Shown here piece after piece: positions 1-64,000 of a stretch of DNA of 64,000 nt. The DNA comes from Mesorhizobium sp. 65-26. GTDB taxonomy: Bacteria; Pseudomonadota; Alphaproteobacteria; Rhizobiales; Rhizobiaceae. A program made the translations under genes and the position numbers. Numbering within the stretch: the first letter of the stretch is position 1; the number at the start of each line of letters is the position of its first letter. Location: NCBI GenBank assembly GCA_001899205.1, contig MKVL01000017.1:1-64000 (forward strand), in the 5' to 3' direction. The notes below the pieces were generated by a model. That model had not been told where the DNA came from. It made no database searches and was given only the letters and a program-made list of their open reading frames with translations.

Positions 1-98
1 CCAAGGGATAATTCGCCGATATGCCTGACGAGGGCTGAGGTTAACAAAGGCCCGGTTTCCGCAATGCGCGGAGCCGGGCGAACAATCGGCACGGGTTG

Positions 99-1166
99 AT
101 GGTAATGGACACTGCCGCGCGTCCGGTAAAGCTTGCCTGTCGAAATGTCTGGAAGGTTTATGGCCGGCGCCCGGGCTATTATTTCGACTCACGCGGCTAT
201 GTCATCGATCCCGATGCGCTGGCCCAGCGCCTGCGCGCCGAAGCGCATCTGCCGGCCGTGGTCGACGCCAGTTTCGAAGTGGCGACGGGCGAGATTTTCG
301 TCATCATGGGCCTGTCCGGCTCCGGCAAGTCGACCCTGGTGCGCTGCCTGTCGCGCCTGGTCGAACCCAGCGCCGGCGAAATCCTGCTCGATGGCAGGAA
401 CCTGCTCGCTGCCAGCGGCAAGGAACTGATCGAACTGCGCCGCCACGCCATGGGCATGGTGTTCCAGAATTTCGGCCTGCTGCCGCACCTGAACGTGTTG
501 GGCAACGTCGCCTTCCCGCTGAAAATCCAGGGCAAGCCGCCCAAGGAGCGCGAGGCCCGCGCCCGCGAAATGATAGCATTGGTCGGGCTCGAAGGCCGCG
601 AGGCGTCCTTTCCGCATCAGCTCTCCGGCGGCCAGCAGCAGCGCGTCGGCATCGCCCGTTCGCTCGCCGTGGGGCCGGAGCTCTGGTTTCTCGACGAGCC
701 GTTCTCGGCGCTGGATCCACTGATCCGCAAGCAGATGCAGGACGAGTTCCTGCGCCTGCAGCGCATGCTGAAGAAGACCATCATCTTCATCACCCACGAC
801 ATCGCCGAGGCTTTTCGCCTGGCCGACCGGCTGGCGATCATGCGGGCTGGCAAGATCGTCCAGATCGGCCGGCCGGCCGACATCGTGCTCAACCCGGCCG
901 ACGACTATGTCGCGCAGTTCACCGAGGACATGCCGCTGTTGCGCGTCATCACGGCCGGCGATATCGCGACCCCCGCCAACGGGGCGGCTCTGCCTGAGCG
1001 CAGCGTTGCAGCCGGTACCAGCCTTGAAACCTTGCTTCCGCAACTTGCCTCCGGCGTGGCGGCCTTCTCCATCCAGTCCGCCGGCGATGCCCCACCGGCG
1101 CTGCTCAGCGCCAGCGCGGTGCTTGCCGTGCTCGAGCGCGAGCAGGCGAGGCGGACCCGCTCATGA
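99..1166 (+). CDS. Glycine betaine/proline-type ABC transporter ATP-binding protein
   Basis: This is the cytoplasmic ATPase of a ProV/OpuAA-type importer for betaine, proline or a similar compatible solute. Walker A (GLSGSGKST) is at about residues 71-79, the signature LSGGQQQR at 175-182 and Walker B with its Glu (LWFLDEP) at 195-201. The long N-terminal lead-in containing WKVYG before the first strand is typical of the ProV branch. The last 70 residues are where CBS domains usually lie, but they look degenerate. TTG at 96, ATG at 99 and ATG at 105 are all possible starts and no clear ribosome site decides between them. The stop overlaps the permease start by 4 bases (ATGA), so the two are translationally coupled. 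No periplasmic binding protein is present in the window; it may lie before base 1. Confidence 0.9.
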   Translation: MVMDTAARPVKLACRNVWKVYGRRPGYYFDSRGYVIDPDALAQRLRAEAHLPAVVDASFEVATGEIFVIMGLSGSGKSTLVRCLSRLVEPSAGEILLDGRNLLAASGKELIELRRHAMGMVFQNFGLLPHLNVLGNVAFPLKIQGKPPKEREARAREMIALVGLEGREASFPHQLSGGQQQRVGIARSLAVGPELWFLDEPFSALDPLIRKQMQDEFLRLQRMLKKTIIFITHDIAEAFRLADRLAIMRAGKIVQIGRPADIVLNPADDYVAQFTEDMPLLRVITAGDIATPANGAALPERSVAAGTSLETLLPQLASGVAAFSIQSAGDAPPALLSASAVLAVLEREQARRTRS

Positions 1167-3274
1167 CGGCGCCGGCCGCGATCGCACGATCCCCGCGGAG
1201 GGTCGCCATCGCGCCGGCCCTGGTTCCCTGGTGCGGCCTCGGCGTGCTGACCGTGCTTTGCCTGCTGCTGAAAGCCGAGCTTCCCTGGCTGGTCAATTTC
1301 CCCAAGGAATGGACGCTGCCGCTGGCCACTTACATCAACGCCGTGACCGACGTTGTCGTCGCCGTCATCCAACCCGCGTTCCGGGCGCTTTCCGCCCTGC
1401 TCGATGCGCCGATGCGGGGCGCCCGGCTGGCACTCGCCTGGCTGCCGTGGCCGGCGGTGATGCTGGCAGTCGTCACCCTTGCGCTGAAGTCGAGCGGCGA
1501 GCGGCTGGCAATCTTCGCCGTTTTTACGCTCGGCTATATCCTGCTTGCCGGCTATTGGCCGCAGAGCATGAACACGCTTGCGCTGGTGCTGCTGGCGGTG
1601 CCGATCTCGACCGTGCTCGGCTTTCTGCTTGGCATTCTCGGCTACGCTCGCCCGCGTTGGCGTCCTGTGTTGCTCGGCGCGCTCGACCTGATGCAGACCG
1701 TGCCTGCCTTCGCCTATCTCATCCCGCTGCTGCTTCTCTTCGGTTTCGGCCCCGTGGTCGGGCTGATCGCCTCCGCGATCTATGCGACGCCGCCCATGGT
1801 GCGCAACACGATGCTCGGCCTCGACCGCGTGCCGGCGGCGATCAGCGAGGCCGGCCTTATGAGCGGTTGCACGCGCCGCCAGCAATTCTGGCAGGTGGAG
1901 GTGCCGACGGCGCTGCCGCAGCTTCTCGTCGGCTTCAATCAGACGACGATGGCGGCGTTGTCGATGGTCATCGTCGCCGCCATCATCGGCGGCTTCGAGG
2001 ATATCGGCTGGGAGGTGCTGTCCTCCATGCGCAAGGCCGAGTTCGGCCAGAGCATCCTCTCCGGCCTGGTGATCGCGCTGCTCGCCATTCTCATCGACCG
2101 CCTCACCATCGGCTTCGCCAAGGCGCCCGAGACCGGGCCGACGCGCGCCATGCAATGGATGACGCCGCGCCGCCTGGCCATGACCCTGGCGATTGCGTTG
2201 GCCCTCGCCGTGGTCATCCGGCTTGCCATGCCCGATGCAACGCTGCTGCCGCAAACAGGGCTGCGCATGCAGATGGGCGCCGTCAACCAATGGCTGCTGG
2301 GGCTCGTGCGCGACTATGCCTGGTTCTTCAATGGCGTGCGCAATTCCGTGCTCTATTGCCTGCTTTTGCCGTTGCGCGTCGGCATTTCCGGCTCGGCGAC
2401 GCCGGCAATGTGGGGCTTTTCCCTGCCGCCATCGGTGCTGGCCGCCTACGTCGCCCTGGTCCTGGCCCTGTCCGGGCTGGCTGCCCACCGCTTCGGTTGG
2501 CGGGCGGCGGTCGCCGCGCTGGCCGCCGGCCTCATTCTCTATACCGGCTTTCTCGATCTGCCGTGGCCTGTCTTCATCCTCGCCGTCGCCTTGCTCGCCG
2601 CACAGGTGTGTGGGCCACGGCTCGGCCTCTTCGCGGTGGCCGGCTTCGGGCTGATCCTGGTCAACGGGTTGTGGCCGCAACTGGTGCAGTCGCTCTATCT
2701 TTGCACGCTGGCTGTCCTGCTTTGCCTTCTGGTCGGCGGCGCGCTCGGCACATGGGCGGCACATAGCGACCGCGTCTCGCGCATCCTGAAGCCGATCTGC
2801 GACGCTTTGCAGACCATGCCGCAATTCGTCTTCCTCATTCCGGCGCTGATGTTCTTCAAGGTCGGCGAGTTCACGGCGCTGATCGCCATCATGCTCTACG
2901 CCATCGTGCCGCCGATCCGCTATGTCGAGCACGGCTTGCGCCATGTGCGCGCCGACGTCGTCGAGGCGGTCGAGCAGATGGGCGCGACTCCGATGCAGAC
3001 CCTGCTGCAGGCCAAGCTGCCGCTCGCGCTGCCGGTCGTCATGCTCGGCCTCAACCAGACCATCATGGCGGCGCTCTCGATGCTGGCGATCGCGGCCCTG
3101 GTCGGCACGCGCGATCTTGGCCAGGCGGTCTATGTCGCCCTCGGCAAGGCCGACGCCGGCATGGGTCTGGTGGCCGGCCTGTCGATCGCCTTCCTGGCGA
3201 TCCTGGCCGACCGGTTGCTTCAGTCCTGGGCAGGGGGTGCGAACGCGGCTAACGACAGGCGCGATCCCGGCTGA
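1163..3274 (+). CDS. Fused double ABC permease, betaine/proline family
   Basis: This 703-residue inner-membrane protein carries two complete binding-protein-dependent permease domains. Each has its own EAA-type coupling loop, at about residues 225-245 (AISEAGLMSGC and onward) and 597-620 (DVVEAVEQMGA and onward). Both are followed by near-identical stretches containing LNQT or FNQT and MAALSM, which points to internal duplication. ProW is normally about 300-350 residues and acts as a homodimer, so a fusion of two halves would form the whole channel. The two are separated by a hydrophobic linker of roughly 150 residues. The gene is coupled to the ATPase before it. Substrate is inferred from the family only. 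Confidence 0.9.
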   Translation: MTAPAAIARSPRRVAIAPALVPWCGLGVLTVLCLLLKAELPWLVNFPKEWTLPLATYINAVTDVVVAVIQPAFRALSALLDAPMRGARLALAWLPWPAVMLAVVTLALKSSGERLAIFAVFTLGYILLAGYWPQSMNTLALVLLAVPISTVLGFLLGILGYARPRWRPVLLGALDLMQTVPAFAYLIPLLLLFGFGPVVGLIASAIYATPPMVRNTMLGLDRVPAAISEAGLMSGCTRRQQFWQVEVPTALPQLLVGFNQTTMAALSMVIVAAIIGGFEDIGWEVLSSMRKAEFGQSILSGLVIALLAILIDRLTIGFAKAPETGPTRAMQWMTPRRLAMTLAIALALAVVIRLAMPDATLLPQTGLRMQMGAVNQWLLGLVRDYAWFFNGVRNSVLYCLLLPLRVGISGSATPAMWGFSLPPSVLAAYVALVLALSGLAAHRFGWRAAVAALAAGLILYTGFLDLPWPVFILAVALLAAQVCGPRLGLFAVAGFGLILVNGLWPQLVQSLYLCTLAVLLCLLVGGALGTWAAHSDRVSRILKPICDALQTMPQFVFLIPALMFFKVGEFTALIAIMLYAIVPPIRYVEHGLRHVRADVVEAVEQMGATPMQTLLQAKLPLALPVVMLGLNQTIMAALSMLAIAALVGTRDLGQAVYVALGKADAGMGLVAGLSIAFLAILADRLLQSWAGGANAANDRRDPG

Positions 3275-3283
3275 TGGCCGGGC

Positions 3284-3847
3284 TTAGGCGGCGTTCGAAT
3301 CCGGCGCGCTGGTCGCCTCCAGCGTCGGCAGCAGATCGTCGTCGATCGGGATGCCAAGCGTGGTGTTGAGGCGGTTGGTCGCGAGCATTGCCGAGCCATA
3401 GGACACGACGGCGATAACCAGCTCCGAGCCGTATTTCGCCTTCAGCGTCTGCAAGGCCATCGGGGGCGGGTTGCGATGCGCGGCAGGCTCGGCCGCGATC
3501 CGGTGGGCGATCTCGATAAGCGCGGCCTCGTCCTCGGTTGGCGTGTACTCGTCCGGGTCAACCCCGTGGGCGATCAGAGCGCGTCGGAAATAAAGCGAAC
3601 AGAGGATGCAATGCGAATCCTCGGAGATCGCCAGCGAGAAAACGTCGACCGCCCGACTTCCGAGCGTATCGCGCAACCGCTCCTTGAGGGGCAGGACCGC
3701 GGAAAACAGCTTGAAGGCGGGGACGGAATGAAGAAGAACCCCCTTCATGTTGGTGATACGTCCCGCCCGGCTCTTCTCGGCTTCGGCGAGTTGGACGTTT
3801 TCGGCGGCTGCGTCCCTGGACTGCCAATCATATTGTGGGATGGGCAT
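3284..3847 (-). CDS. AhpD/carboxymuconolactone decarboxylase-like protein
   Basis: The 187-residue product has the helical AhpD-like fold signature around a C-x-x-C pair (HCILCSLYF, Cys80 and Cys83), preceded by DVFSLAISED. AhpD proteins use such a pair in peroxidase or disulphide chemistry. The histidine usually found four residues after the second Cys is replaced by Phe, so peroxidase activity is uncertain. I chose the ATG at 3847 (MPIPQYDW) over the one 27 bases upstream because family members begin with a short polar leader. It converges on the permease gene with only 9 bases between them. The substrate is unknown. Confidence 0.65.
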   Translation of the reverse strand: MPIPQYDWQSRDAAAENVQLAEAEKSRAGRITNMKGVLLHSVPAFKLFSAVLPLKERLRDTLGSRAVDVFSLAISEDSHCILCSLYFRRALIAHGVDPDEYTPTEDEAALIEIAHRIAAEPAAHRNPPPMALQTLKAKYGSELVIAVVSYGSAMLATNRLNTTLGIPIDDDLLPTLEATSAPDSNAA

Positions 3848-4142
3848 GAGCTGACCTTCATGTAGCAAAATCATACGCCGACCGGCGACGGTGGCTAAAG
3901 CCGCGACTTCTTACGATGCCAGTTCGGCTCTGAAAAGAGTGCGATTTGCCGTCTTCATATTCGCAGAACCGGACGGCGCCCGCGCGGTGAAGGTTGCTGG
4001 CGCGCGACCCGCACTCCTGCGGGGGTCTGGCGGTCGACGAACAGTCGTTTCCATCCACACATGGGCGCGCGGCGGACCGTGACGTGCCCGCTCGGCCGGC
4101 GCGGGTTGTCAGGCGACGTCAGCCGCGCCGGCCTGGGTACAT

Positions 4143-4448
4143 CTAGCAGCCGGTAGTCGGGTTCCCTTGGACGCAAATGCCTGGCGGGTCGACGTAGCAG
4201 CCGCAGACGCTTCCGTCTGGCGTGCAAACGAGATTTACATGCTGGCCGCCTGGATAGCCGAAGACGACGCCAGCGGGTCTCGGCTCGAACTTGAAGATAG
4301 TGTTGGCGTCTACAGGTATGCCGAGGGTGCGGGCCACGATCATGCCCATCTCCTTCAGGCGTCCACTAACCTCTTCCGACAGTCTTTGCATGCGAAATAG
4401 ATCATCGGGATGTAGCGCCACCTGCTTGAGACCATTGTTGTCAGTCAT
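4143..4448 (-). CDS. Hypothetical small protein with Cys-containing C-terminus
   Basis: I do not recognise this 101-residue protein. The start at 4448 is well supported by a strong ribosome site (GAGGAGGAAG) 3 bases before the ATG. The N-terminal half is a charged amphipathic region (LHPDDLFRMQRLSEEVSGRL). The C-terminal third carries four cysteines (VCTPDG, CGCYVDPP, ICVQG and a final Cys), which could bind metal or form disulphides. There is no signal peptide or membrane segment. About 270 bases on its downstream side and 240 on its upstream side hold no convincing gene, so it appears to be monocistronic. Confidence 0.6.
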   Translation of the reverse strand: MTDNNGLKQVALHPDDLFRMQRLSEEVSGRLKEMGMIVARTLGIPVDANTIFKFEPRPAGVVFGYPGGQHVNLVCTPDGSVCGCYVDPPGICVQGNPTTGC

Positions 4449-4687
4449 TGCTTCCTCCTCCATATAGCAATGCAAGTATAGCATGGCGCCAACACGTGCG
4501 CTATTTGGAGGGCATGGCGAACGGGCTGGGGTAAAGTCGGGAAAAATCGATGGTATTTTTCAATTGGCGTTGACCATCCGCTATGGAAAGCGGGGGCTCT
4601 TCATGCATTTATTTTTTCTTCGCAAGTGCCGCCGTAGTCGTTTCTATCGAGCTTACGTCTGCCTCGCGCCATGCTGGCGCTTTCCCT

Positions 4688-5752
4688 TCACTTTCCGTTC
4701 TTTGCGCGGAGCAGGCGAAGCGATTCCAGATTTTCCGCCGCCGTGTCGAATTTCGGATTGATGCGCAATGCCTCCCGGTAATCCGCCATGGCGCGGTCAA
4801 TATCGTGCTTGCCCCGCCAGGCGGTGCCGCGATTGTTCCAGGCGTCCGCGTCGGTAGGATCTATCCTGATCGCCCTGTCGTAATCGGCGATCGCGTGACC
4901 GAGATCGCCCTTGGATTGCCAGGCGTTGCCGCGATTGGTCAAGAATTTAGCTTGAGGCGCAATGCGGATCGCTTGGGTGAAATCGATGATCGCGCGGTCG
5001 TACTCGCCGTTCTTCGCATAGGACAGGCCACGATTGTCGAAATATTCGGGCACGGCGGAATCGAGCTTGATCGCCTCGCTGTCGTCGGCGATCGCCTTGT
5101 CGATCTTGCCGAGTTTCTCGTAGGCGGCTGCGCGGTTGGAATAGGCGGGCGCGCTGTGTGAATCGAGCCTGATCGCGTCGTCGTAGTCCTTGATGGCGCG
5201 CTCGTAGTCCTCCTTGAACTAGAAGGCGGCTCCGCGGTCACGGAACGCCATGCTGAATTGCGGATCGAGCTGCAGGGCCTGGTTGTAGTCCTCGATGGCG
5301 CGTTCGTATTCGCGCTGATCGCTGAGTACGTTGCCTCTGATATTGTAGGCCGCCGCGTCCTTTGGATTGAGCCGCACGGCCTCCGTGGCGTCCGAGAGCG
5401 CACGGTCCAGCTTTCCATCCGAACGAAACGCATTGGCTCGTTCGCGAAAGGCGCTGCTGTTGTCCGGGTCGAGCGCGATCGCGCGATTGAAGTCGGCGAA
5501 GGCCAGCTTCATCTTGTCGATTGTCCAGTAGGCCGAGCCGCGATTGACCAGCGCGGCCGCGAGGTCCTTCGGCGCCTTCCTTGAGGCCTTGATCAAAGCG
5601 TTGCATGCGCCGATACGCTGTTCCGGCATGACGGAGCTTTCGTCGGTCGCCGCGCAGATGTCCGCATTGGCGTTGCCTTGCGCAACAGCGGCGGGCGGAA
5701 CGACCGCGGTGAGCAGGCAGGCCGCGATAAGCGACGGCATGGCTTGGCGCAT
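4688..5752 (-). pseudogene. Secreted TPR-repeat protein interrupted by an in-frame TAG
   Basis: One continuous reading frame encodes a signal peptide (residues 1 to about 24, ending PPAAVAQG) and about eight tandem 34-residue tetratricopeptide repeats. It is broken only by a TAG at 5219-5221, codon 178. Residues on both sides are in perfect repeat register: GAAF, stop, FKEDYERAI fills one 34-residue unit in which the stop takes position 5. No frameshift is needed to rejoin the halves. The upstream part gives 177 residues and the downstream part another 176. TPRs mediate protein contacts, so the intact protein would be a periplasmic scaffold. This may be a recent nonsense mutation, a suppressed amber codon or a sequencing error. 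Confidence 0.8.
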
Positions 5753-5999
5753 GGAAAGCCCTCACGATTTGAAAAGCGACGGCGCTCAATCAGGCTGCGT
5801 GCCCGCCCGGACATTATCACCGAAACGACGGAAGCATAATGCCGGCTATCTGGCTCAATCTTGCTGCATCCATGTCGCAGGGCGTTGCCGGCTGCCATTC
5901 GAAATCCTTGGAAGTCCAAGGAATCGCCTTGCGACGTGATGCAGCAGGTGCGGCCAAGCAGGACGCCCGTTAAAGTATTCAATTTCCTTGAGAAGTTGT

Positions 6000-6075
<76 letters not shown>

Positions 6076-6248
6076 CTGTCCGGCTAAGGAGTTTCGCCGG
6101 GTTTCGTTTCCCGGAAGCACCGTGGCACCCCGTGAAAGCGCGTGGGTTATAGCACGGGAATCCTGCCTGTCCAGCGCTTAGCTGTGCATGTCGCCGTTTT
6201 TTGCTGAAGGCCGTCGAAAGTGCCGGATCCGGCCTGCGCAAGCGTCCT

Positions 6249-6446
6249 TCAGCCCTGTGGATCGTCATCCGTTTCGTCTTCCTCCGGGCGTCCGGGGATG
6301 ACGTAGGCGCCGGTGAGCCAACGGTTGAGATCGATGCTCTTGCAGCGCTCGGAGCAGAACGGATAGGTCTCGCGCGCCGAGGGTTTGCCGCATTCGGGAC
6401 AGACGCGGCGTGGCAGCAGCGTCGTGACCTTTTCGCTGGCGCTCAC
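6249..6446 (-). CDS. yacG: YacG, zinc-binding DNA gyrase inhibitor
   Basis: The 65-residue protein has the YacG four-cysteine zinc site: CPEC, then FCSERC, followed by the invariant DLNRW. It ends in an acidic tail (PEEDETDDD). In E. coli, YacG binds GyrB and inhibits DNA binding by gyrase. The GTG at 6446 overlaps the TGA of maf by 4 bases (GTGA), and a GGAGGG ribosome site lies inside the end of maf, so the two genes are translationally coupled. Longer in-frame starts would run back through maf and are not needed. Confidence 0.93.
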
Positions 6447-7072
6447 GAGGGCGCGCCCTCCAGCCAGTTGCGGCGCGCATTGAAGCCTTCGCCGGACAGC
6501 AGCGCCACCGTCTCGTAGAGCGGCAGGCCGACGACATTGGTGTAGGAGCCGACCAGCTTGACCACGAAGGAGCCGGCGAGGCCCTGCACGGCATAGCCGC
6601 CCGCCTTGCCGCGCCATTCTCCCGACGCCACATAGGCCTCGATCTCCTCGCGCGGCAGCCGCTTGAAACGCACCCTGGTCTCGACCAGGCGCTCGCGCAG
6701 CTTGCCGCCCGGCGTGATGACGCAGACACCGGAATAGACGCGATGCGAGCGCCCCGAGAGCAGGCCGAGGCAGTTGGCGGCGTCGTCGATCGTCTCGGCC
6801 TTGGGCAGGATGCGGCGGCCAACCGCCACCACCGTGTCGGCGGCGAGCAGGAAGGCCGGCGCATAGTCGGCCTCCGTCTTCAGCGACGCCAGCGCCTTTT
6901 CGGCCTTTTCCTTGGCCAGCCGCTTTGCCAGCGAGCGCGGATGCTCGGCGCGCAGCGGCGTCTCGTCGATGTCGGCCGGCAGCACGCGATCAGGCTCGAT
7001 GCCCGCCTGTTGCAGCAGTTCGATGCGACGCGGCGAACCCGAGGCAAGCACCAGCTTCTGCAAAATGCTCAT
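6443..7072 (-). CDS. maf: Maf-type nucleoside triphosphate pyrophosphatase
   Basis: The 209-residue protein shows the Maf motifs in order: LASGSPRR near the N-terminus, PADIDE, the catalytic-core AADTVV, and [10 protein letters not shown] before the C-terminus. Maf proteins hydrolyse non-canonical or modified nucleotides such as dTTP, UTP or m7GTP to monophosphates, and they have been linked to septum control. The gene lies between infA and yacG, as in other rhizobia, and shares a 4-base overlap with yacG. Confidence 0.95.
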
Positions 7073-7168
7073 CGCGATCCCAGGAGGTTTGTAAAGGTTT
7101 CCGCTCGGAACTGCGTAAAACGAAAGGTCGGGGCAGTTCGCCGGTTTTGCCCGGCGGCGCTGGCGGTC

Positions 7169-7387
7169 TTACTTGAAACGATAGGTGATGCGGCCCTTGG
7201 TAAGATCGTAGGGCGTCATTTCAACCAGAACCTTGTCGCCGGTCAGCACACGGATGCGGTTCTTGCGCATGCGGCCGGCCGTATGGGCGATGATCTCGTG
7301 TTCGTTTTCGAGTTTCACCCGGAACATCGCGTTGGGCAGCAATTCCGTGACGACACCCGGAAACTCGAGGACTTCTTCCTTCGGCAT
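7169..7387 (-). CDS. infA: Translation initiation factor IF-1
   Basis: The 72-residue protein matches IF-1 over its full length: [11 protein letters not shown], then [27 protein letters not shown] and the terminal KGRITYRFK. It is a single S1/OB-fold domain that occupies the 30S A site during initiation. The length is exactly that of the family. An AAGG ribosome site precedes the ATG. The 190-base gap before it holds a degenerate copy of the dispersed AGAGCATTTTGC repeat. Confidence 0.98.
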
Positions 7388-7476
7388 TCGATACCTTTGC
7401 TTGGATGGTCATTCCGGCGCCCGGCCGGAATTTCGGCGGAACCTATATGATAATCGGCCAATTGTGAACACGCTTA

Positions 7477-7545
7477 AGAGCATTTTGCAGCCGGCTGAAC
7501 AGGCTTGGCATCATACGGACGCAGCTGGATCGGAGAGGCAGGTGG
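7477..7545. repeat. Degenerate copy of dispersed AGAGCATTTTGC palindromic repeat
   Basis: The element begins AGAGCATTTTGCAGCC, then has an imperfect hairpin (GCCGGCTG, AACA, GGCTTGGC), followed by ATACGGACGC in the place of the usual GTCGCATAAATGCGGC. It lies between the phosphatase-like gene and infA. Other copies are near 10.3, 15.6, 42.5, 43.5, 53.2 and 63.2 kb. Confidence 0.6.
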
Positions 7546-7577
7546 AGACGCGTGCTCCGGTAGAAGGGCATTGCCGC

Positions 7578-8033
7578 CTAGCCGGCATCCCCGCCGCCGC
7601 TCGGTGGCAGGAAACGATGGCGGATGCGGGCCTTCAGCCGCTCGCACACATCGCGATAGGCGGCCATGATCTGTTCGCGCGTGCCGGCTATGTCGGTCGG
7701 GTCCGGCGTCGGCCAGTATTCGACGTCGACGGCAAGCGAGCGTGTAAGCTCGAGCGCGGCGTGATGGGCTTCCGGCGCCAGGGTGATGATGAGGTCGAAA
7801 TAGTCGTCCTCCAGGTCTTCCATGGTTCGCGGATGGCGGTCGCCGAGCGACAGCCCTTCCTCGGCAAGTACGGCATCGACGAAGGGATCGCGTTCGCCGC
7901 CGCGCACGCCCGCCGAAGCGATGAAGGTGTCGGCCGGCAGCATCCGCCGCGCCAGCAGCTCGGCCATGGGCGAGCGCACGGCGTTCATGCCGCACAGGAA
8001 GAGGATCGAACGGGGCAGGGCGGCGGAAGCCAG
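7578..8033 (-). CDS. Low-molecular-weight tyrosine-phosphatase-family protein, non-ATG start
   Basis: The frame encodes the LMW-PTP P-loop, ILFLCGMNAVRSPMAE, equivalent to the family motif C-x-x-N-x-x-R-S, and later YWPTPDPTD with the general-acid Asp region. Such enzymes dephosphorylate phosphotyrosine; arsenate-reductase relatives share the fold. The only ATG (7988) lies after the catalytic Cys and would give a dead protein. There is no ATG, GTG or TTG between that Cys and the upstream in-frame stop at 8124-8126. I propose CTG at 8033, which has GCGAGG five bases upstream and overlaps the end of the preceding gene. Length from there is about 151 residues, close to the family norm. Confidence 0.7.
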   Translation of the reverse strand: MASAALPRSILFLCGMNAVRSPMAELLARRMLPADTFIASAGVRGGERDPFVDAVLAEEGLSLGDRHPRTMEDLEDDYFDLIITLAPEAHHAALELTRSLAVDVEYWPTPDPTDIAGTREQIMAAYRDVCERLKARIRHRFLPPSGGGDAG

Positions 8034-8034
8034 A

Positions 8035-8520
8035 TCAGCCTCGCCAGTGCAGCACGCAGACCAGCGTGAACAGCCGGCGCGCCGTGTCGAAATCGATGTC
8101 GATCTTGCCCGCCAGCCGGTCCATCAGCGTCTGCGAGCCCTCGTTGTGAAGGCCGCGCCGTCCCATGTCGATCGCCTCGATCTGGCTGGGCGTCGAGGAT
8201 CGGATGGCCTCGTAGTAGCTCTCGCAGATCATGTAGTAATCCTTGACGATACGCCTGAGCGGCGTCAGCGACAGGATGTGGGTGACGACGGTCGTGCCGT
8301 CCTCGCGCGCGATCGCGAACACCAGCCGCGATTCGGCAAGCGACAGTTTGAGCCTGTAGGGGCCGGTGCCGGCATCGCTGACCGGCCGGAACTGGTTCTC
8401 CTCGATCAGGTCGAAGATCGCCACCGCCCGCTCGTGCTCGACGTCGGGCGTCGAACGGCCGATCGTTTCGTCGAGCTCGACATCGATCAGCCTGGCGCGG
8501 GTTTGGTCGTAATCCGACAT
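8035..8520 (-). CDS. UPF0262 family protein
   Basis: The 161-residue protein matches the alphaproteobacterial UPF0262 family in length and position: it begins [18 protein letters not shown], has a central [15 protein letters not shown] and ends LVCVLHW. Its function is unknown. It is soluble, with no signal peptide or membrane segment. It starts 2 bases after the stop of hisD and its own stop overlaps the presumed CTG start of the phosphatase-like gene, so it sits in a tightly packed operon. Confidence 0.85.
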
Positions 8521-8522
8521 GG

Positions 8523-9815
8523 CTACATGTTCAGCCTTATGGCGACGGAGCGTCCATGCGCCTCCAGCCCTTCCGCCCGGGCCAATGCGATCGCCGCCGG
8601 CGCCAGCGCGCGAAGCTGGTCGGGGCCAAGCTTGAGGATCGAGCTGCGCTTGACGAAGTCGAGCACCGAAAGGCCGGACGAGAACCGCGCCGAGCGCGCC
8701 GTCGGCAGCACGTGGTTGGAGCCGCCGACATAGTCGCCGATCGCCTCCGGCGTGTGCCGGCCGAGGAAGACCGCGCCGGCGTTGCGCATGCGCGACAGGA
8801 AGCCCTCGGCATCGGCGATGGCCAGTTCGACATGCTCGGCCGCGATTCGGTCGACCAGCGGCAGTGCCGCCTCGATCGTCGGCACCAGGATGACCGCGCC
8901 GAAGTCGCGCCAGCTCGCGGCGGCCGTCTCGCCGCGCGGCAGGCTCTTCAACTGGCGTTCGACCGCTTGCTCGACGGCCTTGCCGAAGCCGGCATCGTCG
9001 GTGATCAGGATCGACTGCGCCGACACGTCGTGCTCGGCCTGGGCGAGCAGGTCGGCGGCGATCCAGTCGGGATCGTTGTCGCCGTCCGCCACGACCAGCA
9101 CTTCCGAGGGGCCGGCGATCATGTCGATGCCGACGGTACCGAACACCTGCCGCTTTGCGGCCGCCACATAGGCGTTGCCCGGGCCGACGATCTTGGCCAC
9201 CGGCTTCACGCTTTCGGTTCCATAGGCCAGCGCCGCGACAGCCTGCGCGCCGCCGATGCGGTAGATTTCGGATACGCCCGCAAGGTCGGCCGCGACGAGC
9301 ACCAGCGGGGCGATCACGCCGCCGGAGGCCGGCACGACCATGGCGATGCGCTCGACCCCCGCCACCCTGGCCGGGATCGCGTTCATCAGCACCGAACTCG
9401 GATAGCTCGCCGTGCCGCCTGGCACATAAAGGCCCACGGCCTCGATCGCCGTCCAGCGCCAGCCGAGCTCTACGCCGGCCGCGTCGGTATAGCGCTCGTC
9501 CTTCGGCCGTTGCCGCTCGTGATGGGCCCTGATGCGCTGGGCTGCGAATTTTAACGCTTCGACGGTCTCGGCATCGACCGCCTCATAGGCCCGGGCGATG
9601 TCGTCCTTCGACACCGCGATGCCCAGCGCGGCGAGATCGGCCCTGTCGAAGCGACGCGTGTAATCGATCAGCGCCGCGTCGCCCTCGGCGCGCACGCGCG
9701 CGATGATCTCGCGCACAGCGGCGCCGACATCCTCGGACACTTCGCGCTTGGTTGAGAGAAACGACGCGAAGCGCTGCTCGAAATCGGCGTCGGACTGGCG
9801 GAGCGTGACGGCCAT
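8523..9815 (-). CDS. hisD: Histidinol dehydrogenase
   Basis: HisD catalyses the last two steps of histidine synthesis, oxidising L-histidinol to L-histidine with two NAD+ and a zinc ion. The 430-residue product contains [17 protein letters not shown], the NAD-region [10 protein letters not shown] and the catalytic/zinc segment AAEHVELA, followed by GGSNHVLPT. Start is the ATG at 9815 (MAVTLRQSD); an in-frame ATG 84 bases upstream would overlap the preceding gene. It lies 11 bases after the DUF2948 gene and 2 bases before the UPF0262 gene. The other his genes are not in the window. Confidence 0.96.
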
Positions 9816-9826
9816 GGGATATCCGC

Positions 9827-10261
9827 TCAGCCCCTGTGGGCGGGACGGGAGGAAGCCTCCCAGGCACCACCTATATCGGCAAGGCGCGCCTCGACGCATT
9901 CGACATCGAGCATGATGGTGCCGCCGCCGGAGAAGATAAGCTCGACGATGCCGGCCGGCGCGTCGAGCGGCACGAAGCTGATCGCCAGCAGCGACAGCAC
10001 CTCGGCTGGCTTGTTGCGGGCAATGCCGCTGCTCTTGACGCCCAGAACGCGATCGAAATGCAGCACGCTCTGTCGACGTTCATTGTGCTGGCGCAGGAAG
10101 CCCGACCTGGCCTCCCACACGAAACGGTTCATAGGCAGCACGAAACGCTTTGCCGAGGGCAGGAATTCGAGGTCGCCGACCTTCATCACGGCATCCTGGA
10201 CATGGGCCGAGACGATCTTCAGATCCTGGTCGTCGAGCGCGACGAGCTTGAGGGCATTCAT
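9827..10261 (-). CDS. DUF2948 family protein
   Basis: The 144-residue protein is the conserved hypothetical found between murA and hisD in rhizobia. It has DDQDLKIVSAHVQDAVM near the N-terminus, a middle region with FVWEARSG and a C-terminal LIFSGGGTIMLDVECVEARL. These alternating strands suggest a small beta-rich domain. The function is not known. The start at 10261 (MNALKLVAL) gives the family length; an ATG 30 bases upstream lies in a less conserved leader. Confidence 0.8.
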   Translation of the reverse strand: MNALKLVALDDQDLKIVSAHVQDAVMKVGDLEFLPSAKRFVLPMNRFVWEARSGFLRQHNERRQSVLHFDRVLGVKSSGIARNKPAEVLSLLAISFVPLDAPAGIVELIFSGGGTIMLDVECVEARLADIGGAWEASSRPAHRG

Positions 10262-10300
10262 GCTGAATTCGCACCTGAAAGTGGTTGCCAACCCTCTGTT

Positions 10301-10365
10301 AGAGCATTTTGCCGCCAGGTGAAATCACCCGGCGTCGCATAAATGCGGCTGAATCAATCAGATAG
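10301..10365. repeat. Dispersed AGAGCATTTTGC palindromic repeat
   Basis: This copy reads AGAGCATTTTGCCGCC, then a hairpin GCCAGGTG, AAAT, CACCCGGC, then GTCGCATAAATGCGGC (itself an imperfect GCAT/ATGC palindrome), and ends in an A/T-rich tail. It sits between murA and the DUF2948 gene. Confidence 0.75.
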
Positions 10366-10446
10366 GGTTGGACGCGGGGCGCCCTTGAACGCTTCTCGTT
10401 CCGGGGCTCCGGGCCAGGGCTCCGGGGCGCGCCGCGACGTGTCTTA

Positions 10447-10480
10447 GGCCCGCCATGCGCGCCAACAGGCGCGGCGGGCC
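10447..10480 (-). terminator. GC-rich hairpin just after murA
   Basis: The sequence forms GGCCCGC paired with GCGGGCC, extended by CGCGCC/GGCGCG around an AACA loop, with a 3-base bulge. It lies 4 bases after the murA stop on the minus strand. There is no T-run, so it may protect the 3' end or only partly terminate transcription before the DUF2948-hisD genes. Confidence 0.45.
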
Positions 10481-10484
10481 AGGA

Positions 10485-11777
10485 TCATCCCGAAATGCGC
10501 TCGATCACGGCGCCGCAGCCGGAGAGTTTTTCTTCCAGTCGCTCGAAACCGCGATCGAGATGGTAGACGCGGTTGACCATCGTCTCGCCCTCGGCGGCGA
10601 GGCCGGCTATGACCAGCGAGACAGAGGCGCGCAGGTCCGTTGCCATCACCTGCGCGCCTTTGAGTTTCGCCACGCCTTCCACGATCGCCGTCTGGCCGGA
10701 AAGCGTGATGTGGGCGCCCAGGCGGGCAAGCTCCTGCACATGCATGAAGCGATTCTCGAAGATCGTCTCGGTGATGCGCGACTTGCCCTTGGCCATGGTC
10801 ATCAATCCCATGAACTGCGCCTGCAGGTCGGTGGGAAAGGCGGGGAAGGGCGCCGTCGTGACGTCGACCGGCGAGATGCCGGCGCCGTTGCGCTTGACGC
10901 GAATGCCCGAATTGGTGGGCGTGATCTCGGCTCCGGTCTGGACAATGACGTCGAGCGCCGTCTGCAGCAGTTCCGGCCGTGCGCCTTCCAGCACCACGTC
11001 GCCGCCGGTCATCGCCACGGCCATGGCATAGGTGCCGGTCTCGATGCGGTCCGGAATGACCCGCACGCGGGCGCCGGACAGCGCCTCGACGCCTTCGATG
11101 GTGATGGTCGGGGTGCCCGCGCCGTGGATCTTGGCGCCCATCGCGTTCAGGCATTCGGCGAGGTTGACGATCTCGGGCTCGCAGGCGGCGTTTTCCAGCA
11201 CCGTCTCGCCCTTGGCCAGCGAAGCGGCCATGAGGAGCACATGCGTGGCGCCGACCGACACTTTGGGGAAGACATAGCGGTTGCCGACGAGCCGCCCGTT
11301 CCTGGTCTTGGCGATGACATAGCCGGTATCCACGTCGAGATCGGCGCCGAGCGCCTGCAGGCCTTCGAGGAAGAGGTCGACGGGCCGCGTGCCGATGGCG
11401 CAGCCGCCTGGCAAGGAGACCTTGGCCACGCCCATGCGGGCAAGCAGCGGGCCGATCACCCAGAACGAGGCACGCATCTTCGACACCAGTTCATAAGGCG
11501 CGGTGGTGTCGACGATGTTGCGGGCGGAAAAATTGATGGTGCGCGAATAGCCTTCCTGCTGCTTTTCGCGGCGGCCGTTCACGGAATAGTCGACGCCATG
11601 GTTGCCGAGGATGCGGATCAACTGCTCGACGTCGGCCAGGTGCGGCACGTTCTCCAGCGTCAGCGTGTCGTCGGTCAGCAGCGAGGCGATCATCAGTGGC
11701 AGGGCGGCGTTCTTCGCGCCGGAAATCGGAATGTTGCCGGCAAGCTCGTTGCCGCCGACGATTCGGATGCGATCCAT
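10485..11777 (-). CDS. murA: UDP-N-acetylglucosamine 1-carboxyvinyltransferase
   Basis: MurA transfers enolpyruvate from PEP to UDP-GlcNAc, the first committed step of peptidoglycan synthesis, and is the target of fosfomycin. The 430-residue protein has the N-terminal [20 protein letters not shown], and the catalytic loop [15 protein letters not shown] with the fosfomycin-sensitive Cys at residue 126. The internal repeat of the two-domain fold continues to the C-terminus ([15 protein letters not shown]). The ATG at 11777 is preceded by GAGGGGA. It heads the minus-strand block running to yacG. Confidence 0.97.
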
Positions 11778-11908
11778 GAAAGAAGTCCCCTCGGCTGAAA
11801 AGCCGGCTTTCGATCGTTTTGATGTATCCGGCCCCTCTAGACCATCGACCGGCGCGGTTCAAGAAATAGGATTTCCCAGGGTCCGATCCAAGGCCTTGCG
11901 GGGTTTGC

Positions 11909-12085
11909 TCACTCTTTTTGCGTCGTGCCGGCCGCTGCCAGGCCTTCCGGCCGCGTGTCGGCGTCGCCGGTCCGGCGCGAGCGCGACTGCGCCTTGCGCT
12001 TCTGCAGGTTGGCGCGCAACTGCTCGGCGAGCCGGTTCTTGCGACCCGCCTCGCCGGTCTTGGGTGGATTGGTCCTGTCGTTCAT
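11909..12085 (-). CDS. Conserved short basic protein upstream of murA
   Basis: This 58-residue protein has a basic helical core, RLAEQLRANLQKRKAQSRSR. I recognise it only as the kind of short conserved hypothetical found before murA in rhizobia. The high Lys, Arg and Gln content suggests RNA or DNA contact, but that is a guess. It lies 131 bases upstream of murA on the same strand and could be co-transcribed. ATG at 12085 is the only sensible start. Confidence 0.6.
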   Translation of the reverse strand: MNDRTNPPKTGEAGRKNRLAEQLRANLQKRKAQSRSRRTGDADTRPEGLAAAGTTQKE

Positions 12086-12278
12086 CGTCCCGTCCCGGCC
12101 ACGCCAGGCAACATTGCAACGTCGTCCTGCGTCCGGTGACGCATAGCGGCGCGCGAAGCCATCGTCAGGGATAATCAACATTATGGCGTGCCGATGTCCA
12201 CAGCCGGCAACCAGGTCTTGCGACGGTGCGCGGATGGCCTTGCGCTTGGCGATTCGTTGTGGCAGAAGCGCCGCCATT

Positions 12279-12353
<75 letters not shown>

Positions 12354-12419
12354 GCCCTCCTAAATCTGTCTTCTCGCGCGGCCGCTCGCCGCCACGACTC
12401 CCATGCATTCCAACGCCCG

Positions 12420-12453
12420 AAAAAAGAACCGCCCCGGGGGCGGAGCGGTTCTT
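12420..12453 (-). terminator. Rho-independent terminator of the PsiF-like gene
   Basis: On the minus strand AAGAACCGC pairs with GCGGTTCTT around a C/G-rich loop and is followed by a run of six T. It lies about 30 bases after the stop of the PsiF-like gene. Confidence 0.8.
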
Positions 12454-12483
12454 GTGCGATACCGGATCGAATCGGGTGTTCGC

Positions 12484-12762
12484 TTACGACGGAGCCTTGC
12501 CGCCATTCTTTTTGCAGGCGGCGCGGAACTTTTCGCGGTCCTTGCCATGCAGGCCCTTGGCATCCGCCAGCGCCGAGCACTGCTTCGAGATAGCGGTCTT
12601 TTCCGGCGTCATCGCCTTGGTCGCCTTCTTGGCGGGGGGCGTCGTTGTCGTGGTCGTTGTTGCGGCCGGCTGGGTCGTCGTCGTGCTGGTCGCCGCGGCG
12701 AAGGCGCCGGTCGCGGCGGAACCAACGATCGCGATCGAAACCAGAATGCTTGCAATCCTCAT
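12484..12762 (-). CDS. PsiF-like secreted protein with Thr-rich linker
   Basis: The 92-residue protein has a signal peptide (about residues 1-22, ending GAFAAA), a low-complexity threonine/proline/alanine linker (residues 24-45) and a C-terminal module like the PsiF repeat: ISKQCSALADAKGLHG, then FRAACKK, with two Cys that could form a disulphide. PsiF proteins are named from phosphate-starvation induction in E. coli, but their role is unknown. A good terminator follows. It is monocistronic. Confidence 0.7.
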   Translation of the reverse strand: MRIASILVSIAIVGSAATGAFAAATSTTTTQPAATTTTTTTPPAKKATKAMTPEKTAISKQCSALADAKGLHGKDREKFRAACKKNGGKAPS

Positions 12763-12894
12763 TGCGAACTCCCTTGATGTGCCCCCCGGCGAGCGGACCC
12801 TATCATTAGCCGAAGCTTACGCCAGATCAGGGAGTTGACACGTTTTCGCAAATTTTCGTTACCGTTGCGGTGCGAACGGCTGGCGGCGCGCGTC

Positions 12895-12945
12895 TGGTGC
12901 ATGACCGCGAAAGTCGGAATCGAGTTCCAGAAGGATCATGCACCA
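12895..12945. repeat. Palindromic element with TGGTGCATGA arms
   Basis: The ends TGGTGCATGA and TCATGCACCA are a perfect 10-bp inverted repeat enclosing about 30 bases. It resembles the second common class of rhizobial intergenic palindromes carrying GATCATGC ends. It lies between the PsiF-like and lipoprotein genes and is distinct from the AGAGCATTTTGC family. Confidence 0.6.
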
Positions 12946-12995
12946 AATCAAGGTGTTGGGGCGTCCTCGGCGCGCCCTGAAGGACGCGCGGCGCT

Positions 12996-13322
12996 CTAGC
13001 GGCAGCGCCTGTCCCGTTCGGCGGCGATAGCGGCCGTTTCGGCCTGCAGCGTGTCTATCTTCCTGGTCTGCCTGTTCTTCAGCGCCTCGATGGCCTTGTG
13101 ACCGCCCGGCACCCAGAACGGGACGTTGGTGTTGGAGATCCTGCCGCGTGACATGGCTTCCCGGCTGACGCCGGTGGAGGACGAACCGAGCGCGACATTC
13201 AGGTCGGAGCAGCTCATCGCGGCGTATGCGGATGGCCCGCTCGCCCCCGAAAAGGTCGAGCCGCAACCGGCCAAGGGTAACACCAACAGGAATGCCGCTC
13301 GGCGGATCGCTGACGCCTTCAT
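12996..13322 (-). CDS. Small lipoprotein
   Basis: The 108-residue protein has a type II signal peptide with lipobox LAGC, Cys20, so it should be lipid-anchored. After the anchor comes AAMSCSDLNVALG, a segment seen in small rhizobial lipoproteins, then a coiled-coil-prone C-terminus (QTRKIDTLQAETAAIAAERD). The function is unknown. The ATG at 13322 starts the signal peptide. Confidence 0.7.
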   Translation of the reverse strand: MKASAIRRAAFLLVLPLAGCGSTFSGASGPSAYAAMSCSDLNVALGSSSTGVSREAMSRGRISNTNVPFWVPGGHKAIEALKNRQTRKIDTLQAETAAIAAERDRRCR

Positions 13323-13468
13323 GCCAACACCCTAACAAGCCGATCCCGGAATGGAAACCACCTCCCTTTCGACGCGGTTGACGGGCCGGGGTTCCGCAGC
13401 CGGTTTCGTTGGCGGTAGGCCGCGTTCCCTGCTAAGGGCGGCCGCGTGCCAGATATCGGGGAGGATAC

Positions 13469-14809
13469 GTGCCGATGACCAATGTCGCCTTGACGGGAAT
13501 TGCCCGCGATCTGGCCCGCCGGGCGGCCGAGGGCCGGCCGGTGCGCATCGGCGTCATAGGCTCGGGCGAGATGGGCACGGATCTCGTGACCCAGGGCATG
13601 CTGATGCCCGGCATTTCGGTCTGCGCCATCTCCACGCGCCGCCCGCACACGGCGCGAGAGGCGATCCGGATCGCCTATGGCGACGAAGCCATGGCCCGGG
13701 AAGCCGAGACGCCGTCGAAAGTCACGCAGGCGATCGAGAGCGGTGCGATCGCCATCACGTCGAACGAAATGCTGGTCACCAATCCGCTGATCGACGTCGT
13801 CATCGATGCCACCGGCAAGCCGGGCGTCGCTGCCGATTTCGACCTCATGGCGATGGAGCACGGCAAGCATCTGGTGATGATGAACGTCGAGGCCGACGTC
13901 ACCATCGGCTGTTACCTCAAGCAGCAGGCCGACCGGCTCGGCGTCGTCTATTCCGTCGGCGCCGGCGATGAGCCGTCGAGCTGCATGGAACTGATCGAAT
14001 TCGCCTCGGCGCTGGGCCTCACCATCGTGTCGGCCGGCAAGGGCAAGAACAATCCTCTCAACCACGATGCCGTCCCCGACGACTATCGCGAGGAGGCGGC
14101 GCGCCGCAACATGAACCCGCGCATGCTGGTCGAGTTCGTCGACGGCTCGAAGACCATGGTGGAAATGTGCGCCATCGCCAACGCCACCGGCCTCGTGCCC
14201 GACGTGCCCGGCATGCACGGCCCGAAGGCCGATCGCGACGACCTGGTCAAAGTGCTGATCCCGCGCGCCGATGGCGGCCTGCTGTCGCGCAAGGGCGTCG
14301 TCGACTACACCATCGGCAAGGGCGTGGCGCCCGGCGTCTTCGTCATCGTCGAGGCGACGCACCCGCGTGTCATCGAGCGCATGGACGACCTTCATGTCGG
14401 TCGCGGCCCGTATTACGGCCTGTTCCGCCCCTATCACCTGACGTCGCTGGAAGTGCCGCTGACGGCTGCCCGCATCATGCTTTCCGGCAAGCCCGACATG
14501 GTGCCCCTGCCACGGCCCGTGGCCGAGGTCTGCGCCGTCGCCAAGCGCGATCTCGCGGCCGGCGAGACCTTCGATGCCATCGGCGAGACCTGCTACCGGT
14601 CATGGACGATGACGGTCGGCGATGCCCGCGCCGCCGGCGCCGTGCCGGTCGGCTTGCTCGAGGGCGGCAAGGTGCTGAAACCGGTCAGGAAGGGTGAACT
14701 GCTGACCTCGGACAATTCCGCGCCGGACCAGACGACAAGGCTGTTTGCCTTGCGGCGCCTCCAGGACGAGATGCTCTATCCCGCTACTTCCCCAGCTCGA
14801 TCGACCTGA
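13469..14809 (+). CDS. COG4091-type NAD(P)-dependent oxidoreductase with SAF domain
   Basis: The 446-residue protein is of the kind often annotated as predicted homoserine dehydrogenase with a C-terminal SAF domain. The N-terminal Rossmann fold shows IGVIGSGEMG at about residues 26-35. The middle region contains DVVIDATGKPG and VGAGDEPSSCMELIEFA. The C-terminal SAF-like part contains LPRPVAEVCAVAKRDLAAGE. Relatives in rhizobia sit in sugar-acid or polyol catabolic loci. No such neighbours are present here, so its substrate is unknown. Its last 26 bases overlap the 3' end of proC on the other strand. Confidence 0.75.
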   Translation: MPMTNVALTGIARDLARRAAEGRPVRIGVIGSGEMGTDLVTQGMLMPGISVCAISTRRPHTAREAIRIAYGDEAMAREAETPSKVTQAIESGAIAITSNEMLVTNPLIDVVIDATGKPGVAADFDLMAMEHGKHLVMMNVEADVTIGCYLKQQADRLGVVYSVGAGDEPSSCMELIEFASALGLTIVSAGKGKNNPLNHDAVPDDYREEAARRNMNPRMLVEFVDGSKTMVEMCAIANATGLVPDVPGMHGPKADRDDLVKVLIPRADGGLLSRKGVVDYTIGKGVAPGVFVIVEATHPRVIERMDDLHVGRGPYYGLFRPYHLTSLEVPLTAARIMLSGKPDMVPLPRPVAEVCAVAKRDLAAGETFDAIGETCYRSWTMTVGDARAAGAVPVGLLEGGKVLKPVRKGELLTSDNSAPDQTTRLFALRRLQDEMLYPATSPARST

Positions 14810-15599
14810 GCCGCGCCGCTTCCACGGCCTCGGTCACCAGCTTGGTCAGCCGGTTCTCGCCCATCAGCACGGACAGCGCCGCGGCCGTGGTGCCGTTGGG
14901 GCTGGTCACCTGCTGGCGCAGCACGCCCGGGTCCTCGCGGCTTTCGGCGGCGAGCGAGGCGGCTCCATAAACCGTCTGCATGGCAAGCAGCCTGGCGGTT
15001 TCGCCCGGCAGCCCGGCATGCTCGGCCGCTGCCGTCAATGCCTCGATGAAATGGAAGATGTAGGCCGGTCCGGATCCCGAGACCGCTGTCACGGCGTCCA
15101 TCAGACCCTCGTCGTCGATGGTGGCTACCTCGCCGCTCGCCGACAGAAGGTCGGCGACGCGGGCCTTGGTCTCGGGCGAGACCAGCGGGTTGGAAAACAC
15201 CACCATCATGCCCTTGCCGATGGCCGCCGGCGTGTTGGGCATGCAGCGCACGATCGGCGCGCGCGCGCCGAGGATCGCCTCGAAGGTGGCCACCGGCGTG
15301 CCTGCGGCAATGCTGACGAAAGTAGTGCGGCCATCGCCGAAGCGCCGGTAGGCGGCGGTGACGTCCCGGATCACCTGCGGCTTGACGGCGATCACCACCA
15401 GGGATGGTACGGCGTCGGCAGGTATCGCGCCGGCCTCGGCCGCGACGTGGCAGCCCAGCGTCGCCGCCCGCTGGCGCAGATCGGCATTAGGCTCGACCAC
15501 GAAAACATCGGCCGGGGCAAGCTTGCCCGACTTCAGCCAGCCTGCCAGCATCGCATAGCCCATATTGCCGCAGCCGGCGAGAACGAGCCTGATCGTCAT
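14784..15599 (-). CDS. proC: Pyrroline-5-carboxylate reductase
   Basis: ProC reduces pyrroline-5-carboxylate to proline with NAD(P)H. The protein starts MTIRLVLAGCGNMG with the nucleotide-binding glycines. It then has CMPNTPAAIGKGM, the family signature VSGSGPAYIFHFIEAL and QVTSPNGTTAAAL. The ATG at 15599 gives 271 residues, the normal length; an upstream in-frame ATG would place the start inside a dispersed repeat and is unlikely. The 3' end overlaps the convergent oxidoreductase gene. Confidence 0.95.
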   Translation of the reverse strand: MTIRLVLAGCGNMGYAMLAGWLKSGKLAPADVFVVEPNADLRQRAATLGCHVAAEAGAIPADAVPSLVVIAVKPQVIRDVTAAYRRFGDGRTTFVSIAAGTPVATFEAILGARAPIVRCMPNTPAAIGKGMMVVFSNPLVSPETKARVADLLSASGEVATIDDEGLMDAVTAVSGSGPAYIFHFIEALTAAAEHAGLPGETARLLAMQTVYGAASLAAESREDPGVLRQQVTSPNGTTAAALSVLMGENRLTKLVTEAVEAARLRSIELGK

Positions 15600-15628
15600 T
15601 GGAAACCCTCCGAGGAAAGGTTTTCCAT

Positions 15629-15680
15629 AGAGCATTTTGCCGCCGGGTGGAAACACCCCGCCGACACGCAAAAAACGGCC
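15629..15680. repeat. Dispersed AGAGCATTTTGC palindromic repeat
   Basis: This copy reads AGAGCATTTTGCCGCC, then GCCGGGTG, GAAA, CACCCCGCC, then a degenerate GACACGCAAAAAAC tail. It lies just upstream of proC, inside what would be its leader. Confidence 0.7.
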
Positions 15681-15719
15681 TGGCTCGGAAGAGACGACGC
15701 GAGATCGCGAGACGCTTTA

Positions 15720-17039
15720 TTAGGCAGTGTGCCTGATCGCGATCGGCCGCAGCGAGGCCTGCCGCAGTCCGAGCACGCCCAGCACGAAGAACAGCCACAC
15801 CGGGTCGCTGCGGTGGAAGAAGAAGCTCTCGAGGAAAGCGTTCAGCGCCGCGAACAGCACCACCATCATGAAGAAATCGCCGAGATAGACGTTCTCCTTG
15901 CGCAGCGGGATGCGCATGTAGTCGCGCATCGGCGCGATGAGGAAGGTGTAGACCGCCACGCACAGGGCCGGAATGCCCATCAGCACGGCTATGTCGAGAT
16001 AGCCGTCATGCCCGTGCACGATGGTTCGGATGTCCCAGGCCCGGTCGAAGGGCTGGTCCTGGTTGAGCAGAAGCGGCGTTCCCCAGAAGCTTTCGTAGCC
16101 GTAACCGGTCCAGGGCTTCTTCGCCAGCATCTCGCCCGCGAACTCCCACAATGTCGTGCGGCCCGTATAGGTCAGGTCGGGGAAATAGATCGCAGCCAAC
16201 GCATTCACGGGTGGCAGGAAGACGATGCCGAGCGTGCCGATGGCCGTCGCGACCATGGCGAGCCCGAACAGGATCGGCGTGCCGAGGCGCATGCCGAGCA
16301 GGCTGGGGAACATGACGATCAGGATCGAGAACGGCACCAGCCCGGCCGTGGTCTTGGAGCCGGTGTGCAGCATGAAGTTCATTGCCGCGCAGAAGACGAT
16401 GAAGCCGGCCAGGCGCCTGCCGCGCCGGAACAGGTAGAGCCCGGCGAAGCTGAAGCAGGCCATGACGGGGCCTGCGATGTTCTTGTGCGTGAACACGCCG
16501 CGCCACAGTCCGGCATGCTCCGGCTCGATGGAATTCGCCGTATGCAGGGCTTCGTTGGGGAAGACGAACAGGCCGACATAGGACAACCCCATGACGGCGG
16601 CGGCGGTGAAGACGATCACGTTCGAGAATGCCTCGGCGTCGCGCGGCAGTGCCAGGATCGTCGCCATGGTCAAAATGCCGATCAGCGTGAAGGATGCCGC
16701 CCGCATCGCCGAGGGCGGATCGGTGGCCAGGATCACCGAAAGCATGAAGAAGCCGAGCATCAGCAGCCAGGACGGGCTGAGCAACGATCGCACCACGCGC
16801 CGGTCGGCGAGCGTGAGCAGGGACAGGATCGAGATCGCGCCCAGCGAGCCGAAGCCGAGCTGGTTGACGATGTCACCGCCTTCGCCGGTCAGTTCCGCGC
16901 CGGCCGGCTGAAAAGGACGGAACGACACTAGGATGACGGTGAACAGCAGCGCGGCGACCGCGGTGGCGATGCCGTCACGCGTGAAGGCGGCGCTGAGCGG
17001 CGCCTGCTCAGTTCTTCTCAGGCTGCCGGTACTGCTCAT
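15720..17039 (-). CDS. O-antigen ligase/polymerase family membrane protein (ExoQ/Wzy-like)
   Basis: The protein has about ten hydrophobic segments and the Wzy_C-type periplasmic loop near residues 310-350 of the frame, with TYTGRTTLWEFAGEML and GYGYESFWG followed by VHGHDGYLDIAVLMG. The conserved Arg and His of that loop are what ligases and polymerases use to join lipid-linked sugars. It would act in the inner membrane on polysaccharide repeat units. The ATG at 17039 (MSSTGSLRR) is preferred over one 42 bases upstream; either overlaps the end of the neighbouring glycosyltransferase gene, suggesting an operon. Confidence 0.85.
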   Translation of the reverse strand: MSSTGSLRRTEQAPLSAAFTRDGIATAVAALLFTVILVSFRPFQPAGAELTGEGGDIVNQLGFGSLGAISILSLLTLADRRVVRSLLSPSWLLMLGFFMLSVILATDPPSAMRAASFTLIGILTMATILALPRDAEAFSNVIVFTAAAVMGLSYVGLFVFPNEALHTANSIEPEHAGLWRGVFTHKNIAGPVMACFSFAGLYLFRRGRRLAGFIVFCAAMNFMLHTGSKTTAGLVPFSILIVMFPSLLGMRLGTPILFGLAMVATAIGTLGIVFLPPVNALAAIYFPDLTYTGRTTLWEFAGEMLAKKPWTGYGYESFWGTPLLLNQDQPFDRAWDIRTIVHGHDGYLDIAVLMGIPALCVAVYTFLIAPMRDYMRIPLRKENVYLGDFFMMVVLFAALNAFLESFFFHRSDPVWLFFVLGVLGLRQASLRPIAIRHTA

Positions 17040-18006
17040 TGGCGTATCCGAATTCGGCGGCGACGCGGCCGATCGCGACATGGATTGGGTAGATCGCCAG
17101 CGCCGGCCAGCGCGTGCGCGCCAGCCGGACCAGGCCGCGAAATGGCGAGGCCGCCAGCAGGGCCAGGCTTTTCAGCATCACCTTCGTCCCCGCGAAAGGC
17201 GTTCCGGCGCGCCGCTTCTTTTCGACCAGCGTCGAGATCACGCCATTGCGCAGGCTGCGGGCGCGGATCCAATCGGGCTCGACGCGCCGTGCCGGCACGC
17301 TCTCCAGCACCCTTGCCTCGGCGCACCAGCCGAGCACGAAGCCCCTTTGTGCCGAACGGCTGAGGAAATCCGAATCGCCGCCGCCCATGAAGTTGAACCG
17401 GAGGTCGAGGAATGGCGGTCCCATCGCCGTGAGCACGTGCCTGCCGACAAGCAGGTTGCCGGAGGAATAGAGGGAACGCACGTGACCGGTGGTCGCGTAG
17501 GGCGGCGCGAAGACCGGATGGTCGGCCCATCGGGCATGAGCAGGATCGGCGAAGACAGGTACTTGCGGTCCGCCGACGATGTCGGCGCCGAGCGCCTCCG
17601 CCGTGGCGCACATGCGTTCGAGCCATTGCGGTTCGGCGATCTCGTCGTCGTCGATGACCAGCAGGTGGCGGAAGTTCGGGAAATGCAGGATCGCCGTCTG
17701 CCAGCCCGCATTGTAGGCGCTGCAATTGCCGCGTTCGTGCGCGATGATGACCATGCCGGCCATCTCGCCACGCTCGAACAGCGGCTGTGTCGCCCTGGCC
17801 CCCTCGCGCGCCTCGGCTTCGTTCTCCATCACGATGACGGCGAAGCGTCGGGCCGTGACCTGCGCTCGGAGCGAGGCGAGCGTTTCCAGCACCTGCGCCG
17901 GGCGCTTGAAGGTCGGCAGGGTGATCACCACCTCGATTGAGTCGGCGGCGAGACCAGGGGATCGTCCCGCGATCGATATCGAGCCGTCCGATGGCGAAAG
18001 GATCAT
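17008..18006 (-). CDS. Family 2 glycosyltransferase
   Basis: The 332-residue protein has the GT-A fold signatures: VVITLPTFKRPAQVLETLASL at the start, ILHFPNFRHLLVIDDDEIAEP with the metal-binding Asp run near residues 115-120, and a region with FMGGGDSDFLSR that should hold the catalytic base. It probably adds a sugar to a lipid-linked polysaccharide precursor on the cytoplasmic face. The 3' end overlaps the Wzy-like gene by about 30 bases. It is transcribed away from the next glycosyltransferase gene, with about 160 bases between them. Confidence 0.85.
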   Translation of the reverse strand: MILSPSDGSISIAGRSPGLAADSIEVVITLPTFKRPAQVLETLASLRAQVTARRFAVIVMENEAEAREGARATQPLFERGEMAGMVIIAHERGNCSAYNAGWQTAILHFPNFRHLLVIDDDEIAEPQWLERMCATAEALGADIVGGPQVPVFADPAHARWADHPVFAPPYATTGHVRSLYSSGNLLVGRHVLTAMGPPFLDLRFNFMGGGDSDFLSRSAQRGFVLGWCAEARVLESVPARRVEPDWIRARSLRNGVISTLVEKKRRAGTPFAGTKVMLKSLALLAASPFRGLVRLARTRWPALAIYPIHVAIGRVAAEFGYANEQYRQPEKN

Positions 18007-18167
18007 CCGTCTGCAAGCCGTTTGATGGGTTCGGTCCTGAGTATCATCACGGTGATAAGCTTCCGTTAATCACCTTCCCGGAGGGGTTATTCTGTCCCCA
18101 GCTTTCGATCGTCCCGCATGGTGACTTAATCAAGGCTTCACGGTGCTTTGTTAAGGGGCCTGACAGG

Positions 18168-19349
18168 ATGGACGAGATGCATCTGTTGTTCGCCACATCG
18201 ATCGTGCCCGACGGTGCTCTCGCCTCGGGTTATGAGATCGCCAACGCTGCAATCATCGGCGCCCTGCGGCGTGCCGGCGCGCGCGTCACGGTGCTAGGCT
18301 TTGCATGGCCGGGCAAGCCTGTCGCCGACCCCGGGAACACCATTGTGCTCGGCGCCGTAGACGTGCGCACCGAGAGCGCCTCGACGCTGCAAAAGCTTGC
18401 GTGGCTCGCCAAGGCAATGCTGTCCGGCCTCACCTTTTCGTCGGTCAAGCTGCGTGCCGTATCGGACGAGACGGTGCGCGCCGCCATCGAACGTGCCGGT
18501 CCCTTCGACGGCTATGTCCTGAATTCCGTGCAGTTCGCCGGCGCCTTTCAGGCACTGTTCGGCGACCGGCCCTCCATTTTCGTCGCCCACAATGTCGAGT
18601 ACGCGTCGGCCGGGGAGAACGCCGCCGCGGCGTCAGACATTGTCCAGCGCTTGCTGTTTCGCCGCGAGGCACGCCTGCTGCGGCGGCTGGAAGAGCGGCT
18701 GTGCGGCCGCGCCCGTTTCGTCTTCACTTTGGCCGAGGAGGATCGCGCCGCGCTGGGCGTTGCCTCCGAGGAGCGTTCCGCCGTGCTGCCCCTGGTGACA
18801 AGCCCGGCGCCCTCGCAACCGCAGCGTCCACGGCGCATCGATTGCGATGCGGCGCTGATCGGTACCTGGACCTGGCAGCCCAACCGCATCGGCCTCGACT
18901 GGTTCCTGGAAAAGGTCGCGCCGCGCCTGCGTTCGGACTTCCGCATCAGGATCGCCGGCAGCCTCCCGTCCGGAATGGCGGCGACGCACCCGGGTATTGT
19001 ATTCGTCGACCGGGTTCCTGACGCGCGCGCCTTTGTCCGCTCGGCCGCCGTCATTCCCCTGATCAGCACGGCCGGAAGCGGGGTCCAGCTCAAGACCGTC
19101 GAGACCTTCGAGCTCGGCCTGCCGTCCGTCGCCACCAGCCATTCCTTGCGCGGCATCGATCATCGGCCGGCCAATTGCGTCGTCACCGACGATCCGGCTG
19201 CATTCGCTGCGGCATTGGAGGCGGCCGCCGCGGATGTTCACGATGTTGACGGGGGTGCTTTCCACAAGCGCCAGATAGAGGCGCTCGACGCCGCAGTGGC
19301 ACGCGGGCTGGTCAGGCTTGGCGCCGTCGGCAAGGAAGCGTTCGCATGA
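18168..19349 (+). CDS. Family 4-like (GT-B) glycosyltransferase
   Basis: The 393-residue protein begins MDEMHLLFATSIVPDGALAS. It has a nucleotide-sugar-type C-terminal half with ALIGTWTWQPNRIGLDWFLE, then IAGSLPSG and STAGSGVQLKTVETFELGLP, where the Glu-containing segment is like the EX7E region of GT-B enzymes. The start is supported by AGGGG and AGG upstream; earlier in-frame starts run back into the divergent gene. Its ATGA overlaps the next gene, so it opens a three-gene plus-strand operon. Confidence 0.8.
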   Translation: MDEMHLLFATSIVPDGALASGYEIANAAIIGALRRAGARVTVLGFAWPGKPVADPGNTIVLGAVDVRTESASTLQKLAWLAKAMLSGLTFSSVKLRAVSDETVRAAIERAGPFDGYVLNSVQFAGAFQALFGDRPSIFVAHNVEYASAGENAAAASDIVQRLLFRREARLLRRLEERLCGRARFVFTLAEEDRAALGVASEERSAVLPLVTSPAPSQPQRPRRIDCDAALIGTWTWQPNRIGLDWFLEKVAPRLRSDFRIRIAGSLPSGMAATHPGIVFVDRVPDARAFVRSAAVIPLISTAGSGVQLKTVETFELGLPSVATSHSLRGIDHRPANCVVTDDPAAFAAALEAAAADVHDVDGGAFHKRQIEALDAAVARGLVRLGAVGKEAFA

Positions 19350-20158
19350 ACGCACGCATCGCCGGCGAGGGCTTCAGTGCCGATCACTTCAGGAACATTC
19401 TCGGCATTCCGGTTCTGGCGATCTGCCAGGGGGAAGCGATGAACCTGCTTGGCCGTCTCATCGCCGAGAGGCGCTTCACCAGGATCAGTTTCCTCAACGC
19501 GCACAACGCAAACATTGCTTACACGGACCCTGTCTTCGCCGAAGCGCTGGAAGATTTCCTGATTCTGCCCGACGGCATCGGCGTCGACATGGCGTCGAAG
19601 CTGCTGTACGGCGCACCGTTCCCGGATAACCTCAACGGCACCGACTTCGTGCCGGCTTTCCTGCAGGCCTCGGTCCACCCGCTGACCGTGGGGCTGCTCG
19701 GCACGACCCGCGTCAATGCCGAGGCGGCTTCGGCAAAACTGTCGGCGCTTGCTGTGCAGCACAAATTCGTGGTCATCCACGATGGTTACTTTCCGCCGTC
19801 CGAGGAGCCCGCCATCGTGGAGCGTATCGCTGCGCTGCGCCCGGACGTGCTGCTGGTGGCGATGGGGGTGCCTCGCCAGGAGCTCTGGATCGCGCGCCAT
19901 ATCGATGCGCGACACTGCACGCTGCCAGTCGCGGTGGGCGCCTTGCTCGATTTCCTCAGCGGCTCGGTGCCGCGCGCGCCGTTGCCGATCCGGCGCGTCC
20001 GGCTCGAATGGCTGTTCCGGCTTTCCATTGAGCCCGGTCGCCTGTGGTGGCGCTATGTCGTCGGTAATCCGCTGTTCCTGCTGCGCGTCCTCAAACAGAA
20101 GCTCTCCGGCTCCCGCAAACTTTCCGATCGCTCCGCGACAAGCGGAGAACGGTCGTGA
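19346..20158 (+). CDS. WecG/TagA/CpsF family glycosyltransferase (GT26)
   Basis: The 270-residue protein has the family features: ISFLNAHNANIAYTDP near residue 50, then LPDGIGVDMASKLLYG with the catalytic Asp, the Rossmann-like GLLGTTRVNAEAA, and PDVLLVAMGVPRQELWIARH near residue 170. Such enzymes transfer ManNAc(A) or similar sugars to undecaprenyl-linked acceptors. The membrane-proximal C-terminal helices (IEPGRLWWRYVVGN) are typical. It is coupled by 4-base overlaps to the genes on both sides (ATGA before, GTGA after). Confidence 0.9.
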   Translation: MNARIAGEGFSADHFRNILGIPVLAICQGEAMNLLGRLIAERRFTRISFLNAHNANIAYTDPVFAEALEDFLILPDGIGVDMASKLLYGAPFPDNLNGTDFVPAFLQASVHPLTVGLLGTTRVNAEAASAKLSALAVQHKFVVIHDGYFPPSEEPAIVERIAALRPDVLLVAMGVPRQELWIARHIDARHCTLPVAVGALLDFLSGSVPRAPLPIRRVRLEWLFRLSIEPGRLWWRYVVGNPLFLLRVLKQKLSGSRKLSDRSATSGERS

Positions 20159-21075
20159 ATTCGCCGGGCACCGATGCCACGCCGGAGGCCACGTTGCGGG
20201 CGCCGACCGCGGCCGTTGTCACCGCCAGCTACGCGCCTGATTTCGAACGCTGCCGGCTGCTCTGCGAGACCCTCGACCGTCACGTTTCCGGTTTCGCCCA
20301 TCACTACATCCTCGTCGAGCAGCGCGACGTGGCGCTGTTTCGTCAGCTTGAGGACAGCCGCCGCTCGGTCGTCGACGAGCGGGATCTTCTGCCGTCCTGG
20401 CTGCATGCGTTCGACGATCCGCTGAGCCTGTTCCGCCGGCGTATCTGGCTCAGCCTCAGGACCCAGCCCTTGCGCGGCTGGCATGTGCAACAACTGCGCC
20501 GCATCGCCATAGCCGCGCATGCCGCGGAGGACGTGCTCGTCTACGTCGATTCCGACGTGGCGTTCCTGAAGCCGTTCGATTGCGCCGCCTTCTCGCGTGA
20601 TGGAAAGGTGCGCCTGTTCCGCCGCGAGGATGTGCTGTCTTCGGACGGCCACGGCGAACACCGTATCTGGTCGCGCAACGCTGGCGACGCGCTCGGTATC
20701 GATGCCTCGCGCGTTTCGACCCATGACTACATTTCGACGTTGATCGCCTGGCGCCGCGAGACGGTGAACGCCATGTGCGCCGGGATCGAGAAGACACACG
20801 GCCGCGACTGGGCGGCGGTGATCGGCTCTGCGCGGCAATTCTCCGAATGCATGATCTACGGCCGCTATGTCGATGACGTGATCGGCGGCGCCGGGCATTT
20901 CCACGGCGCGGAGGAGTTCTGCCGCGTCCACTGGAATGGTCAGCCGCTTTCGGATGATGCTTTCCGCCACTTCGTCGCCACCATGGCGCCGGAGCAGGTG
21001 GCGATCGGCATGCAGTCCTTCATCGGCACCGATGTCGGTCGCATCCGGCGGTTGATCGGGCATGGTGCCCGCTGA
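20155..21075 (+). CDS. DUF6492-type glycosyltransferase-like protein
   Basis: The 306-residue protein has a GT-A-like start (AAVVTASYAPDFERCRLL) and a DXD-type motif (LVYVDSDVAFLKPFD, about residue 130), plus RIWLSLRTQPLRGWHVQQ. These match the DUF6492 group often found in polysaccharide loci. The GTG at 20155 overlaps the TGA before it, so it is translationally coupled. It converges on the flippase gene with only 12 bases between the stops. Confidence 0.7.
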   Translation: MNSPGTDATPEATLRAPTAAVVTASYAPDFERCRLLCETLDRHVSGFAHHYILVEQRDVALFRQLEDSRRSVVDERDLLPSWLHAFDDPLSLFRRRIWLSLRTQPLRGWHVQQLRRIAIAAHAAEDVLVYVDSDVAFLKPFDCAAFSRDGKVRLFRREDVLSSDGHGEHRIWSRNAGDALGIDASRVSTHDYISTLIAWRRETVNAMCAGIEKTHGRDWAAVIGSARQFSECMIYGRYVDDVIGGAGHFHGAEEFCRVHWNGQPLSDDAFRHFVATMAPEQVAIGMQSFIGTDVGRIRRLIGHGAR

Positions 21076-21087
21076 GGCCTGCCCGTG

Positions 21088-22518
21088 TCAGATTGCCTTG
21101 GCGGGTCGCCGCATCGCCGAATAGGTGAGCACCGTCGAAGCCAGATAAAGCAGCAGGAACACGCCGTTGAGCGACAGCACCAGATTGGCGGTGTCCGCAA
21201 AAGCGCCCAGCACATAGGCCAGCAGCGCGGCCTTGAGGCCGGCGAGCACGCCGAGATTGACAGCGCGCACCAGAGTCTGGCCGCGCGCGAACAACAGTTC
21301 GGCCTGGTATTCGACGAGGTTGCGCAGGCCGGGAACGCAGAGCGCCAGCATGACCAGTGGCGCGGCTTCCGCCACGTTGTGGCCGAGCGCATTCGGGAAG
21401 AAATGCAGAACCACGCCGAGCGCGACCAGCGCCAGTGTCGAGACGGCGAAGACGCCGCCCTCTATGCCGCATTTCACCGCCAGCCGCGACAAAAGCTCCG
21501 GCGCCCGCATCATGCGTTGGACGAGCATCATGGAGAAGGTGCGGATCGGGATCGCCGTGAGGTCCACCAGCCGCATGATGATGGCGTAGATACCGGCCAG
21601 ATGTGGTCCCCCCAGCGCCAGAACGAGCAGCTTGTCGAACTCCATCTGCAGGTAGAACAGCACTTCCGCGCCCGCCACATAGAGGGAATCGGCGATGCGC
21701 CTGAGATAGAGTTCCATACGCAGGCGCAGCCTCTGGCGGGGATAGAACACGCCGTAGGCGATGAGCAGCGAGGCGAGGTTGGCGCCGATATAGAACCAGG
21801 ACCACACCCAGATGCTGTGTTCGCTCGCCAGCGTGAACAGCACCGCCGCCACGGCGCGCAGAGCCGTCGCCAGGATGGTCAGGAGGGCGGCGCGGCCGAA
21901 CTTGCCGAGGCCGTTGTTCACGATCAGCGCCACTTCGACCGGTCGCCACAGCAAGGCCTCGGCAAAGACGATTGCCGCGAAGACCTTGAGTGGCACGGCG
22001 TCGGCAAAGAAGAGCAGGTAGACCGCGTAGGAGGCGGCGGCCAGCAATGGCAGCGAGAGGGCGCCGAGCACCAGGAAGCCGGCCGTGAAGGTGCCGATCA
22101 GGTTCGGGCGTATGGTCGCCGTGCGGTAGAGCGCCGATATGAAGCCGAAGGCGAGGATGCGCGACAGCATGACGCCGGCCGCCGACGCGGTGGCGAACAT
22201 GCCGAACTCGGAGATGGACAAGGTGTTCGCCAGGGCGACGAAATAGGCGAGCGAGAATATCAGCCGCCCGCCGGCGCCACTAACCGCCGAGAAATAGTCG
22301 CGCAGAACCTCGCGCCGAGCGGCCAGAAAACCACCGATACGGGCGAGGGGGCTCCTTCGCGGTGTGTCGCCGGTATGATGGATTTGAACACCCGCTGATG
22401 TTGTATCGCCCACACCGCGCAAGGACGCCGCGCCGGCTTGCTTCGTGTCGAGGACAGATTGGCACGGAAAGCTTAACGTGCGGTTGGATGTATCTGGTTG
22501 TGATCTATAATTCTGCAA
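21088..22518 (-). CDS. Wzx-like polysaccharide flippase
   Basis: The 476-residue protein has about 12 hydrophobic segments after an N-terminal cytoplasmic leader of about 60 residues. It has the MATE/PST-type arrangement, with charged loops such as LYLRRIADSLYVAGAEVLFYLQMEFDK. Flippases of this group move undecaprenyl-linked repeat units across the inner membrane. Together with the Wzy-like and ExoP-like proteins nearby it makes a near-complete Wzx/Wzy-type pathway. The start is uncertain: the long leader is poorly supported and a start at a later Met or Val is possible. Confidence 0.8.
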   Translation of the reverse strand: MQNYRSQPDTSNRTLSFPCQSVLDTKQAGAASLRGVGDTTSAGVQIHHTGDTPRRSPLARIGGFLAARREVLRDYFSAVSGAGGRLIFSLAYFVALANTLSISEFGMFATASAAGVMLSRILAFGFISALYRTATIRPNLIGTFTAGFLVLGALSLPLLAAASYAVYLLFFADAVPLKVFAAIVFAEALLWRPVEVALIVNNGLGKFGRAALLTILATALRAVAAVLFTLASEHSIWVWSWFYIGANLASLLIAYGVFYPRQRLRLRMELYLRRIADSLYVAGAEVLFYLQMEFDKLLVLALGGPHLAGIYAIIMRLVDLTAIPIRTFSMMLVQRMMRAPELLSRLAVKCGIEGGVFAVSTLALVALGVVLHFFPNALGHNVAEAAPLVMLALCVPGLRNLVEYQAELLFARGQTLVRAVNLGVLAGLKAALLAYVLGAFADTANLVLSLNGVFLLLYLASTVLTYSAMRRPAKAI

Positions 22519-22638
22519 CCAGTAAGGGAGATCAGGATTTCCGGAAAGAAAAATTAACCTTTTGTTTCCTATGCCTCTTTAGCATGGTTTAACGAATGGC
22601 TCGCGGTCGCAGGCCGGCAGGAACAGAGCTCCAGGACG

Positions 22639-25215
22639 ATGGCCGACAGGGAAAACCGCGAAGACTGGAGGCGCGAGCGTTCGCTGCTTGCGCTCAGCCA
22701 GGCGATGCGGGGCAACGAGGACCAGCGCATGTCGCCAGCTTCGGCGGGCGACCGCGTCGACCCGTCGTGGCGCGAGGATGCCGCGGCGCGCCATCGCCTT
22801 GCGCGCGCGTTGCGCGAAGCGCGGGAGGCGCGGCCGGACCCGCAGACCGACCCGACCATCGATGATGGTGCACCCGCGCCGGCCGAAGCCGCATCGGTCA
22901 AGAGAAGCCCTTCCGGGCTTGGCCGGATTTTGCCGCGCTGGCCGCGGCGAGGAAAGCAGCGCGCGGCGCTCGTCGAGGAACCGAAGGCCGACCAACCGCA
23001 GCCCCCTCCACCCGAACCGTCGATACCACCGCTGGTGCCGCCGGTCCCATCGGTGGCAATCCCTGAGCCGCCGCCCCCCCCGGCAACCCCGGTCCCGCCG
23101 CCGACCCCCTCGGCTCCGCCGCCGTCACCCACGGTAATCCAGTCGCAGCCGCCGGCGGCCGCCGTGGAACCCCGCATCCCACGCGATCCCCCGGCCTCCC
23201 AATCCGAACGGGTCGCCGTCGAGAGTGCCGTACCGGTCTCTTCCGGAACGGCAGACGGCCAGGAATGGAAGCCGTTGATCGATCCGGCGCGCATCATTGG
23301 CGGTATCGCCAGGTCGAAGAGGCTGATCCTGGCCACGACGATCCTTGGGACGGCGTTGGGCGTGGCGGTCGCCGTATCGACGCCCAAGAAGTACGAGGCA
23401 ACCACCGAGGTTATCGTTGACCCACGCGACCTGAAGCTCACCGATCGCGACCTGACGCAGAATGTCATCGCCTCAGACGCGACGCTGGCAATCGTCGAGA
23501 ACCAGGTGCGCATCCTCACGTCGGGCGATGTCCTCGACAAGGTCGTCACTCAACTCAACCTCACCAACGATCCCGAGTTCAACGGCCAGGGCAAGAGTGG
23601 TCTTGGCCTGATCTCGATGCTCCGCTCCTTCCTGTCCCGGCAGGAGGCGGACGCGGGCTCCAGCGATGCCCGTACCCGCGCGCTGGCAATCCGCAATCTG
23701 GCGAGAAGCCTGGACGTCGAGCGCGGCGGCAAGACCTTCGTCGTCTCGATCAGCGCGACCACGCAGAATCCCGACAAGTCGGCGCTGATCGCCAACACGA
23801 CGAGAACGGCTTTCCAACAGATCTCGAGCGAACTCCAGTCCAAGACGGCGGGGCGAGCTTCCGACGAACTCACCGCCAGGCTCGACGAATTGCGCAAGGG
23901 CGTCGAGGCGGCCGAGCGCCAGGTCGAGGATTTCCGGTCCTCGCACGACCTCGTCGACGCGCAGGGCCGGCTGATCAGCGACGACGAGATGCTGAAGCTC
24001 AACGAACAGCTCTCGATCGCGCGCGCCCGCACCCTCGAACTGAACGCGCGCGCCGCCTCGGCGCGTGGCACCGACGTCAATGCGGTGCTGAGCGGCACAT
24101 TGCCGGAGGAAATCAACTCGAACACGATGAACGACCTGCGCGCGCAATATGCGGCGTTGAAGCAGGAGGCGGACAGGGCCGCGGTCAAGCTCGGGCCGCG
24201 CCATCCCGAGATACAGGCGCTCAACGCCCAGCTCGCTGGAGCGCGCGATCGCATCGCGGCCGAACTGCAGCGCATCGCCTCCTCGCTGCAGGTCGATCTC
24301 ACGCGCGCCGTGCAACTGGAGCAGGACCTTGCGTCCCGCATGGCGCAGGCCAAGGTGCGCAGTGGCGACGTCAACAACGACCTTGTCTCACTGCGCGAAC
24401 TGGAGCGCGTGGCGACTGCCAGACGCCAGGTCTACGAACAGTTCCTGCTGCGCGCGAAGGAGACCAGCGAGCAGAAGGACATCAACACGGCCAACATCAA
24501 CGTCATCTCGCCGGCCCTGGCGCCGCTGGAGGCGAAAGGCCCGTCGCGCGCCGTGATTGCGCTCGCCGGCCTGTTGCTGGGCCTTGTCTCCGGCATCGGG
24601 ATCGGGGCCATGCGCGGCGCCTATGAGAGCCTGCGCGAAACCGCCGACACGCGCACCCGCCGGGGGCAGGCCCCTCGCACGCCGCCGGTCGAGGACGATG
24701 ACCGCCAACGCTCCGCTCCGGCTGCGGCGACACAGCCGGTCCGCGTTGACCCCGACAGCGGATTGTCCGCCGCCGACAAGGAACAGGAAGGTCCCATCGC
24801 CACGGCGGCCGACGCGCCCGCCGGGTCAACTGTCGAAAGGCCGCTGGATACCCCGGCCCATCGTGCCAGCCAGGACATCGGTATGTCCCCGACAGCGGAC
24901 GAGCCGCTGTGGCATCGTGGTGCCGATCATCCCTATCCATCGCAGCCGCGTGAACAGGCTCGCTATTCGCCGTACCTGCCAGAGCCGGCCGACTATCCTT
25001 CGCGGTCGAGGGCTGCCTATCCCCAGGGCCCCGATCCGTTGCCGCGAGCGGACGATCCCCCGCGTCCACCGCTCGATCCCGAGGTTTCGCGCCGTGAGGC
25101 CACTGATGTGGCCGAACAGCAGGCTTCGATCGAGGAGATCCGCGCCAGCCTGCGGGAGTTCCGCGAGGCGGTCCGCGAACTCAGCAAGAGCCGGTCCGGC
25201 AAGCGCTACTTCTAG
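22639..25215 (+). CDS. ExoP/Wzz-like chain-length protein without kinase domain
   Basis: The 858-residue protein has a charged N-terminus, a proline-rich stretch (about residues 117-184) and a first membrane segment at about 228-248. A large periplasmic part with coiled coil follows (ELTARLDELRKGVEAAERQV), then the PCP motif region before the second membrane segment at about 638-658, and a 200-residue low-complexity cytoplasmic tail. The tail has no Walker A motif, unlike ExoP/Wzc tyrosine kinases. It should set polysaccharide chain length. It faces the flippase gene across a 120-base AT-rich gap that must hold promoters for both. The stop TAG forms part of TCTAGAGCACG, similar to the TAGAG seen at repeat starts. 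Confidence 0.85.
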   Translation: MADRENREDWRRERSLLALSQAMRGNEDQRMSPASAGDRVDPSWREDAAARHRLARALREAREARPDPQTDPTIDDGAPAPAEAASVKRSPSGLGRILPRWPRRGKQRAALVEEPKADQPQPPPPEPSIPPLVPPVPSVAIPEPPPPPATPVPPPTPSAPPPSPTVIQSQPPAAAVEPRIPRDPPASQSERVAVESAVPVSSGTADGQEWKPLIDPARIIGGIARSKRLILATTILGTALGVAVAVSTPKKYEATTEVIVDPRDLKLTDRDLTQNVIASDATLAIVENQVRILTSGDVLDKVVTQLNLTNDPEFNGQGKSGLGLISMLRSFLSRQEADAGSSDARTRALAIRNLARSLDVERGGKTFVVSISATTQNPDKSALIANTTRTAFQQISSELQSKTAGRASDELTARLDELRKGVEAAERQVEDFRSSHDLVDAQGRLISDDEMLKLNEQLSIARARTLELNARAASARGTDVNAVLSGTLPEEINSNTMNDLRAQYAALKQEADRAAVKLGPRHPEIQALNAQLAGARDRIAAELQRIASSLQVDLTRAVQLEQDLASRMAQAKVRSGDVNNDLVSLRELERVATARRQVYEQFLLRAKETSEQKDINTANINVISPALAPLEAKGPSRAVIALAGLLLGLVSGIGIGAMRGAYESLRETADTRTRRGQAPRTPPVEDDDRQRSAPAAATQPVRVDPDSGLSAADKEQEGPIATAADAPAGSTVERPLDTPAHRASQDIGMSPTADEPLWHRGADHPYPSQPREQARYSPYLPEPADYPSRSRAAYPQGPDPLPRADDPPRPPLDPEVSRREATDVAEQQASIEEIRASLREFREAVRELSKSRSGKRYF

Positions 25216-25481
25216 AGCACGAAGCCGAGGGTTTGACGCGGTTTGCCGATGACGGCTTGCGCCGTATTTCCGATTTCGGGCCGAAAATGGTTCTTTCGCC
25301 AAAAGCTCCCCCGGGAGGGCGGGGATAAAACCGCCGGTTTCGAGTTAGCGGCATGGGACGGCGCATTGACGGGATTGCGCTGTTGAATTTTCGTGAAAAT
25401 GCCGCGCAGGCTCGCGCCGTCCTCGCGGATGCGCCAGGGACGTGCGAACAAGGCGGGCAAAACCGGTTTCGAAGGTGATTC

Positions 25482-26381
25482 ATGGCCGAAGTGATTGACG
25501 GGAAGAAAGTCGCCGAGGATGTCGTGCGCAAGGTCAAGGCCCTGACCGGGGAGTTGGAGGGCAAGGGCGCCCGCCGGCCCGGCCTGGCGGTTGTGATCGT
25601 CGGCGAGGACCCGGCCAGCCAGGTCTATGTCGCGTCGAAATCCCGCACGGCCAAGGAATGCGGCTTCCACTCGGTCCAGCATACGCTGCCGGCCGACACT
25701 TCGGAGCAGGCGCTGCTCGAGATCATCGGCGATCTCAATGCCGATCCGGCAATTCACGGCATCCTGGTGCAGCTCCCGCTGCCCGGGCACATCGACGCCG
25801 GCAAGATCATCCAGACCATCGCTCCGGAAAAGGATGTCGACGGCTTCCATTTCATCAATGTCGGCAAGCTCGGCACAGGCGAACTGGCGACTGCCTTCGT
25901 TCCCTGCACGCCGGCCGGTTCGATGCTTCTGATCGAACGGGTGCGCGGCAAGGACCTGTCGGGCCTCAACGCGGTCGTCGTCGGTCGCTCCAACATCGTC
26001 GGCAAGCCGATGGCCAATCTGCTGCTGGCCGCCAACTGTACCGTCACCATCGCGCACAGCCGCACCAAGGACCTTCCCGCGCTGGCGCGCACGGCCGACA
26101 TACTGGTCGCCGCCGTCGGTCGTCCGGAAATGGTGAGGGGTGACTGGGTAAAGCCCGGCGCCACCGTCATCGACGTCGGCATCAACCGCATCCCGGCGCC
26201 GGAGAAGGGCGAGGGCAAGTCCCGGCTGGTGGGCGACGTCGCCTATGCCGAGGCGGCGGCCATGGCCGGCGCCATCACGCCGGTTCCCGGTGGGGTTGGG
26301 CCGATGACCATTGCCATGTTGATGGCCAACACGCTAGCGTCGGCCTACCTCGCGGCCGGGCTGAAACGGCCGTCCTTCTGA
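25482..26381 (+). CDS. folD: Bifunctional methylenetetrahydrofolate dehydrogenase/cyclohydrolase
   Basis: FolD interconverts 5,10-methylene-THF and 10-formyl-THF with NADP. The 299-residue protein has [16 protein letters not shown] with the active-site Tyr and Lys, then [25 protein letters not shown], the dinucleotide site [15 protein letters not shown] and the signature [15 protein letters not shown]. The 266 bases before it contain no gene I can support. The regulator gene follows after 17 bases. Confidence 0.97.
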
Positions 26382-26398
26382 GCAGAGAGCCTTCCACA

Positions 26399-27400
26399 TT
26401 GCCGAACCCAACCGCATCCGTCGAACGGCCGGTCACGAACGATCCCGTTCAGGGTGGTGGTCGGCAATTCGGATTTCTGCTGGTCGACAAGTTCTCGATG
26501 TTCTCTCTGGCGGCGGCGATCGACTGCTTCCGCTCCGCCAACCGGTTGCTCGGCCGCGATTTCTACGGCTGGACCACGGTCTCGGCCGATGGTGACGCGG
26601 TTATGGCCTCCAACGGGCTGCCGCTGAAAATCGACTACAGCGTCGCCGACCTGCCGCCCGTCGACATCCTGTTCGTCTGCGTCGGGTTGACGACGGATTT
26701 TCCCGGCAAGAGCAAGGTGCTGGCCGCCCTGCGCGGCTGGGGCAGGCGCGGCAACGCGCTCGGCGCGCTTTCGGTCGGCTCCTACCTGCTCGCGGAAGCC
26801 GGCCAACTCGATGGCTATCGTTGCACCATCCACTGGGAGAACCGCGCCGGGTTCATGGAGCGGTTTCCCGACATCAATTGCACAGGCAATGTCTTCGAGA
26901 TCGACCGTAAGCGCTACACCTGCGCGGGCGGCACGACCTCGATCGACCTGATGCTGGAGATCGTGCGCGGCGATTTCGGCTCCAATCTCGCCAACGGCGT
27001 CGCCAACCAGTTCCAGCACGAGCGCATCCGCTCGGCCGGCGACCGCCAGCGCGTCGGGCCTGAACGCGACCTCACGGGCAAATCCGAAAAGCTCAGACGG
27101 ATCGTCGAGCTGATGGCGGATCATCTCGACGAACCTCTGTCGGCGGTGCAACTCGCCAAATCCGCGGGGCTTTCGGTGCGCCAGGTGGAGCGCCTCTTCC
27201 TGCGCCATCTCAGCGTCACGCCTGGCCGCTACTACATGCGGCTGAGGCTCGAGCGGGCGCGCGAATTGCTGCGCCAGACCAACATGCCGATCCTCGATGT
27301 GGCGATCGCGACCGGCTTTACCTCGCATTCCTATTTCGCGCAGAGCTATCGACTGCAGTTCGGCCGCCCACCGTCGGAGGAGCGGCGCACCACCTATTGA
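26399..27400 (+). CDS. GlxA-type AraC-family transcriptional regulator
   Basis: The 333-residue protein combines a DJ-1/PfpI-like N-terminal domain (FGFLLVDKFSMFSLAAAID onward) with a C-terminal AraC DNA-binding domain (LSAVQLAKSAGLSVRQVERL, then RYYMRLRLERARELL). It belongs to the group that includes GbdR, regulators of glycine betaine, carnitine and related catabolism. The nucleophile-elbow Cys of the enzymatic fold is Ser (LSVGSYLLAEAG), so the domain likely senses rather than catalyses. The start is TTG at 26399. It is close behind folD, but a functional link is not evident. Confidence 0.85.
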   Translation: MPNPTASVERPVTNDPVQGGGRQFGFLLVDKFSMFSLAAAIDCFRSANRLLGRDFYGWTTVSADGDAVMASNGLPLKIDYSVADLPPVDILFVCVGLTTDFPGKSKVLAALRGWGRRGNALGALSVGSYLLAEAGQLDGYRCTIHWENRAGFMERFPDINCTGNVFEIDRKRYTCAGGTTSIDLMLEIVRGDFGSNLANGVANQFQHERIRSAGDRQRVGPERDLTGKSEKLRRIVELMADHLDEPLSAVQLAKSAGLSVRQVERLFLRHLSVTPGRYYMRLRLERARELLRQTNMPILDVAIATGFTSHSYFAQSYRLQFGRPPSEERRTTY

Positions 27401-27561
27401 GCGGGCCATTCCGGTCGTAAATCCGCCAGGAGCCTGGAAGAGCCAGCGCTGAAACGGCTGCGGCCTCTTGCGGTCGTTGCGCTCATGCAGCACTATTTTA
27501 GCGACGGGTTCGGCTTCGGCATTCTGGGGAGAGTGCCGCGTTGAGGCGTCTCGTTCGATGA

Positions 27562-29049
27562 ATGAAGCAAGCCTTGGCAGTGCCGGGGGATATCCGGCGG
27601 CAGGGAGCAAGCTCCAGGGCACGGGGCCTGAACTTGACCAGCAAGCGCGACCGCCGTCTTCGCGACTGGAAGGAGATCGCCGCGTTCTTCGGACGCGACG
27701 AGCGAACCGTGCGGCGCTGGGAACGCCAGCGTGGTCTGCCGGTGCACCGCATCTCGGGCGGCGCGCGCAATCTGGTCTTTGCCTATACGGACGAGCTCGA
27801 GCGCTGGCTGCGCGGCGAAAGCGCCGCGCGGGAAGATACGGCCGCTGCGGCAGAGGATACCCCGCCGCGACCGGCCGCGCCGGTTTCGGTCTTGCCTGCA
27901 GCACCTGTTCTCGCCGAAATGCCCGCAGCCGGGGTCGGGTCGGATATCCGGACGTTGCGCAGGCGGCCGTTGCTTTTCGGGGCCGCCGCGCTCGCGTTGC
28001 TGGCGCTGGCCGGCACCGTGGCCATGCGCGGCAATACAATCCTGCCTTCACGCGCGCCCTACAGGCCTGATCCCCGTGTGCAGGATCTCTATCTCGACGC
28101 GGTCTATCATCTCGGTACGCGGCAGGCCGACGGCTTCACCCACGCCATACAATTGCTGACCGAGGCGACCACGCTCGATCCGAACTACGCCGATGCCTAT
28201 GTGAAGCTGGCCGAGGCCTACAACACTATCAGCCAGTTCACCTTGATGCCGCCCAACGAAGCATATCCGCGCGCGCTCGCGGCCGCGCAGCGGGCGATCG
28301 CGCTCGATCCGGACAATGCCGGCGGCTATGCGGCGCTGGCCTTCACAACCTTCTACTGGACGAAGGATTTCGCCAGGTCGAGGGAACTGTTCGAACGCGC
28401 CATTCGCCTCGATCCGAGTGCGGCGGCCACGCATCACTGGTACGCGCTGACGCTGATGGTCACCGGGGACACGGCCACGCCGCTCCGCGAGATCGGGCTG
28501 GCGCAGCAGCTCAATCCGGAGTCGCGCGCGATCCTGGCCAACAAGGCCTTGATCCTGTTCTATGCCGGCCAGGTCGATGCCGCCGTCATGATCCTCCAGC
28601 AATTGGCCAAGGCGGAGCCGAACCTGCGCTCGCCCCCGGAATATCTCGCCACCATCTATCTCGATCAGGAGCGCTACACCGATTTCCTGCGCGAGTACCG
28701 CCGTGCCGCCGAGGTGGCCAACAACGGCGCCCGCCGCGCCATTGCCGACGCGGCCGAGCAGGGCCTTCGCCAATCCGGAGGGCGAGGCATGCTTGAGGCC
28801 ATGTATGCCGAGCAGATCAGGCAGTTCGAAAGGAACCTTGAACCCGCCTTCAAGGTAGCGGGTACCGCCGCCATGCTCGGCCTCGGCGACGATGCGATCC
28901 GCTATCTCGGGGAATCGGTGCGGCGAAAGGAGGCCGACATGCTGGGCATCCGCATCGAGCCGCCTTTCAAGACCTTGAGAGCCGACCCCCGCTATCGCGC
29001 GATCGTCGCGGCCGAGGGTTTCGTTCCCGCCGAAACCTCCGGAGCCTGA
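27562..29049 (+). CDS. Predicted membrane-anchored HTH and TPR protein
   Basis: The protein has a helix-turn-helix-like domain (RDWKEIAAFFGRDERTVRRW, then LPVHRISGG and TDELERWLRG, about residues 34-85). A Pro/Ala-rich linker follows, then one hydrophobic segment (LLFGAAALALLALAGTVAM, about 135-155), then TPR-like repeats with LDPNYADAYVKLAEAYN and LDPDNAGGYAALAF to the end. This is a one-component layout: cytoplasmic DNA binding, one membrane pass and an extracytoplasmic TPR part. The exact start is uncertain; a TTG about 70 bases downstream (before TSKRDRRLRD) would also fit. It precedes the VWA gene by 166 bases. Target genes are unknown. Confidence 0.7.
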   Translation: MKQALAVPGDIRRQGASSRARGLNLTSKRDRRLRDWKEIAAFFGRDERTVRRWERQRGLPVHRISGGARNLVFAYTDELERWLRGESAAREDTAAAAEDTPPRPAAPVSVLPAAPVLAEMPAAGVGSDIRTLRRRPLLFGAAALALLALAGTVAMRGNTILPSRAPYRPDPRVQDLYLDAVYHLGTRQADGFTHAIQLLTEATTLDPNYADAYVKLAEAYNTISQFTLMPPNEAYPRALAAAQRAIALDPDNAGGYAALAFTTFYWTKDFARSRELFERAIRLDPSAAATHHWYALTLMVTGDTATPLREIGLAQQLNPESRAILANKALILFYAGQVDAAVMILQQLAKAEPNLRSPPEYLATIYLDQERYTDFLREYRRAAEVANNGARRAIADAAEQGLRQSGGRGMLEAMYAEQIRQFERNLEPAFKVAGTAAMLGLGDDAIRYLGESVRRKEADMLGIRIEPPFKTLRADPRYRAIVAAEGFVPAETSGA

Positions 29050-29214
29050 TCCAACCGGGCTTGTCTAGAGAGGCTGCCTCAAATAGCTTCCGCTCCGGAT
29101 CGATGCGGCAGCCGGAAAGCGACGGATTCGGCCATGCATCCGAAACGAGGATGCGCCTTTACGGCGCGCCGTGCGCCCATCCGGGCACGCAAGGGACGAA
29201 TTCAGGAGATTTCC

Positions 29215-30915
29215 ATGGCGGGACTGGCACGGGGCATCGCTGCGGCGACTCTCCTTTTGTGGACGACCACGCTCGGCGTCGCGGCCGACAGGGCAATCAT
29301 CATACTCGATGCTTCGGGCTCGATGTGGGCGCAGATCGACGGGAAGCCGAGGCAGGAGATCGCCCGCGAGTCGCTGAGGACCGTGCTCCAGTCCGTTCCC
29401 GCCGACAAGGAGATCGGGTTCATGGCCTATGGCCACCGCCAGAAGGCCAGTTGCGACGACATCGAGCTGATCGTCCCGCCGCAGGCCGGCTCGGCAAGCG
29501 CGATCTCAGCGGCGGCCGATTCCATGAAATTCCTCGGCAAGACGCCCCTGACGGCTGCCGTCAAGCAGGCGGCCGAGGCGCTGAAGTACACGGAGGACAA
29601 GGCGACGGTCGTCCTGATCACCGATGGCATCGAGACCTGCGGCGGCGATCCCTGTGCGCTCGGCAAGGAGCTCAAGGCCAAGGGCATCGATTTCACCGTC
29701 GATGTCGTAGGCTTCGGCCTCAGCGAGGATGAAGGCAGGCAGGTTGCCTGCCTGGCCGAGAACACCGGCGGCAAGTACATCCAGGCCTCGGATGCCAACG
29801 CTTTGCGCGACGCGCTGCTCAAGACGGTGACGGCTCCGGCATCCGCCGCGCCTGCGCCGCAGCCCGCGCCAGAGCCCGCCCCTGCTGCGCCCACGCCGGC
29901 GCCGGCTGTCCAGGCCACCGCCGATCCGGCCAATTCGGAGTTCAACTTCCTGCCCAGCGTCGTGATGGTCGAGGGCGGCCAGCCGATTACCGACGGCAAT
30001 GCCTGGGAGGTGTACAAGGCCAATCCGGACGGCTCGCGCGGCGAGTCCGTCACGACGGAATATGGCAATTATCGCGCCAAGCTTGAGCCCGGCGACTACA
30101 TCGTGCTTGCCCGCGACGACGAGGCCCGGGTCGAGCAGAAGGTCAGGATCGAAGCAGGCCAGATCCAGAAGCCGGTCTTCGTCCTCAACGCCGGTACGCT
30201 GAGCATTCATCCTCGCACGAGCCAGGGCGCCGACATCAGCAGCGAGGCTCGTCTAGACTTCACCTATCCGGGCGGCAGCACGACCCACTATGGCGACACC
30301 AGGATCATCGTTCCGGCGGGCGAACAGAAGGTCGATGTCCATATCGGCAGCGGTGCCGCCTCGGAGACGATCCAGCTGAAGGCCGGCCAGAAGGTCGATA
30401 AGGACGTTATCGTCGGCGTCGGCCGTGTCGCGCTCAGCGTCTATTATGCCGCCGGCGGCGACAAGGCTGACAGTTCGGGCATTGGCGTCGAGGTCGTCCA
30501 GGCAGCCAAGAAGACCGACGGCACGCGCGACAGCATCGAGCACTCCTATGGGCCGGATCCCAAGTTCTGGCTGCCGGCCGGCGATTATGTCGCGATCACG
30601 ACGCTCGATCTTGCTTCCGTCGAGCAGCCCTTCAGCGTCAAGGTCGGCGACAGCCAGGACGTGAAGGTGGCGCTCAACGCCGGCGTTGTCGCGATTTCGG
30701 CGCCGGGCGCCTCCTCGATCGAGATCCTGTCGCCGCAGAAGGACATCCAGGGTAACCGCAAGTTGCTCGGCATGGGCTATGGGGACAGCTGGCAGCAGAC
30801 CATCGCCGCCGGCGACTATGTCGTCGTGCGCCACGCGGCCGAAGGCGGGCATGACAAGGAAATGCCGGTGACCATAAGGGCCGGCGGCCGCAGCGAGATC
30901 ACAGTTTCGCAATGA
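29215..30915 (+). CDS. Secreted von Willebrand factor A domain protein
   Basis: The 566-residue protein has a signal peptide (residues 1-24, ending LGVAA). A VWA domain follows, with the MIDAS motif DASGSMW at 32-38, a matching Thr in KTPLTAAVKQ and ITDGIETCGGDPC. After an Ala/Pro linker (about 208-235) there are repeated beta-rich units with KLEPGDYIVLARD, WLPAGDYVAITT and IAAGDYVVVRH, each centred on a G-D-Y-V core. It is likely periplasmic. The ATG at 29215 has AGGAG eight bases before it. A strong hairpin terminator follows the stop. Confidence 0.85.
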   Translation: MAGLARGIAAATLLLWTTTLGVAADRAIIILDASGSMWAQIDGKPRQEIARESLRTVLQSVPADKEIGFMAYGHRQKASCDDIELIVPPQAGSASAISAAADSMKFLGKTPLTAAVKQAAEALKYTEDKATVVLITDGIETCGGDPCALGKELKAKGIDFTVDVVGFGLSEDEGRQVACLAENTGGKYIQASDANALRDALLKTVTAPASAAPAPQPAPEPAPAAPTPAPAVQATADPANSEFNFLPSVVMVEGGQPITDGNAWEVYKANPDGSRGESVTTEYGNYRAKLEPGDYIVLARDDEARVEQKVRIEAGQIQKPVFVLNAGTLSIHPRTSQGADISSEARLDFTYPGGSTTHYGDTRIIVPAGEQKVDVHIGSGAASETIQLKAGQKVDKDVIVGVGRVALSVYYAAGGDKADSSGIGVEVVQAAKKTDGTRDSIEHSYGPDPKFWLPAGDYVAITTLDLASVEQPFSVKVGDSQDVKVALNAGVVAISAPGASSIEILSPQKDIQGNRKLLGMGYGDSWQQTIAAGDYVVVRHAAEGGHDKEMPVTIRAGGRSEITVSQ

Positions 30916-30928
30916 CCGGCATCCAAGG

Positions 30929-30965
30929 AAAACAAAAGGGCGGCCCCAGGCTGCCCTTTTGTTTT
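30929..30965. terminator. Bidirectional rho-independent terminator
   Basis: AAAACAAAAGGGC pairs perfectly with GCCCTTTTGTTTT, extended inward with one G-T pair around a CCA loop. The A-run and T-run flank the stem on both strands, so it can stop both the VWA gene and the convergent edd gene, whose stop is 17 bases further on. Confidence 0.93.
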
Positions 30966-30981
30966 GTCGGATGGTGGCAGG

Positions 30982-32805
30982 TCAGGCGTTGCCGAAGGCG
31001 GCGGCGCCATGATCCGCGCGCCCGACCATCTGCCGGAAACCGGCGAAGAGCTCGCGGCCAAAGCCGAATTCATTGCCGATGAGGTCGGCTTCCGCCGATC
31101 GGCGCAGCGCGAATTCCGCCGCCGGCACCAGCACCTCCAGCGTGCCGGCATCGGCGTCGAGCCGGATGATGTCGCCGTCATGAATCCTGCTGATGGGGCC
31201 GTTCTCGACCGCCTCCGGCGTCACATGGATGGCCGCCGGCACCTTGCCGGAAGCGCCCGACATGCGCCCGTCGGTGACCAGCGCCACGCGCTGGCCGCGA
31301 TCCTGCAGGATGCCGAGCACCGTGGTCAGCTTGTGCAGTTCCGGCATGCCGTTGGCCTTTGGCCCCTGGAAGCGGATGACGGCGATGAAGTCGCCGGTGA
31401 GCGTGCCTGCCTTGAAGGCATCGTTCAGCCCCTGCTGGCTATCGAAGACCCTGGCCGGCGCCTCGATGACGCGCCGCTCCGGCTTGACGGCCGATGTCTT
31501 GATGACGGCGTGTCCGAGATTGCCGGCGAGCACCTTCAGGCCGCCGGTCGGCTGGAATGCCTTCTTGAACGGCGCCAGCACCTTGTCGTCGCCGCTGTCG
31601 CGGGGCGCTGCCTCGCGCACCACGCTACCGTCGGCGCCGAGCCTTGCCTCGACCGCGTAGGGCCGCAAGCCTTCGCCCCACACCGTCTGCACGTCCTCGT
31701 GCAGGATGCCCTCGTCGAGCAGTTCGCGGATCAGGAAGCCGAGCCCGCCGGCGGCGTGGAAGTGGTTCACGTCGGCAAGCCCGTTCGGATAGACGCGCGC
31801 CAGCAGCGGCACGGCTTCCGACAGGTCCGAGATGTCCTGCCAGGTGAGCGCTATGCCGGCGGCCGCGGCCATGGCGATAAGATGGATAGTGTGGTTGGTG
31901 GAGCCACCGGTGGCGTGCAGGCCGACGACGCCGTTGACGATCGAGCGCTCGTCGATCATGCGCCCGACCGGCGTATAGGCGTTGCCGAGCGCGGTGATTG
32001 CCAGCGCCCGCTTCGCCGCTTCCCGGGTCAGGGCGTCGCGCAGCGGCGTGCCAGGATTGACGAAGGACGCGCCGGGCGTGTGCAGGCCCATGAGCTCCAT
32101 CAGCATCTGGTTGGAGTTGGCCGTGCCGTAGAAAGTGCAGGTGCCCGGCCCGTGGTAGGATTTGGACTCCGCCTCGAGCAATTCGGGCCGGCCGACCTTG
32201 CCCTCGGCATAGAGCTGGCGGACCCGCGCCTTTTCGTCATTGGCAAGGCCCGACGTCATCGGCCCGGCGGGAATGAAGATCGCCGGCAGATGGCCGAAAC
32301 TGAGCGCCGCGATGACAAGTCCGGGCACGATCTTGTCGCAGACGCCGAGGAAGACGGCGGCGTCGAACATGTTGTGCGAAAGGCCGATTGCCGCCGCCAT
32401 GGCGATCACGTCGCGCGAGAAGAGCGACAGCTCCATGCCGGGCTGGCCCTGGGTGACACCGTCGCACATGGCCGGCACGCCGCCGGCCACCTGGGCGATG
32501 CCGCCAGCCTCGCGCGCGGCTTCCTTGATCAGCGCCGGAAACGTCTCGAAGGGCTGATGCGCCGACAGCATGTCGTTGTAGGAGGTGATGATGCCGAGAT
32601 TGGGCACCCGATCGCCGCCGAGCGCTATCTTCTCCGACGGGCTGCAGACTGCGAAGCCGTGCGCAAGGTTGCCGCATGAAAGCACAGCCCGATTGGCGCT
32701 GCGGCCGGAGGCCTCGGCGATGCGCGCGAGATAGGCCTCGCGGCCTGCCTTCGAACGTTGGCGGATGCGCTCGGTGATGGCTTCGATGTCACGTCTGGCT
32801 GTCAT
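30982..32805 (-). CDS. edd: 6-phosphogluconate dehydratase
   Basis: Edd converts 6-phosphogluconate to 2-keto-3-deoxy-6-phosphogluconate, the first unique step of the Entner-Doudoroff pathway. The 607-residue protein shows ILVD/EDD-family motifs, including [57 protein letters not shown] and [15 protein letters not shown]. Several conserved Cys would hold the iron-sulphur cluster. An AAGGA ribosome site precedes the ATG. It is the last gene of the minus-strand zwf-pgl-edd operon, and the aldolase gene eda is not nearby. Confidence 0.97.
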
Positions 32806-32877
32806 GGCGGTTGGTCCTTCTAGGGTCCCGGGAGACGTCCTCCCACTGTCCGCCGGGCCCGTGTGGCAAGTTTGATT

Positions 32878-33591
32878 TCAGGGGGCCCAGAAAACCTCGA
32901 CGGCCCTCGGCGAGGCGTCGAACACGGCCCTGATGGGCTTTTTCGGTCCCGGCCCCATCGCGCCGTTGAAGGCGGCGCGCTTGTCGTCGCCCTCGATGTG
33001 AAGCGCCAGGAAGCCGGCATCGACGATGCGGGCCATGGCAAGCGTCAGGCGCGGCTCGCCGGCGCTCGCCGCGTGGACGGGCAGGACGATCCTGCTGGAA
33101 GCCGGATCGAGCAAAACAGTGAGGTCGTCAGCGTCCGGGAAGAAGGAGGCCGTGTGGCCGTCGGCGCCCATGCCGAGCACGGCGACGTCGAGCGGCCATG
33201 GAAGTTGCCGCAGCGCTGCGTCATCCGAAGCAGCCGCGTCCTCGATGCTGGTTGCCTCGTGATAGAGCGGCACGAAGCGCGCCGCCGCGGCGGCGTTGCG
33301 AAGCAGGTTGGCGGCGACGAGACCGGCATTGGAACGCGGCGAGCTGGCCGGAACGAAACGTTCGTCGATGAGGGTCACCACCACCTTGTCCCAGGCGATG
33401 GCGGCCGTCGAGAGCGCGGCGAAGAACCGCGCTGGCGTGGTGCCGCCGGAAACGGCCAGGAAAGCCGTGCCGCGCGCGGCGATCGCTGCGGCGAGGCGGT
33501 TGGCGACGCGTTCGCTCAACGCCGCGGCCAGGTCCGGCCGCGCGGGGAACTCATGCCAGTTGTAGGCGCCGTTCAGTTGCTCTCGTGCCAT
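32878..33591 (-). CDS. pgl: 6-phosphogluconolactonase
   Basis: Pgl hydrolyses 6-phosphogluconolactone to 6-phosphogluconate. The 237-residue protein (ATG at 33591, MAREQLNGAYNWHEF) has the family blocks FLAVSGGTTPARFFAAL, VVVTLIDERFVPASSPRSN and MGADGHTASFFPD. It overlaps the end of zwf by 19 bases and is followed by edd after 72 bases, so the three are one operon. Earlier in-frame starts lie deeper inside zwf and are unlikely. Confidence 0.95.
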   Translation of the reverse strand: MAREQLNGAYNWHEFPARPDLAAALSERVANRLAAAIAARGTAFLAVSGGTTPARFFAALSTAAIAWDKVVVTLIDERFVPASSPRSNAGLVAANLLRNAAAAARFVPLYHEATSIEDAAASDDAALRQLPWPLDVAVLGMGADGHTASFFPDADDLTVLLDPASSRIVLPVHAASAGEPRLTLAMARIVDAGFLALHIEGDDKRAAFNGAMGPGPKKPIRAVFDASPRAVEVFWAP

Positions 33592-35042
33592 GTCCGTCCG
33601 TCGCGTTCGATGAGCGCAATGGAGGCCGAAGGCCCCCAGGTGCCGGCCGTATAGCCCTGCGCTTCCTGCCTGGCGCTTTCCCAGGCGTTCTGGATCGGGT
33701 CGATCCACTTCCATGCCGCCTCGACCTCGTCACGGCGCATGAACAGCGTCTGGTTGCCACGCACGACATCCATGATCAGTCGCTCATAGGCATCCGGCGC
33801 GCGACCGTCGAAAGACTGCGCGAAGCTCATGTCGAGCGAGATCTGACGCAGCCGCATGCCGCCCGGACCGGGATCCTTGATCATGATGTACTGCTTGACG
33901 CCTTCGTCCGGCTGCAGGCGGATGACCAGCTGGTTGGCGAAGATCGGCCCGGCGCTGTCGCCGAAGATCGAGTAGGGGATCGGCTTGAACTCGATGACGA
34001 TCTCCGAGACGCGCGTCGCCAGGCGCTTGCCGGTCCTGAGGTAGAACGGCACGCCGGCCCAGCGCCAGTTGCCGATCTCGGCCTTGATGGCGACGAAGGT
34101 CTCGGTGTTGCTGTCCTTGCCGAGCTCCTCGACATAGCCCTTCACCGGTCCGCCGGCCGATGCGCCGGCGCGGTACTGCCCCCGCACCGTCTGCTTCGGC
34201 GCCTCGTTGCCGTTGACGCGCTTCAGTGCCCGCAGCACCTTCAGCTTCTCATCGCGCACGGCGTCGGCGTCCATCGAGGACGGCGTTTCCATGGCGACCA
34301 GGCACAACAGCTGCAGCATGTGATTCTGCACCATGTCGCGGAGCGCGCCAGCCTTGTCGTAGTAAGTGACGCGGTCCTCGAGCCCGACAGTCTCCGCAAC
34401 CGTGATCTGGACATGGTCGACATAGGCAGAGTTCCACAGCGGCTGGTAGAGCGCGTTGGCGAAGCGCAGCGCCATCAGGTTCTGCACCGTCTCCTTGCCG
34501 AGATAGTGATCGATGCGGAAAATCTGGCTTTCCTGGAAATCGTCGCCCACAGCGTCGTTGAGCGCGCGCGCCGAGGCGAGGTCGCGGCCGATCGGCTTTT
34601 CCAGCACGATGCGCGAATTGGGCGTGATCAGCTTGTGTTCCCGCAGCTTGTGAGAGATCTCGCCGAACAGCGCCGGCGCGACCGCCAGGTAGAAGGCACG
34701 GATGCGGTCGCTGTCGCCGATCGCCTGCTTGAGCGTGTCGAAACCCGCGCCAGTGGTAGCGTCTGCCGAGACATAGGAGAGGCGGGCGAGAAAGGTCTCG
34801 AGCTCCTTGTCGTCTATATCGGCGGCTTTGACGTGGTCGATGATCGCCTGCCTGGCGAATGCCCTGAACTCCTCATCGGTCATCTTCGATCGCGAAGTGC
34901 CGATGATTCGGGTCGGTTCGGAGAACTGGTGGTCACGTTGGCGATAGTAGAGCGAGGGCAGCAGCTTGCGTTCCGACAGGTCGCCTGTGCCTCCGAAAAT
35001 GATGAAGTCGAAGGGATCGACGGGGATGATCTGGCTCGTCAT
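33573..35042 (-). CDS. zwf: Glucose-6-phosphate 1-dehydrogenase
   Basis: Zwf oxidises glucose-6-phosphate to the lactone with NADP or NAD. The 489-residue protein starts MTSQIIPVDPFDFII with the nucleotide-binding FGGTGDLSERKLLPSLY, and has the active-site block RIDHYLGKETVQNLMALRFA. ATG at 35042 gives the normal length. It opens the zwf-pgl-edd operon. The region upstream is AT-rich and contains the palindrome AATCGATT. Confidence 0.97.
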   Translation of the reverse strand: MTSQIIPVDPFDFIIFGGTGDLSERKLLPSLYYRQRDHQFSEPTRIIGTSRSKMTDEEFRAFARQAIIDHVKAADIDDKELETFLARLSYVSADATTGAGFDTLKQAIGDSDRIRAFYLAVAPALFGEISHKLREHKLITPNSRIVLEKPIGRDLASARALNDAVGDDFQESQIFRIDHYLGKETVQNLMALRFANALYQPLWNSAYVDHVQITVAETVGLEDRVTYYDKAGALRDMVQNHMLQLLCLVAMETPSSMDADAVRDEKLKVLRALKRVNGNEAPKQTVRGQYRAGASAGGPVKGYVEELGKDSNTETFVAIKAEIGNWRWAGVPFYLRTGKRLATRVSEIVIEFKPIPYSIFGDSAGPIFANQLVIRLQPDEGVKQYIMIKDPGPGGMRLRQISLDMSFAQSFDGRAPDAYERLIMDVVRGNQTLFMRRDEVEAAWKWIDPIQNAWESARQEAQGYTAGTWGPSASIALIERDGRTWHESN

Positions 35043-35367
35043 GGTCTGTCCGCTCTGGCGCCGGTCGCTGTGACGCGGCCCGATATAATCTAATCGATTT
35101 AAATTTTCCAGTGCCTTGGTGTCACACCCAGGCGTCGAAAGCTGCCTCTTGACACCGGCGCCACCCGAAGGCTTGTCGGCGGGCGGTGTCACCGCGAGGC
35201 CTTCGCAGCCGCAACATAGGGCGTGATCATGGCGAAGCCAAAGAAGAATCGCGAAGACGCGCATCTTTCCGGCCGCCTGTGTCCAGGCCGCCAGCGGCAG
35301 GGCGCGTCGATGCAGGATCAATCCGGACGTCGCGCGCGAGCGTCCATGGCCATGAATGGGAAACATC
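35043..35367. promoter_or_regulatory. Divergent intergenic region between zwf and the SDR gene
   Basis: These 325 bases hold no convincing gene. The zwf-proximal part (35080-35108) is strikingly AT-rich for this genome, with ATATAATC, then AATCGATTTAAATTTT containing the 8-bp palindrome AATCGATT. That is a likely promoter and operator area for zwf. The remainder is GC-rich and featureless to my eye. Confidence 0.45.
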
Positions 35368-36114
35368 ATGCGGCTTGAGGGCAAGGTTGCCATCGTCACC
35401 GGGGCGGCGTCGGGCTTTGGCGAGGGCATGGCGAAGCGCTTCGCCGAGGAGGGCGCCCGCGTGGTGGTTGCCGACCTCAATGCCAAGGGCGCCGAGCACG
35501 TCGCCGGCGAGATCGGCGCGGCAGCGATCTGGACACAGACCGACGTCTCGCTGCGTTCCGAGTTCGACGAGATGGTCTATGCCGCCATGAGCGCCTTCGG
35601 TCGCATAGACATCATGGTCAACAACGCCGGCTTCACCCATCGCAATGGCGACATGCTCAAGGTCGACGAGGAGACGTTCGACCTGATCACTGCCGTAAAC
35701 ATGAAGGCCATCTATCACGCCGCGCTGGCCGTGGTGCCGGTCATGGAGCGGCAGGGTGGCGGTGTTATCCTCACAACCGCGTCCACCGCCGGCATCAGGC
35801 CGCGGCCGGGCCTCACCTGGTACAACGCCTCCAAGGGCTGGGCGATCACGGCGACCAAGTCGATGGCGATCGAGCTGGCGCCGAAGAACATTCGTGTGAA
35901 CTGCCTGTGTCCCGTCGCCGGCGAAACCGGTATGCTGGAGAAGTTCATGGGGGCGGACACGCCGGAAATCCGCGAGAAGTTCCGCTCGTCGATACCCCTG
36001 GGCCGCCTTTCGACGCCGCTCGATATCGCCAATGCGGCGTTGTGGCTGGCATCCGACGAGGCCGCCTTCATAACCGGCGTGGCCCTGGAGGTGGATGGCG
36101 GACGCTGCATCTGA
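35368..36114 (+). CDS. Short-chain dehydrogenase/reductase
   Basis: This is a classical SDR of about 248 residues: MRLEGKVAIVTGAASGFGEG with the TGxxxGxG cofactor motif, VADLNAKG (an Asp suggesting NAD preference), MVNNAG, the catalytic Ser in TTASTAG and Y-x-x-x-K in WYNASKGWAI, and the C-terminal ITGVALEVDGGRC. The substrate is not evident; relatives include glucose dehydrogenase-like and 3-oxoacyl reductase-like enzymes. ATG at 35368 fits the family; ATG at 35356 is also possible. The Mur-ligase-like gene follows directly and may be in the same operon. Confidence 0.88.
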   Translation: MRLEGKVAIVTGAASGFGEGMAKRFAEEGARVVVADLNAKGAEHVAGEIGAAAIWTQTDVSLRSEFDEMVYAAMSAFGRIDIMVNNAGFTHRNGDMLKVDEETFDLITAVNMKAIYHAALAVVPVMERQGGGVILTTASTAGIRPRPGLTWYNASKGWAITATKSMAIELAPKNIRVNCLCPVAGETGMLEKFMGADTPEIREKFRSSIPLGRLSTPLDIANAALWLASDEAAFITGVALEVDGGRCI

Positions 36115-36148
36115 GCGAGGCGCCAAACAAGCGGAGCTGAAAACCGGC

Positions 36149-37450
36149 ATGGGGATGAAGGCAAAGTTGACGGCAGCCATCGAGGACGTGAGGCAACGCG
36201 TCAGGGTGGCCAAGGCTAAACGCGGCCGCGCCAGAAGCAGGGCGACCTTCATCGCCATCACCGGCAGTTCCGGCAAATCCACCGCCACCAGCCTTCTCGG
36301 CCATCTGTTGGCCGATCACGGCGCCGTCTATTCGCAGTTCCTCGCCAATTCGATGCGATCGCTGGTGAACACGCTGTACAAGCGTATGCAGCGCGCCGGC
36401 GACCTCGACTACGTGGTTTTCGAGGCCGGCGCGCACGGAATGGGCACCATCAAGCCGATGGCCGACATATTCCGGCCGCATGTTGCCGTGGTGACGATGG
36501 TGCGTCTCGAACACTATTCCAGCTTCCGGAAGATCGAGAACGTCGCGGAGGAAAAGGGCACCCTCCTGGATGCGCTGATGCCGGGCGGTTTCGCCGTGCT
36601 CAATGCCGACGATCCCCACGTTGCCGCCATGGCGGGCCGGACCGGCCATCGCGTCGTTACCTTCGGCATGTCGGAAGGCGTCGACTACAGGGTTGCCGAC
36701 GTCCATGCCGCCTATCCGCAACTGCTGACCTTCACGCTGCGCTGGAAGGAAAACGCCTTGCGGGTCGCGGCTCCTTTCCCGGCCGACTATTTCTGGCTGC
36801 CAGTTGCCGCTGCCGTCGTTACCGCACTCGAACTGGGCATGCCGCCGGAGAAGGTGGCCGCCGCTCTGAAGACCTTCAAGCCGCTTGCCAATCGCTGCGA
36901 GGTCGTGTCGATCGATGGCGGGCCGCAATTCATCGTCGACGCGGCCAAGTCGCCATGGCACTCGCTCTACATGGCGCTCGACATGGTGGCGAAGTCGACA
37001 GTGGCGCGAAAGCGCATCGTGCTCGGCCAGATATCGGACTATGCCGGCTCGACCAGGAAATACCACTATGCCTACAAGGTGGCGCGCGAGGCCGCCGACG
37101 AGATCATCTACACCGGCGATAACGCGCACAAGGCAGACCCGGGCCAGGCTGACATCGACAGTGGTCGTTTCCTGGAACTGCGTTCGGCGAAGGAGGTCTC
37201 CGACCACATAAAGCGTACGGCCGTGCCCGGAGAACTCATTCTGCTGAAGAGCTCGTCAAACCTTCACCTCGAGCGGGTGGCGCTGGCCTGGAAGCATGAT
37301 GTCAAGTGTTGGGTCCCCTCCTGCAAGAAGCGGGAGGATTGCCATACTTGCGGCCTCTATGAAGTCCCGTACGAAGAGCATGACCAGCATGTGCGCGGGC
37401 TCAGGCGGGCCAGGAGATGGCAGCGCGTCAGGCGCTTGTTCGGCGCCTGA
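36149..37450 (+). CDS. Non-canonical Mur-ligase-like enzyme with C-terminal Cys cluster
   Basis: This about 433-residue protein has the central ATP domain of Mur ligases: P-loop TGSSGKST at about residues 38-45, VTMVRLEHYSSF in the place of the usual N-x-x-x-D-H-L-E, LNADDPH, and a C-terminal ligase-like segment with NRCEVVSIDGG and IVDAAKSPWHSLYMALDM. It lacks the N-terminal UDP-MurNAc-binding domain, so it is not a standard MurC-F. A C-terminal tail has Cys387, Cys392, Cys398 and Cys401 (C-x5-C-x5-C-x2-C), which could bind zinc. The function is unknown; it may join an amino acid or peptide to a small substrate. ATG at 36095 overlapping the SDR gene is an alternative start. Confidence 0.75.
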   Translation: MGMKAKLTAAIEDVRQRVRVAKAKRGRARSRATFIAITGSSGKSTATSLLGHLLADHGAVYSQFLANSMRSLVNTLYKRMQRAGDLDYVVFEAGAHGMGTIKPMADIFRPHVAVVTMVRLEHYSSFRKIENVAEEKGTLLDALMPGGFAVLNADDPHVAAMAGRTGHRVVTFGMSEGVDYRVADVHAAYPQLLTFTLRWKENALRVAAPFPADYFWLPVAAAVVTALELGMPPEKVAAALKTFKPLANRCEVVSIDGGPQFIVDAAKSPWHSLYMALDMVAKSTVARKRIVLGQISDYAGSTRKYHYAYKVAREAADEIIYTGDNAHKADPGQADIDSGRFLELRSAKEVSDHIKRTAVPGELILLKSSSNLHLERVALAWKHDVKCWVPSCKKREDCHTCGLYEVPYEEHDQHVRGLRRARRWQRVRRLFGA

Positions 37451-37469
37451 CAGGGCATGTGGCCCGAAG

Positions 37470-38330
37470 TCAAGCGCCGGGCCTGATGTAGCTCTTGTAG
37501 ATGAAGCCGCGCTTGCCGCCGTAGACGATCTCGCACCATTGCTTGCAACTTACCACCTGGACCGAGGTCCTGGCGGGCACGGTACCGATTGCCGCCGCAT
37601 TCTTCTTGGGGCCGGCCCGCATGGTCACCGGCCTCAATATCCGTCCCATGCCGGCCGCCGCGACTTTTTTCGTCTTTGCCTTGGCGGGCGCGTCGGCGCT
37701 TTCGTCGGACGGTGCCGGGGGTGCTTCAGGTACAGCGGCCGGAATGGCCGCAGTCTGAGCGCCATCGGTGGCGCTGTTTTCGCCTGGCGCGGCAACCTTG
37801 GCCAGCAACGCCTCTCCATCGGTTTCCCCGGTGGGCTGGGTGTATGCGACCGTCGTGGCCGGCTTGTCAGCCTGTCCGTTCTGGCCAGTCGCGTCGGCGG
37901 CTTGAGCCTTGGCCGGGTCGGCCGGTGCCGCGGCGTTCGTGCCGCTCCAGCGCGGATCATTAGCGGCCAGCGCCGGCAAGGGCGCCTTTGGCGCGGCAAT
38001 GGTCACCGAAGCCTTCTCGACCTTCGGCCTGGTATGCGTGCTGTCCACCGCCGCCACCGTCACGTTGGCTGTCGCGGCGATCTTCTTGGTTTTGACCGGA
38101 ACGGCTGGAACGATCTGCTCGGGGCTCGCGGCGGCCTGGCGTTCGCCCGCCGGCAGCGCCAGCCATAGCGCCACGGCGGCCACACCCAGAAGCGCGGCCG
38201 TGCCGACAGCGGCAATCACCAGGTGCGCGTTCGACCTTACCCCTTGCCAGAGCGAAGGCTGCATGTCGTAGCCGAACTGCATGGCGAGGCGCCGTCGTTC
38301 CGGCACGCCGAAACTGAAGGGCTCTCTCAC
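37470..38330 (-). CDS. Membrane-anchored bacterial SH3-domain protein
   Basis: The protein has a short cytoplasmic leader, one membrane segment (AHLVIAAVGTAALLGVAAVALW, about residues 36-57), a long Ala/Pro-rich linker and a C-terminal SH3b-like domain with RPVTMRAGPKKNAAAIGTV, then QVVSCKQWCEIVYGGKRGFI. SH3b domains in this setting usually bind peptidoglycan, so it may act at the cell wall. I chose GTG at 38330 because GGAGG sits eight bases before it; the ATG at 38345 overlaps that site. It converges on the Mur-ligase-like gene. Confidence 0.75.
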   Translation of the reverse strand: MREPFSFGVPERRRLAMQFGYDMQPSLWQGVRSNAHLVIAAVGTAALLGVAAVALWLALPAGERQAAASPEQIVPAVPVKTKKIAATANVTVAAVDSTHTRPKVEKASVTIAAPKAPLPALAANDPRWSGTNAAAPADPAKAQAADATGQNGQADKPATTVAYTQPTGETDGEALLAKVAAPGENSATDGAQTAAIPAAVPEAPPAPSDESADAPAKAKTKKVAAAGMGRILRPVTMRAGPKKNAAAIGTVPARTSVQVVSCKQWCEIVYGGKRGFIYKSYIRPGA

Positions 38331-38526
38331 TCTTGCCACCTCCATATATGGGCCGATGTTCTTGCAATCTCACGCCGGCCATGCGGCGCCGGATCGGCAT
38401 CGGTCCCAGAATCAAAAGCGGGCGGTCCCGCAGATTTCCCCGTCTAAGCGCCCACGGCGCGCATCTTTCGCCTGCGATTGTGGCATCAGTGCGCCTTTGT
38501 TAAGAAATTCGCAAGCAATGCGTGGA

Positions 38527-38544
38527 GGATCGATTAATCGATCC
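38527..38544. promoter_or_regulatory. Perfect 18-bp palindrome between puuB-like and SH3 genes
   Basis: GGATCGATTAATCGATCC is a perfect inverted repeat without a spacer, about 200 bases upstream of the SH3-domain gene and about 100 bases after the end of the puuB-like gene. The 303-base gap holds no gene. The size and symmetry suggest an operator for a dimeric regulator; the protein is not known. Confidence 0.5.
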
Positions 38545-38611
38545 TAAAAGCGTGGCGCGGTCTTTCAGCGACGCTCGGCAGGCACCAGGCCTTTGATTTG
38601 GCACATGTCTT

Positions 38612-38641
38612 TCCGCCGAAACCGGTCGCGCTTTCGGCGGA
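38612..38641. terminator. Hairpin downstream of the puuB-like gene
   Basis: TCCGCCGAAA pairs perfectly with TTTCGGCGGA around a 10-base loop. It lies 8 bases after the end of the puuB-like gene on the minus strand. There is no long T-run, so it may be a weak terminator or an mRNA-stabilising stem. Confidence 0.55.
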
Positions 38642-38648
38642 CGTGATT

Positions 38649-39935
38649 CTAAATCCTGTCGCGCAGCGCGTACCAGTTGAGCGCAAGGAAGAGCAGCGGC
38701 GAGCGAAAGCGCCGTCCACCCGGGAACGGGGGAATGTTGAGATCCTCGATCAGCCGCAGCCGGTCGCGATTGCCCGCGACCGTTTCCGCGTAGAGTTTGC
38801 CGAAGAAGTTGGACAGCATGACGCCGTGGCCGGAATAGCCGCCGGCCGAAATGACGTTCGGCATGACCTCGCGCACGAAAGGCTTTCGCGGCATGGTGAT
38901 GCCGACATAACCACCCCAGCCATGGGTTATCTCGACCTCCCTGAGCGCCGGATAGATCTCGGCGATCTGCCGGCGGATGTGGATGTGGATGTCTTTCGGA
39001 TCCTTGACCGCGTAGATCTCGCGTCCGCCGAACAGCAGCCTGCCATCCGTCGACTTGCGGAAGTAGCGCACGACGAAACGCGAATCGTCGACCGCTTCGC
39101 CACCCGGCAGCACCTTGCTGTCGGCGCCGAGCGGCACCGTCGCGCCGATGAACGAGCCGATCGGCATGATGTGCGCGGCGCTGACCGGCTCCAGCGATCC
39201 GCCATAGGCGTTCACGCCGATCAGGCACTTGCTGGCGGTGATCGTTCCCCTGGGAGTGGCGATCCGCACCTTGCCGCCGGTCGACGTGATGCCGGTCGAC
39301 GATGTGCGTTCGAAAAGCTGCGCCCCTGCCTGCGTCGCTACCCTGGCTGTACCGATCACCAGCTTCAGCGGATGTATATGGCCGGTGCCGGTGTCGCGGG
39401 TGCCGCCGAAATAGGCCGTCGAGCCGAGCCGCTCCGCCGCCTCCTTCGCGTCCATGAAGGTGAGGTGCGGATAGTTGAAACGCGTCGCCATGACCTCGGC
39501 ATGCGCCTTGTAGTCGTCGACGTAACGGGGCTTGTGCGCAACAGACAACTGGCCCGGCACATAGTCGATTTCGATTGCATTGGCGGCGGCGAAGTCGAGA
39601 AGATGGCTCTTGGCTTCCTCGGCGAGATCGAACAGGGCCTTGGCGCGGGAAAAGCCGTACTCGCTCTCCAGTTCCTCGGCCCATGCGCGCTGCCCGGTAC
39701 CCATCTGGCCGCCATTGCGGCCGGAGGCCCCGTCGCCGAAGCGATGCGCCTCGATCAGCACCACGTTCGTCCCGGCCTTGGCCAGATGCGCGGCCGCCGA
39801 AAGCCCCGTGAAGCCGCCGCCGACAATGGCGACGTCGCAGGAAATATCGCCGTCCAGCGCCGGATACTCAGGACGCGGACCGGCCGTATCCTCATACCAG
39901 GAGCGGCCGGGAGAGATGGGGGATTGGTAATTCAT
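38649..39935 (-). CDS. PuuB-like FAD-dependent oxidoreductase (gamma-glutamylputrescine oxidase family)
   Basis: The 428-residue protein has the DAO-type FAD motif VAIVGGGFTGLSAAAHLAKAG (about residues 35-55), RFGDGASGRNGGQM as in PuuB-like enzymes, and a C-terminal FAD contact ISAGGYSGHGVMLS. PuuB oxidises gamma-glutamylputrescine to the aldehyde with release of ammonia and peroxide. The glutamine-synthetase-like gene next upstream fits PuuA, which makes that substrate. A potFGHI-type importer is about 10 kb further on. Substrate is inferred from this context. Confidence 0.85.
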   Translation of the reverse strand: MNYQSPISPGRSWYEDTAGPRPEYPALDGDISCDVAIVGGGFTGLSAAAHLAKAGTNVVLIEAHRFGDGASGRNGGQMGTGQRAWAEELESEYGFSRAKALFDLAEEAKSHLLDFAAANAIEIDYVPGQLSVAHKPRYVDDYKAHAEVMATRFNYPHLTFMDAKEAAERLGSTAYFGGTRDTGTGHIHPLKLVIGTARVATQAGAQLFERTSSTGITSTGGKVRIATPRGTITASKCLIGVNAYGGSLEPVSAAHIMPIGSFIGATVPLGADSKVLPGGEAVDDSRFVVRYFRKSTDGRLLFGGREIYAVKDPKDIHIHIRRQIAEIYPALREVEITHGWGGYVGITMPRKPFVREVMPNVISAGGYSGHGVMLSNFFGKLYAETVAGNRDRLRLIEDLNIPPFPGGRRFRSPLLFLALNWYALRDRI

Positions 39936-39956
39936 GGGGTGCCAGGAAGAGTTTAG

Positions 39957-40055
39957 CGGACAGACAGTAGCGAATGGTGAGTGGCGAATAGCGACTATGG
40001 CAAAAAGGGACGATGGAGCGACGCTCCCTGCTCTCTATTCGCTACTCGCTATTCC
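39957..40055. repeat. Imperfect inverted repeat between puuA- and puuB-like genes
   Basis: The left arm contains GTAGCGAATGGTGAGTGGCG followed by AATAGCGACTA. The right arm contains CTATTCGCTACTCGCTATTC, whose complement shares the GCGA-TAG-CGAATAG pattern. Between them GGAGCGACGCTCC forms a small perfect hairpin. The whole 123-base gap is mostly this element; it is unlike the AGAGCATTTTGC family. Confidence 0.55.
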
Positions 40056-40058
40056 CCC

Positions 40059-41495
40059 TCACACGTTGAGCAGCAGATACTCCCGCTCCCACGGGCTGAT
40101 CACTTCCATGAAGGTCTCGAACTCCGCGCGCTTGATCGCCGCGTAGGTGGCGGCGAAGGATTTACCCAGGATCGCGCCCAGTTCCTCATCGGCCTCGAAC
40201 AGGTCGACGGCCTCCAGCAAGCTGCGCGGCAGGTCGATCTCGTCCTCGTTGGCGGTGGTCAGCACCGGCGGTTCAGCCTTGATCTTGTTGGTGATGCCGA
40301 TCAATCCGCATGCGAGCGAGGCCGCGAGAGCGAGATAGGGATTGGCGTCGGAGGAGGGGATGCGGTTCTCGACGCGCCGGGCCGCCGGATCCGAGCGAGG
40401 CACGCGGAAGGCCGTGGTTCGGTTGTCGTAGCCCCACTTGTTGTTGACCGGCGCCGAGGCCGCCTGAGTCAGGCGCCGGTAAGAGTTCACATAGGGCGCG
40501 AACATCACCAGCGCGTTCGGCACATGCTTCTGCATGCCGCCGATGAAATGGAAGAAGTCGTCCGTTTCCGAGCCGTCCTCCGCCGAGAAGACGTTCCTGC
40601 CGGTCTTCTTGTCGATGACCGACTGGTGGATGTGCATGGCCGAGCCGGGCTGGCCCTGGATCGGCTTGGCCATGAAGGTGGCGTAGATCTCGTGCTTCAG
40701 CGCGGCCTCGCGGATCGTGCGCTTGAACATGAACACCTGGTCGGCGAGCTCGATCGGGTCGCCGTGGCGCAGGTTGATCTCGAGCTGGCCGGCGCCCTCT
40801 TCGTGGATCAGCGTGTCGATCTCCAGGCCCTGGCGCTCGGAGAAATGGTAGATGTCGTCGATCAGCTCGTCGAACTCGTTGACGCCGGCGATCGAGTAGC
40901 CGGCGCCGCCGCCGATCGGCCGGCCCGAGCGGCCGACGGGAGGGGTCAGCGGATAGTCGGGATCGGGATTCTTGCGCACCAGATAGAACTCGATCTCGGG
41001 CGCCACGACGGGCTTCAGGCCGCGTTTGTCGTAGGCGGCAAGCACGCGTTTCAGCACGTTGCGGGGGGTGAACTCGACCGAGCGGCCATCCTGGTGGACA
41101 AGATCGCAGATGACTGCCGCCGTCGGGTCCTCCTCCCACGGCACGACGGTCAGCGTCGAAAGGTCCGGCATCAGCTTGAGGTCGCCATCGTCCTCCGGAT
41201 AATGGAAGCCATTGCCGTCCTCCGGATAGCCGCCGGAAATCGTCGTCATGAACACCGCCGAAGGCAGTGCCAGCGAGGTGTTCGAGGTGAATTTCTTCGA
41301 CGGCATCATCTTGCCGCGCGCCACGCCGGCCTGGTCAGGCGTTATGCATTCGATGTCCTCGATGCTGCGCCATTCAAGCCAGTCGCTGGCTTCCTTCCAG
41401 TTTTTGACACCGCGTTGGTTCTTGACGTAGGCAGGCGTGCGGGTGCGTCCTCCGCGGCTCGACGGACGGACTTCCTTTTTTGCAGGCGGCATCAT
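40059..41495 (-). CDS. Glutamine synthetase family protein, PuuA-like
   Basis: The 478-residue protein has GS-fold motifs: APEIEFYLV, HEEGAGQLEINLRH with the metal-binding Glu residues, GSAMHIHQSV with the metal His, NSYRRL and VENRIPSSDANPYLALAA near the adenylate site. It belongs to the class that includes gamma-glutamylputrescine synthetase rather than GlnA, as it lacks the adenylylation loop of GlnA. Paired with the puuB-like gene it likely gamma-glutamylates putrescine or another amine for catabolism. Two adjacent ATG codons can start it; I give the first. Confidence 0.85.
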   Translation of the reverse strand: MMPPAKKEVRPSSRGGRTRTPAYVKNQRGVKNWKEASDWLEWRSIEDIECITPDQAGVARGKMMPSKKFTSNTSLALPSAVFMTTISGGYPEDGNGFHYPEDDGDLKLMPDLSTLTVVPWEEDPTAAVICDLVHQDGRSVEFTPRNVLKRVLAAYDKRGLKPVVAPEIEFYLVRKNPDPDYPLTPPVGRSGRPIGGGAGYSIAGVNEFDELIDDIYHFSERQGLEIDTLIHEEGAGQLEINLRHGDPIELADQVFMFKRTIREAALKHEIYATFMAKPIQGQPGSAMHIHQSVIDKKTGRNVFSAEDGSETDDFFHFIGGMQKHVPNALVMFAPYVNSYRRLTQAASAPVNNKWGYDNRTTAFRVPRSDPAARRVENRIPSSDANPYLALAASLACGLIGITNKIKAEPPVLTTANEDEIDLPRSLLEAVDLFEADEELGAILGKSFAATYAAIKRAEFETFMEVISPWEREYLLLNV

Positions 41496-41696
41496 TCACC
41501 AGATTGGGTTGCGGATACCCGAGTATAGCCGTGCCTCACGACGGAAGGGAAGGGGAGCCCTTTCTGCCTTCCGTTTGCCGGGCACGGCTCGTGCACCGAG
41601 AAAAACGATACTGGCGACAAACCTCGGTGGCGTCTACATAGGGCCGGCCCGCGCGGCGCCTGGATGCGTCGCCCTGCAAAAGAGCGAGAGTGCCGC

Positions 41697-42404
41697 ATGC
41701 CGTCCAAGCTGGTCACGACCATCGGGTTCGACGCCGATGACACGCTGTGGCAGAACGAGCTCTTCTTCCGCAGCACCGAAAAGCAGTTCGTCGCGATGCT
41801 CGCCGATCACGGCGACGAGGCGAAGATATCGGCGCGGCTGCTGGAAGCCGAGAAGCGCAACCTCGCAACCTACGGATTCGGCATCAAGGGCTTTACGTTG
41901 TCGATGATCGAGACGGCGATAGAGGTCACGGAGGGGCGTGTGCCCGCCACGGTCATATCGCGGATCCTGGAAGCCGGCCGCGAGATGCTCGCGCATCCGA
42001 TCGAGGTGCTGCCGCATGCGCGCGAGACGATCGAGCGTCTCGCCGGCTCCTATCGCCTGGTCTTGATCACCAAGGGCGATCTGTTCGACCAGGAGCGCAA
42101 GCTGGCGCAATCGGGGTTGGGGGATTTCTTCCAAGCCGTGGAGATCGTCAGCGACAAGAGTGCGCACACCTACGCGCGCCTGTTCGACCGTCATGGCGAT
42201 GGCGCCGAGCGGAGCATGATGGTCGGCAATTCGCTCAAGTCCGACGTGGTGCCGGCGATCGAGGCCGGCAGTTGGGGCATCTATGTGCCGCACGAATTGA
42301 CCTGGGTGCTCGAACATGTCGAGGCCCCGCGCGAGGCGGCCCGCTTCCGGCAGATCGCCGACCTCGGGCAACTGCCCGGATTGATCGACAGCATAGCGGG
42401 CTGA
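41697..42404 (+). CDS. HAD-superfamily hydrolase
   Basis: The 235-residue protein has the HAD motifs: IGFDADDTLWQNE with nucleophile Asp (I), LVLITKGD (II), a Lys in SDKSAHTYARL (III) and MMVGNSLKSDVVPAIEAG (IV). The helical cap between motifs I and II marks subfamily I. It is a phosphatase of unknown substrate. ATG at 41697 is the first sensible start. It is transcribed away from the puuA-like gene. Confidence 0.85.
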   Translation: MPSKLVTTIGFDADDTLWQNELFFRSTEKQFVAMLADHGDEAKISARLLEAEKRNLATYGFGIKGFTLSMIETAIEVTEGRVPATVISRILEAGREMLAHPIEVLPHARETIERLAGSYRLVLITKGDLFDQERKLAQSGLGDFFQAVEIVSDKSAHTYARLFDRHGDGAERSMMVGNSLKSDVVPAIEAGSWGIYVPHELTWVLEHVEAPREAARFRQIADLGQLPGLIDSIAG

Positions 42405-42459
42405 GGCGGTCAGCATCTCGCGCTCGGGCTTCTTCGCTGGGCGCCGCAAAAATACGGTT

Positions 42460-42520
42460 AAATCAAACGGATAGCATTTGGCAGTCAGGTGATTTCATCT
42501 GGCGCAGTGCAAATGCGATC
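42460..42520. repeat. Divergent copy of the AGAGCATTTTGC repeat
   Basis: The core reads TAGCATTTGGCAGTCAGGTG, then ATTT, CATCTGGC and GCAGTGCAAATGCG. The stem GTCAGGTG/CATCTGGC keeps pairing through G-T wobbles. It lies between the convergent HAD and receiver-like genes. Confidence 0.6.
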
Positions 42521-42530
42521 GGCGCTTGGC

Positions 42531-42992
42531 TCAGTTGCCGCCGCGCCGCACCAGGCGATCGATGACCGGCTGCAGCCGTTCCGTGGTGATCGGCTTCGCC
42601 ACCACGGCGTCGACCACACTCGACAAGGACAGGCTCTCGGGCGTGCCGTTCCTGGTGGAAAGCAGGATGACGGGAGGCTGTGACTGGCCCGAGGTGCGCC
42701 GCAGCGCGGCGATATCGGATATCAGGCCGTCGCAGTCCTTGTTGTCGGCGCCGCCATCCAGGACGATGGCGCCGGGGACGAGTGTGGCAAGCGTTCTTGC
42801 CGCCACGTCTGGCGATTCTGAAACGGGCCTGAGGCCGGAACGTTCGACGATCTTGGAAACCACCACCCTGTTGATCGGCGATGTCCCCACCACCAGCACG
42901 AGTGAAGGGTCCCGCAACGTTTCGTCACGGGAAGCGCGGCCCACCACATTCAGATGTCTTGCGATCCCAGTCCCACGGTTCACAAGGCACAC
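42531..42992 (-). CDS. Receiver-like protein missing the acidic pair
   Basis: The 153-residue protein follows the response-regulator receiver pattern: LVLVVGTSPINRVVVSKIVE (strand and helix 1), AIVLDGGAD (strand 3 with the phospho-acceptor-like Asp), PPVILLST (strand 4 with Thr) and VVAKPITTERLQPV (strand 5 with the conserved Lys). The two acidic residues that bind Mg2+ after strand 1 are replaced by Gly-Thr-Ser, so phosphorylation is doubtful. No output domain follows. The start is uncertain, as the first 28 residues are not conserved in the fold. Confidence 0.7.
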   Translation of the reverse strand: MCLVNRGTGIARHLNVVGRASRDETLRDPSLVLVVGTSPINRVVVSKIVERSGLRPVSESPDVAARTLATLVPGAIVLDGGADNKDCDGLISDIAALRRTSGQSQPPVILLSTRNGTPESLSLSSVVDAVVAKPITTERLQPVIDRLVRRGGN

Positions 42993-43169
42993 AAGTCGAC
43001 CAAGGTGCTCGCCCCCATTTCAATGCAGAGTTGAAATCGGTCGACTATTGGCGTGAGATCACGACGCATGTCAAGTTGAAAGGGGCGGCCCCCAGTTTAT
43101 CGAGGAAATAACCGGATTTGCCGCCAACTCTGTACTGATCTGTCCAGAAAACCGCTGTCGAATGACGAA

Positions 43170-43200
43170 GATCACCCGCGCGGAGGTCGCGCGGGTGATC
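43170..43200 (-). terminator. Perfect 13-bp hairpin after the aceA-linked small gene
   Basis: GATCACCCGCGCG pairs perfectly with CGCGCGGGTGATC around a 5-base GAGGT loop. It lies 20 bases after the stop of the 79-residue gene on the minus strand. There is no strong T-run, but the stem is long and GC-rich and marks the end of the aceA transcript. Confidence 0.7.
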
Positions 43201-43220
43201 TGTCGATATGCATGGATCGA

Positions 43221-43460
43221 TCAGCCGTGACTCTGGGTCACGATCACCGGGATGAGCAGATCTCCCCAGTTGCCGTCGCCGCCGTGATGGCGTGCCGAGC
43301 GCACCAGTTCCACCGAGACGCCGGCCTCGACGGCCTTCATGACCGACTGGTTGAGCCTGTGCAGGTCATTGGCCAGCATGCGGATGGTCGCCTGCTGGTC
43401 GACGCTCATGGCGGAGGACTGCTCTTCCGCCCGTTCCTTGACGCGACTGATCGAAGCCAT
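43221..43460 (-). CDS. Small conserved protein downstream of isocitrate lyase
   Basis: I do not recognise this 79-residue protein beyond being a short soluble hypothetical. It is helical and polar in the first two-thirds (RVKERAEEQSSAMSVDQQAT, then MLANDLHRLNQSVMKAVEAG) and ends in HHGGDGNWGDLLIPVIVTQSHG, a His/Gly-rich part. It lies 155 bases after aceA on the same strand, separated by a degenerate repeat, and is followed by a strong hairpin. Co-transcription with aceA is likely but not certain. Confidence 0.6.
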   Translation of the reverse strand: MASISRVKERAEEQSSAMSVDQQATIRMLANDLHRLNQSVMKAVEAGVSVELVRSARHHGGDGNWGDLLIPVIVTQSHG

Positions 43461-43504
43461 TGGTCTTCTCCTTGTTCATCCCGCTTTGCGGGTGTTCCTC
43501 TCTG

Positions 43505-43570
43505 GAGCATCCGGCGGCCCGTGGGTCAGCCCGGCGTCGCGCGGATGCGGTAAAATCAAGCGGATGCGGG
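43505..43570. repeat. GC-rich degenerate copy of the AGAGCATTTTGC repeat
   Basis: The order GAGCATCCGGCGGCCC, hairpin with GTCA-like loop, CCGGCGTCGCGCGGATGCGG and a short AAAATCAAG tail follows the family layout, with most positions changed to G or C. It lies between aceA and the 79-residue gene. Confidence 0.5.
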
Positions 43571-43614
43571 ATGTCTCATCTCTCCCTGATGCATCCAGTT
43601 CCGGTACCGGCGGC

Positions 43615-44904
<1,290 letters not shown>

Positions 44905-44983
44905 CGGTTACTCCGGATCATTCTGGCGTTGAACGCGAATGGCACCTTGCAGGGAGGTCTGGGGCCAATCGGATGTGACATGA

Positions 44984-45132
44984 TTTACATTGCGGCGCGA
45001 AAAGCGCGAGAATATTCGGGAGAAGGTCGCCAAAAATAGAGAAAACCTGTGTTGTGTTTGACCGGTTGCTTCTGTAAATTTGTCAAAATTGTAAACTCCT
45101 CAAATTCACCGCTTGGCCCGATCATGTGTAAA
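44984..45132. promoter_or_regulatory. TGTAAA boxes in the aceA-regulator intergenic region
   Basis: Four copies of the hexamer TGTAAA occur in this divergent promoter region: 44984-44989 (as TTTACA on the plus strand), 45073-45078, 45090-45095 and 45127-45132. The middle pair is spaced 17 bases apart around TTTGTCAAAATTG. RamB-type regulators of glyoxylate and propionate genes bind short A/T-rich boxes near such promoters, so these are plausible operators for the adjacent regulator. This is inference from position and repetition. Confidence 0.5.
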
Positions 45133-45152
45133 TTCCTGTCAAGGAGAGCGAT

Positions 45153-46607
45153 GTGACCGACCGGAAGATTTTCGCCGGGCCGCGCATCAGGCGTCTGCGC
45201 AATGCTAGGGGGCTGACCCAGACGGCAATGGCGGAAGAGCTTGGCATCTCGCCGTCCTATCTCAACCTGATCGAGCGCAACCAGCGCCCGCTCACCGTCC
45301 AGCTCATCCTCAAGTTGGCTTCCGTCTACAAGATCGAGCCCGACGAACTGCAAGCCGAGGCCAGGGGGTCGATATCGGCGCTCAAGGAAATGTTTGCCGA
45401 TCCGCTGCTGATCGGCGAGTTGCCGGGCGATCAGGAGCTGATCGAGATCGCCGAAGCGGCTCCCAATGCGGCGGCGGCCATGATCAAGCTGTTTCGCGCC
45501 TATCGCGAACAGGCCGAGCGGCTGTCCGACCTGAGCGAGCTGCTGGCGCGAGAGGGCAGGGTCACGGCGCTTTCCGGCGCCCGCCTGCCGATCGACGAGG
45601 TGCACGAGATTTTCGAGCGGCGGCCCAACCATTTTACCGCGCTGGAGGAGGAGGCCGAAGCCTTCACCTCGGTGCTCAATCCCGGCGACGACCTGCTGGG
45701 TGCCTTGAAAGCGTGGCTGAGGCGCGAGCATGGCATCGTCGTCAAGGTGCTTCCGGTTGCCACCATGCCCAACTGGCGGCGCCGTTACGACCGGCATTCG
45801 CAACGCCTGTTCCTGTCGGAACGGCTGTCGCCGTTCGACCAGTTGCGCGAAGTGGCGATGGAGGCCTGCCTCGTGCGCATGACGGTTGCCGTGGCCGGCG
45901 AGATCCAGGCGCTGAAGCTGACGACCGACGAGGCCCGCCGCCTTGCCCGCTTCGAGCTCGGACGCTACGCGGCGCACGCACTGATGATGCCTTATCAGGC
46001 CTTTCAGGCGGCGGCCGTTCGCGCCCGCTACGACATCGACGTGCTGCGCTCCCGCTTTGGCGTTTCCTTCGAGCAGGCGGCGAACAGGCTTACCATGCTG
46101 CAGCGTTCCGGCGCGGCCGGCGTCCCGTTCTTCATGCTCGAGGTGGACAACGCCGGCAACCGTTTCCGCAGGGCCGGCAGCCAGGGCTTTCCGCACAGCC
46201 GCTTCGGCGGCGGCTGTCCGAAACTTCCAGTGCATGCCGCTTTTGCCCAGCCCGGACAGATACTGGTCGAGGCGGTGGAAATGCCTGACGGGGCCGAGTT
46301 CCTGTGCATCGCCCGCACGCTGGAGGGTCCGCAGGGCGCGTTCTCGGAAAGGCCGCGCCGCACGGCGCTGCTTCTGGGCTGCGATATCGGTTTCCGCGAA
46401 GAGATCGTCTATGGCGCGGCGCTCCCGGGGGCGCCGGCCGCCAGCGGCGGCAAATCCGGGCAGGGCGCCGTGGTGGCCACGCCCGTCGGGCCGGCATGCC
46501 GCCTCTGCGAACGCATTGGCTGCCTGGCGCGGGCGGAGCCGCCGGTCACGCGTCCGCTCGGCCTCGACGAAATGGTCACGGGTCTCAGCGCTTTCGATTT
46601 TCAGTGA
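45153..46607 (+). CDS. ScfR/RamB-type XRE regulator with degenerate IrrE-like domain
   Basis: The 484-residue protein has an XRE helix-turn-helix (RRLRNARGLTQTAMAEELG, then ISPSYLNLIERNQRPL, about residues 10-45). A middle IrrE/ImmA-like region follows (LREVAMEACLVRM, then ARFELGRYAAHALMMPYQAF), then a C-terminal DUF2083-type part ending in CRLCERIGCLAR. The zinc-peptidase motif HExxH is absent, as in short-chain-acyl-CoA regulators. It is divergent from aceA and probably controls it, perhaps sensing acyl-CoA. The GTG at 45153 has AAGGAG upstream; an overlapping ATG two bases earlier is out of frame. Confidence 0.88.
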   Translation: MTDRKIFAGPRIRRLRNARGLTQTAMAEELGISPSYLNLIERNQRPLTVQLILKLASVYKIEPDELQAEARGSISALKEMFADPLLIGELPGDQELIEIAEAAPNAAAAMIKLFRAYREQAERLSDLSELLAREGRVTALSGARLPIDEVHEIFERRPNHFTALEEEAEAFTSVLNPGDDLLGALKAWLRREHGIVVKVLPVATMPNWRRRYDRHSQRLFLSERLSPFDQLREVAMEACLVRMTVAVAGEIQALKLTTDEARRLARFELGRYAAHALMMPYQAFQAAAVRARYDIDVLRSRFGVSFEQAANRLTMLQRSGAAGVPFFMLEVDNAGNRFRRAGSQGFPHSRFGGGCPKLPVHAAFAQPGQILVEAVEMPDGAEFLCIARTLEGPQGAFSERPRRTALLLGCDIGFREEIVYGAALPGAPAASGGKSGQGAVVATPVGPACRLCERIGCLARAEPPVTRPLGLDEMVTGLSAFDFQ

Positions 46608-46753
46608 CGCTGGCATCACCGATGCGGCAGCAAGATCATCCGGGCCGGCGGCAAGTGCCGCACATCGGCTACGCCCTGAAGTGTCGATCGAAACATTGAT
46701 TCACCGCTGATGGCGGGATATCAAAAAGAAGTAACGCAAGCTGGGGGGCGGCG

Positions 46754-47656
46754 ATGAGCAAAACGGTTTTCTGGCTTGGGCTGGCGCTTGCCCTCTCCAC
46801 TTCATCTGCTGTCGCTGAGAAATCGTCGGATTTCTTCAAGGACTACGCACAGTACAATGATGCCGGCAAGGCGTTCCTGGACAAGATCGATCCGAAGACC
46901 GGCGTGGTGGATCTCGCCGAGGGCGTCCATCTGGATCTTAAGGGCAAGTTCTATTTCCTCGACAAGAAGGACAGCGCCGCGGTGCTGACCGAAGCCTGGG
47001 GCAATCCGCCGGACGCTAGCGCCGACGCGGTCGGCATGATCTTTCCGGTGAATTACGATCCCATCGCCCAGGACAATTGGGGCATAGAACTACGCTGGGA
47101 GAAGATCGGCCATGTCGACGACAGCGACGCGGCCTCCATCGACTACGACGATCTGCTGCGCAGCATGCAGGCCGATACCTTGTCAAACAACGACCAGCGG
47201 ACGAAGGACGGTTTTCCGCCCGTCACCCTGATTGGCTGGGCCTCGCCGCCGGTCTACGACGCGGTCAACAAGCGCCTGCACTGGGCCAAGGAACTTCAGT
47301 TCGGAAACGACGCCGTCCATACGCTCAACTACGATGTCCGCTTTCTAGGCCGCGAAGGCGTCTTCGTGATGAGCTACATCGCCACGGTGAAGCAACTGCC
47401 TGAGATCAAGCAGAGCCTGAACGAGGTGCTGGATCTGGCGACCTTCAACGCAGGCAAGAAATACGTCGATTTCCAGCCGGGCCTCGACACGGTCGCGGCC
47501 GTCGGTGTGGGCGGGCTGATAGCCGGCAAGCTGGCAGCGAAGGCGGGCCTGCTGGCGGTGGCGCTTGTGGTGCTGAAGAAGTTCGGCGTGATCCTGCTGG
47601 TTCCCCTGGCCGGCCTCTGGCGGCTCATTCGAGGCAAGAAGGACGCCTCCTCCTAG
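46754..47656 (+). CDS. DUF2167 family membrane protein
   Basis: The 300-residue protein has a signal peptide (about 1-21, ending SAVA), a long extracytoplasmic domain with VDLAEGVHLDLKGKFYFLD and VGMIFPVNYD, and two hydrophobic stretches near the C-terminus (TVAAVGVGGLIAGKLAAKAG and ALVVLKKFGVILLVPLAGLW) before a basic tail. This is the DUF2167 layout. The function is unknown; the family is common in gammaproteobacteria and some rhizobia. GGGGGG precedes the ATG. Confidence 0.85.
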   Translation: MSKTVFWLGLALALSTSSAVAEKSSDFFKDYAQYNDAGKAFLDKIDPKTGVVDLAEGVHLDLKGKFYFLDKKDSAAVLTEAWGNPPDASADAVGMIFPVNYDPIAQDNWGIELRWEKIGHVDDSDAASIDYDDLLRSMQADTLSNNDQRTKDGFPPVTLIGWASPPVYDAVNKRLHWAKELQFGNDAVHTLNYDVRFLGREGVFVMSYIATVKQLPEIKQSLNEVLDLATFNAGKKYVDFQPGLDTVAAVGVGGLIAGKLAAKAGLLAVALVVLKKFGVILLVPLAGLWRLIRGKKDASS

Positions 47657-47833
47657 GGCAGTTTCCGGTTGGGGCCAGCGTTGCGAAGGTTCCCAATTCG
47701 GCAGCCCGCATGTGCGCCAAGTGGAACGTGAAACTGGATCACGCCTGTCGATGGCGGATGTATTAGGCGAATACGGCGCGGTTGCGTCGTTCGCCGTATA
47801 TCGCACCGGCCACGGATCCTCGATAGTGTCGCC

Positions 47834-48787
47834 ATGACCGACGCCGCTTCATCGCCGATCGCCGTTTCGCCGACTGTCTCGCGGCGCGAGGAGCGCGTCG
47901 GCATTCTGCTGGTGTTCCTGTCGGCATTGATGTGGAGCTTCGGCGGTACCTTCGCCCGTTTCATCGATGTCGCCGACAGCTGGACGGTCATCTTCTGGCG
48001 TTCGGTATGGGCCGCCGCTTTCCTGCTTTGCTTCATGGCCTGGCGCGATGGCTGGCGCGGCACCGTGGCGCTGTTTCGCGACATGGGGTTGCCGGGCCTC
48101 GCGGTCGCCTTCTGCTTTGCCTCGGCGTCGACCTGTTTCGTCGTTGCCCTCGGCTATACCACCGTCGCCAATATCCTCCTGATGCAGGCCGGTGTGCCCC
48201 TGCTGGCGGCGCTGCTCGCCTGGGCGCTGTTTCGGGAACGTGTATCGATGACGACCTGGTTGGCCATCGCCGCCGTCATCGGGGGCGTCGCCGTCATGGT
48301 CTCTGAATCGCTCGGCGGCGCGGTCTCTCCCATTGGCGACGGACTGGCGCTGCTGATCGCCATCATGTTCTCCGTCGCCACGGTTATCACGCGGCGCTTC
48401 GCCCATGTTCGCATGACGCCCGCGACCTGCCTTGGGACGATCCTCGCCGCCGCCTTTGCAACGTCGCAGGCCTCGACCTTCGCGGTCTCCGCCCATGACA
48501 TGGGCTTCCTCTTCGCCTTCGGCGTCGTCAACCTCGGCCTCGGCCTTGCTTTTTTCGCCACCGGCGCCCGGCTAGTGCCCGCTGCCCTCGCGGCGCTGCT
48601 CGGCACCTTCGAGCCGATCCTCGGTCCGATCTGGGTCTGGCTGGTTCATTCCGAGGTGCCGTCGACGCGCACCATTATCGGGGGCGCGATCGTCATCACC
48701 GCGCTGCTGGTCCATCTCGCTCTTGAATTCTCGCGCCAGGCGCGTCCCGCAAGGCCCGGCACCACGGGCATGCCGTCGCCGAACTGA
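47834..48787 (+). CDS. DMT-superfamily (EamA) transporter
   Basis: The 317-residue protein has ten hydrophobic segments arranged as two EamA repeats, the first starting GILLVFLSALMWSFGGTFAR and the second near GLALLIAIMFSVATVITRR. It has the typical loop TTVANILLMQAGVPLLAALLA and ends in a short basic tail. DMT transporters usually export small metabolites or amino acids; the substrate is unknown. Confidence 0.85.
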   Translation: MTDAASSPIAVSPTVSRREERVGILLVFLSALMWSFGGTFARFIDVADSWTVIFWRSVWAAAFLLCFMAWRDGWRGTVALFRDMGLPGLAVAFCFASASTCFVVALGYTTVANILLMQAGVPLLAALLAWALFRERVSMTTWLAIAAVIGGVAVMVSESLGGAVSPIGDGLALLIAIMFSVATVITRRFAHVRMTPATCLGTILAAAFATSQASTFAVSAHDMGFLFAFGVVNLGLGLAFFATGARLVPAALAALLGTFEPILGPIWVWLVHSEVPSTRTIIGGAIVITALLVHLALEFSRQARPARPGTTGMPSPN

Positions 48788-49140
48788 CGCGGCTCGATCC
48801 AGCCGGTTTTGCCATTGACAACCTCGTCGCCGCGCGGGCAGGCTGGGATTACGGCAACAACAAGACAGGCGTATCTTGCCAAGCCCCCAAACCGGCCCGA
48901 TCGAGGCCGGTTCTCGCGACCGCAGAGCTGGCTCGGTTGCGGCGAAAGCCGCCGACGATGCCGTGACTCAATTTCGCACGGCACACCGCCGCCGCAGGCC
49001 CGCCAGCCCGGCTGTAGGGCGCGGTCGCCTCGGCAATTCATGCTTGTCGGTTTCCGGAAAGCTCAATAGTCTGAACCAGATGGCCAGCCGCGCCTTGCCG
49101 TGCAGGGCTGACGAGGGAACACACATCAAAGGAGAATAAC
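48788..49140. promoter_or_regulatory. Region between the DMT gene and potF, with hairpin and potF leader
   Basis: These 353 bases contain no gene I can support. A hairpin AACCGGCC/GGCCGGTT at 48890-48912 may end the DMT transcript. The last 15 bases carry a strong ribosome site, AAAGGAG, before the potF ATG. The promoter of the pot operon should lie here, but I see no clear -35/-10 pair. Confidence 0.5.
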
Positions 49141-50238
49141 ATGATCCGCAAAGCGCTTTGGCTTTCGGCGACTTCGGTATTTCTGGCGCTCTTCGTACCT
49201 TCCGCCCAGGCGGAAGACCGCGTCGTCAACGTCTATAACTGGTCCGATTATATCGACCCGACGATCATCGACGACTTCACCAAGAAGACTGGCATCAAGG
49301 TCGTCTACGACACCTTCGATTCCAACGAGATTCTCGAGACCAAGCTGCTTGCCGGCGGCAGCGGCTACGACGTCGTCGTTCCCTCAGCCAATTTCCTTGC
49401 GCGCCAGATTCAGGCCAGCGTCTTCCAGAAGCTCGACAAGTCGAAGCTGCCCAACATCTCGAACATGTGGGACCTGATCCAGGAGCGCACCGCCAAGTAC
49501 GATCCCGGCAACGAGTATTCGGTCAACTACATGTGGGGCACGGTTGGCCTCGGCTATAACATCAAGAAGGTGCAGGCCGCGCTCGGCACCGACAAGATCG
49601 ACAGTTGGGATGTCTTCTTCAATCCGGACAAGCTGGCCAAGCTGAAGGATTGCGGCGTCTACGTGCTGGATTCTCCGGCCGACGTGATCCCCGCCGCCCT
49701 GAAATATCTCGGCCTCGACCCCAACAGCACCTCGCCCGACGACATCGCCAAGGCCGAGGAAGCGATGCTGAAGATCAGGCCCTACATCAGGAAGTTCCAT
49801 TCTTCGGAATACATCAACGCGCTCGCCAACGGCGATATCTGCATGGCGGTTGGCTGGTCCGGCGACGTCTTCCAGGCGCGCAATCGGGCCCAGGAGGCCA
49901 AGCAGGGGGTCGAGATCGGCTATTCCGTGCCGAAGGAAGGCGCCCAGATGTGGTTCGATCAGATGGCGATTCCTGCCGATGCGAAGCATGTCGCCGAGGC
50001 GCATGAGTTCCTCAACTACATGATGACGCCGGAGGTGATCGCGAAATCCTCGAACGTCGTGCTTTACGCCAACGGCAACAAGGCTTCGCAGCAGTTTGTC
50101 GACAAGGCGCTGCTGAGCGACCCGTCGGTCTACCCCGACGAGGAAACGGTCAAGAAGCTCTACACTGTCGCGCCCTATGATCCCAAGACCCAGCGCGTTA
50201 TCACGCGCAGCTGGACCAAGATCGTCACCGGGCAGTAG
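49141..50238 (+). CDS. PotF-like polyamine-binding periplasmic protein
   Basis: The 365-residue protein has a signal peptide (about 1-24, ending PSAQA), the family start VVNVYNWSDYIDP, YDTFDSNEILETKLLAG and MWGTVGLGYN, and YSVPKEGAQMWFDQMAIPAD. In PotF the aromatic and acidic residues here bind putrescine. It is the first gene of a four-gene importer operon and is separated from potG by a strong hairpin. Substrate is inferred from the family and from the puuA/puuB-like genes about 9 kb away. Confidence 0.93.
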   Translation: MIRKALWLSATSVFLALFVPSAQAEDRVVNVYNWSDYIDPTIIDDFTKKTGIKVVYDTFDSNEILETKLLAGGSGYDVVVPSANFLARQIQASVFQKLDKSKLPNISNMWDLIQERTAKYDPGNEYSVNYMWGTVGLGYNIKKVQAALGTDKIDSWDVFFNPDKLAKLKDCGVYVLDSPADVIPAALKYLGLDPNSTSPDDIAKAEEAMLKIRPYIRKFHSSEYINALANGDICMAVGWSGDVFQARNRAQEAKQGVEIGYSVPKEGAQMWFDQMAIPADAKHVAEAHEFLNYMMTPEVIAKSSNVVLYANGNKASQQFVDKALLSDPSVYPDEETVKKLYTVAPYDPKTQRVITRSWTKIVTGQ

Positions 50239-50247
50239 TCGATCGAG

Positions 50248-50275
50248 CGGTCCCGGCAGGTTGCTGCCGGGACCG
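50248..50275 (+). terminator. Intra-operon hairpin between potF and potG
   Basis: CGGTCCCGGCAG pairs perfectly with CTGCCGGGACCG around a GTTG loop, 9 bases after the potF stop, then TTTCTCTC. A stem here commonly stabilises the binding-protein message and partly stops transcription, so that the binding protein is made in excess over the membrane parts. Confidence 0.8.
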
Positions 50276-50312
50276 TTTCTCTCAGGGGTTTTGAAGCAGG
50301 ACGGAGTGGGAC

Positions 50313-51449
50313 ATGAAATCGCTTGGCAGCATCCGCAGGGCTTTCGCGCCATGGAACGACCCCAATGCCAAGCCGTATATCCAGTTCGAAAACGTCACCA
50401 AGAAGTTCGGTGACTTCACGGCCGTCAACAACCTGTCGCTGACCATTTTCGAGCGGGAATTCTTCGCGCTTCTCGGTGCGTCGGGTTGCGGCAAGTCGAC
50501 CTTGCTCAGGATGCTTGCCGGCTTCGAGGAGCCGACGGCGGGACGCATCATGCTCGATGGCCAGGATCTGCGCGGCATTCCGCCCTACAGGCGGCCGGTC
50601 AACATGATGTTCCAGTCCTACGCGCTGTTCCCGCACATGAGCGTGGAAAAGAACATAGCCTTCGGCCTCAAGCAGGAAGGCATGCCTTCGGCCGATATCC
50701 AGAAGCGCGTCGCCGAGATGCTCAGGCTGGTCAAGCTCGAGCAGTTCGCCAAGCGCAAGCCGCACCAGCTCTCCGGCGGCCAGCGCCAGCGCGTGGCGCT
50801 GGCGCGTTCCGTCGCCAAGCGACCCAAGGTGCTGCTGCTGGACGAGCCGCTCGGCGCGCTCGACAAGAAGCTGCGCGAGGAAACGCAGTTCGAGCTGATG
50901 GACCTGCAGCAGGAACTTGGCCTGACCTTCGTCGTCGTCACCCACGACCAGGAAGAGGCGATGACCATGGCCGACCGCATCGCCATCATGGACAAGGGCG
51001 AGGTGATGCAGGTCGCGACGCCGGCGGAGATCTACGAGGCCCCGACCTCCCGCTTCGTGGCGCATTTCGTCGGCAACGTGAACATGTTCGAGGGTAAGGT
51101 CGCCGACCGGACGGCCGGCACGGCACGCATTACCGGCGCCAGCGGCGCCCAGATCGTCGTCGACAATGGCGACGCCAAGCCCGGCTCCGACATCGTCTTC
51201 GCCATCCGGCCGGAGAAGATCAAGGTGTCGTCGAAGAAGCCGGCCGAAGGGGTCAACGCCCTCGAGGGCGAGGTCTACGACATCGCCTATCTCGGCGACA
51301 TGACCGTCTATCACGTCAAGCTGGACGACGGGCAGATCGTACGTGCCAGCGCCCTGAACGCGGCGCGCATCAGCGAGGACCCGCTGACCTGGAACGATCG
51401 CGCCTGGGTGTCGTTCCGGCCCGACGCCGGCGTCGTGCTGACCCGCTAG
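50313..51449 (+). CDS. PotG-like polyamine ABC transporter ATPase
   Basis: The 378-residue ATPase has Walker A GASGCGKST at about residues 54-62, the Q-loop FQSYALFPHM, signature LSGGQRQR, Walker B VLLLDEPLGAL and the switch His in VVVTHDQEEA. A C-terminal TOBE-type domain begins near residue 250 (FEGKVADRTAGTARI, then FAIRPEKIKVS). It energises uptake through PotH/PotI. It lies 10 bases before potH. Confidence 0.95.
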   Translation: MKSLGSIRRAFAPWNDPNAKPYIQFENVTKKFGDFTAVNNLSLTIFEREFFALLGASGCGKSTLLRMLAGFEEPTAGRIMLDGQDLRGIPPYRRPVNMMFQSYALFPHMSVEKNIAFGLKQEGMPSADIQKRVAEMLRLVKLEQFAKRKPHQLSGGQRQRVALARSVAKRPKVLLLDEPLGALDKKLREETQFELMDLQQELGLTFVVVTHDQEEAMTMADRIAIMDKGEVMQVATPAEIYEAPTSRFVAHFVGNVNMFEGKVADRTAGTARITGASGAQIVVDNGDAKPGSDIVFAIRPEKIKVSSKKPAEGVNALEGEVYDIAYLGDMTVYHVKLDDGQIVRASALNAARISEDPLTWNDRAWVSFRPDAGVVLTR

Positions 51450-51458
51450 GAGGCGAGC

Positions 51459-52430
51459 ATGTCCGATATCGCCGCCACCGCAAGCGCCGCGCCGCCAGTC
51501 GACGTTTCCGCATCGCTGCCCGCGAGGCTCGCGAAAGGCTTCGTCGGCCGTCTGGTGATCATCGTCCCCTATCTCTGGCTGCTGTTCTTCTTTCTCGTTC
51601 CCTTCGTCATCGTCTTCAAGATATCGCTGTCTCAAAGCGCGATCTCGATGCCGCCCTACACGCCAGTGCTCGATTTCAGCAGCGGCTGGTCCGGCTTCGT
51701 CGGCAAGCTGAAGCAACTCAGCTTCGACAACTATCTCTGGCTGACGCAGGACGCGCTGTACTTCAAGGCCTATCTGTCGAGCGTCGTCATTGCCGGCATC
51801 TCGACCATCCTCACCTTGCTGGTCGGCTATCCCATCGCCTACGGCATGGCGCGCGCGCCGGCGACGATCCGGCCGACGCTGCTGATGCTGGTGATCCTGC
51901 CCTTCTGGACGTCGTTCCTGATCCGCGTCTACGCCTGGATCGGCATCCTGAAGCCTGAAGGGCTGCTCAATCAGTTGCTCTTGTCCCTGCACGTCATCAG
52001 CGAGCCGCTGGTGATCCTCAACACCTACACGGCCATCTTCATCGGCATCGTCTATTCCTACCTGCCGTTCATGGTGCTGCCGCTCTATTCGTCGCTGGAG
52101 AAGATGGACTATTCGCTGATCGAGGCGGCAAAGGACCTTGGTTGTCCGCCCACCAGCGCCTTCTGGAAGATAACGTTCCCGTTGTCCCTGCCGGGGGTGA
52201 TCGCCGGCTGCCTGCTCGTCTTCATCCCCGCCGTCGGCGAATTCGTCATCCCCGACCTGCTCGGCGGTTCGCAGACGCTCATGATCGGCAGGACCCTGTG
52301 GAATGAGTTCTTCTCCAATCGCGACTGGCCGGTGTCCTCGGCCGTGGCGGTCATCCTGCTGCTGTTGCTCATCGTGCCGATCATGATTTTCCAGCAGGCG
52401 CAGGCGCGTGCCCAGGAGCAAGGCAAATGA
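51459..52430 (+). CDS. PotH-like polyamine ABC permease
   Basis: The 323-residue protein has six hydrophobic segments and the EAA loop SLIEAAKDLGCPPTSAFWKITFPLSLPG near residue 225. A periplasmic loop follows the first segment (SFDNYLWL), as in PotB/PotH. AGGAGG precedes the ATG. Its stop overlaps the potI start (ATGA). Confidence 0.95.
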   Translation: MSDIAATASAAPPVDVSASLPARLAKGFVGRLVIIVPYLWLLFFFLVPFVIVFKISLSQSAISMPPYTPVLDFSSGWSGFVGKLKQLSFDNYLWLTQDALYFKAYLSSVVIAGISTILTLLVGYPIAYGMARAPATIRPTLLMLVILPFWTSFLIRVYAWIGILKPEGLLNQLLLSLHVISEPLVILNTYTAIFIGIVYSYLPFMVLPLYSSLEKMDYSLIEAAKDLGCPPTSAFWKITFPLSLPGVIAGCLLVFIPAVGEFVIPDLLGGSQTLMIGRTLWNEFFSNRDWPVSSAVAVILLLLLIVPIMIFQQAQARAQEQGK

Positions 52431-53245
52431 ACGCGACCTGGAGCCGTTTCAACATCACCTCGGTCGTGCTGGGCTTTGCCTTCCTCTATTTGCCGATCGT
52501 GCTGCTCGTCATCTTTTCCTTCAACGAATCGAAGCTGGTCACCGTCTGGGGCGGTTTTTCCACCAAATGGTACGTCTCGCTGTTCCAGAACCAGGGCCTC
52601 ATGGACGCCGCCTGGGTGACGATCCGCGTCGGGCTTATCTCGGCTACGGTGGCGACCGTTCTCGGCACCATGGCGGCGCTGACGCTGACGCGCTACACGC
52701 GCTTCCGGGGCCGGCTGCTGTTTTCCGGCATGGTCTTCGCGCCGCTGGTCATGCCCGAAGTCATCACCGGCCTGTCGCTGTTGCTGCTGTTCGTCGCCGT
52801 CGGCCTCGATCGCGGCTTCCTCACCGTGACGCTCGCCCACATCACCTTCACAATGTGCTTCGTGGCCGTCGTGGTGCAGTCGCGCCTCGTCAGCTTCGAC
52901 CGTTCGCTGGAAGAGGCGGCGATGGATCTCGGCGCGCCGCCGGTCAAGACCTTCTTCCAGATCACGCTGCCCGTCATCATGCCGGCCATCGTGTCGGGTT
53001 GGATGCTGGCCTTCACGCTTTCGCTCGACGACCTGGTCATCGCCAGCTTCACCTCAGGCCCCGGCGCCACGACGCTGCCGATGAAGATCTACAGCCAGGT
53101 GCGCCTCGGCGTGACGCCCGAAATCAACGCCGCCTGCACGATCCTGATCGCGGTGGTGGCGATCGGCGTCGTCATCGCCTCGATCGCCAACAAGCGTCGA
53201 GAGGTGCAGCGCCTGCGTGACGAACAGGCGGCGCAGCGCGGTTAG
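52427..53245 (+). CDS. PotI-like polyamine ABC permease
   Basis: The 272-residue protein has six hydrophobic segments and the EAA loop SLEEAAMDLGAPPVKTFFQITLPV near residue 160, followed by SLDDLVIASFTSGPGATTLP, which is typical of PotC/PotI. It pairs with PotH to form the channel. It is translationally coupled to potH by a 4-base overlap. Its stop codon TAG is the start of a dispersed repeat (TAGAGCATTATGC). Confidence 0.95.
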   Translation: MNATWSRFNITSVVLGFAFLYLPIVLLVIFSFNESKLVTVWGGFSTKWYVSLFQNQGLMDAAWVTIRVGLISATVATVLGTMAALTLTRYTRFRGRLLFSGMVFAPLVMPEVITGLSLLLLFVAVGLDRGFLTVTLAHITFTMCFVAVVVQSRLVSFDRSLEEAAMDLGAPPVKTFFQITLPVIMPAIVSGWMLAFTLSLDDLVIASFTSGPGATTLPMKIYSQVRLGVTPEINAACTILIAVVAIGVVIASIANKRREVQRLRDEQAAQRG

Positions 53246-53335
53246 AGCATTATGCAGCCAGATGGAGACATTTGGCGTCGCACGGACGCGGCAAAAACAA
53301 ATAGCTAGAGCGGTTCGGTGCTGAACCGCTCTACG
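53244..53335. repeat. AGAGCATTTTGC repeat with attached AGAGCGGTTC hairpin
   Basis: The copy reads AGAGCATTATGCAGCC, then stem GCCAGATG, loop GAGA, CATTTGGC, then GTCGCACGGACGCGGC and an A-rich spacer. A second hairpin follows, AGCGGTTC/GAACCGCT. The first bases overlap the potI stop codon. The same two-hairpin layout occurs at 63.2 kb. Confidence 0.85.
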
Positions 53336-53498
53336 CGCAGGTCGATCGGGATTTCCGTGATGGCGGGAACTATCGGGCGCCCGCCTGGACAGGCTTGCCG
53401 GGAGCAATTCCAGGAATGTGTGAAGCGCTCATTGTTTGCTTGGGGCGCGACAGGCGAAGCGGGTTGAGCGGCTCGCCGGTTCCGTGAAGCGGTGAACC

Positions 53499-55385
53499 CT
53501 ATTGGCCAGAGACGCCCCGGCTGATCGGCGAGATGAACGGCGTGCTCCAGTTTCCCCCGACGAAGAACAGTGACTGGTTGAGCGGCGGCGGGGGCTGGGT
53601 GGACGCCTGGCCATTGGCTTGGGCCTGCGGCTGCGGCGCGGGCTGCTGTCCGGCCGGGACTATGCCGCCCGAGAGCGCCAGGCCGCGCCCGGCATAGGAG
53701 GCGATGCCGGACAGCCATATCTTGTATTTCGGCGCATTGGCCTCGGCCTTGTCCAGGCGCGCGACGCCTTTCGAGATGCTCGCCTTGATCTCGGCGCCGT
53801 CAATCGGCAGCGTGCCGTCGGCGACGTCGTCCAGCGCGAAGAAGCCGCCCTGTTCGTTGCGCTTGAGGAAGGCTGGCAGGTTGAGCCCGGTGAGCGAGCC
53901 CGGGCCGATCGTCGCCGAGAACGATCCGTCGGCATTCTCGAAAATGGAATTCCAGGACTTGCCGGGTCCCTTCAGGATGATCGACACGGTTCCCGAGCCG
54001 ACCGGGACCAGCCGGGTCATCCCGGCTGCTGTGGCGAAGGCGCCCATATCGACGTCCGATGCCAGAAGCCGCATCTCCACCTGGGTGCCTTCGGGCTTGC
54101 GGTCGAAGCGCAGGCTGCTCTGGATGTTGCCGTTGAAGGCGGAGGCGTCGGAAATGTCGAAGACGGCAAGGCCGTTCTTGACCTGCGCGGTGGCGGCCAC
54201 GTCGGCAAGCTGGACCGGGCCCGCGGTAGCATGCGCGGCCGAGAGCCTGAGGTCGAGATTGACGCGGTCGGCGAAGCTCGTATCGATTTCCCCCGGACCC
54301 GTGCCGCCGGCCGGCGTCAGCGGCGTGAAGGCGGAAAGGAACGACTGCAGGTCGAGCGTGTCAAAGGCCAGCGTGCCCGAGATGACGGGCCTGGCTTCGG
54401 TCAGCGAGAAGTCAAGCGCGCCCATGCCCGGATTGTTGTCGAGGGCGACCGCCGTGTTTTCGAACTTGATGCGTCCGGCGGCCGCGGTGATCTTGCTCGA
54501 CACCGTCACCGAACCGATGGCCGCGCCTGGTGCGATCCCGGCCTGCGACCATTCGAGCAGGCGTCGCAGCGAAGGCGCGGAGAATTTCGCCTGGCCGTCG
54601 AGATAGGCGTTCGGCGATATGCCGGCCGTGCCATCGAACGAGAAGGTCGCCGGCGCGGCCTTGAAAGCAACTGTCATCGGCGCGGCGCCACCGGCAAACA
54701 GCACCAACGGTTGCGGCGAGGCGAGATCGAGGCTGACGCTTTCGCCGCGCCATATGCCGGTCGCCGACATCGTCGCATTGCTGTTCATGGCCTGCCAGTT
54801 CGCCTGGCCCGTGAGGCTGCTGAGGATTTCCTGGTCCTTGCCGTCGACTGTGGCGACCACGCGGCCGTCCCGGAATTCCACCGTGCCGAACGGGTCCGAT
54901 GGCAGCTTGCCCAGGTCCGGCTTGGCGGGATTGGCGTTGATCAGTCCATGCGCCACATCGATCGAACGCGCGATGCGTCCGCCCGAAGGCATGACCGGCA
55001 GGAACAGGCCGGACGCGCCACGCTCGACCCTGATCGTCGGCCGCACCAACCGCGCCGCCGAGAACACCACGTCGCCGCGCAGCGCCGCCATGGCGGAAAG
55101 ATCGATCTCGACACGCTCCGCCTCGATCACCGGCGGCGCATCGTTTTCAGTCCATCGCGAAAGGGTGACGTCGCTCAGGATCGCGCGAAATGTCGGCCAT
55201 ACCTCGATGCGCGGCGCACCCGCGATGGAAACGCGGAATCCGCTCCAGGCGCTCATCTCCCAGGCGATGCGGTCGCGCACGATCCGGGTGGATGCGATCA
55301 GCGGCAGGGCGGCGACGGCCAGCGCGATGACGATGACGGCAGCGCCGATCGCCCATATGCCGCGCCGGATCAAAGGTGATGGCAT
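53499..55385 (-). CDS. AsmA-family protein
   Basis: The 628-residue protein has an N-terminal membrane anchor (GIWAIGAAVIVIALAVAALPLIA, about 9-31) followed by IAWEMSAWSGFRVSIAGAPRIEVWP, the conserved AsmA start, and a long beta-rich body. The C-terminal third has the AsmA_2-type region with IILKGPGKSWNSIFENADGS and GPGSLTGLNLPAFL. It ends in a Pro/Gln-rich tail (QQPAPQPQAQANGQA). AsmA proteins sit in the inner membrane and periplasm and affect outer-membrane assembly or lipid transport. It is monocistronic and divergent from the acetoacetyl-CoA synthetase gene. Confidence 0.85.
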   Translation of the reverse strand: MPSPLIRRGIWAIGAAVIVIALAVAALPLIASTRIVRDRIAWEMSAWSGFRVSIAGAPRIEVWPTFRAILSDVTLSRWTENDAPPVIEAERVEIDLSAMAALRGDVVFSAARLVRPTIRVERGASGLFLPVMPSGGRIARSIDVAHGLINANPAKPDLGKLPSDPFGTVEFRDGRVVATVDGKDQEILSSLTGQANWQAMNSNATMSATGIWRGESVSLDLASPQPLVLFAGGAAPMTVAFKAAPATFSFDGTAGISPNAYLDGQAKFSAPSLRRLLEWSQAGIAPGAAIGSVTVSSKITAAAGRIKFENTAVALDNNPGMGALDFSLTEARPVISGTLAFDTLDLQSFLSAFTPLTPAGGTGPGEIDTSFADRVNLDLRLSAAHATAGPVQLADVAATAQVKNGLAVFDISDASAFNGNIQSSLRFDRKPEGTQVEMRLLASDVDMGAFATAAGMTRLVPVGSGTVSIILKGPGKSWNSIFENADGSFSATIGPGSLTGLNLPAFLKRNEQGGFFALDDVADGTLPIDGAEIKASISKGVARLDKAEANAPKYKIWLSGIASYAGRGLALSGGIVPAGQQPAPQPQAQANGQASTQPPPPLNQSLFFVGGNWSTPFISPISRGVSGQ

Positions 55386-55569
55386 CTCGCCCTGTATGCT
55401 TTCATTCCGACAAAACGCTCGACGGGTGTAACTGAGGACGGACGCATTTCAAGTCTTTATGGCCGGGGAAAGGCATTTTGCGCACAGGCGAGGTACCGCC
55501 GGCTCAACAAAATCTTGCTCTGCTGCATTGCAGCATGCATAAGCGAGCATGACCGTGGGAGGAACGATC

Positions 55570-57528
<1,959 letters not shown>

Positions 57529-57860
57529 AGCGCTATGCGAAGAACCGGTCGCGGTGGCGCCGCCGCGATGGTTAACAAAACGTGACGCGCGAATTTACCT
57601 AGATTTCATGAGTGGTACACATTGGTAAACTTTCCATCGGCCAGGTAAGGTTTTGTTAAGGCCTGACGCCGATAGTCACACGTAACTTGAGGGAGAAATC
57701 CCGTTCCTCTCATCCCCGAGGACCAGAATTCGCTCAAGCCCCCGTTGTGACAGCAATCCCATCTTTTAAGGCGTCCCCTTGGGCGCCTTTTCTTTTAGGT
57801 GCAGGGTTCTGCGGCTGGCGCGTGGCCGCGAAAGCCGGCATCGCCACGTCCTGGAAAGAC
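57529..57860 (+). other. Intergenic region with a possible small RNA
   Basis: These 332 bases between the convergent synthetase and kinase genes hold no protein gene. From about 57650 there is GTTAAGGCCTGACGCC, a short stem GGGAGAAATCCC (57692-57703) and then about 60 bases ending in a good plus-strand terminator at 57768-57800. This could be a small RNA of 100-150 bases, or only the long 3' end of the synthetase message. I cannot name a family. Confidence 0.35.
57768..57800 (+). terminator. Rho-independent terminator
   Basis: AAGGCGTCC pairs with GGGCGCCTT (one G-T) around CCTT, followed by TTCTTTTAG. The T-run is on the plus strand, so it serves the synthetase message or a small RNA. Confidence 0.8.
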
Positions 57861-60800
57861 CTATTCGGCCAGGACGCGGGTGGATGGGAAGGCGACCTCC
57901 ACCAGCGTGCCTTCGCCCGGCGTCGAGGTGATGGTGAAGCGGGCGCGATTCGCTTCCACCATGGCCTTGGTCAGCGGCAGGCCGAGGCCGGTTCCGTCGC
58001 CGCGTCCCCTTTTCAGCGCGTTGATCTGCTTGAACGGCTTCAGCGCCTGCTCGATCTCGGCCTGGCTCATGCCGATGCCGGTATCGCGCACCCGCATTGC
58101 CACGTCACCGGACGATTCGTAGGCGGTGGAGACGATCACCTGGCCACCCGCCTGCGTGTAGCGGATGGCGTTGGATAGGATGTTGAGGGCGATCTGGCGT
58201 ACGCTGCGCAGGTCGGCCACCACGTCCGGAAGGCGCGAGGCGAAGCTGGACCGGATGATGACCCGCTCGCGGTTGGCCTGGGGCTGCATCATGGCCACGG
58301 TTTCGGCGAGCGTGTCGTTGAGCGACACGGCCTCATAGTCCATTTCCTGCTGGCCGGCCTCGATTTTCGAGATATCCAGCAGGTCGTTGACCAGGTCGAG
58401 CACATGGTTGCCCGAGCGGTTGATGTCGCGCAGATAGTCGCGGTAGCGGTCATTGGCCACCGGACCGAACTTCTCGTCGACCATCAGTTCGGAGAAACCG
58501 ATGATCGCGTTGAGCGGCGTGCGGATCTCGTGGCTGATGCGGGCCAGGAATTCGGTCTTCTGCGAGGAGGCGCGCTCGGCCACCGCGCGCGCCTGGGTGA
58601 GATCCTCCTCGGCTCGTTTCCACTGCGTGATGTCGCGCACGACGGCGCAGAAGCCACTGTCGTTGGGCAGCCTGCCGATGGTCATGAACAGCGGGATGAA
58701 ACGCCCCTGCGCCTCGCGGCCGATCACCTCGCGGCCGTCATTGAGCACGCTGGCGACGCCCGGTTCCGACAGGCCGGCAAGATAGTCCTGCGCCGCGCGC
58801 TGGCTCTCGATGGCGAAGAGGGACGCGAAGGATTTGCCGGCCACTTCGTCGCTGTCGAAGCCGAACAAGGCTTCCGCCGGGCGGCTGATGGAACGGATCG
58901 TCCCATCGCGGCCGATCAGCACCACGCCGTCGGTCGCCGTGTCGATGATGGTCCGCATCTCGGCGATGCGGGTCTTGAGTTCCGCTATGTCGGGCTGCGC
59001 GGGGTCGTCCGCCATGACGTGCGGCGCCGTTGCCGTCTCGTCGTCGCCCGAACGCCGCACGACCAGCATCAGCGCCTTGCCGCCAAGCCAGGGGACCGAA
59101 CGCAGGATAGCCTCGATCGGAAACTCCTGGCCGTCCCTTGCCCGCATGTGCAGAGCGTGGTCGGTACCGTCAGAGGCCTCGTCATCGGCGTACGGGTCGG
59201 CAAAGAGCGCGCCGATGCCGCCTGCCTCCGCAAGCTCCGCCAGCGTGTCGTAGCCGGTCAGCGCGAGAAACTCCTCGTTGGCGTAGTGAAGCGCGTCGCC
59301 GGAATGGATGAGCAACGGTACCGGCAGCTTGCTGAGGATGGACGTGTCGGGAGCAGTGGCCTCGGCGGACGAAAAGGCCGACGGCAGGAAGCCGTCGGTC
59401 TTCGGCGCCGGCGCGGGCTGGGATATGTGCGCAGCGGCGAGTATCTCGGCCTTGCCGGTATCCTTGTCGGCGGGCGCGCCGTCGTCGGGCTGCGCCCATT
59501 CCTCGTTGTCCTCCGCGTCGCGGAAGTCATCGGCGGTCATGCTGTCGTCATTGGCCGCGACGGGCTCGTCCTGCCCGGAGGGGGCGGCTGTCTCAGCAGC
59601 CAGCGTGCCGGAACCGGCCACGCCAGGCCTTGCCTCGGGGGTCGGGGAAGCGGCCTGCTCCGGCGGTTTCTCCGTGGAGCCATCCGGCCGTGCTTCGGAC
59701 GAGGCCGGCGGCACGGGCTCTCCGGCCTGGGGCGGTGATGGCTCGGCAGGGTGTGTGGGTGTCTCGTGGGGCGCGGATGCAGCCGTGCGTGCCGGCGCTC
59801 CCTCCGCCGGAAGCTGCTTGTCCGCCGCGCCTGCCTCGGCGGCGCTGGAACTGTCCTTCCGCAACCGCTCGCCGATCTCCCGGAAGGCGCTGCGCTCGAC
59901 GACGGACAATTCCCTGTCGATGGAGCCCTTCGCGCCCTTGTCGTTGCCTGGCTGCCGGTGCTCGGCGAGGCGGATGACCTTGTCGGCAAAGCGCCGCTCC
60001 GGCTTTGGCACGATCGTCAGCGCCGGCACCTCGCCTTTGAAGGGGTCGCTCGGCGGCGGTTCCTCGCTGATCGTGGCCTCAGGTGCGGTTGGGGCAGGGG
60101 GCTGGCCATTGGGCACCAGCGCCATGCCGATGGCTTCGGGGTCGATCATGGCGTCGCCAGTGCGCGCGACACCGAACCCGCGAAAGCCCTTGAATTCCCT
60201 GTTGCGGCCATAGACGGGCAGCGCCGCCAGATCGACCGGGATCTTGAGGTCGGTCCCGGCCACCGGCCACTGCACGGAGCGTCCCGACCAGGTGTCGCGC
60301 CGCTCCAGCAGCCCCGCGATCTCGCCGGACGGGTCAAGGCCGAATGTGGTGGCGACGTCCCGGAACCGCCTGCCGATGACGTCGGCCGCGGCCTTGCCGA
60401 CGATTGCGGTGAATTCGGGCGAGAGCGAGCTGAACCGCCCTTCCTCATCGGTCAGCCAGACGAATCGGATCGGCGCTGCCTGGCGGTCGATTGGCCTCGG
60501 CGCGCTCGCGGCCGGTTGCCGAGGCGGATGATCCGCCGGAGGCGGCGGGGTCACGGTCTGGGCCGCCACGAGCGGGGCGGTTTCTCGCGGCTGGTCGGCG
60601 TCGTCGCCAGCGTTGAAATACCAGTGATCATGCTGCGCGGAACCGTTTGTGGTTCCGTCTCCCTCCGTCGCGGCGGGCGCCTGGACGGTAGGCATGTCGG
60701 CGGTGGTCGTGCGTGCCTCGTCGCCGCTATGGCCCTGCGGTGCTTCGGTAGCCTCCGCCGTGGGCGCTGTCTCGGCGGGAAACTTCAGTGGTTCCGATTC

Positions 60801-61526
60801 GCCTGCGGCGTCCTCGACGATAGTGGGCTTGTCGGCTGTCGTGGCTGCTTCCCTAGCCGGTTCCTCGGCCAGGTCCTCATCGATCACCATGAGCAGGTGG
60901 CGCTGCTCTGTCAGGCGGGCGAGCCCGGCCGGATACGCGGCCTTGCCGCTGACGATGCGCCTGACGATCCGATGAGGATCGGTCGCCACTTCGGCGACGA
61001 GCGCGGCCAGTGTTTCGCGTGTGATGCCAAGGGCCGAGAAGCCGCTCGACGATGCCTCGATTTCACCCCGGGCGTCGACGAAGGCAATATGGTGGCCGTC
61101 CTCGGTGAAGCCGCTGATGGCGCGGCCGGCTATTTCGGCGGCGCTACGCGACCCGGCTTGCGGCGCCGGCAAGGCAAGCATGATCGCGCTTTCGCCGTCG
61201 GGCATGGTCAAGGCGGTCGCCAGGAAGCCGATCGCGCGACTGGTCAGGCCGCTCGCCAGCCTGACGGTAATGGCCCGGTCGCGACCGATGGCTGGAAAGC
61301 CGCTCGTCGCCATGATCTGGCGCCGGGCGATCAGTGGCAGGCGCGCAGACGCCCCGATGATCGCCTCGATGTCTGAGTAGCCGAACAGGGCGGCCCCTGG
61401 CCCGTTCGCCCATATCACCTGCTCGAGGTCCGCCGCCAATATGGCGATCGCGTCGCCGGCGGCAAAGCGCTGCCGCACCGTGTCCAGCACGGCGACATCG
61501 AGGAAGGAATAGGTCTCGGACGGCAT
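57861..61526 (-). CDS. PdhS/PleC-like multi-PAS sensor histidine kinase
   Basis: The 1221-residue protein has no membrane segment. A PAS-like region at the N-terminus (LEQVIWANGPGAALFGYSD) is followed by long Ala/Pro/Glu-rich linkers and further PAS units (FVWLTDEEGRFSSLSPEFTA; VLIGRDGTIRSISRPAEALF). The kinase core has KTEFLARISHEIRTPLNAII with His999, then NILSNAIRYT, DTGIGMS and GTGLGLPLTKA. The phrase FGPVANDRYRDYLRDINRSG after the H-box is typical of PleC/DivJ/PdhS kinases that act on DivK and control cell division asymmetry in rhizobia. A full CtrA site lies 39 bases upstream. An in-frame ATG 81 bases earlier is less likely. Confidence 0.85.
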   Translation of the reverse strand: MPSETYSFLDVAVLDTVRQRFAAGDAIAILAADLEQVIWANGPGAALFGYSDIEAIIGASARLPLIARRQIMATSGFPAIGRDRAITVRLASGLTSRAIGFLATALTMPDGESAIMLALPAPQAGSRSAAEIAGRAISGFTEDGHHIAFVDARGEIEASSSGFSALGITRETLAALVAEVATDPHRIVRRIVSGKAAYPAGLARLTEQRHLLMVIDEDLAEEPAREAATTADKPTIVEDAAGESEPLKFPAETAPTAEATEAPQGHSGDEARTTTADMPTVQAPAATEGDGTTNGSAQHDHWYFNAGDDADQPRETAPLVAAQTVTPPPPADHPPRQPAASAPRPIDRQAAPIRFVWLTDEEGRFSSLSPEFTAIVGKAAADVIGRRFRDVATTFGLDPSGEIAGLLERRDTWSGRSVQWPVAGTDLKIPVDLAALPVYGRNREFKGFRGFGVARTGDAMIDPEAIGMALVPNGQPPAPTAPEATISEEPPPSDPFKGEVPALTIVPKPERRFADKVIRLAEHRQPGNDKGAKGSIDRELSVVERSAFREIGERLRKDSSSAAEAGAADKQLPAEGAPARTAASAPHETPTHPAEPSPPQAGEPVPPASSEARPDGSTEKPPEQAASPTPEARPGVAGSGTLAAETAAPSGQDEPVAANDDSMTADDFRDAEDNEEWAQPDDGAPADKDTGKAEILAAAHISQPAPAPKTDGFLPSAFSSAEATAPDTSILSKLPVPLLIHSGDALHYANEEFLALTGYDTLAELAEAGGIGALFADPYADDEASDGTDHALHMRARDGQEFPIEAILRSVPWLGGKALMLVVRRSGDDETATAPHVMADDPAQPDIAELKTRIAEMRTIIDTATDGVVLIGRDGTIRSISRPAEALFGFDSDEVAGKSFASLFAIESQRAAQDYLAGLSEPGVASVLNDGREVIGREAQGRFIPLFMTIGRLPNDSGFCAVVRDITQWKRAEEDLTQARAVAERASSQKTEFLARISHEIRTPLNAIIGFSELMVDEKFGPVANDRYRDYLRDINRSGNHVLDLVNDLLDISKIEAGQQEMDYEAVSLNDTLAETVAMMQPQANRERVIIRSSFASRLPDVVADLRSVRQIALNILSNAIRYTQAGGQVIVSTAYESSGDVAMRVRDTGIGMSQAEIEQALKPFKQINALKRGRGDGTGLGLPLTKAMVEANRARFTITSTPGEGTLVEVAFPSTRVLAE

Positions 61527-61564
61527 GCGCTTGGCGATCCCCACGGACTTCGGGCAGCTTGCGG

Positions 61565-61579
61565 TTAACGCTTTGTTAA
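61565..61579 (-). promoter_or_regulatory. Full CtrA-binding site upstream of the kinase
   Basis: On the minus strand the sequence is TTAACAAAGCGTTAA followed by C, an exact match to the alphaproteobacterial CtrA consensus TTAA-N7-TTAAC. It lies 39 bases before the start codon of the PdhS-like kinase, where it could activate or repress its promoter. Confidence 0.7.
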
Positions 61580-61667
61580 TAAAAGCGGACGGCGCGAAGG
61601 TCCACAATCCATAGCGTGCGATGGCCGAATTCTGGCCTCTTGGTTAACGGCGGGAGCCTGTATTCAT

Positions 61668-61698
61668 GTTGCATCGCAACAAAGATGTTGCATTGCAC
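61668..61698 (+). promoter_or_regulatory. Twin TTGCAT palindromes upstream of the phasin
   Basis: GTTGCATCGCAAC (61668-61680) is a perfect 5-bp inverted repeat with a 3-base centre. GTTGCATTGCAC (61687-61698) is a near copy. TGC-rich repeats of this kind before phasin genes are bound by the repressor PhaR/AniA in relatives. The position, 80-110 bases before the phasin ATG, fits an operator. Confidence 0.6.
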
Positions 61699-61776
61699 AA
61701 AAAATCCTCTATATCTCTTTCCATACATGCACGAGACGGCTTTTCGCAAAAGCCGCTGCCCCGAAAAGGATGGAAA

Positions 61777-62235
61777 ATGTCCAAGACCAAGACCGCCGAG
61801 ACCATCGAGGGCGTCGAGTTTCCGAGCTTTGACGCTTCCAAGGCTACCGATCAGTTCCGCACCTTCGCCGAAAAGGGTGTCGAGCAGTCGAAAGAGGCCT
61901 ATGCCAAGCTGAAGACCGGCGCCGAAGAGACCCAGAAGGTTCTGGAATCGACCTACGAGACCGCCAAGACGGTTTCCGGCGACCTCTCGCTCAAGACCAT
62001 TGCCGCGCTGCGCGCCAACGCCGAAGCCAGCTTCTCGCATATCGAGGCGCTGATCGGTGCCAAGACCCTTTCGGAAGTCGTCGAGCTGCAGACCTCGTTC
62101 CTCCGCAAGCGCGTCGAGGCCGGTGTCGAGCAGGCCAAGGATTTCCAGGCCGTCGCCTCCAAGGCGGTCGAGGACGTCTCCAAGCCGATCAAGGTTGCCT
62201 TCGAGAAGGCGTTCAAGGACGTCAAGGCTGCCTAA
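61777..62235 (+). CDS. Phasin (polyhydroxybutyrate granule protein)
   Basis: The 152-residue protein is almost wholly helical, with the phasin pattern FPSFDASKATDQFRTFAEKG, then QSKEAYAKLKTGAEETQKVL, ALRANAEASFSHIEALIGAK and LQTSFLRKRVEAGVEQAKDF. Phasins coat polyhydroxybutyrate granules and control their number and size. ATG at 61777 has AAGGATGG upstream. Codon use is strongly biased to C-ending codons, as in highly expressed genes. A small RNA gene with three CCTCC loops begins about 80 bases after the stop. Confidence 0.92.
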   Translation: MSKTKTAETIEGVEFPSFDASKATDQFRTFAEKGVEQSKEAYAKLKTGAEETQKVLESTYETAKTVSGDLSLKTIAALRANAEASFSHIEALIGAKTLSEVVELQTSFLRKRVEAGVEQAKDFQAVASKAVEDVSKPIKVAFEKAFKDVKAA

Positions 62236-62316
62236 TTTTTGCGCATGATATGAAGATGCAACAAAAGGTCGCATTTTCTTCGAGACGATCATGTGTAAGA
62301 TGGCAATCATAGAATA

Positions 62317-62424
62317 CCCGGTGGGTGGAACCTCCTCCCTCTGCTCGCCGGGGTGACCAGCCAGCTCCTCCTCCCGCTGGCTCGTAACAGGAAAAGGCCG
62401 GCACCTCCTCCCGCCGGCCTTTTT
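62317..62424 (+). ncRNA. Candidate alpha-r8/MmgR-type small RNA
   Basis: Three successive hairpins each expose CCTCCTCCC or CTCCTCCTCCC in the loop. Stem 1 is CCCGGTG/CGCCGGG (62317-62353). Stem 2 is AGCCAG/CTGGCT (about 62359-62382). Stem 3 is AAAAGGCCGGC/GCCGGCCTTTT with a T-run (62392-62424), which is the terminator. Repeated anti-Shine-Dalgarno loops ending in a terminator are the hallmark of the alpha-r8 family, whose member MmgR limits polyhydroxybutyrate accumulation in Sinorhizobium. Here the gene directly follows a phasin gene. The 5' end is not defined by the sequence and may lie up to 30 bases earlier or later. Confidence 0.75.
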
Positions 62425-62577
62425 CTTTGCCCGCAGCATGACGCGGATGTGGGCAAAAGTGCTTTGCGTCGCAAAAGCCTTGAATTAAAATTCAATAGCC
62501 CGTATGGACGCATCGCCGAACGACGGAGCGGGTCCCGGAGAATGAGTTTTTCACTTGGAGCCCGCCCAGGCAGACGT

Positions 62578-62654
62578 GCCGTTGTAGCTCAGCTGGTTAG
62601 AGCGCCGGATTGTGGATCCGGAGGTCGCTGGTTCGATCCCAGCCAACGGTACCA
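62578..62654 (+). tRNA. tRNA-His (GTG)
   Basis: It begins GCCGTTGTAGCTCAGCTGGT and ends CAACGGTACCA. The acceptor stem pairs over 7 bases, with a G-T at the end. The anticodon loop is ATTGTGGA, anticodon GTG. The discriminator is A73 and the base before the 5' end is T, so there is no encoded G-1; both are exceptions to the general tRNA-His rule but known in this branch of alphaproteobacteria. Confidence 0.95.
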
Positions 62655-62932
62655 ATTCCCCCTATGATTGGAAGAATGCTCTCCTTGAACCTGGTAATTC
62701 CTTCGGCCTTGTGGGTCCCGTGCGGGATCGGCTTGCTGGGTGGTGGCGACTCGGTTCGAATGGACATGCATCGCTCGCGGGGGCTGGACGTTATGATTAC
62801 CAACCGGGTTGGAGCGCCTGGTGTCCGCGGGACGGACAAGGGACGCGCCAACAACCTAAGTTCACGCATCGTGCCTCGCGACAGTCGGAAGCGATTCTGG
62901 GGCCGGTGCGGTGGCCGTAAGGGAACAGCAGC

Positions 62933-63178
62933 ATGAGTGAACACGCGATCGAGTTCTTGCGGGAATGGATCGGCGAAAAGGTCCACTGCCAGTCTTCGGC
63001 CCATATCGGCAAGCAGGCTGAAACCCTTGCCAAGGAATGCGCGGCCAAGGCGGCCGAGGCCGGCATCGCGCTGGAAGATATCCAGGAAGAGGTCGGCGAC
63101 ATCCAGGAATTGATCGCGTCACGGCTGGAGGAAGCCGCCGAAGCGGAAGAAGGCAAGTCCGACAAGGCGTCTGGCTAG
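62933..63178 (+). CDS. DUF768 family protein
   Basis: The 81-residue protein matches the small DUF768 family known from Mesorhizobium: FLREWIGEKVHC, then SAHIGKQAETLAKECAAKAA and DIQEEVGDIQELIASRLEEA. It is a soluble, acidic, helical protein of unknown function. Its stop TAG is also the first bases of a dispersed repeat (TAGAGCATTTTGC). The 278 bases before it, after the tRNA, contain nothing I can name. Confidence 0.85.
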   Translation: MSEHAIEFLREWIGEKVHCQSSAHIGKQAETLAKECAAKAAEAGIALEDIQEEVGDIQELIASRLEEAAEAEEGKSDKASG

Positions 63179-63285
63179 AGCATTTTGCAGCCAAATGGAA
63201 ACATTTGGCGTCGCATAAATGCGGCAAAAACAAATAGATAGAGCGGTTCCGACGGTTCCATTTCAACCGGAAACGCTCTAGGCAG
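63177..63285. repeat. Best-preserved AGAGCATTTTGC repeat with second hairpin
   Basis: The copy reads AGAGCATTTTGCAGCC, then GCCAAATG, loop GAAA, CATTTGGC (a perfect 8-bp stem with a tetraloop), GTCGCATAAATGCGGC, an A-rich spacer and a second imperfect hairpin starting AGAGCGGTTCC and ending GGAAACGCTCT. Its first bases overlap the DUF768 stop codon. Confidence 0.9.
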
Positions 63286-63357
63286 GACGGGTTACCCGCC
63301 CCTTTAGGCGGTCCGCCGCCGCTGCCCCTTTTCGGCGGCTCTGCCGCCGTCTTGTTT

Positions 63358-64000
63358 TCAAAGTTTTCCGAATTGAGCCGCTAGCCAGCTTTTCGGCAGC
63401 GCCGGCACGAAGTTGCCGTCGCGGCCGGTCATGTCTTCATTGGCGATCATGGCGTTGAGGATGGCTTCCTCGACGCCCTGCACGACGGCGTCGAAGAATG
63501 GGTCGATGTCGGTGTCGGGGATGAAATCGGCGCTGGCGAGTCGGCCGGAAGGCGCCTTCGCCGCTCCCGGATTGGCGGTCGAGAAGGCAAGGAAGATGTC
63601 GCCGGAACTGTGGTAGGCGAAGCCGCCCGTCATCGCGATGCCCAGCGGTATCCGGCGCGCCAGGCGCTTCATCTGATGCGGCAGGAGCGGTGCGTCGGTG
63701 GCGACGACCGCGATGATCGATCCCTTCTCCGCGCGCGGCGTGCCTTCGCGGATCGCCGGCTCGGCAAGTTCCTTGCCGACGCGGCGCCCACGTATGGTGA
63801 AGTTGTGCCGCTTGCCGAAATTGGCCTGCACGAAGACGCCGAGCACGTGGTCGCGACCCTGCCACGCCACGATGCGCGAGGCGGTGCCTGATCCGGCCTT
63901 GAAGCCGAAAGTGATCATACCCGTACCGCCGCCGACGCTGCCTTCCTCGATGGCGCCGCTGGTGGCATTGTCGAGCGCGGCCGAGACATGTTCGAAGGTC
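63358..64000 (-). CDS. DmpA-type P1 family aminopeptidase, partial
   Basis: The frame runs off the end of the window, so the N-terminus is missing. The visible part has EEGSVGGGTGMITFGFKAGSG, where the Gly-Ser bond is the autoprocessing site and the Ser becomes the N-terminal nucleophile of the beta chain. After this come IVAWQGRDHVLGVFVQANFG, IIAVVATDAPLLPHQMKRLA and MTGGFAYHSSGDIFLAFSTAN. This family includes DmpA of Ochrobactrum, an L-aminopeptidase/D-amidase. A Met just after the cleavage site is not the real start. Confidence 0.88.
   Translation of the reverse strand, partial: TFEHVSAALDNATSGAIEEGSVGGGTGMITFGFKAGSGTASRIVAWQGRDHVLGVFVQANFGKRHNFTIRGRRVGKELAEPAIREGTPRAEKGSIIAVVATDAPLLPHQMKRLARRIPLGIAMTGGFAYHSSGDIFLAFSTANPGAAKAPSGRLASADFIPDTDIDPFFDAVVQGVEEAILNAMIANEDMTGRDGNFVPALPKSWLAAQFGKL

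Follow-up and report, generated by a model that had tools for sequence, protein, structure and literature searches.

A phasin-linked small RNA of the alpha-r14 family with three anti-Shine-Dalgarno loops in Mesorhizobium

The window, that is the whole stretch of 64,000 nucleotides of Mesorhizobium sp. 65-26 analysed here, carries towards its right-hand end a phasin gene which is followed on the same strand by a predicted three-hairpin RNA and a tRNA-His gene, the latter being the usual downstream neighbour of this phasin-RNA locus. The features of the locus are the following:

61670-61678 and 61689-61697, plus strand: two candidate PhaR/AniA-type sites in the phasin promoter region, TGCATCGCA and TGCATTGCA, respectively, both matching YGCRNYGCR
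61777-62235, plus strand: phasin gene, 152 aa (TIGR01985, 141.8 bits, cut-off 99.7; PF09361, 56.8 bits)
62257-62276, plus strand: intergenic element of the form TGC-N11-GCA, a candidate operator, promoter element or structured 3' UTR element
62313-62426, plus strand: small RNA of the alpha-r14 family, phasin-linked copy (RF02344, 71.2 bits; fold z -6.3)
62317-62352, plus strand: hairpin 1, anti-Shine-Dalgarno (aSD) motif at 62331-62339
62353-62388, plus strand: hairpin 2, aSD motif at 62367-62375
62389-62426, plus strand: hairpin 3, aSD motif at 62404-62412; predicted terminator of the Rho-independent type, with no clear terminator between it and the phasin gene
62578-62654, plus strand: tRNA-His (GTG)

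Divergently from the phasin gene, a multi-PAS histidine kinase of 1248 aa is encoded at 57861-61607 on the minus strand, the C-terminal part of which is PdhS-like (NF041593, 1138 bits, below the cut-off of 2000). On the other side, the tRNA is followed by a gene for an 81-aa DUF768-like protein (62933-63178, plus strand; 27.2 bits, just below the Pfam cut-off of 27.8) and by a Peptidase S58 family gene (63358-63999, minus strand) that continues past the window end. A PADLOC scan of the phasin gave no match.

According to folding predictions, the region from 62317 to 62426 on the plus strand consists of three adjoining hairpins, each presenting CCUCCUCCC in a 10-nt loop. The minimum free energy of this region is -60 kcal/mol compared to -39.3 kcal/mol (sd 3.3) for 200 shuffles, none of which was equally stable (z = -6.3). 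In addition, CCTCCTCCC occurs four times in the 64-kb window, as compared to 0.66 expected occurrences and with one of 100 shuffles also reaching this count, and three of the four occurrences lie within 82 bases at the three-hairpin region. Hairpin 3 is terminator-like, with a T5 run from 62420 that is both included in and preceded by the hairpin, and termination at this site is predicted. A terminator scan from the phasin stop to hairpin 3 found none; the scan covered loops of 3-8 nt and thus also missed hairpin 3 with its loop of 10 nt. The initial annotation, which had described three consecutive hairpins with CCUCCUCCC loops and a terminator at the end, some 80 bases behind the phasin gene and on the same strand, is borne out in these respects: the phasin stop ends at 62235, and the family match discussed below starts at 62313, 77 nt further on. 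The start of the feature, placed at 62235, coincides with the final base of the phasin stop, and the RNA itself extends from about 62313 to 62426 (about 114 nt), with an estimated 5' end that might lie a few bases earlier.

When hairpin arms were swapped between genera, using the window and seven other genera with three motifs, the hairpins formed from their own arms were more stable on average. For hairpin 1 the own arms gave -16.8 kcal/mol versus -10.3 kcal/mol for the swapped ones, with 9% of the 56 swaps reaching the own mean, and the corresponding values were -14.0 versus -10.8 kcal/mol (21% of 56) for hairpin 2 and -18.8 versus -15.5 kcal/mol (32% of 56) for hairpin 3. The latter is the weakest case, and covariation is little informative there because the stem hardly varies.

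With respect to family membership, an Rfam cmscan revealed a match to RF02344 (ar14) at 62313-62425 on the plus strand (71.2 bits, cut-off 58.8, E = 7.7e-11) that covers the model over its full length (positions 1-123 of 123) and is the sole sRNA match in the window at the curated Rfam cut-offs. At permissive settings, the next-best sRNA model between 61600 and 62700 was CcsR1 with 28.6 bits (cut-off 65.3). The features that define an alpha-r14 RNA, i.e., a model score above the gathering cut-off, three hairpins with unpaired CCUCCUCCC, and a terminator-like third hairpin, were all found, and judged by its sequence and predicted fold the window RNA belongs to the alpha-r14 (NfeR1/cuckoo) family.

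The initial annotation had instead proposed an alpha-r8/MmgR RNA restraining polyhydroxybutyrate (PHB) storage, and had considered three loops to be more than usual. However, three hairpins with an aSD motif in each and with variable stems are the norm for alpha-r14 RNAs (PMC10746234, in part), and this make-up is what the window RNA has in common with NfeR1 of Sinorhizobium meliloti. What speaks for alpha-r8/MmgR is that the RNA adjoins a phasin gene and that MmgR, which in S. meliloti has been connected with PHB and the level of phasin (PMC7143759 and PMC12542648, each in part), likewise folds into three stem-loops, the first of which carries an aSD motif in its loop (PMC7143759, in part). 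Yet MmgR is shorter, with 77 nt and the motif described in its first loop (PMC7143759, in part) as opposed to about 114 nt and a motif in all three loops here, and it differs from the window RNA by locus and, using suhB (RF00519) as a stand-in for the alpha-r8/MmgR model, by family. The suhB family, which MmgR partly resembles (PMC7143759, in part), gave no match with E of 5 or lower in a permissive scan of 61600-62700 and has three matches in the genome, all at other loci and two over cut-off. As it is the ar14 model that matches here and the suhB stand-in only elsewhere in the genome, an alpha-r8/MmgR identity was discarded and is considered to be highly improbable.

Within the alpha-r14 family, the window RNA differs from NfeR1 in lying directly behind a phasin gene and in having no exact NfeR1-type promoter. 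Neither CTTAGAC-N17-CTATAT (spacers of 15-19 nt allowed, no mismatches) nor the LsrB box TGCA-N6-GCAT (no mismatches allowed) had an exact match in 62181-62330, and since both are unmatched the window RNA appears to be an alpha-r14 RNA but not NfeR1 itself. The likely NfeR1 counterpart is another of the four ar14 matches in the genome, three of which are over cut-off: the copy on contig C25 is flanked by LacI- and TetR-type genes, and a CTATAT box resembling that of the NfeR1 promoter precedes it at a short distance. A further copy, on contig C31, begins immediately behind the stop codon of a DUF1127 gene, which corresponds to the arrangement of CIN1; on this contig (L166, 57-500), two DUF1127 genes in a row precede the ar14 copy near the contig end. 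The match on contig C10 (32.9 bits) has no aSD motif. In several relatives ar14 matches are found in close tandem, e.g., three in G042:C3, and in one relative there are four in direct tandem (G125:C45:28034-28528).

The DUF1127-CcsR and CIN1 loci, which encode cuckoo RNAs, resemble the window in that an aSD-loop RNA lies behind a small protein gene, and for ccaF1-CcsR1-4 of Rhodobacter sphaeroides co-transcription and processing by RNase E have been reported (PMC10253847, in part). However, the gene directly upstream of the window RNA codes for a phasin and not for a DUF1127 protein as in the DUF1127-cuckoo (CIN1) arrangement, and the CcsR1 model reaches only 28.6 of the required 65.3 bits. 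RNAs with three and four CCUCCUCCC hairpins, SmelA075 and SmelA099, had been described in S. meliloti already in 2011 (PMC3927594, in part).

The initial annotation had suggested a check of synteny, and the physical tie between phasin and RNA that it saw holds well beyond the window. Comparing the best 80 of 167 loci encoding close relatives of the phasin, 78 of which are titled Mesorhizobium, three CCTCCTCCC motifs were found after the phasin stop in 79 of these best 80, the first motif being located 88-102 nt past the stop; in the 80th locus the contig ends 59 nt past the stop. Across the 80 aligned rows (best 80 of 167), the motifs of the three loops show virtually no variation, whereas their flanks drift. 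In L128 and L174, the aSD loops of the phasin-linked hairpins have decayed to shorter forms, and the last, terminator-like hairpin stays.

In Mesorhizobium, the spacer between phasin gene and RNA harbours a second conserved feature, the TGC-N11-GCA element. The mean information of 62255-62276 is 1.85 bits, compared to about 0.9 bits on either flank and 1.88 bits for the RNA (62332-62425), 79 of the 80 aligned rows (best 80 of 167 loci) retain TGC-N11-GCA, and the element, which is still present in the locus truncated by the contig end, occurs just once in the genome when up to 3 mismatches are allowed. This 20-bp element may be a separate promoter or operator. In a rival reading, the RNA is in Mesorhizobium an independent sRNA gene with its own promoter in the 77-nt spacer and with TGC-N11-GCA as its control site, the phasin gene being only a neighbour. 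An element that is unique in the genome and conserved about as well as the RNA itself, between poorly conserved flanks, argues for such a gene, as does the fact that NfeR1 itself has its own sigma-70 promoter. Moreover, TGC-N11-GCA is the form of a putative NtrC site located between -116 and -101 in the nfeR1 promoter (PMC10746234, in part); with the element lying here near -50 to -35 of the assumed start, this parallel is only suggestive. However, a sigma-70-type scan of the region gave no match, the -10-like box near 62296-62301 is weak and was read by eye, and an exact NfeR1 core promoter and LsrB box are lacking in the interval given above. The element is also missing in six of the nine loci that could be parsed from ten hand-picked and mostly small genomes of the same genus, the three loci having it belonging to larger genomes, and none of the 16 linked genera described below has it ahead of the first motif. 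Because of this distribution the spacer element looks like a later addition, and an independent gene seems possible but rather doubtful. The spacer could also fold as RNA: 40 of the 80 rows were compared to 30 mononucleotide shuffles of the same row, and every one of the 40 had a predicted energy below the mean of its shuffles, in some cases barely so. Covariation gives no support, as no more than 4 pairs, none of them variable, appear in the consensus of the 80 rows.

Beyond the genus, one genome each from 60 other genera of the family was surveyed, 48 of which had a phasin match, and the 46 best copies were examined. CCTCCTC hairpins resembling ar14 follow immediately after the phasin gene in 16 of the 46 other genera and are absent there in 30. 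Amongst the linked genera, three intact motifs are found in seven, two in four and one in five, and the distance from the phasin stop to the first intact motif is 26-47 nt in 15 of the 16; in the remaining one, G123, it is 72 nt, and an earlier hairpin with a degenerate loop comes before the motif. When the 16 linked loci and a decayed case, G131, were scanned with Rfam, the ar14 model was found in 16 of these 17 loci, in 10 of them over cut-off, and a tRNA was located nearby in 16 of the 17. In turn, tRNA-His lies downstream in 27 of the 30 loci classed as unlinked, a group that includes G131, and since the unlinked loci are thus mostly situated in the same neighbourhood, it is the RNA that makes the difference. 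In a phasin tree of 47 rows, of which 4 of 44 inner branches are well supported, the distribution of linked rows requires 4 changes compared to 14 in shuffles, none of 500 shuffles being as low. This fits, but does not prove, a single old origin of the phasin link with subsequent decay. Taken as comparative evidence, these data show the link between phasin gene and RNA to be a genuine and conserved one that extends beyond the genus.

In 15 of the linked genera, the first motif is so near to the phasin stop that a promoter would hardly find space without overlapping the coding sequence, and in the linked other genera the RNA would most simply be the 3' UTR of the phasin gene together with its terminator. 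Terminator-like hairpins are present in 15 of the 16 linked and 12 of the 30 unlinked rows (G121 weak; one of the latter being G131). In the unlinked G112, G144, and G156, a plain hairpin after the phasin gene has the stem core AAGGCCGG in common with hairpin 3 of the window; this terminator stem may be generic. The hairpins might serve solely as terminator and 3' stabiliser of the phasin transcript, with the aSD loops being leftovers of a duplicated ar14 copy that are idle in trans. The terminator-like hairpins in almost all linked genera and the hairpin of G119, which is terminator-like without any aSD loop, are in line with such a role, and so is the decay to two or one intact CCTCCTC motifs in 9 of the 16 linked genera, as would be expected if often only the terminator function was kept. 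However, the three motifs are retained in seven of the 16 linked genera, and in Mesorhizobium the loops stay essentially invariant while their flanks drift, so that idle loops appear improbable.

Regarding the control of the phasin gene itself, YGCRNYGCR is the core of the PhaR motif of S. meliloti (PMC12542648, in part), and a gene for PhaR is present in the genome (148.2 bits). With 4 cores in a 3.1-kb stretch versus 3.5 expected, the two candidate sites are at chance level by the core alone; of 51 cores in the window, three have at least 8 of 12 AT in their flanks, two of which are the sites at 61670 and 61689, and the region of these sites upstream of the phasin gene is conserved in 78 aligned rows. 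In the spacer that separates the RNA from the phasin gene, YGCRNYGCR does not occur; a further core of this type, TGCGTCGCA, lies at 62465-62473 between the sRNA and tRNA-His. An autoregulation of the phasin by the aSD loops was also considered but is not supported: in a test restricted to the window, the loops paired with the phasin start region with -11.3 kcal/mol, a value equalled or surpassed by 56 of 97 long window ORFs (many of them spurious), which makes this start region no favoured target.

On balance, and with slightly better than even confidence, we consider the window RNA to be an alpha-r14 aSD sRNA forming an integral part of the phasin transcription unit at its 3' end, in the way known from DUF1127-CcsR operons. 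This is because of the full RF02344 match, the linkage in 79 of 80 close-relative loci (best 80 of 167) and in 16 of 46 other genera, the clustering of the linked phasins in the tree, the terminator-like hairpins in 15 of 16 linked rows, the tRNA-His in 27 of 30 unlinked loci, and the DUF1127-ar14 pair on contig C31 having the same build. Against it, the conserved Mesorhizobium spacer element could mean an independent gene, 30 of the 46 genera are without the module, the second phasin of the genome (contig C42) is not followed by any CCTCCT over the next 500 nt, two or one intact motifs are left in 9 of the 16 linked genera, and the part played by PhaR is opposed by sites at chance level when judged by their core. 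If the RNA is built into the phasin unit, PhaR/AniA would probably repress transcription of the phasin gene until PHB granules take PhaR away; transcription would then run on to hairpin 3 as the phasin terminator, and RNase processing of the transcript would set free a stable RNA of about 115 nt, the three CCUCCUCCC loops of which may act in trans on other mRNAs by blocking their ribosome binding sites. Synthesis of the granule coat would thereby be tied to the down-regulation of other genes, which in the case of NfeR1 are transport genes and ntrBC; function in trans and targets are extrapolated here from NfeR1. In Mesorhizobium proper, the added spacer with its 20-bp element may provide a second, independent promoter or control point. 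Either of the two routes named in the initial annotation, a promoter of the RNA's own or processing of the phasin message, may thus apply.

More tentatively, and as a proposal that is rather unlikely to hold in all its parts, the phasin mRNA might be a dual-output transcript: upon removal of PhaR by PHB granules it would yield both the coat protein and a 3'-end aSD sRNA lowering the expression of uptake and nitrogen genes, the aSD loops having entered the phasin terminator region and a control element of their own having been gained later in Mesorhizobium.

Both the alpha-r14 family and operons combining a DUF1127 protein with an aSD RNA are already known. Phasin as the partner, in the genus of the window and in 16 other genera, and the occurrence of the same locus elsewhere without the RNA are apparently new as far as the literature looked at is concerned: no report of the phasin-RNA link was found among the titles and starts of abstracts returned by literature searches, a scope that does not extend to PMC4615179 (cuckoo RNAs, 2015), the most relevant paper, or to PMC3346310 (survey of alpha-r RNAs, 2012), and the word "phasin" is absent from the main text of PMC5596092 and PMC10746234 and from the outline and passages of PMC3927594. 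The sRNA table of Mesorhizobium huakuii (PMC5596092, in part) does not name ar14, and its entry MH_s15 may be a candidate for the window RNA.

If the RNA is indeed part of the phasin unit, carbon storage and post-transcriptional control would be joined in one transcription unit, and rhizobia would have a direct route from the state of PHB to the repression of transport and nitrogen genes; under the dual-output proposal, this would amount to a riboregulator sensing carbon storage. Phasin would then be the second protein partner, besides DUF1127, for anti-SD RNAs at 3' ends, and a protein gene ending in an aSD sRNA would represent a wider pattern in this group of bacteria, testable by ordinary RNA methods.
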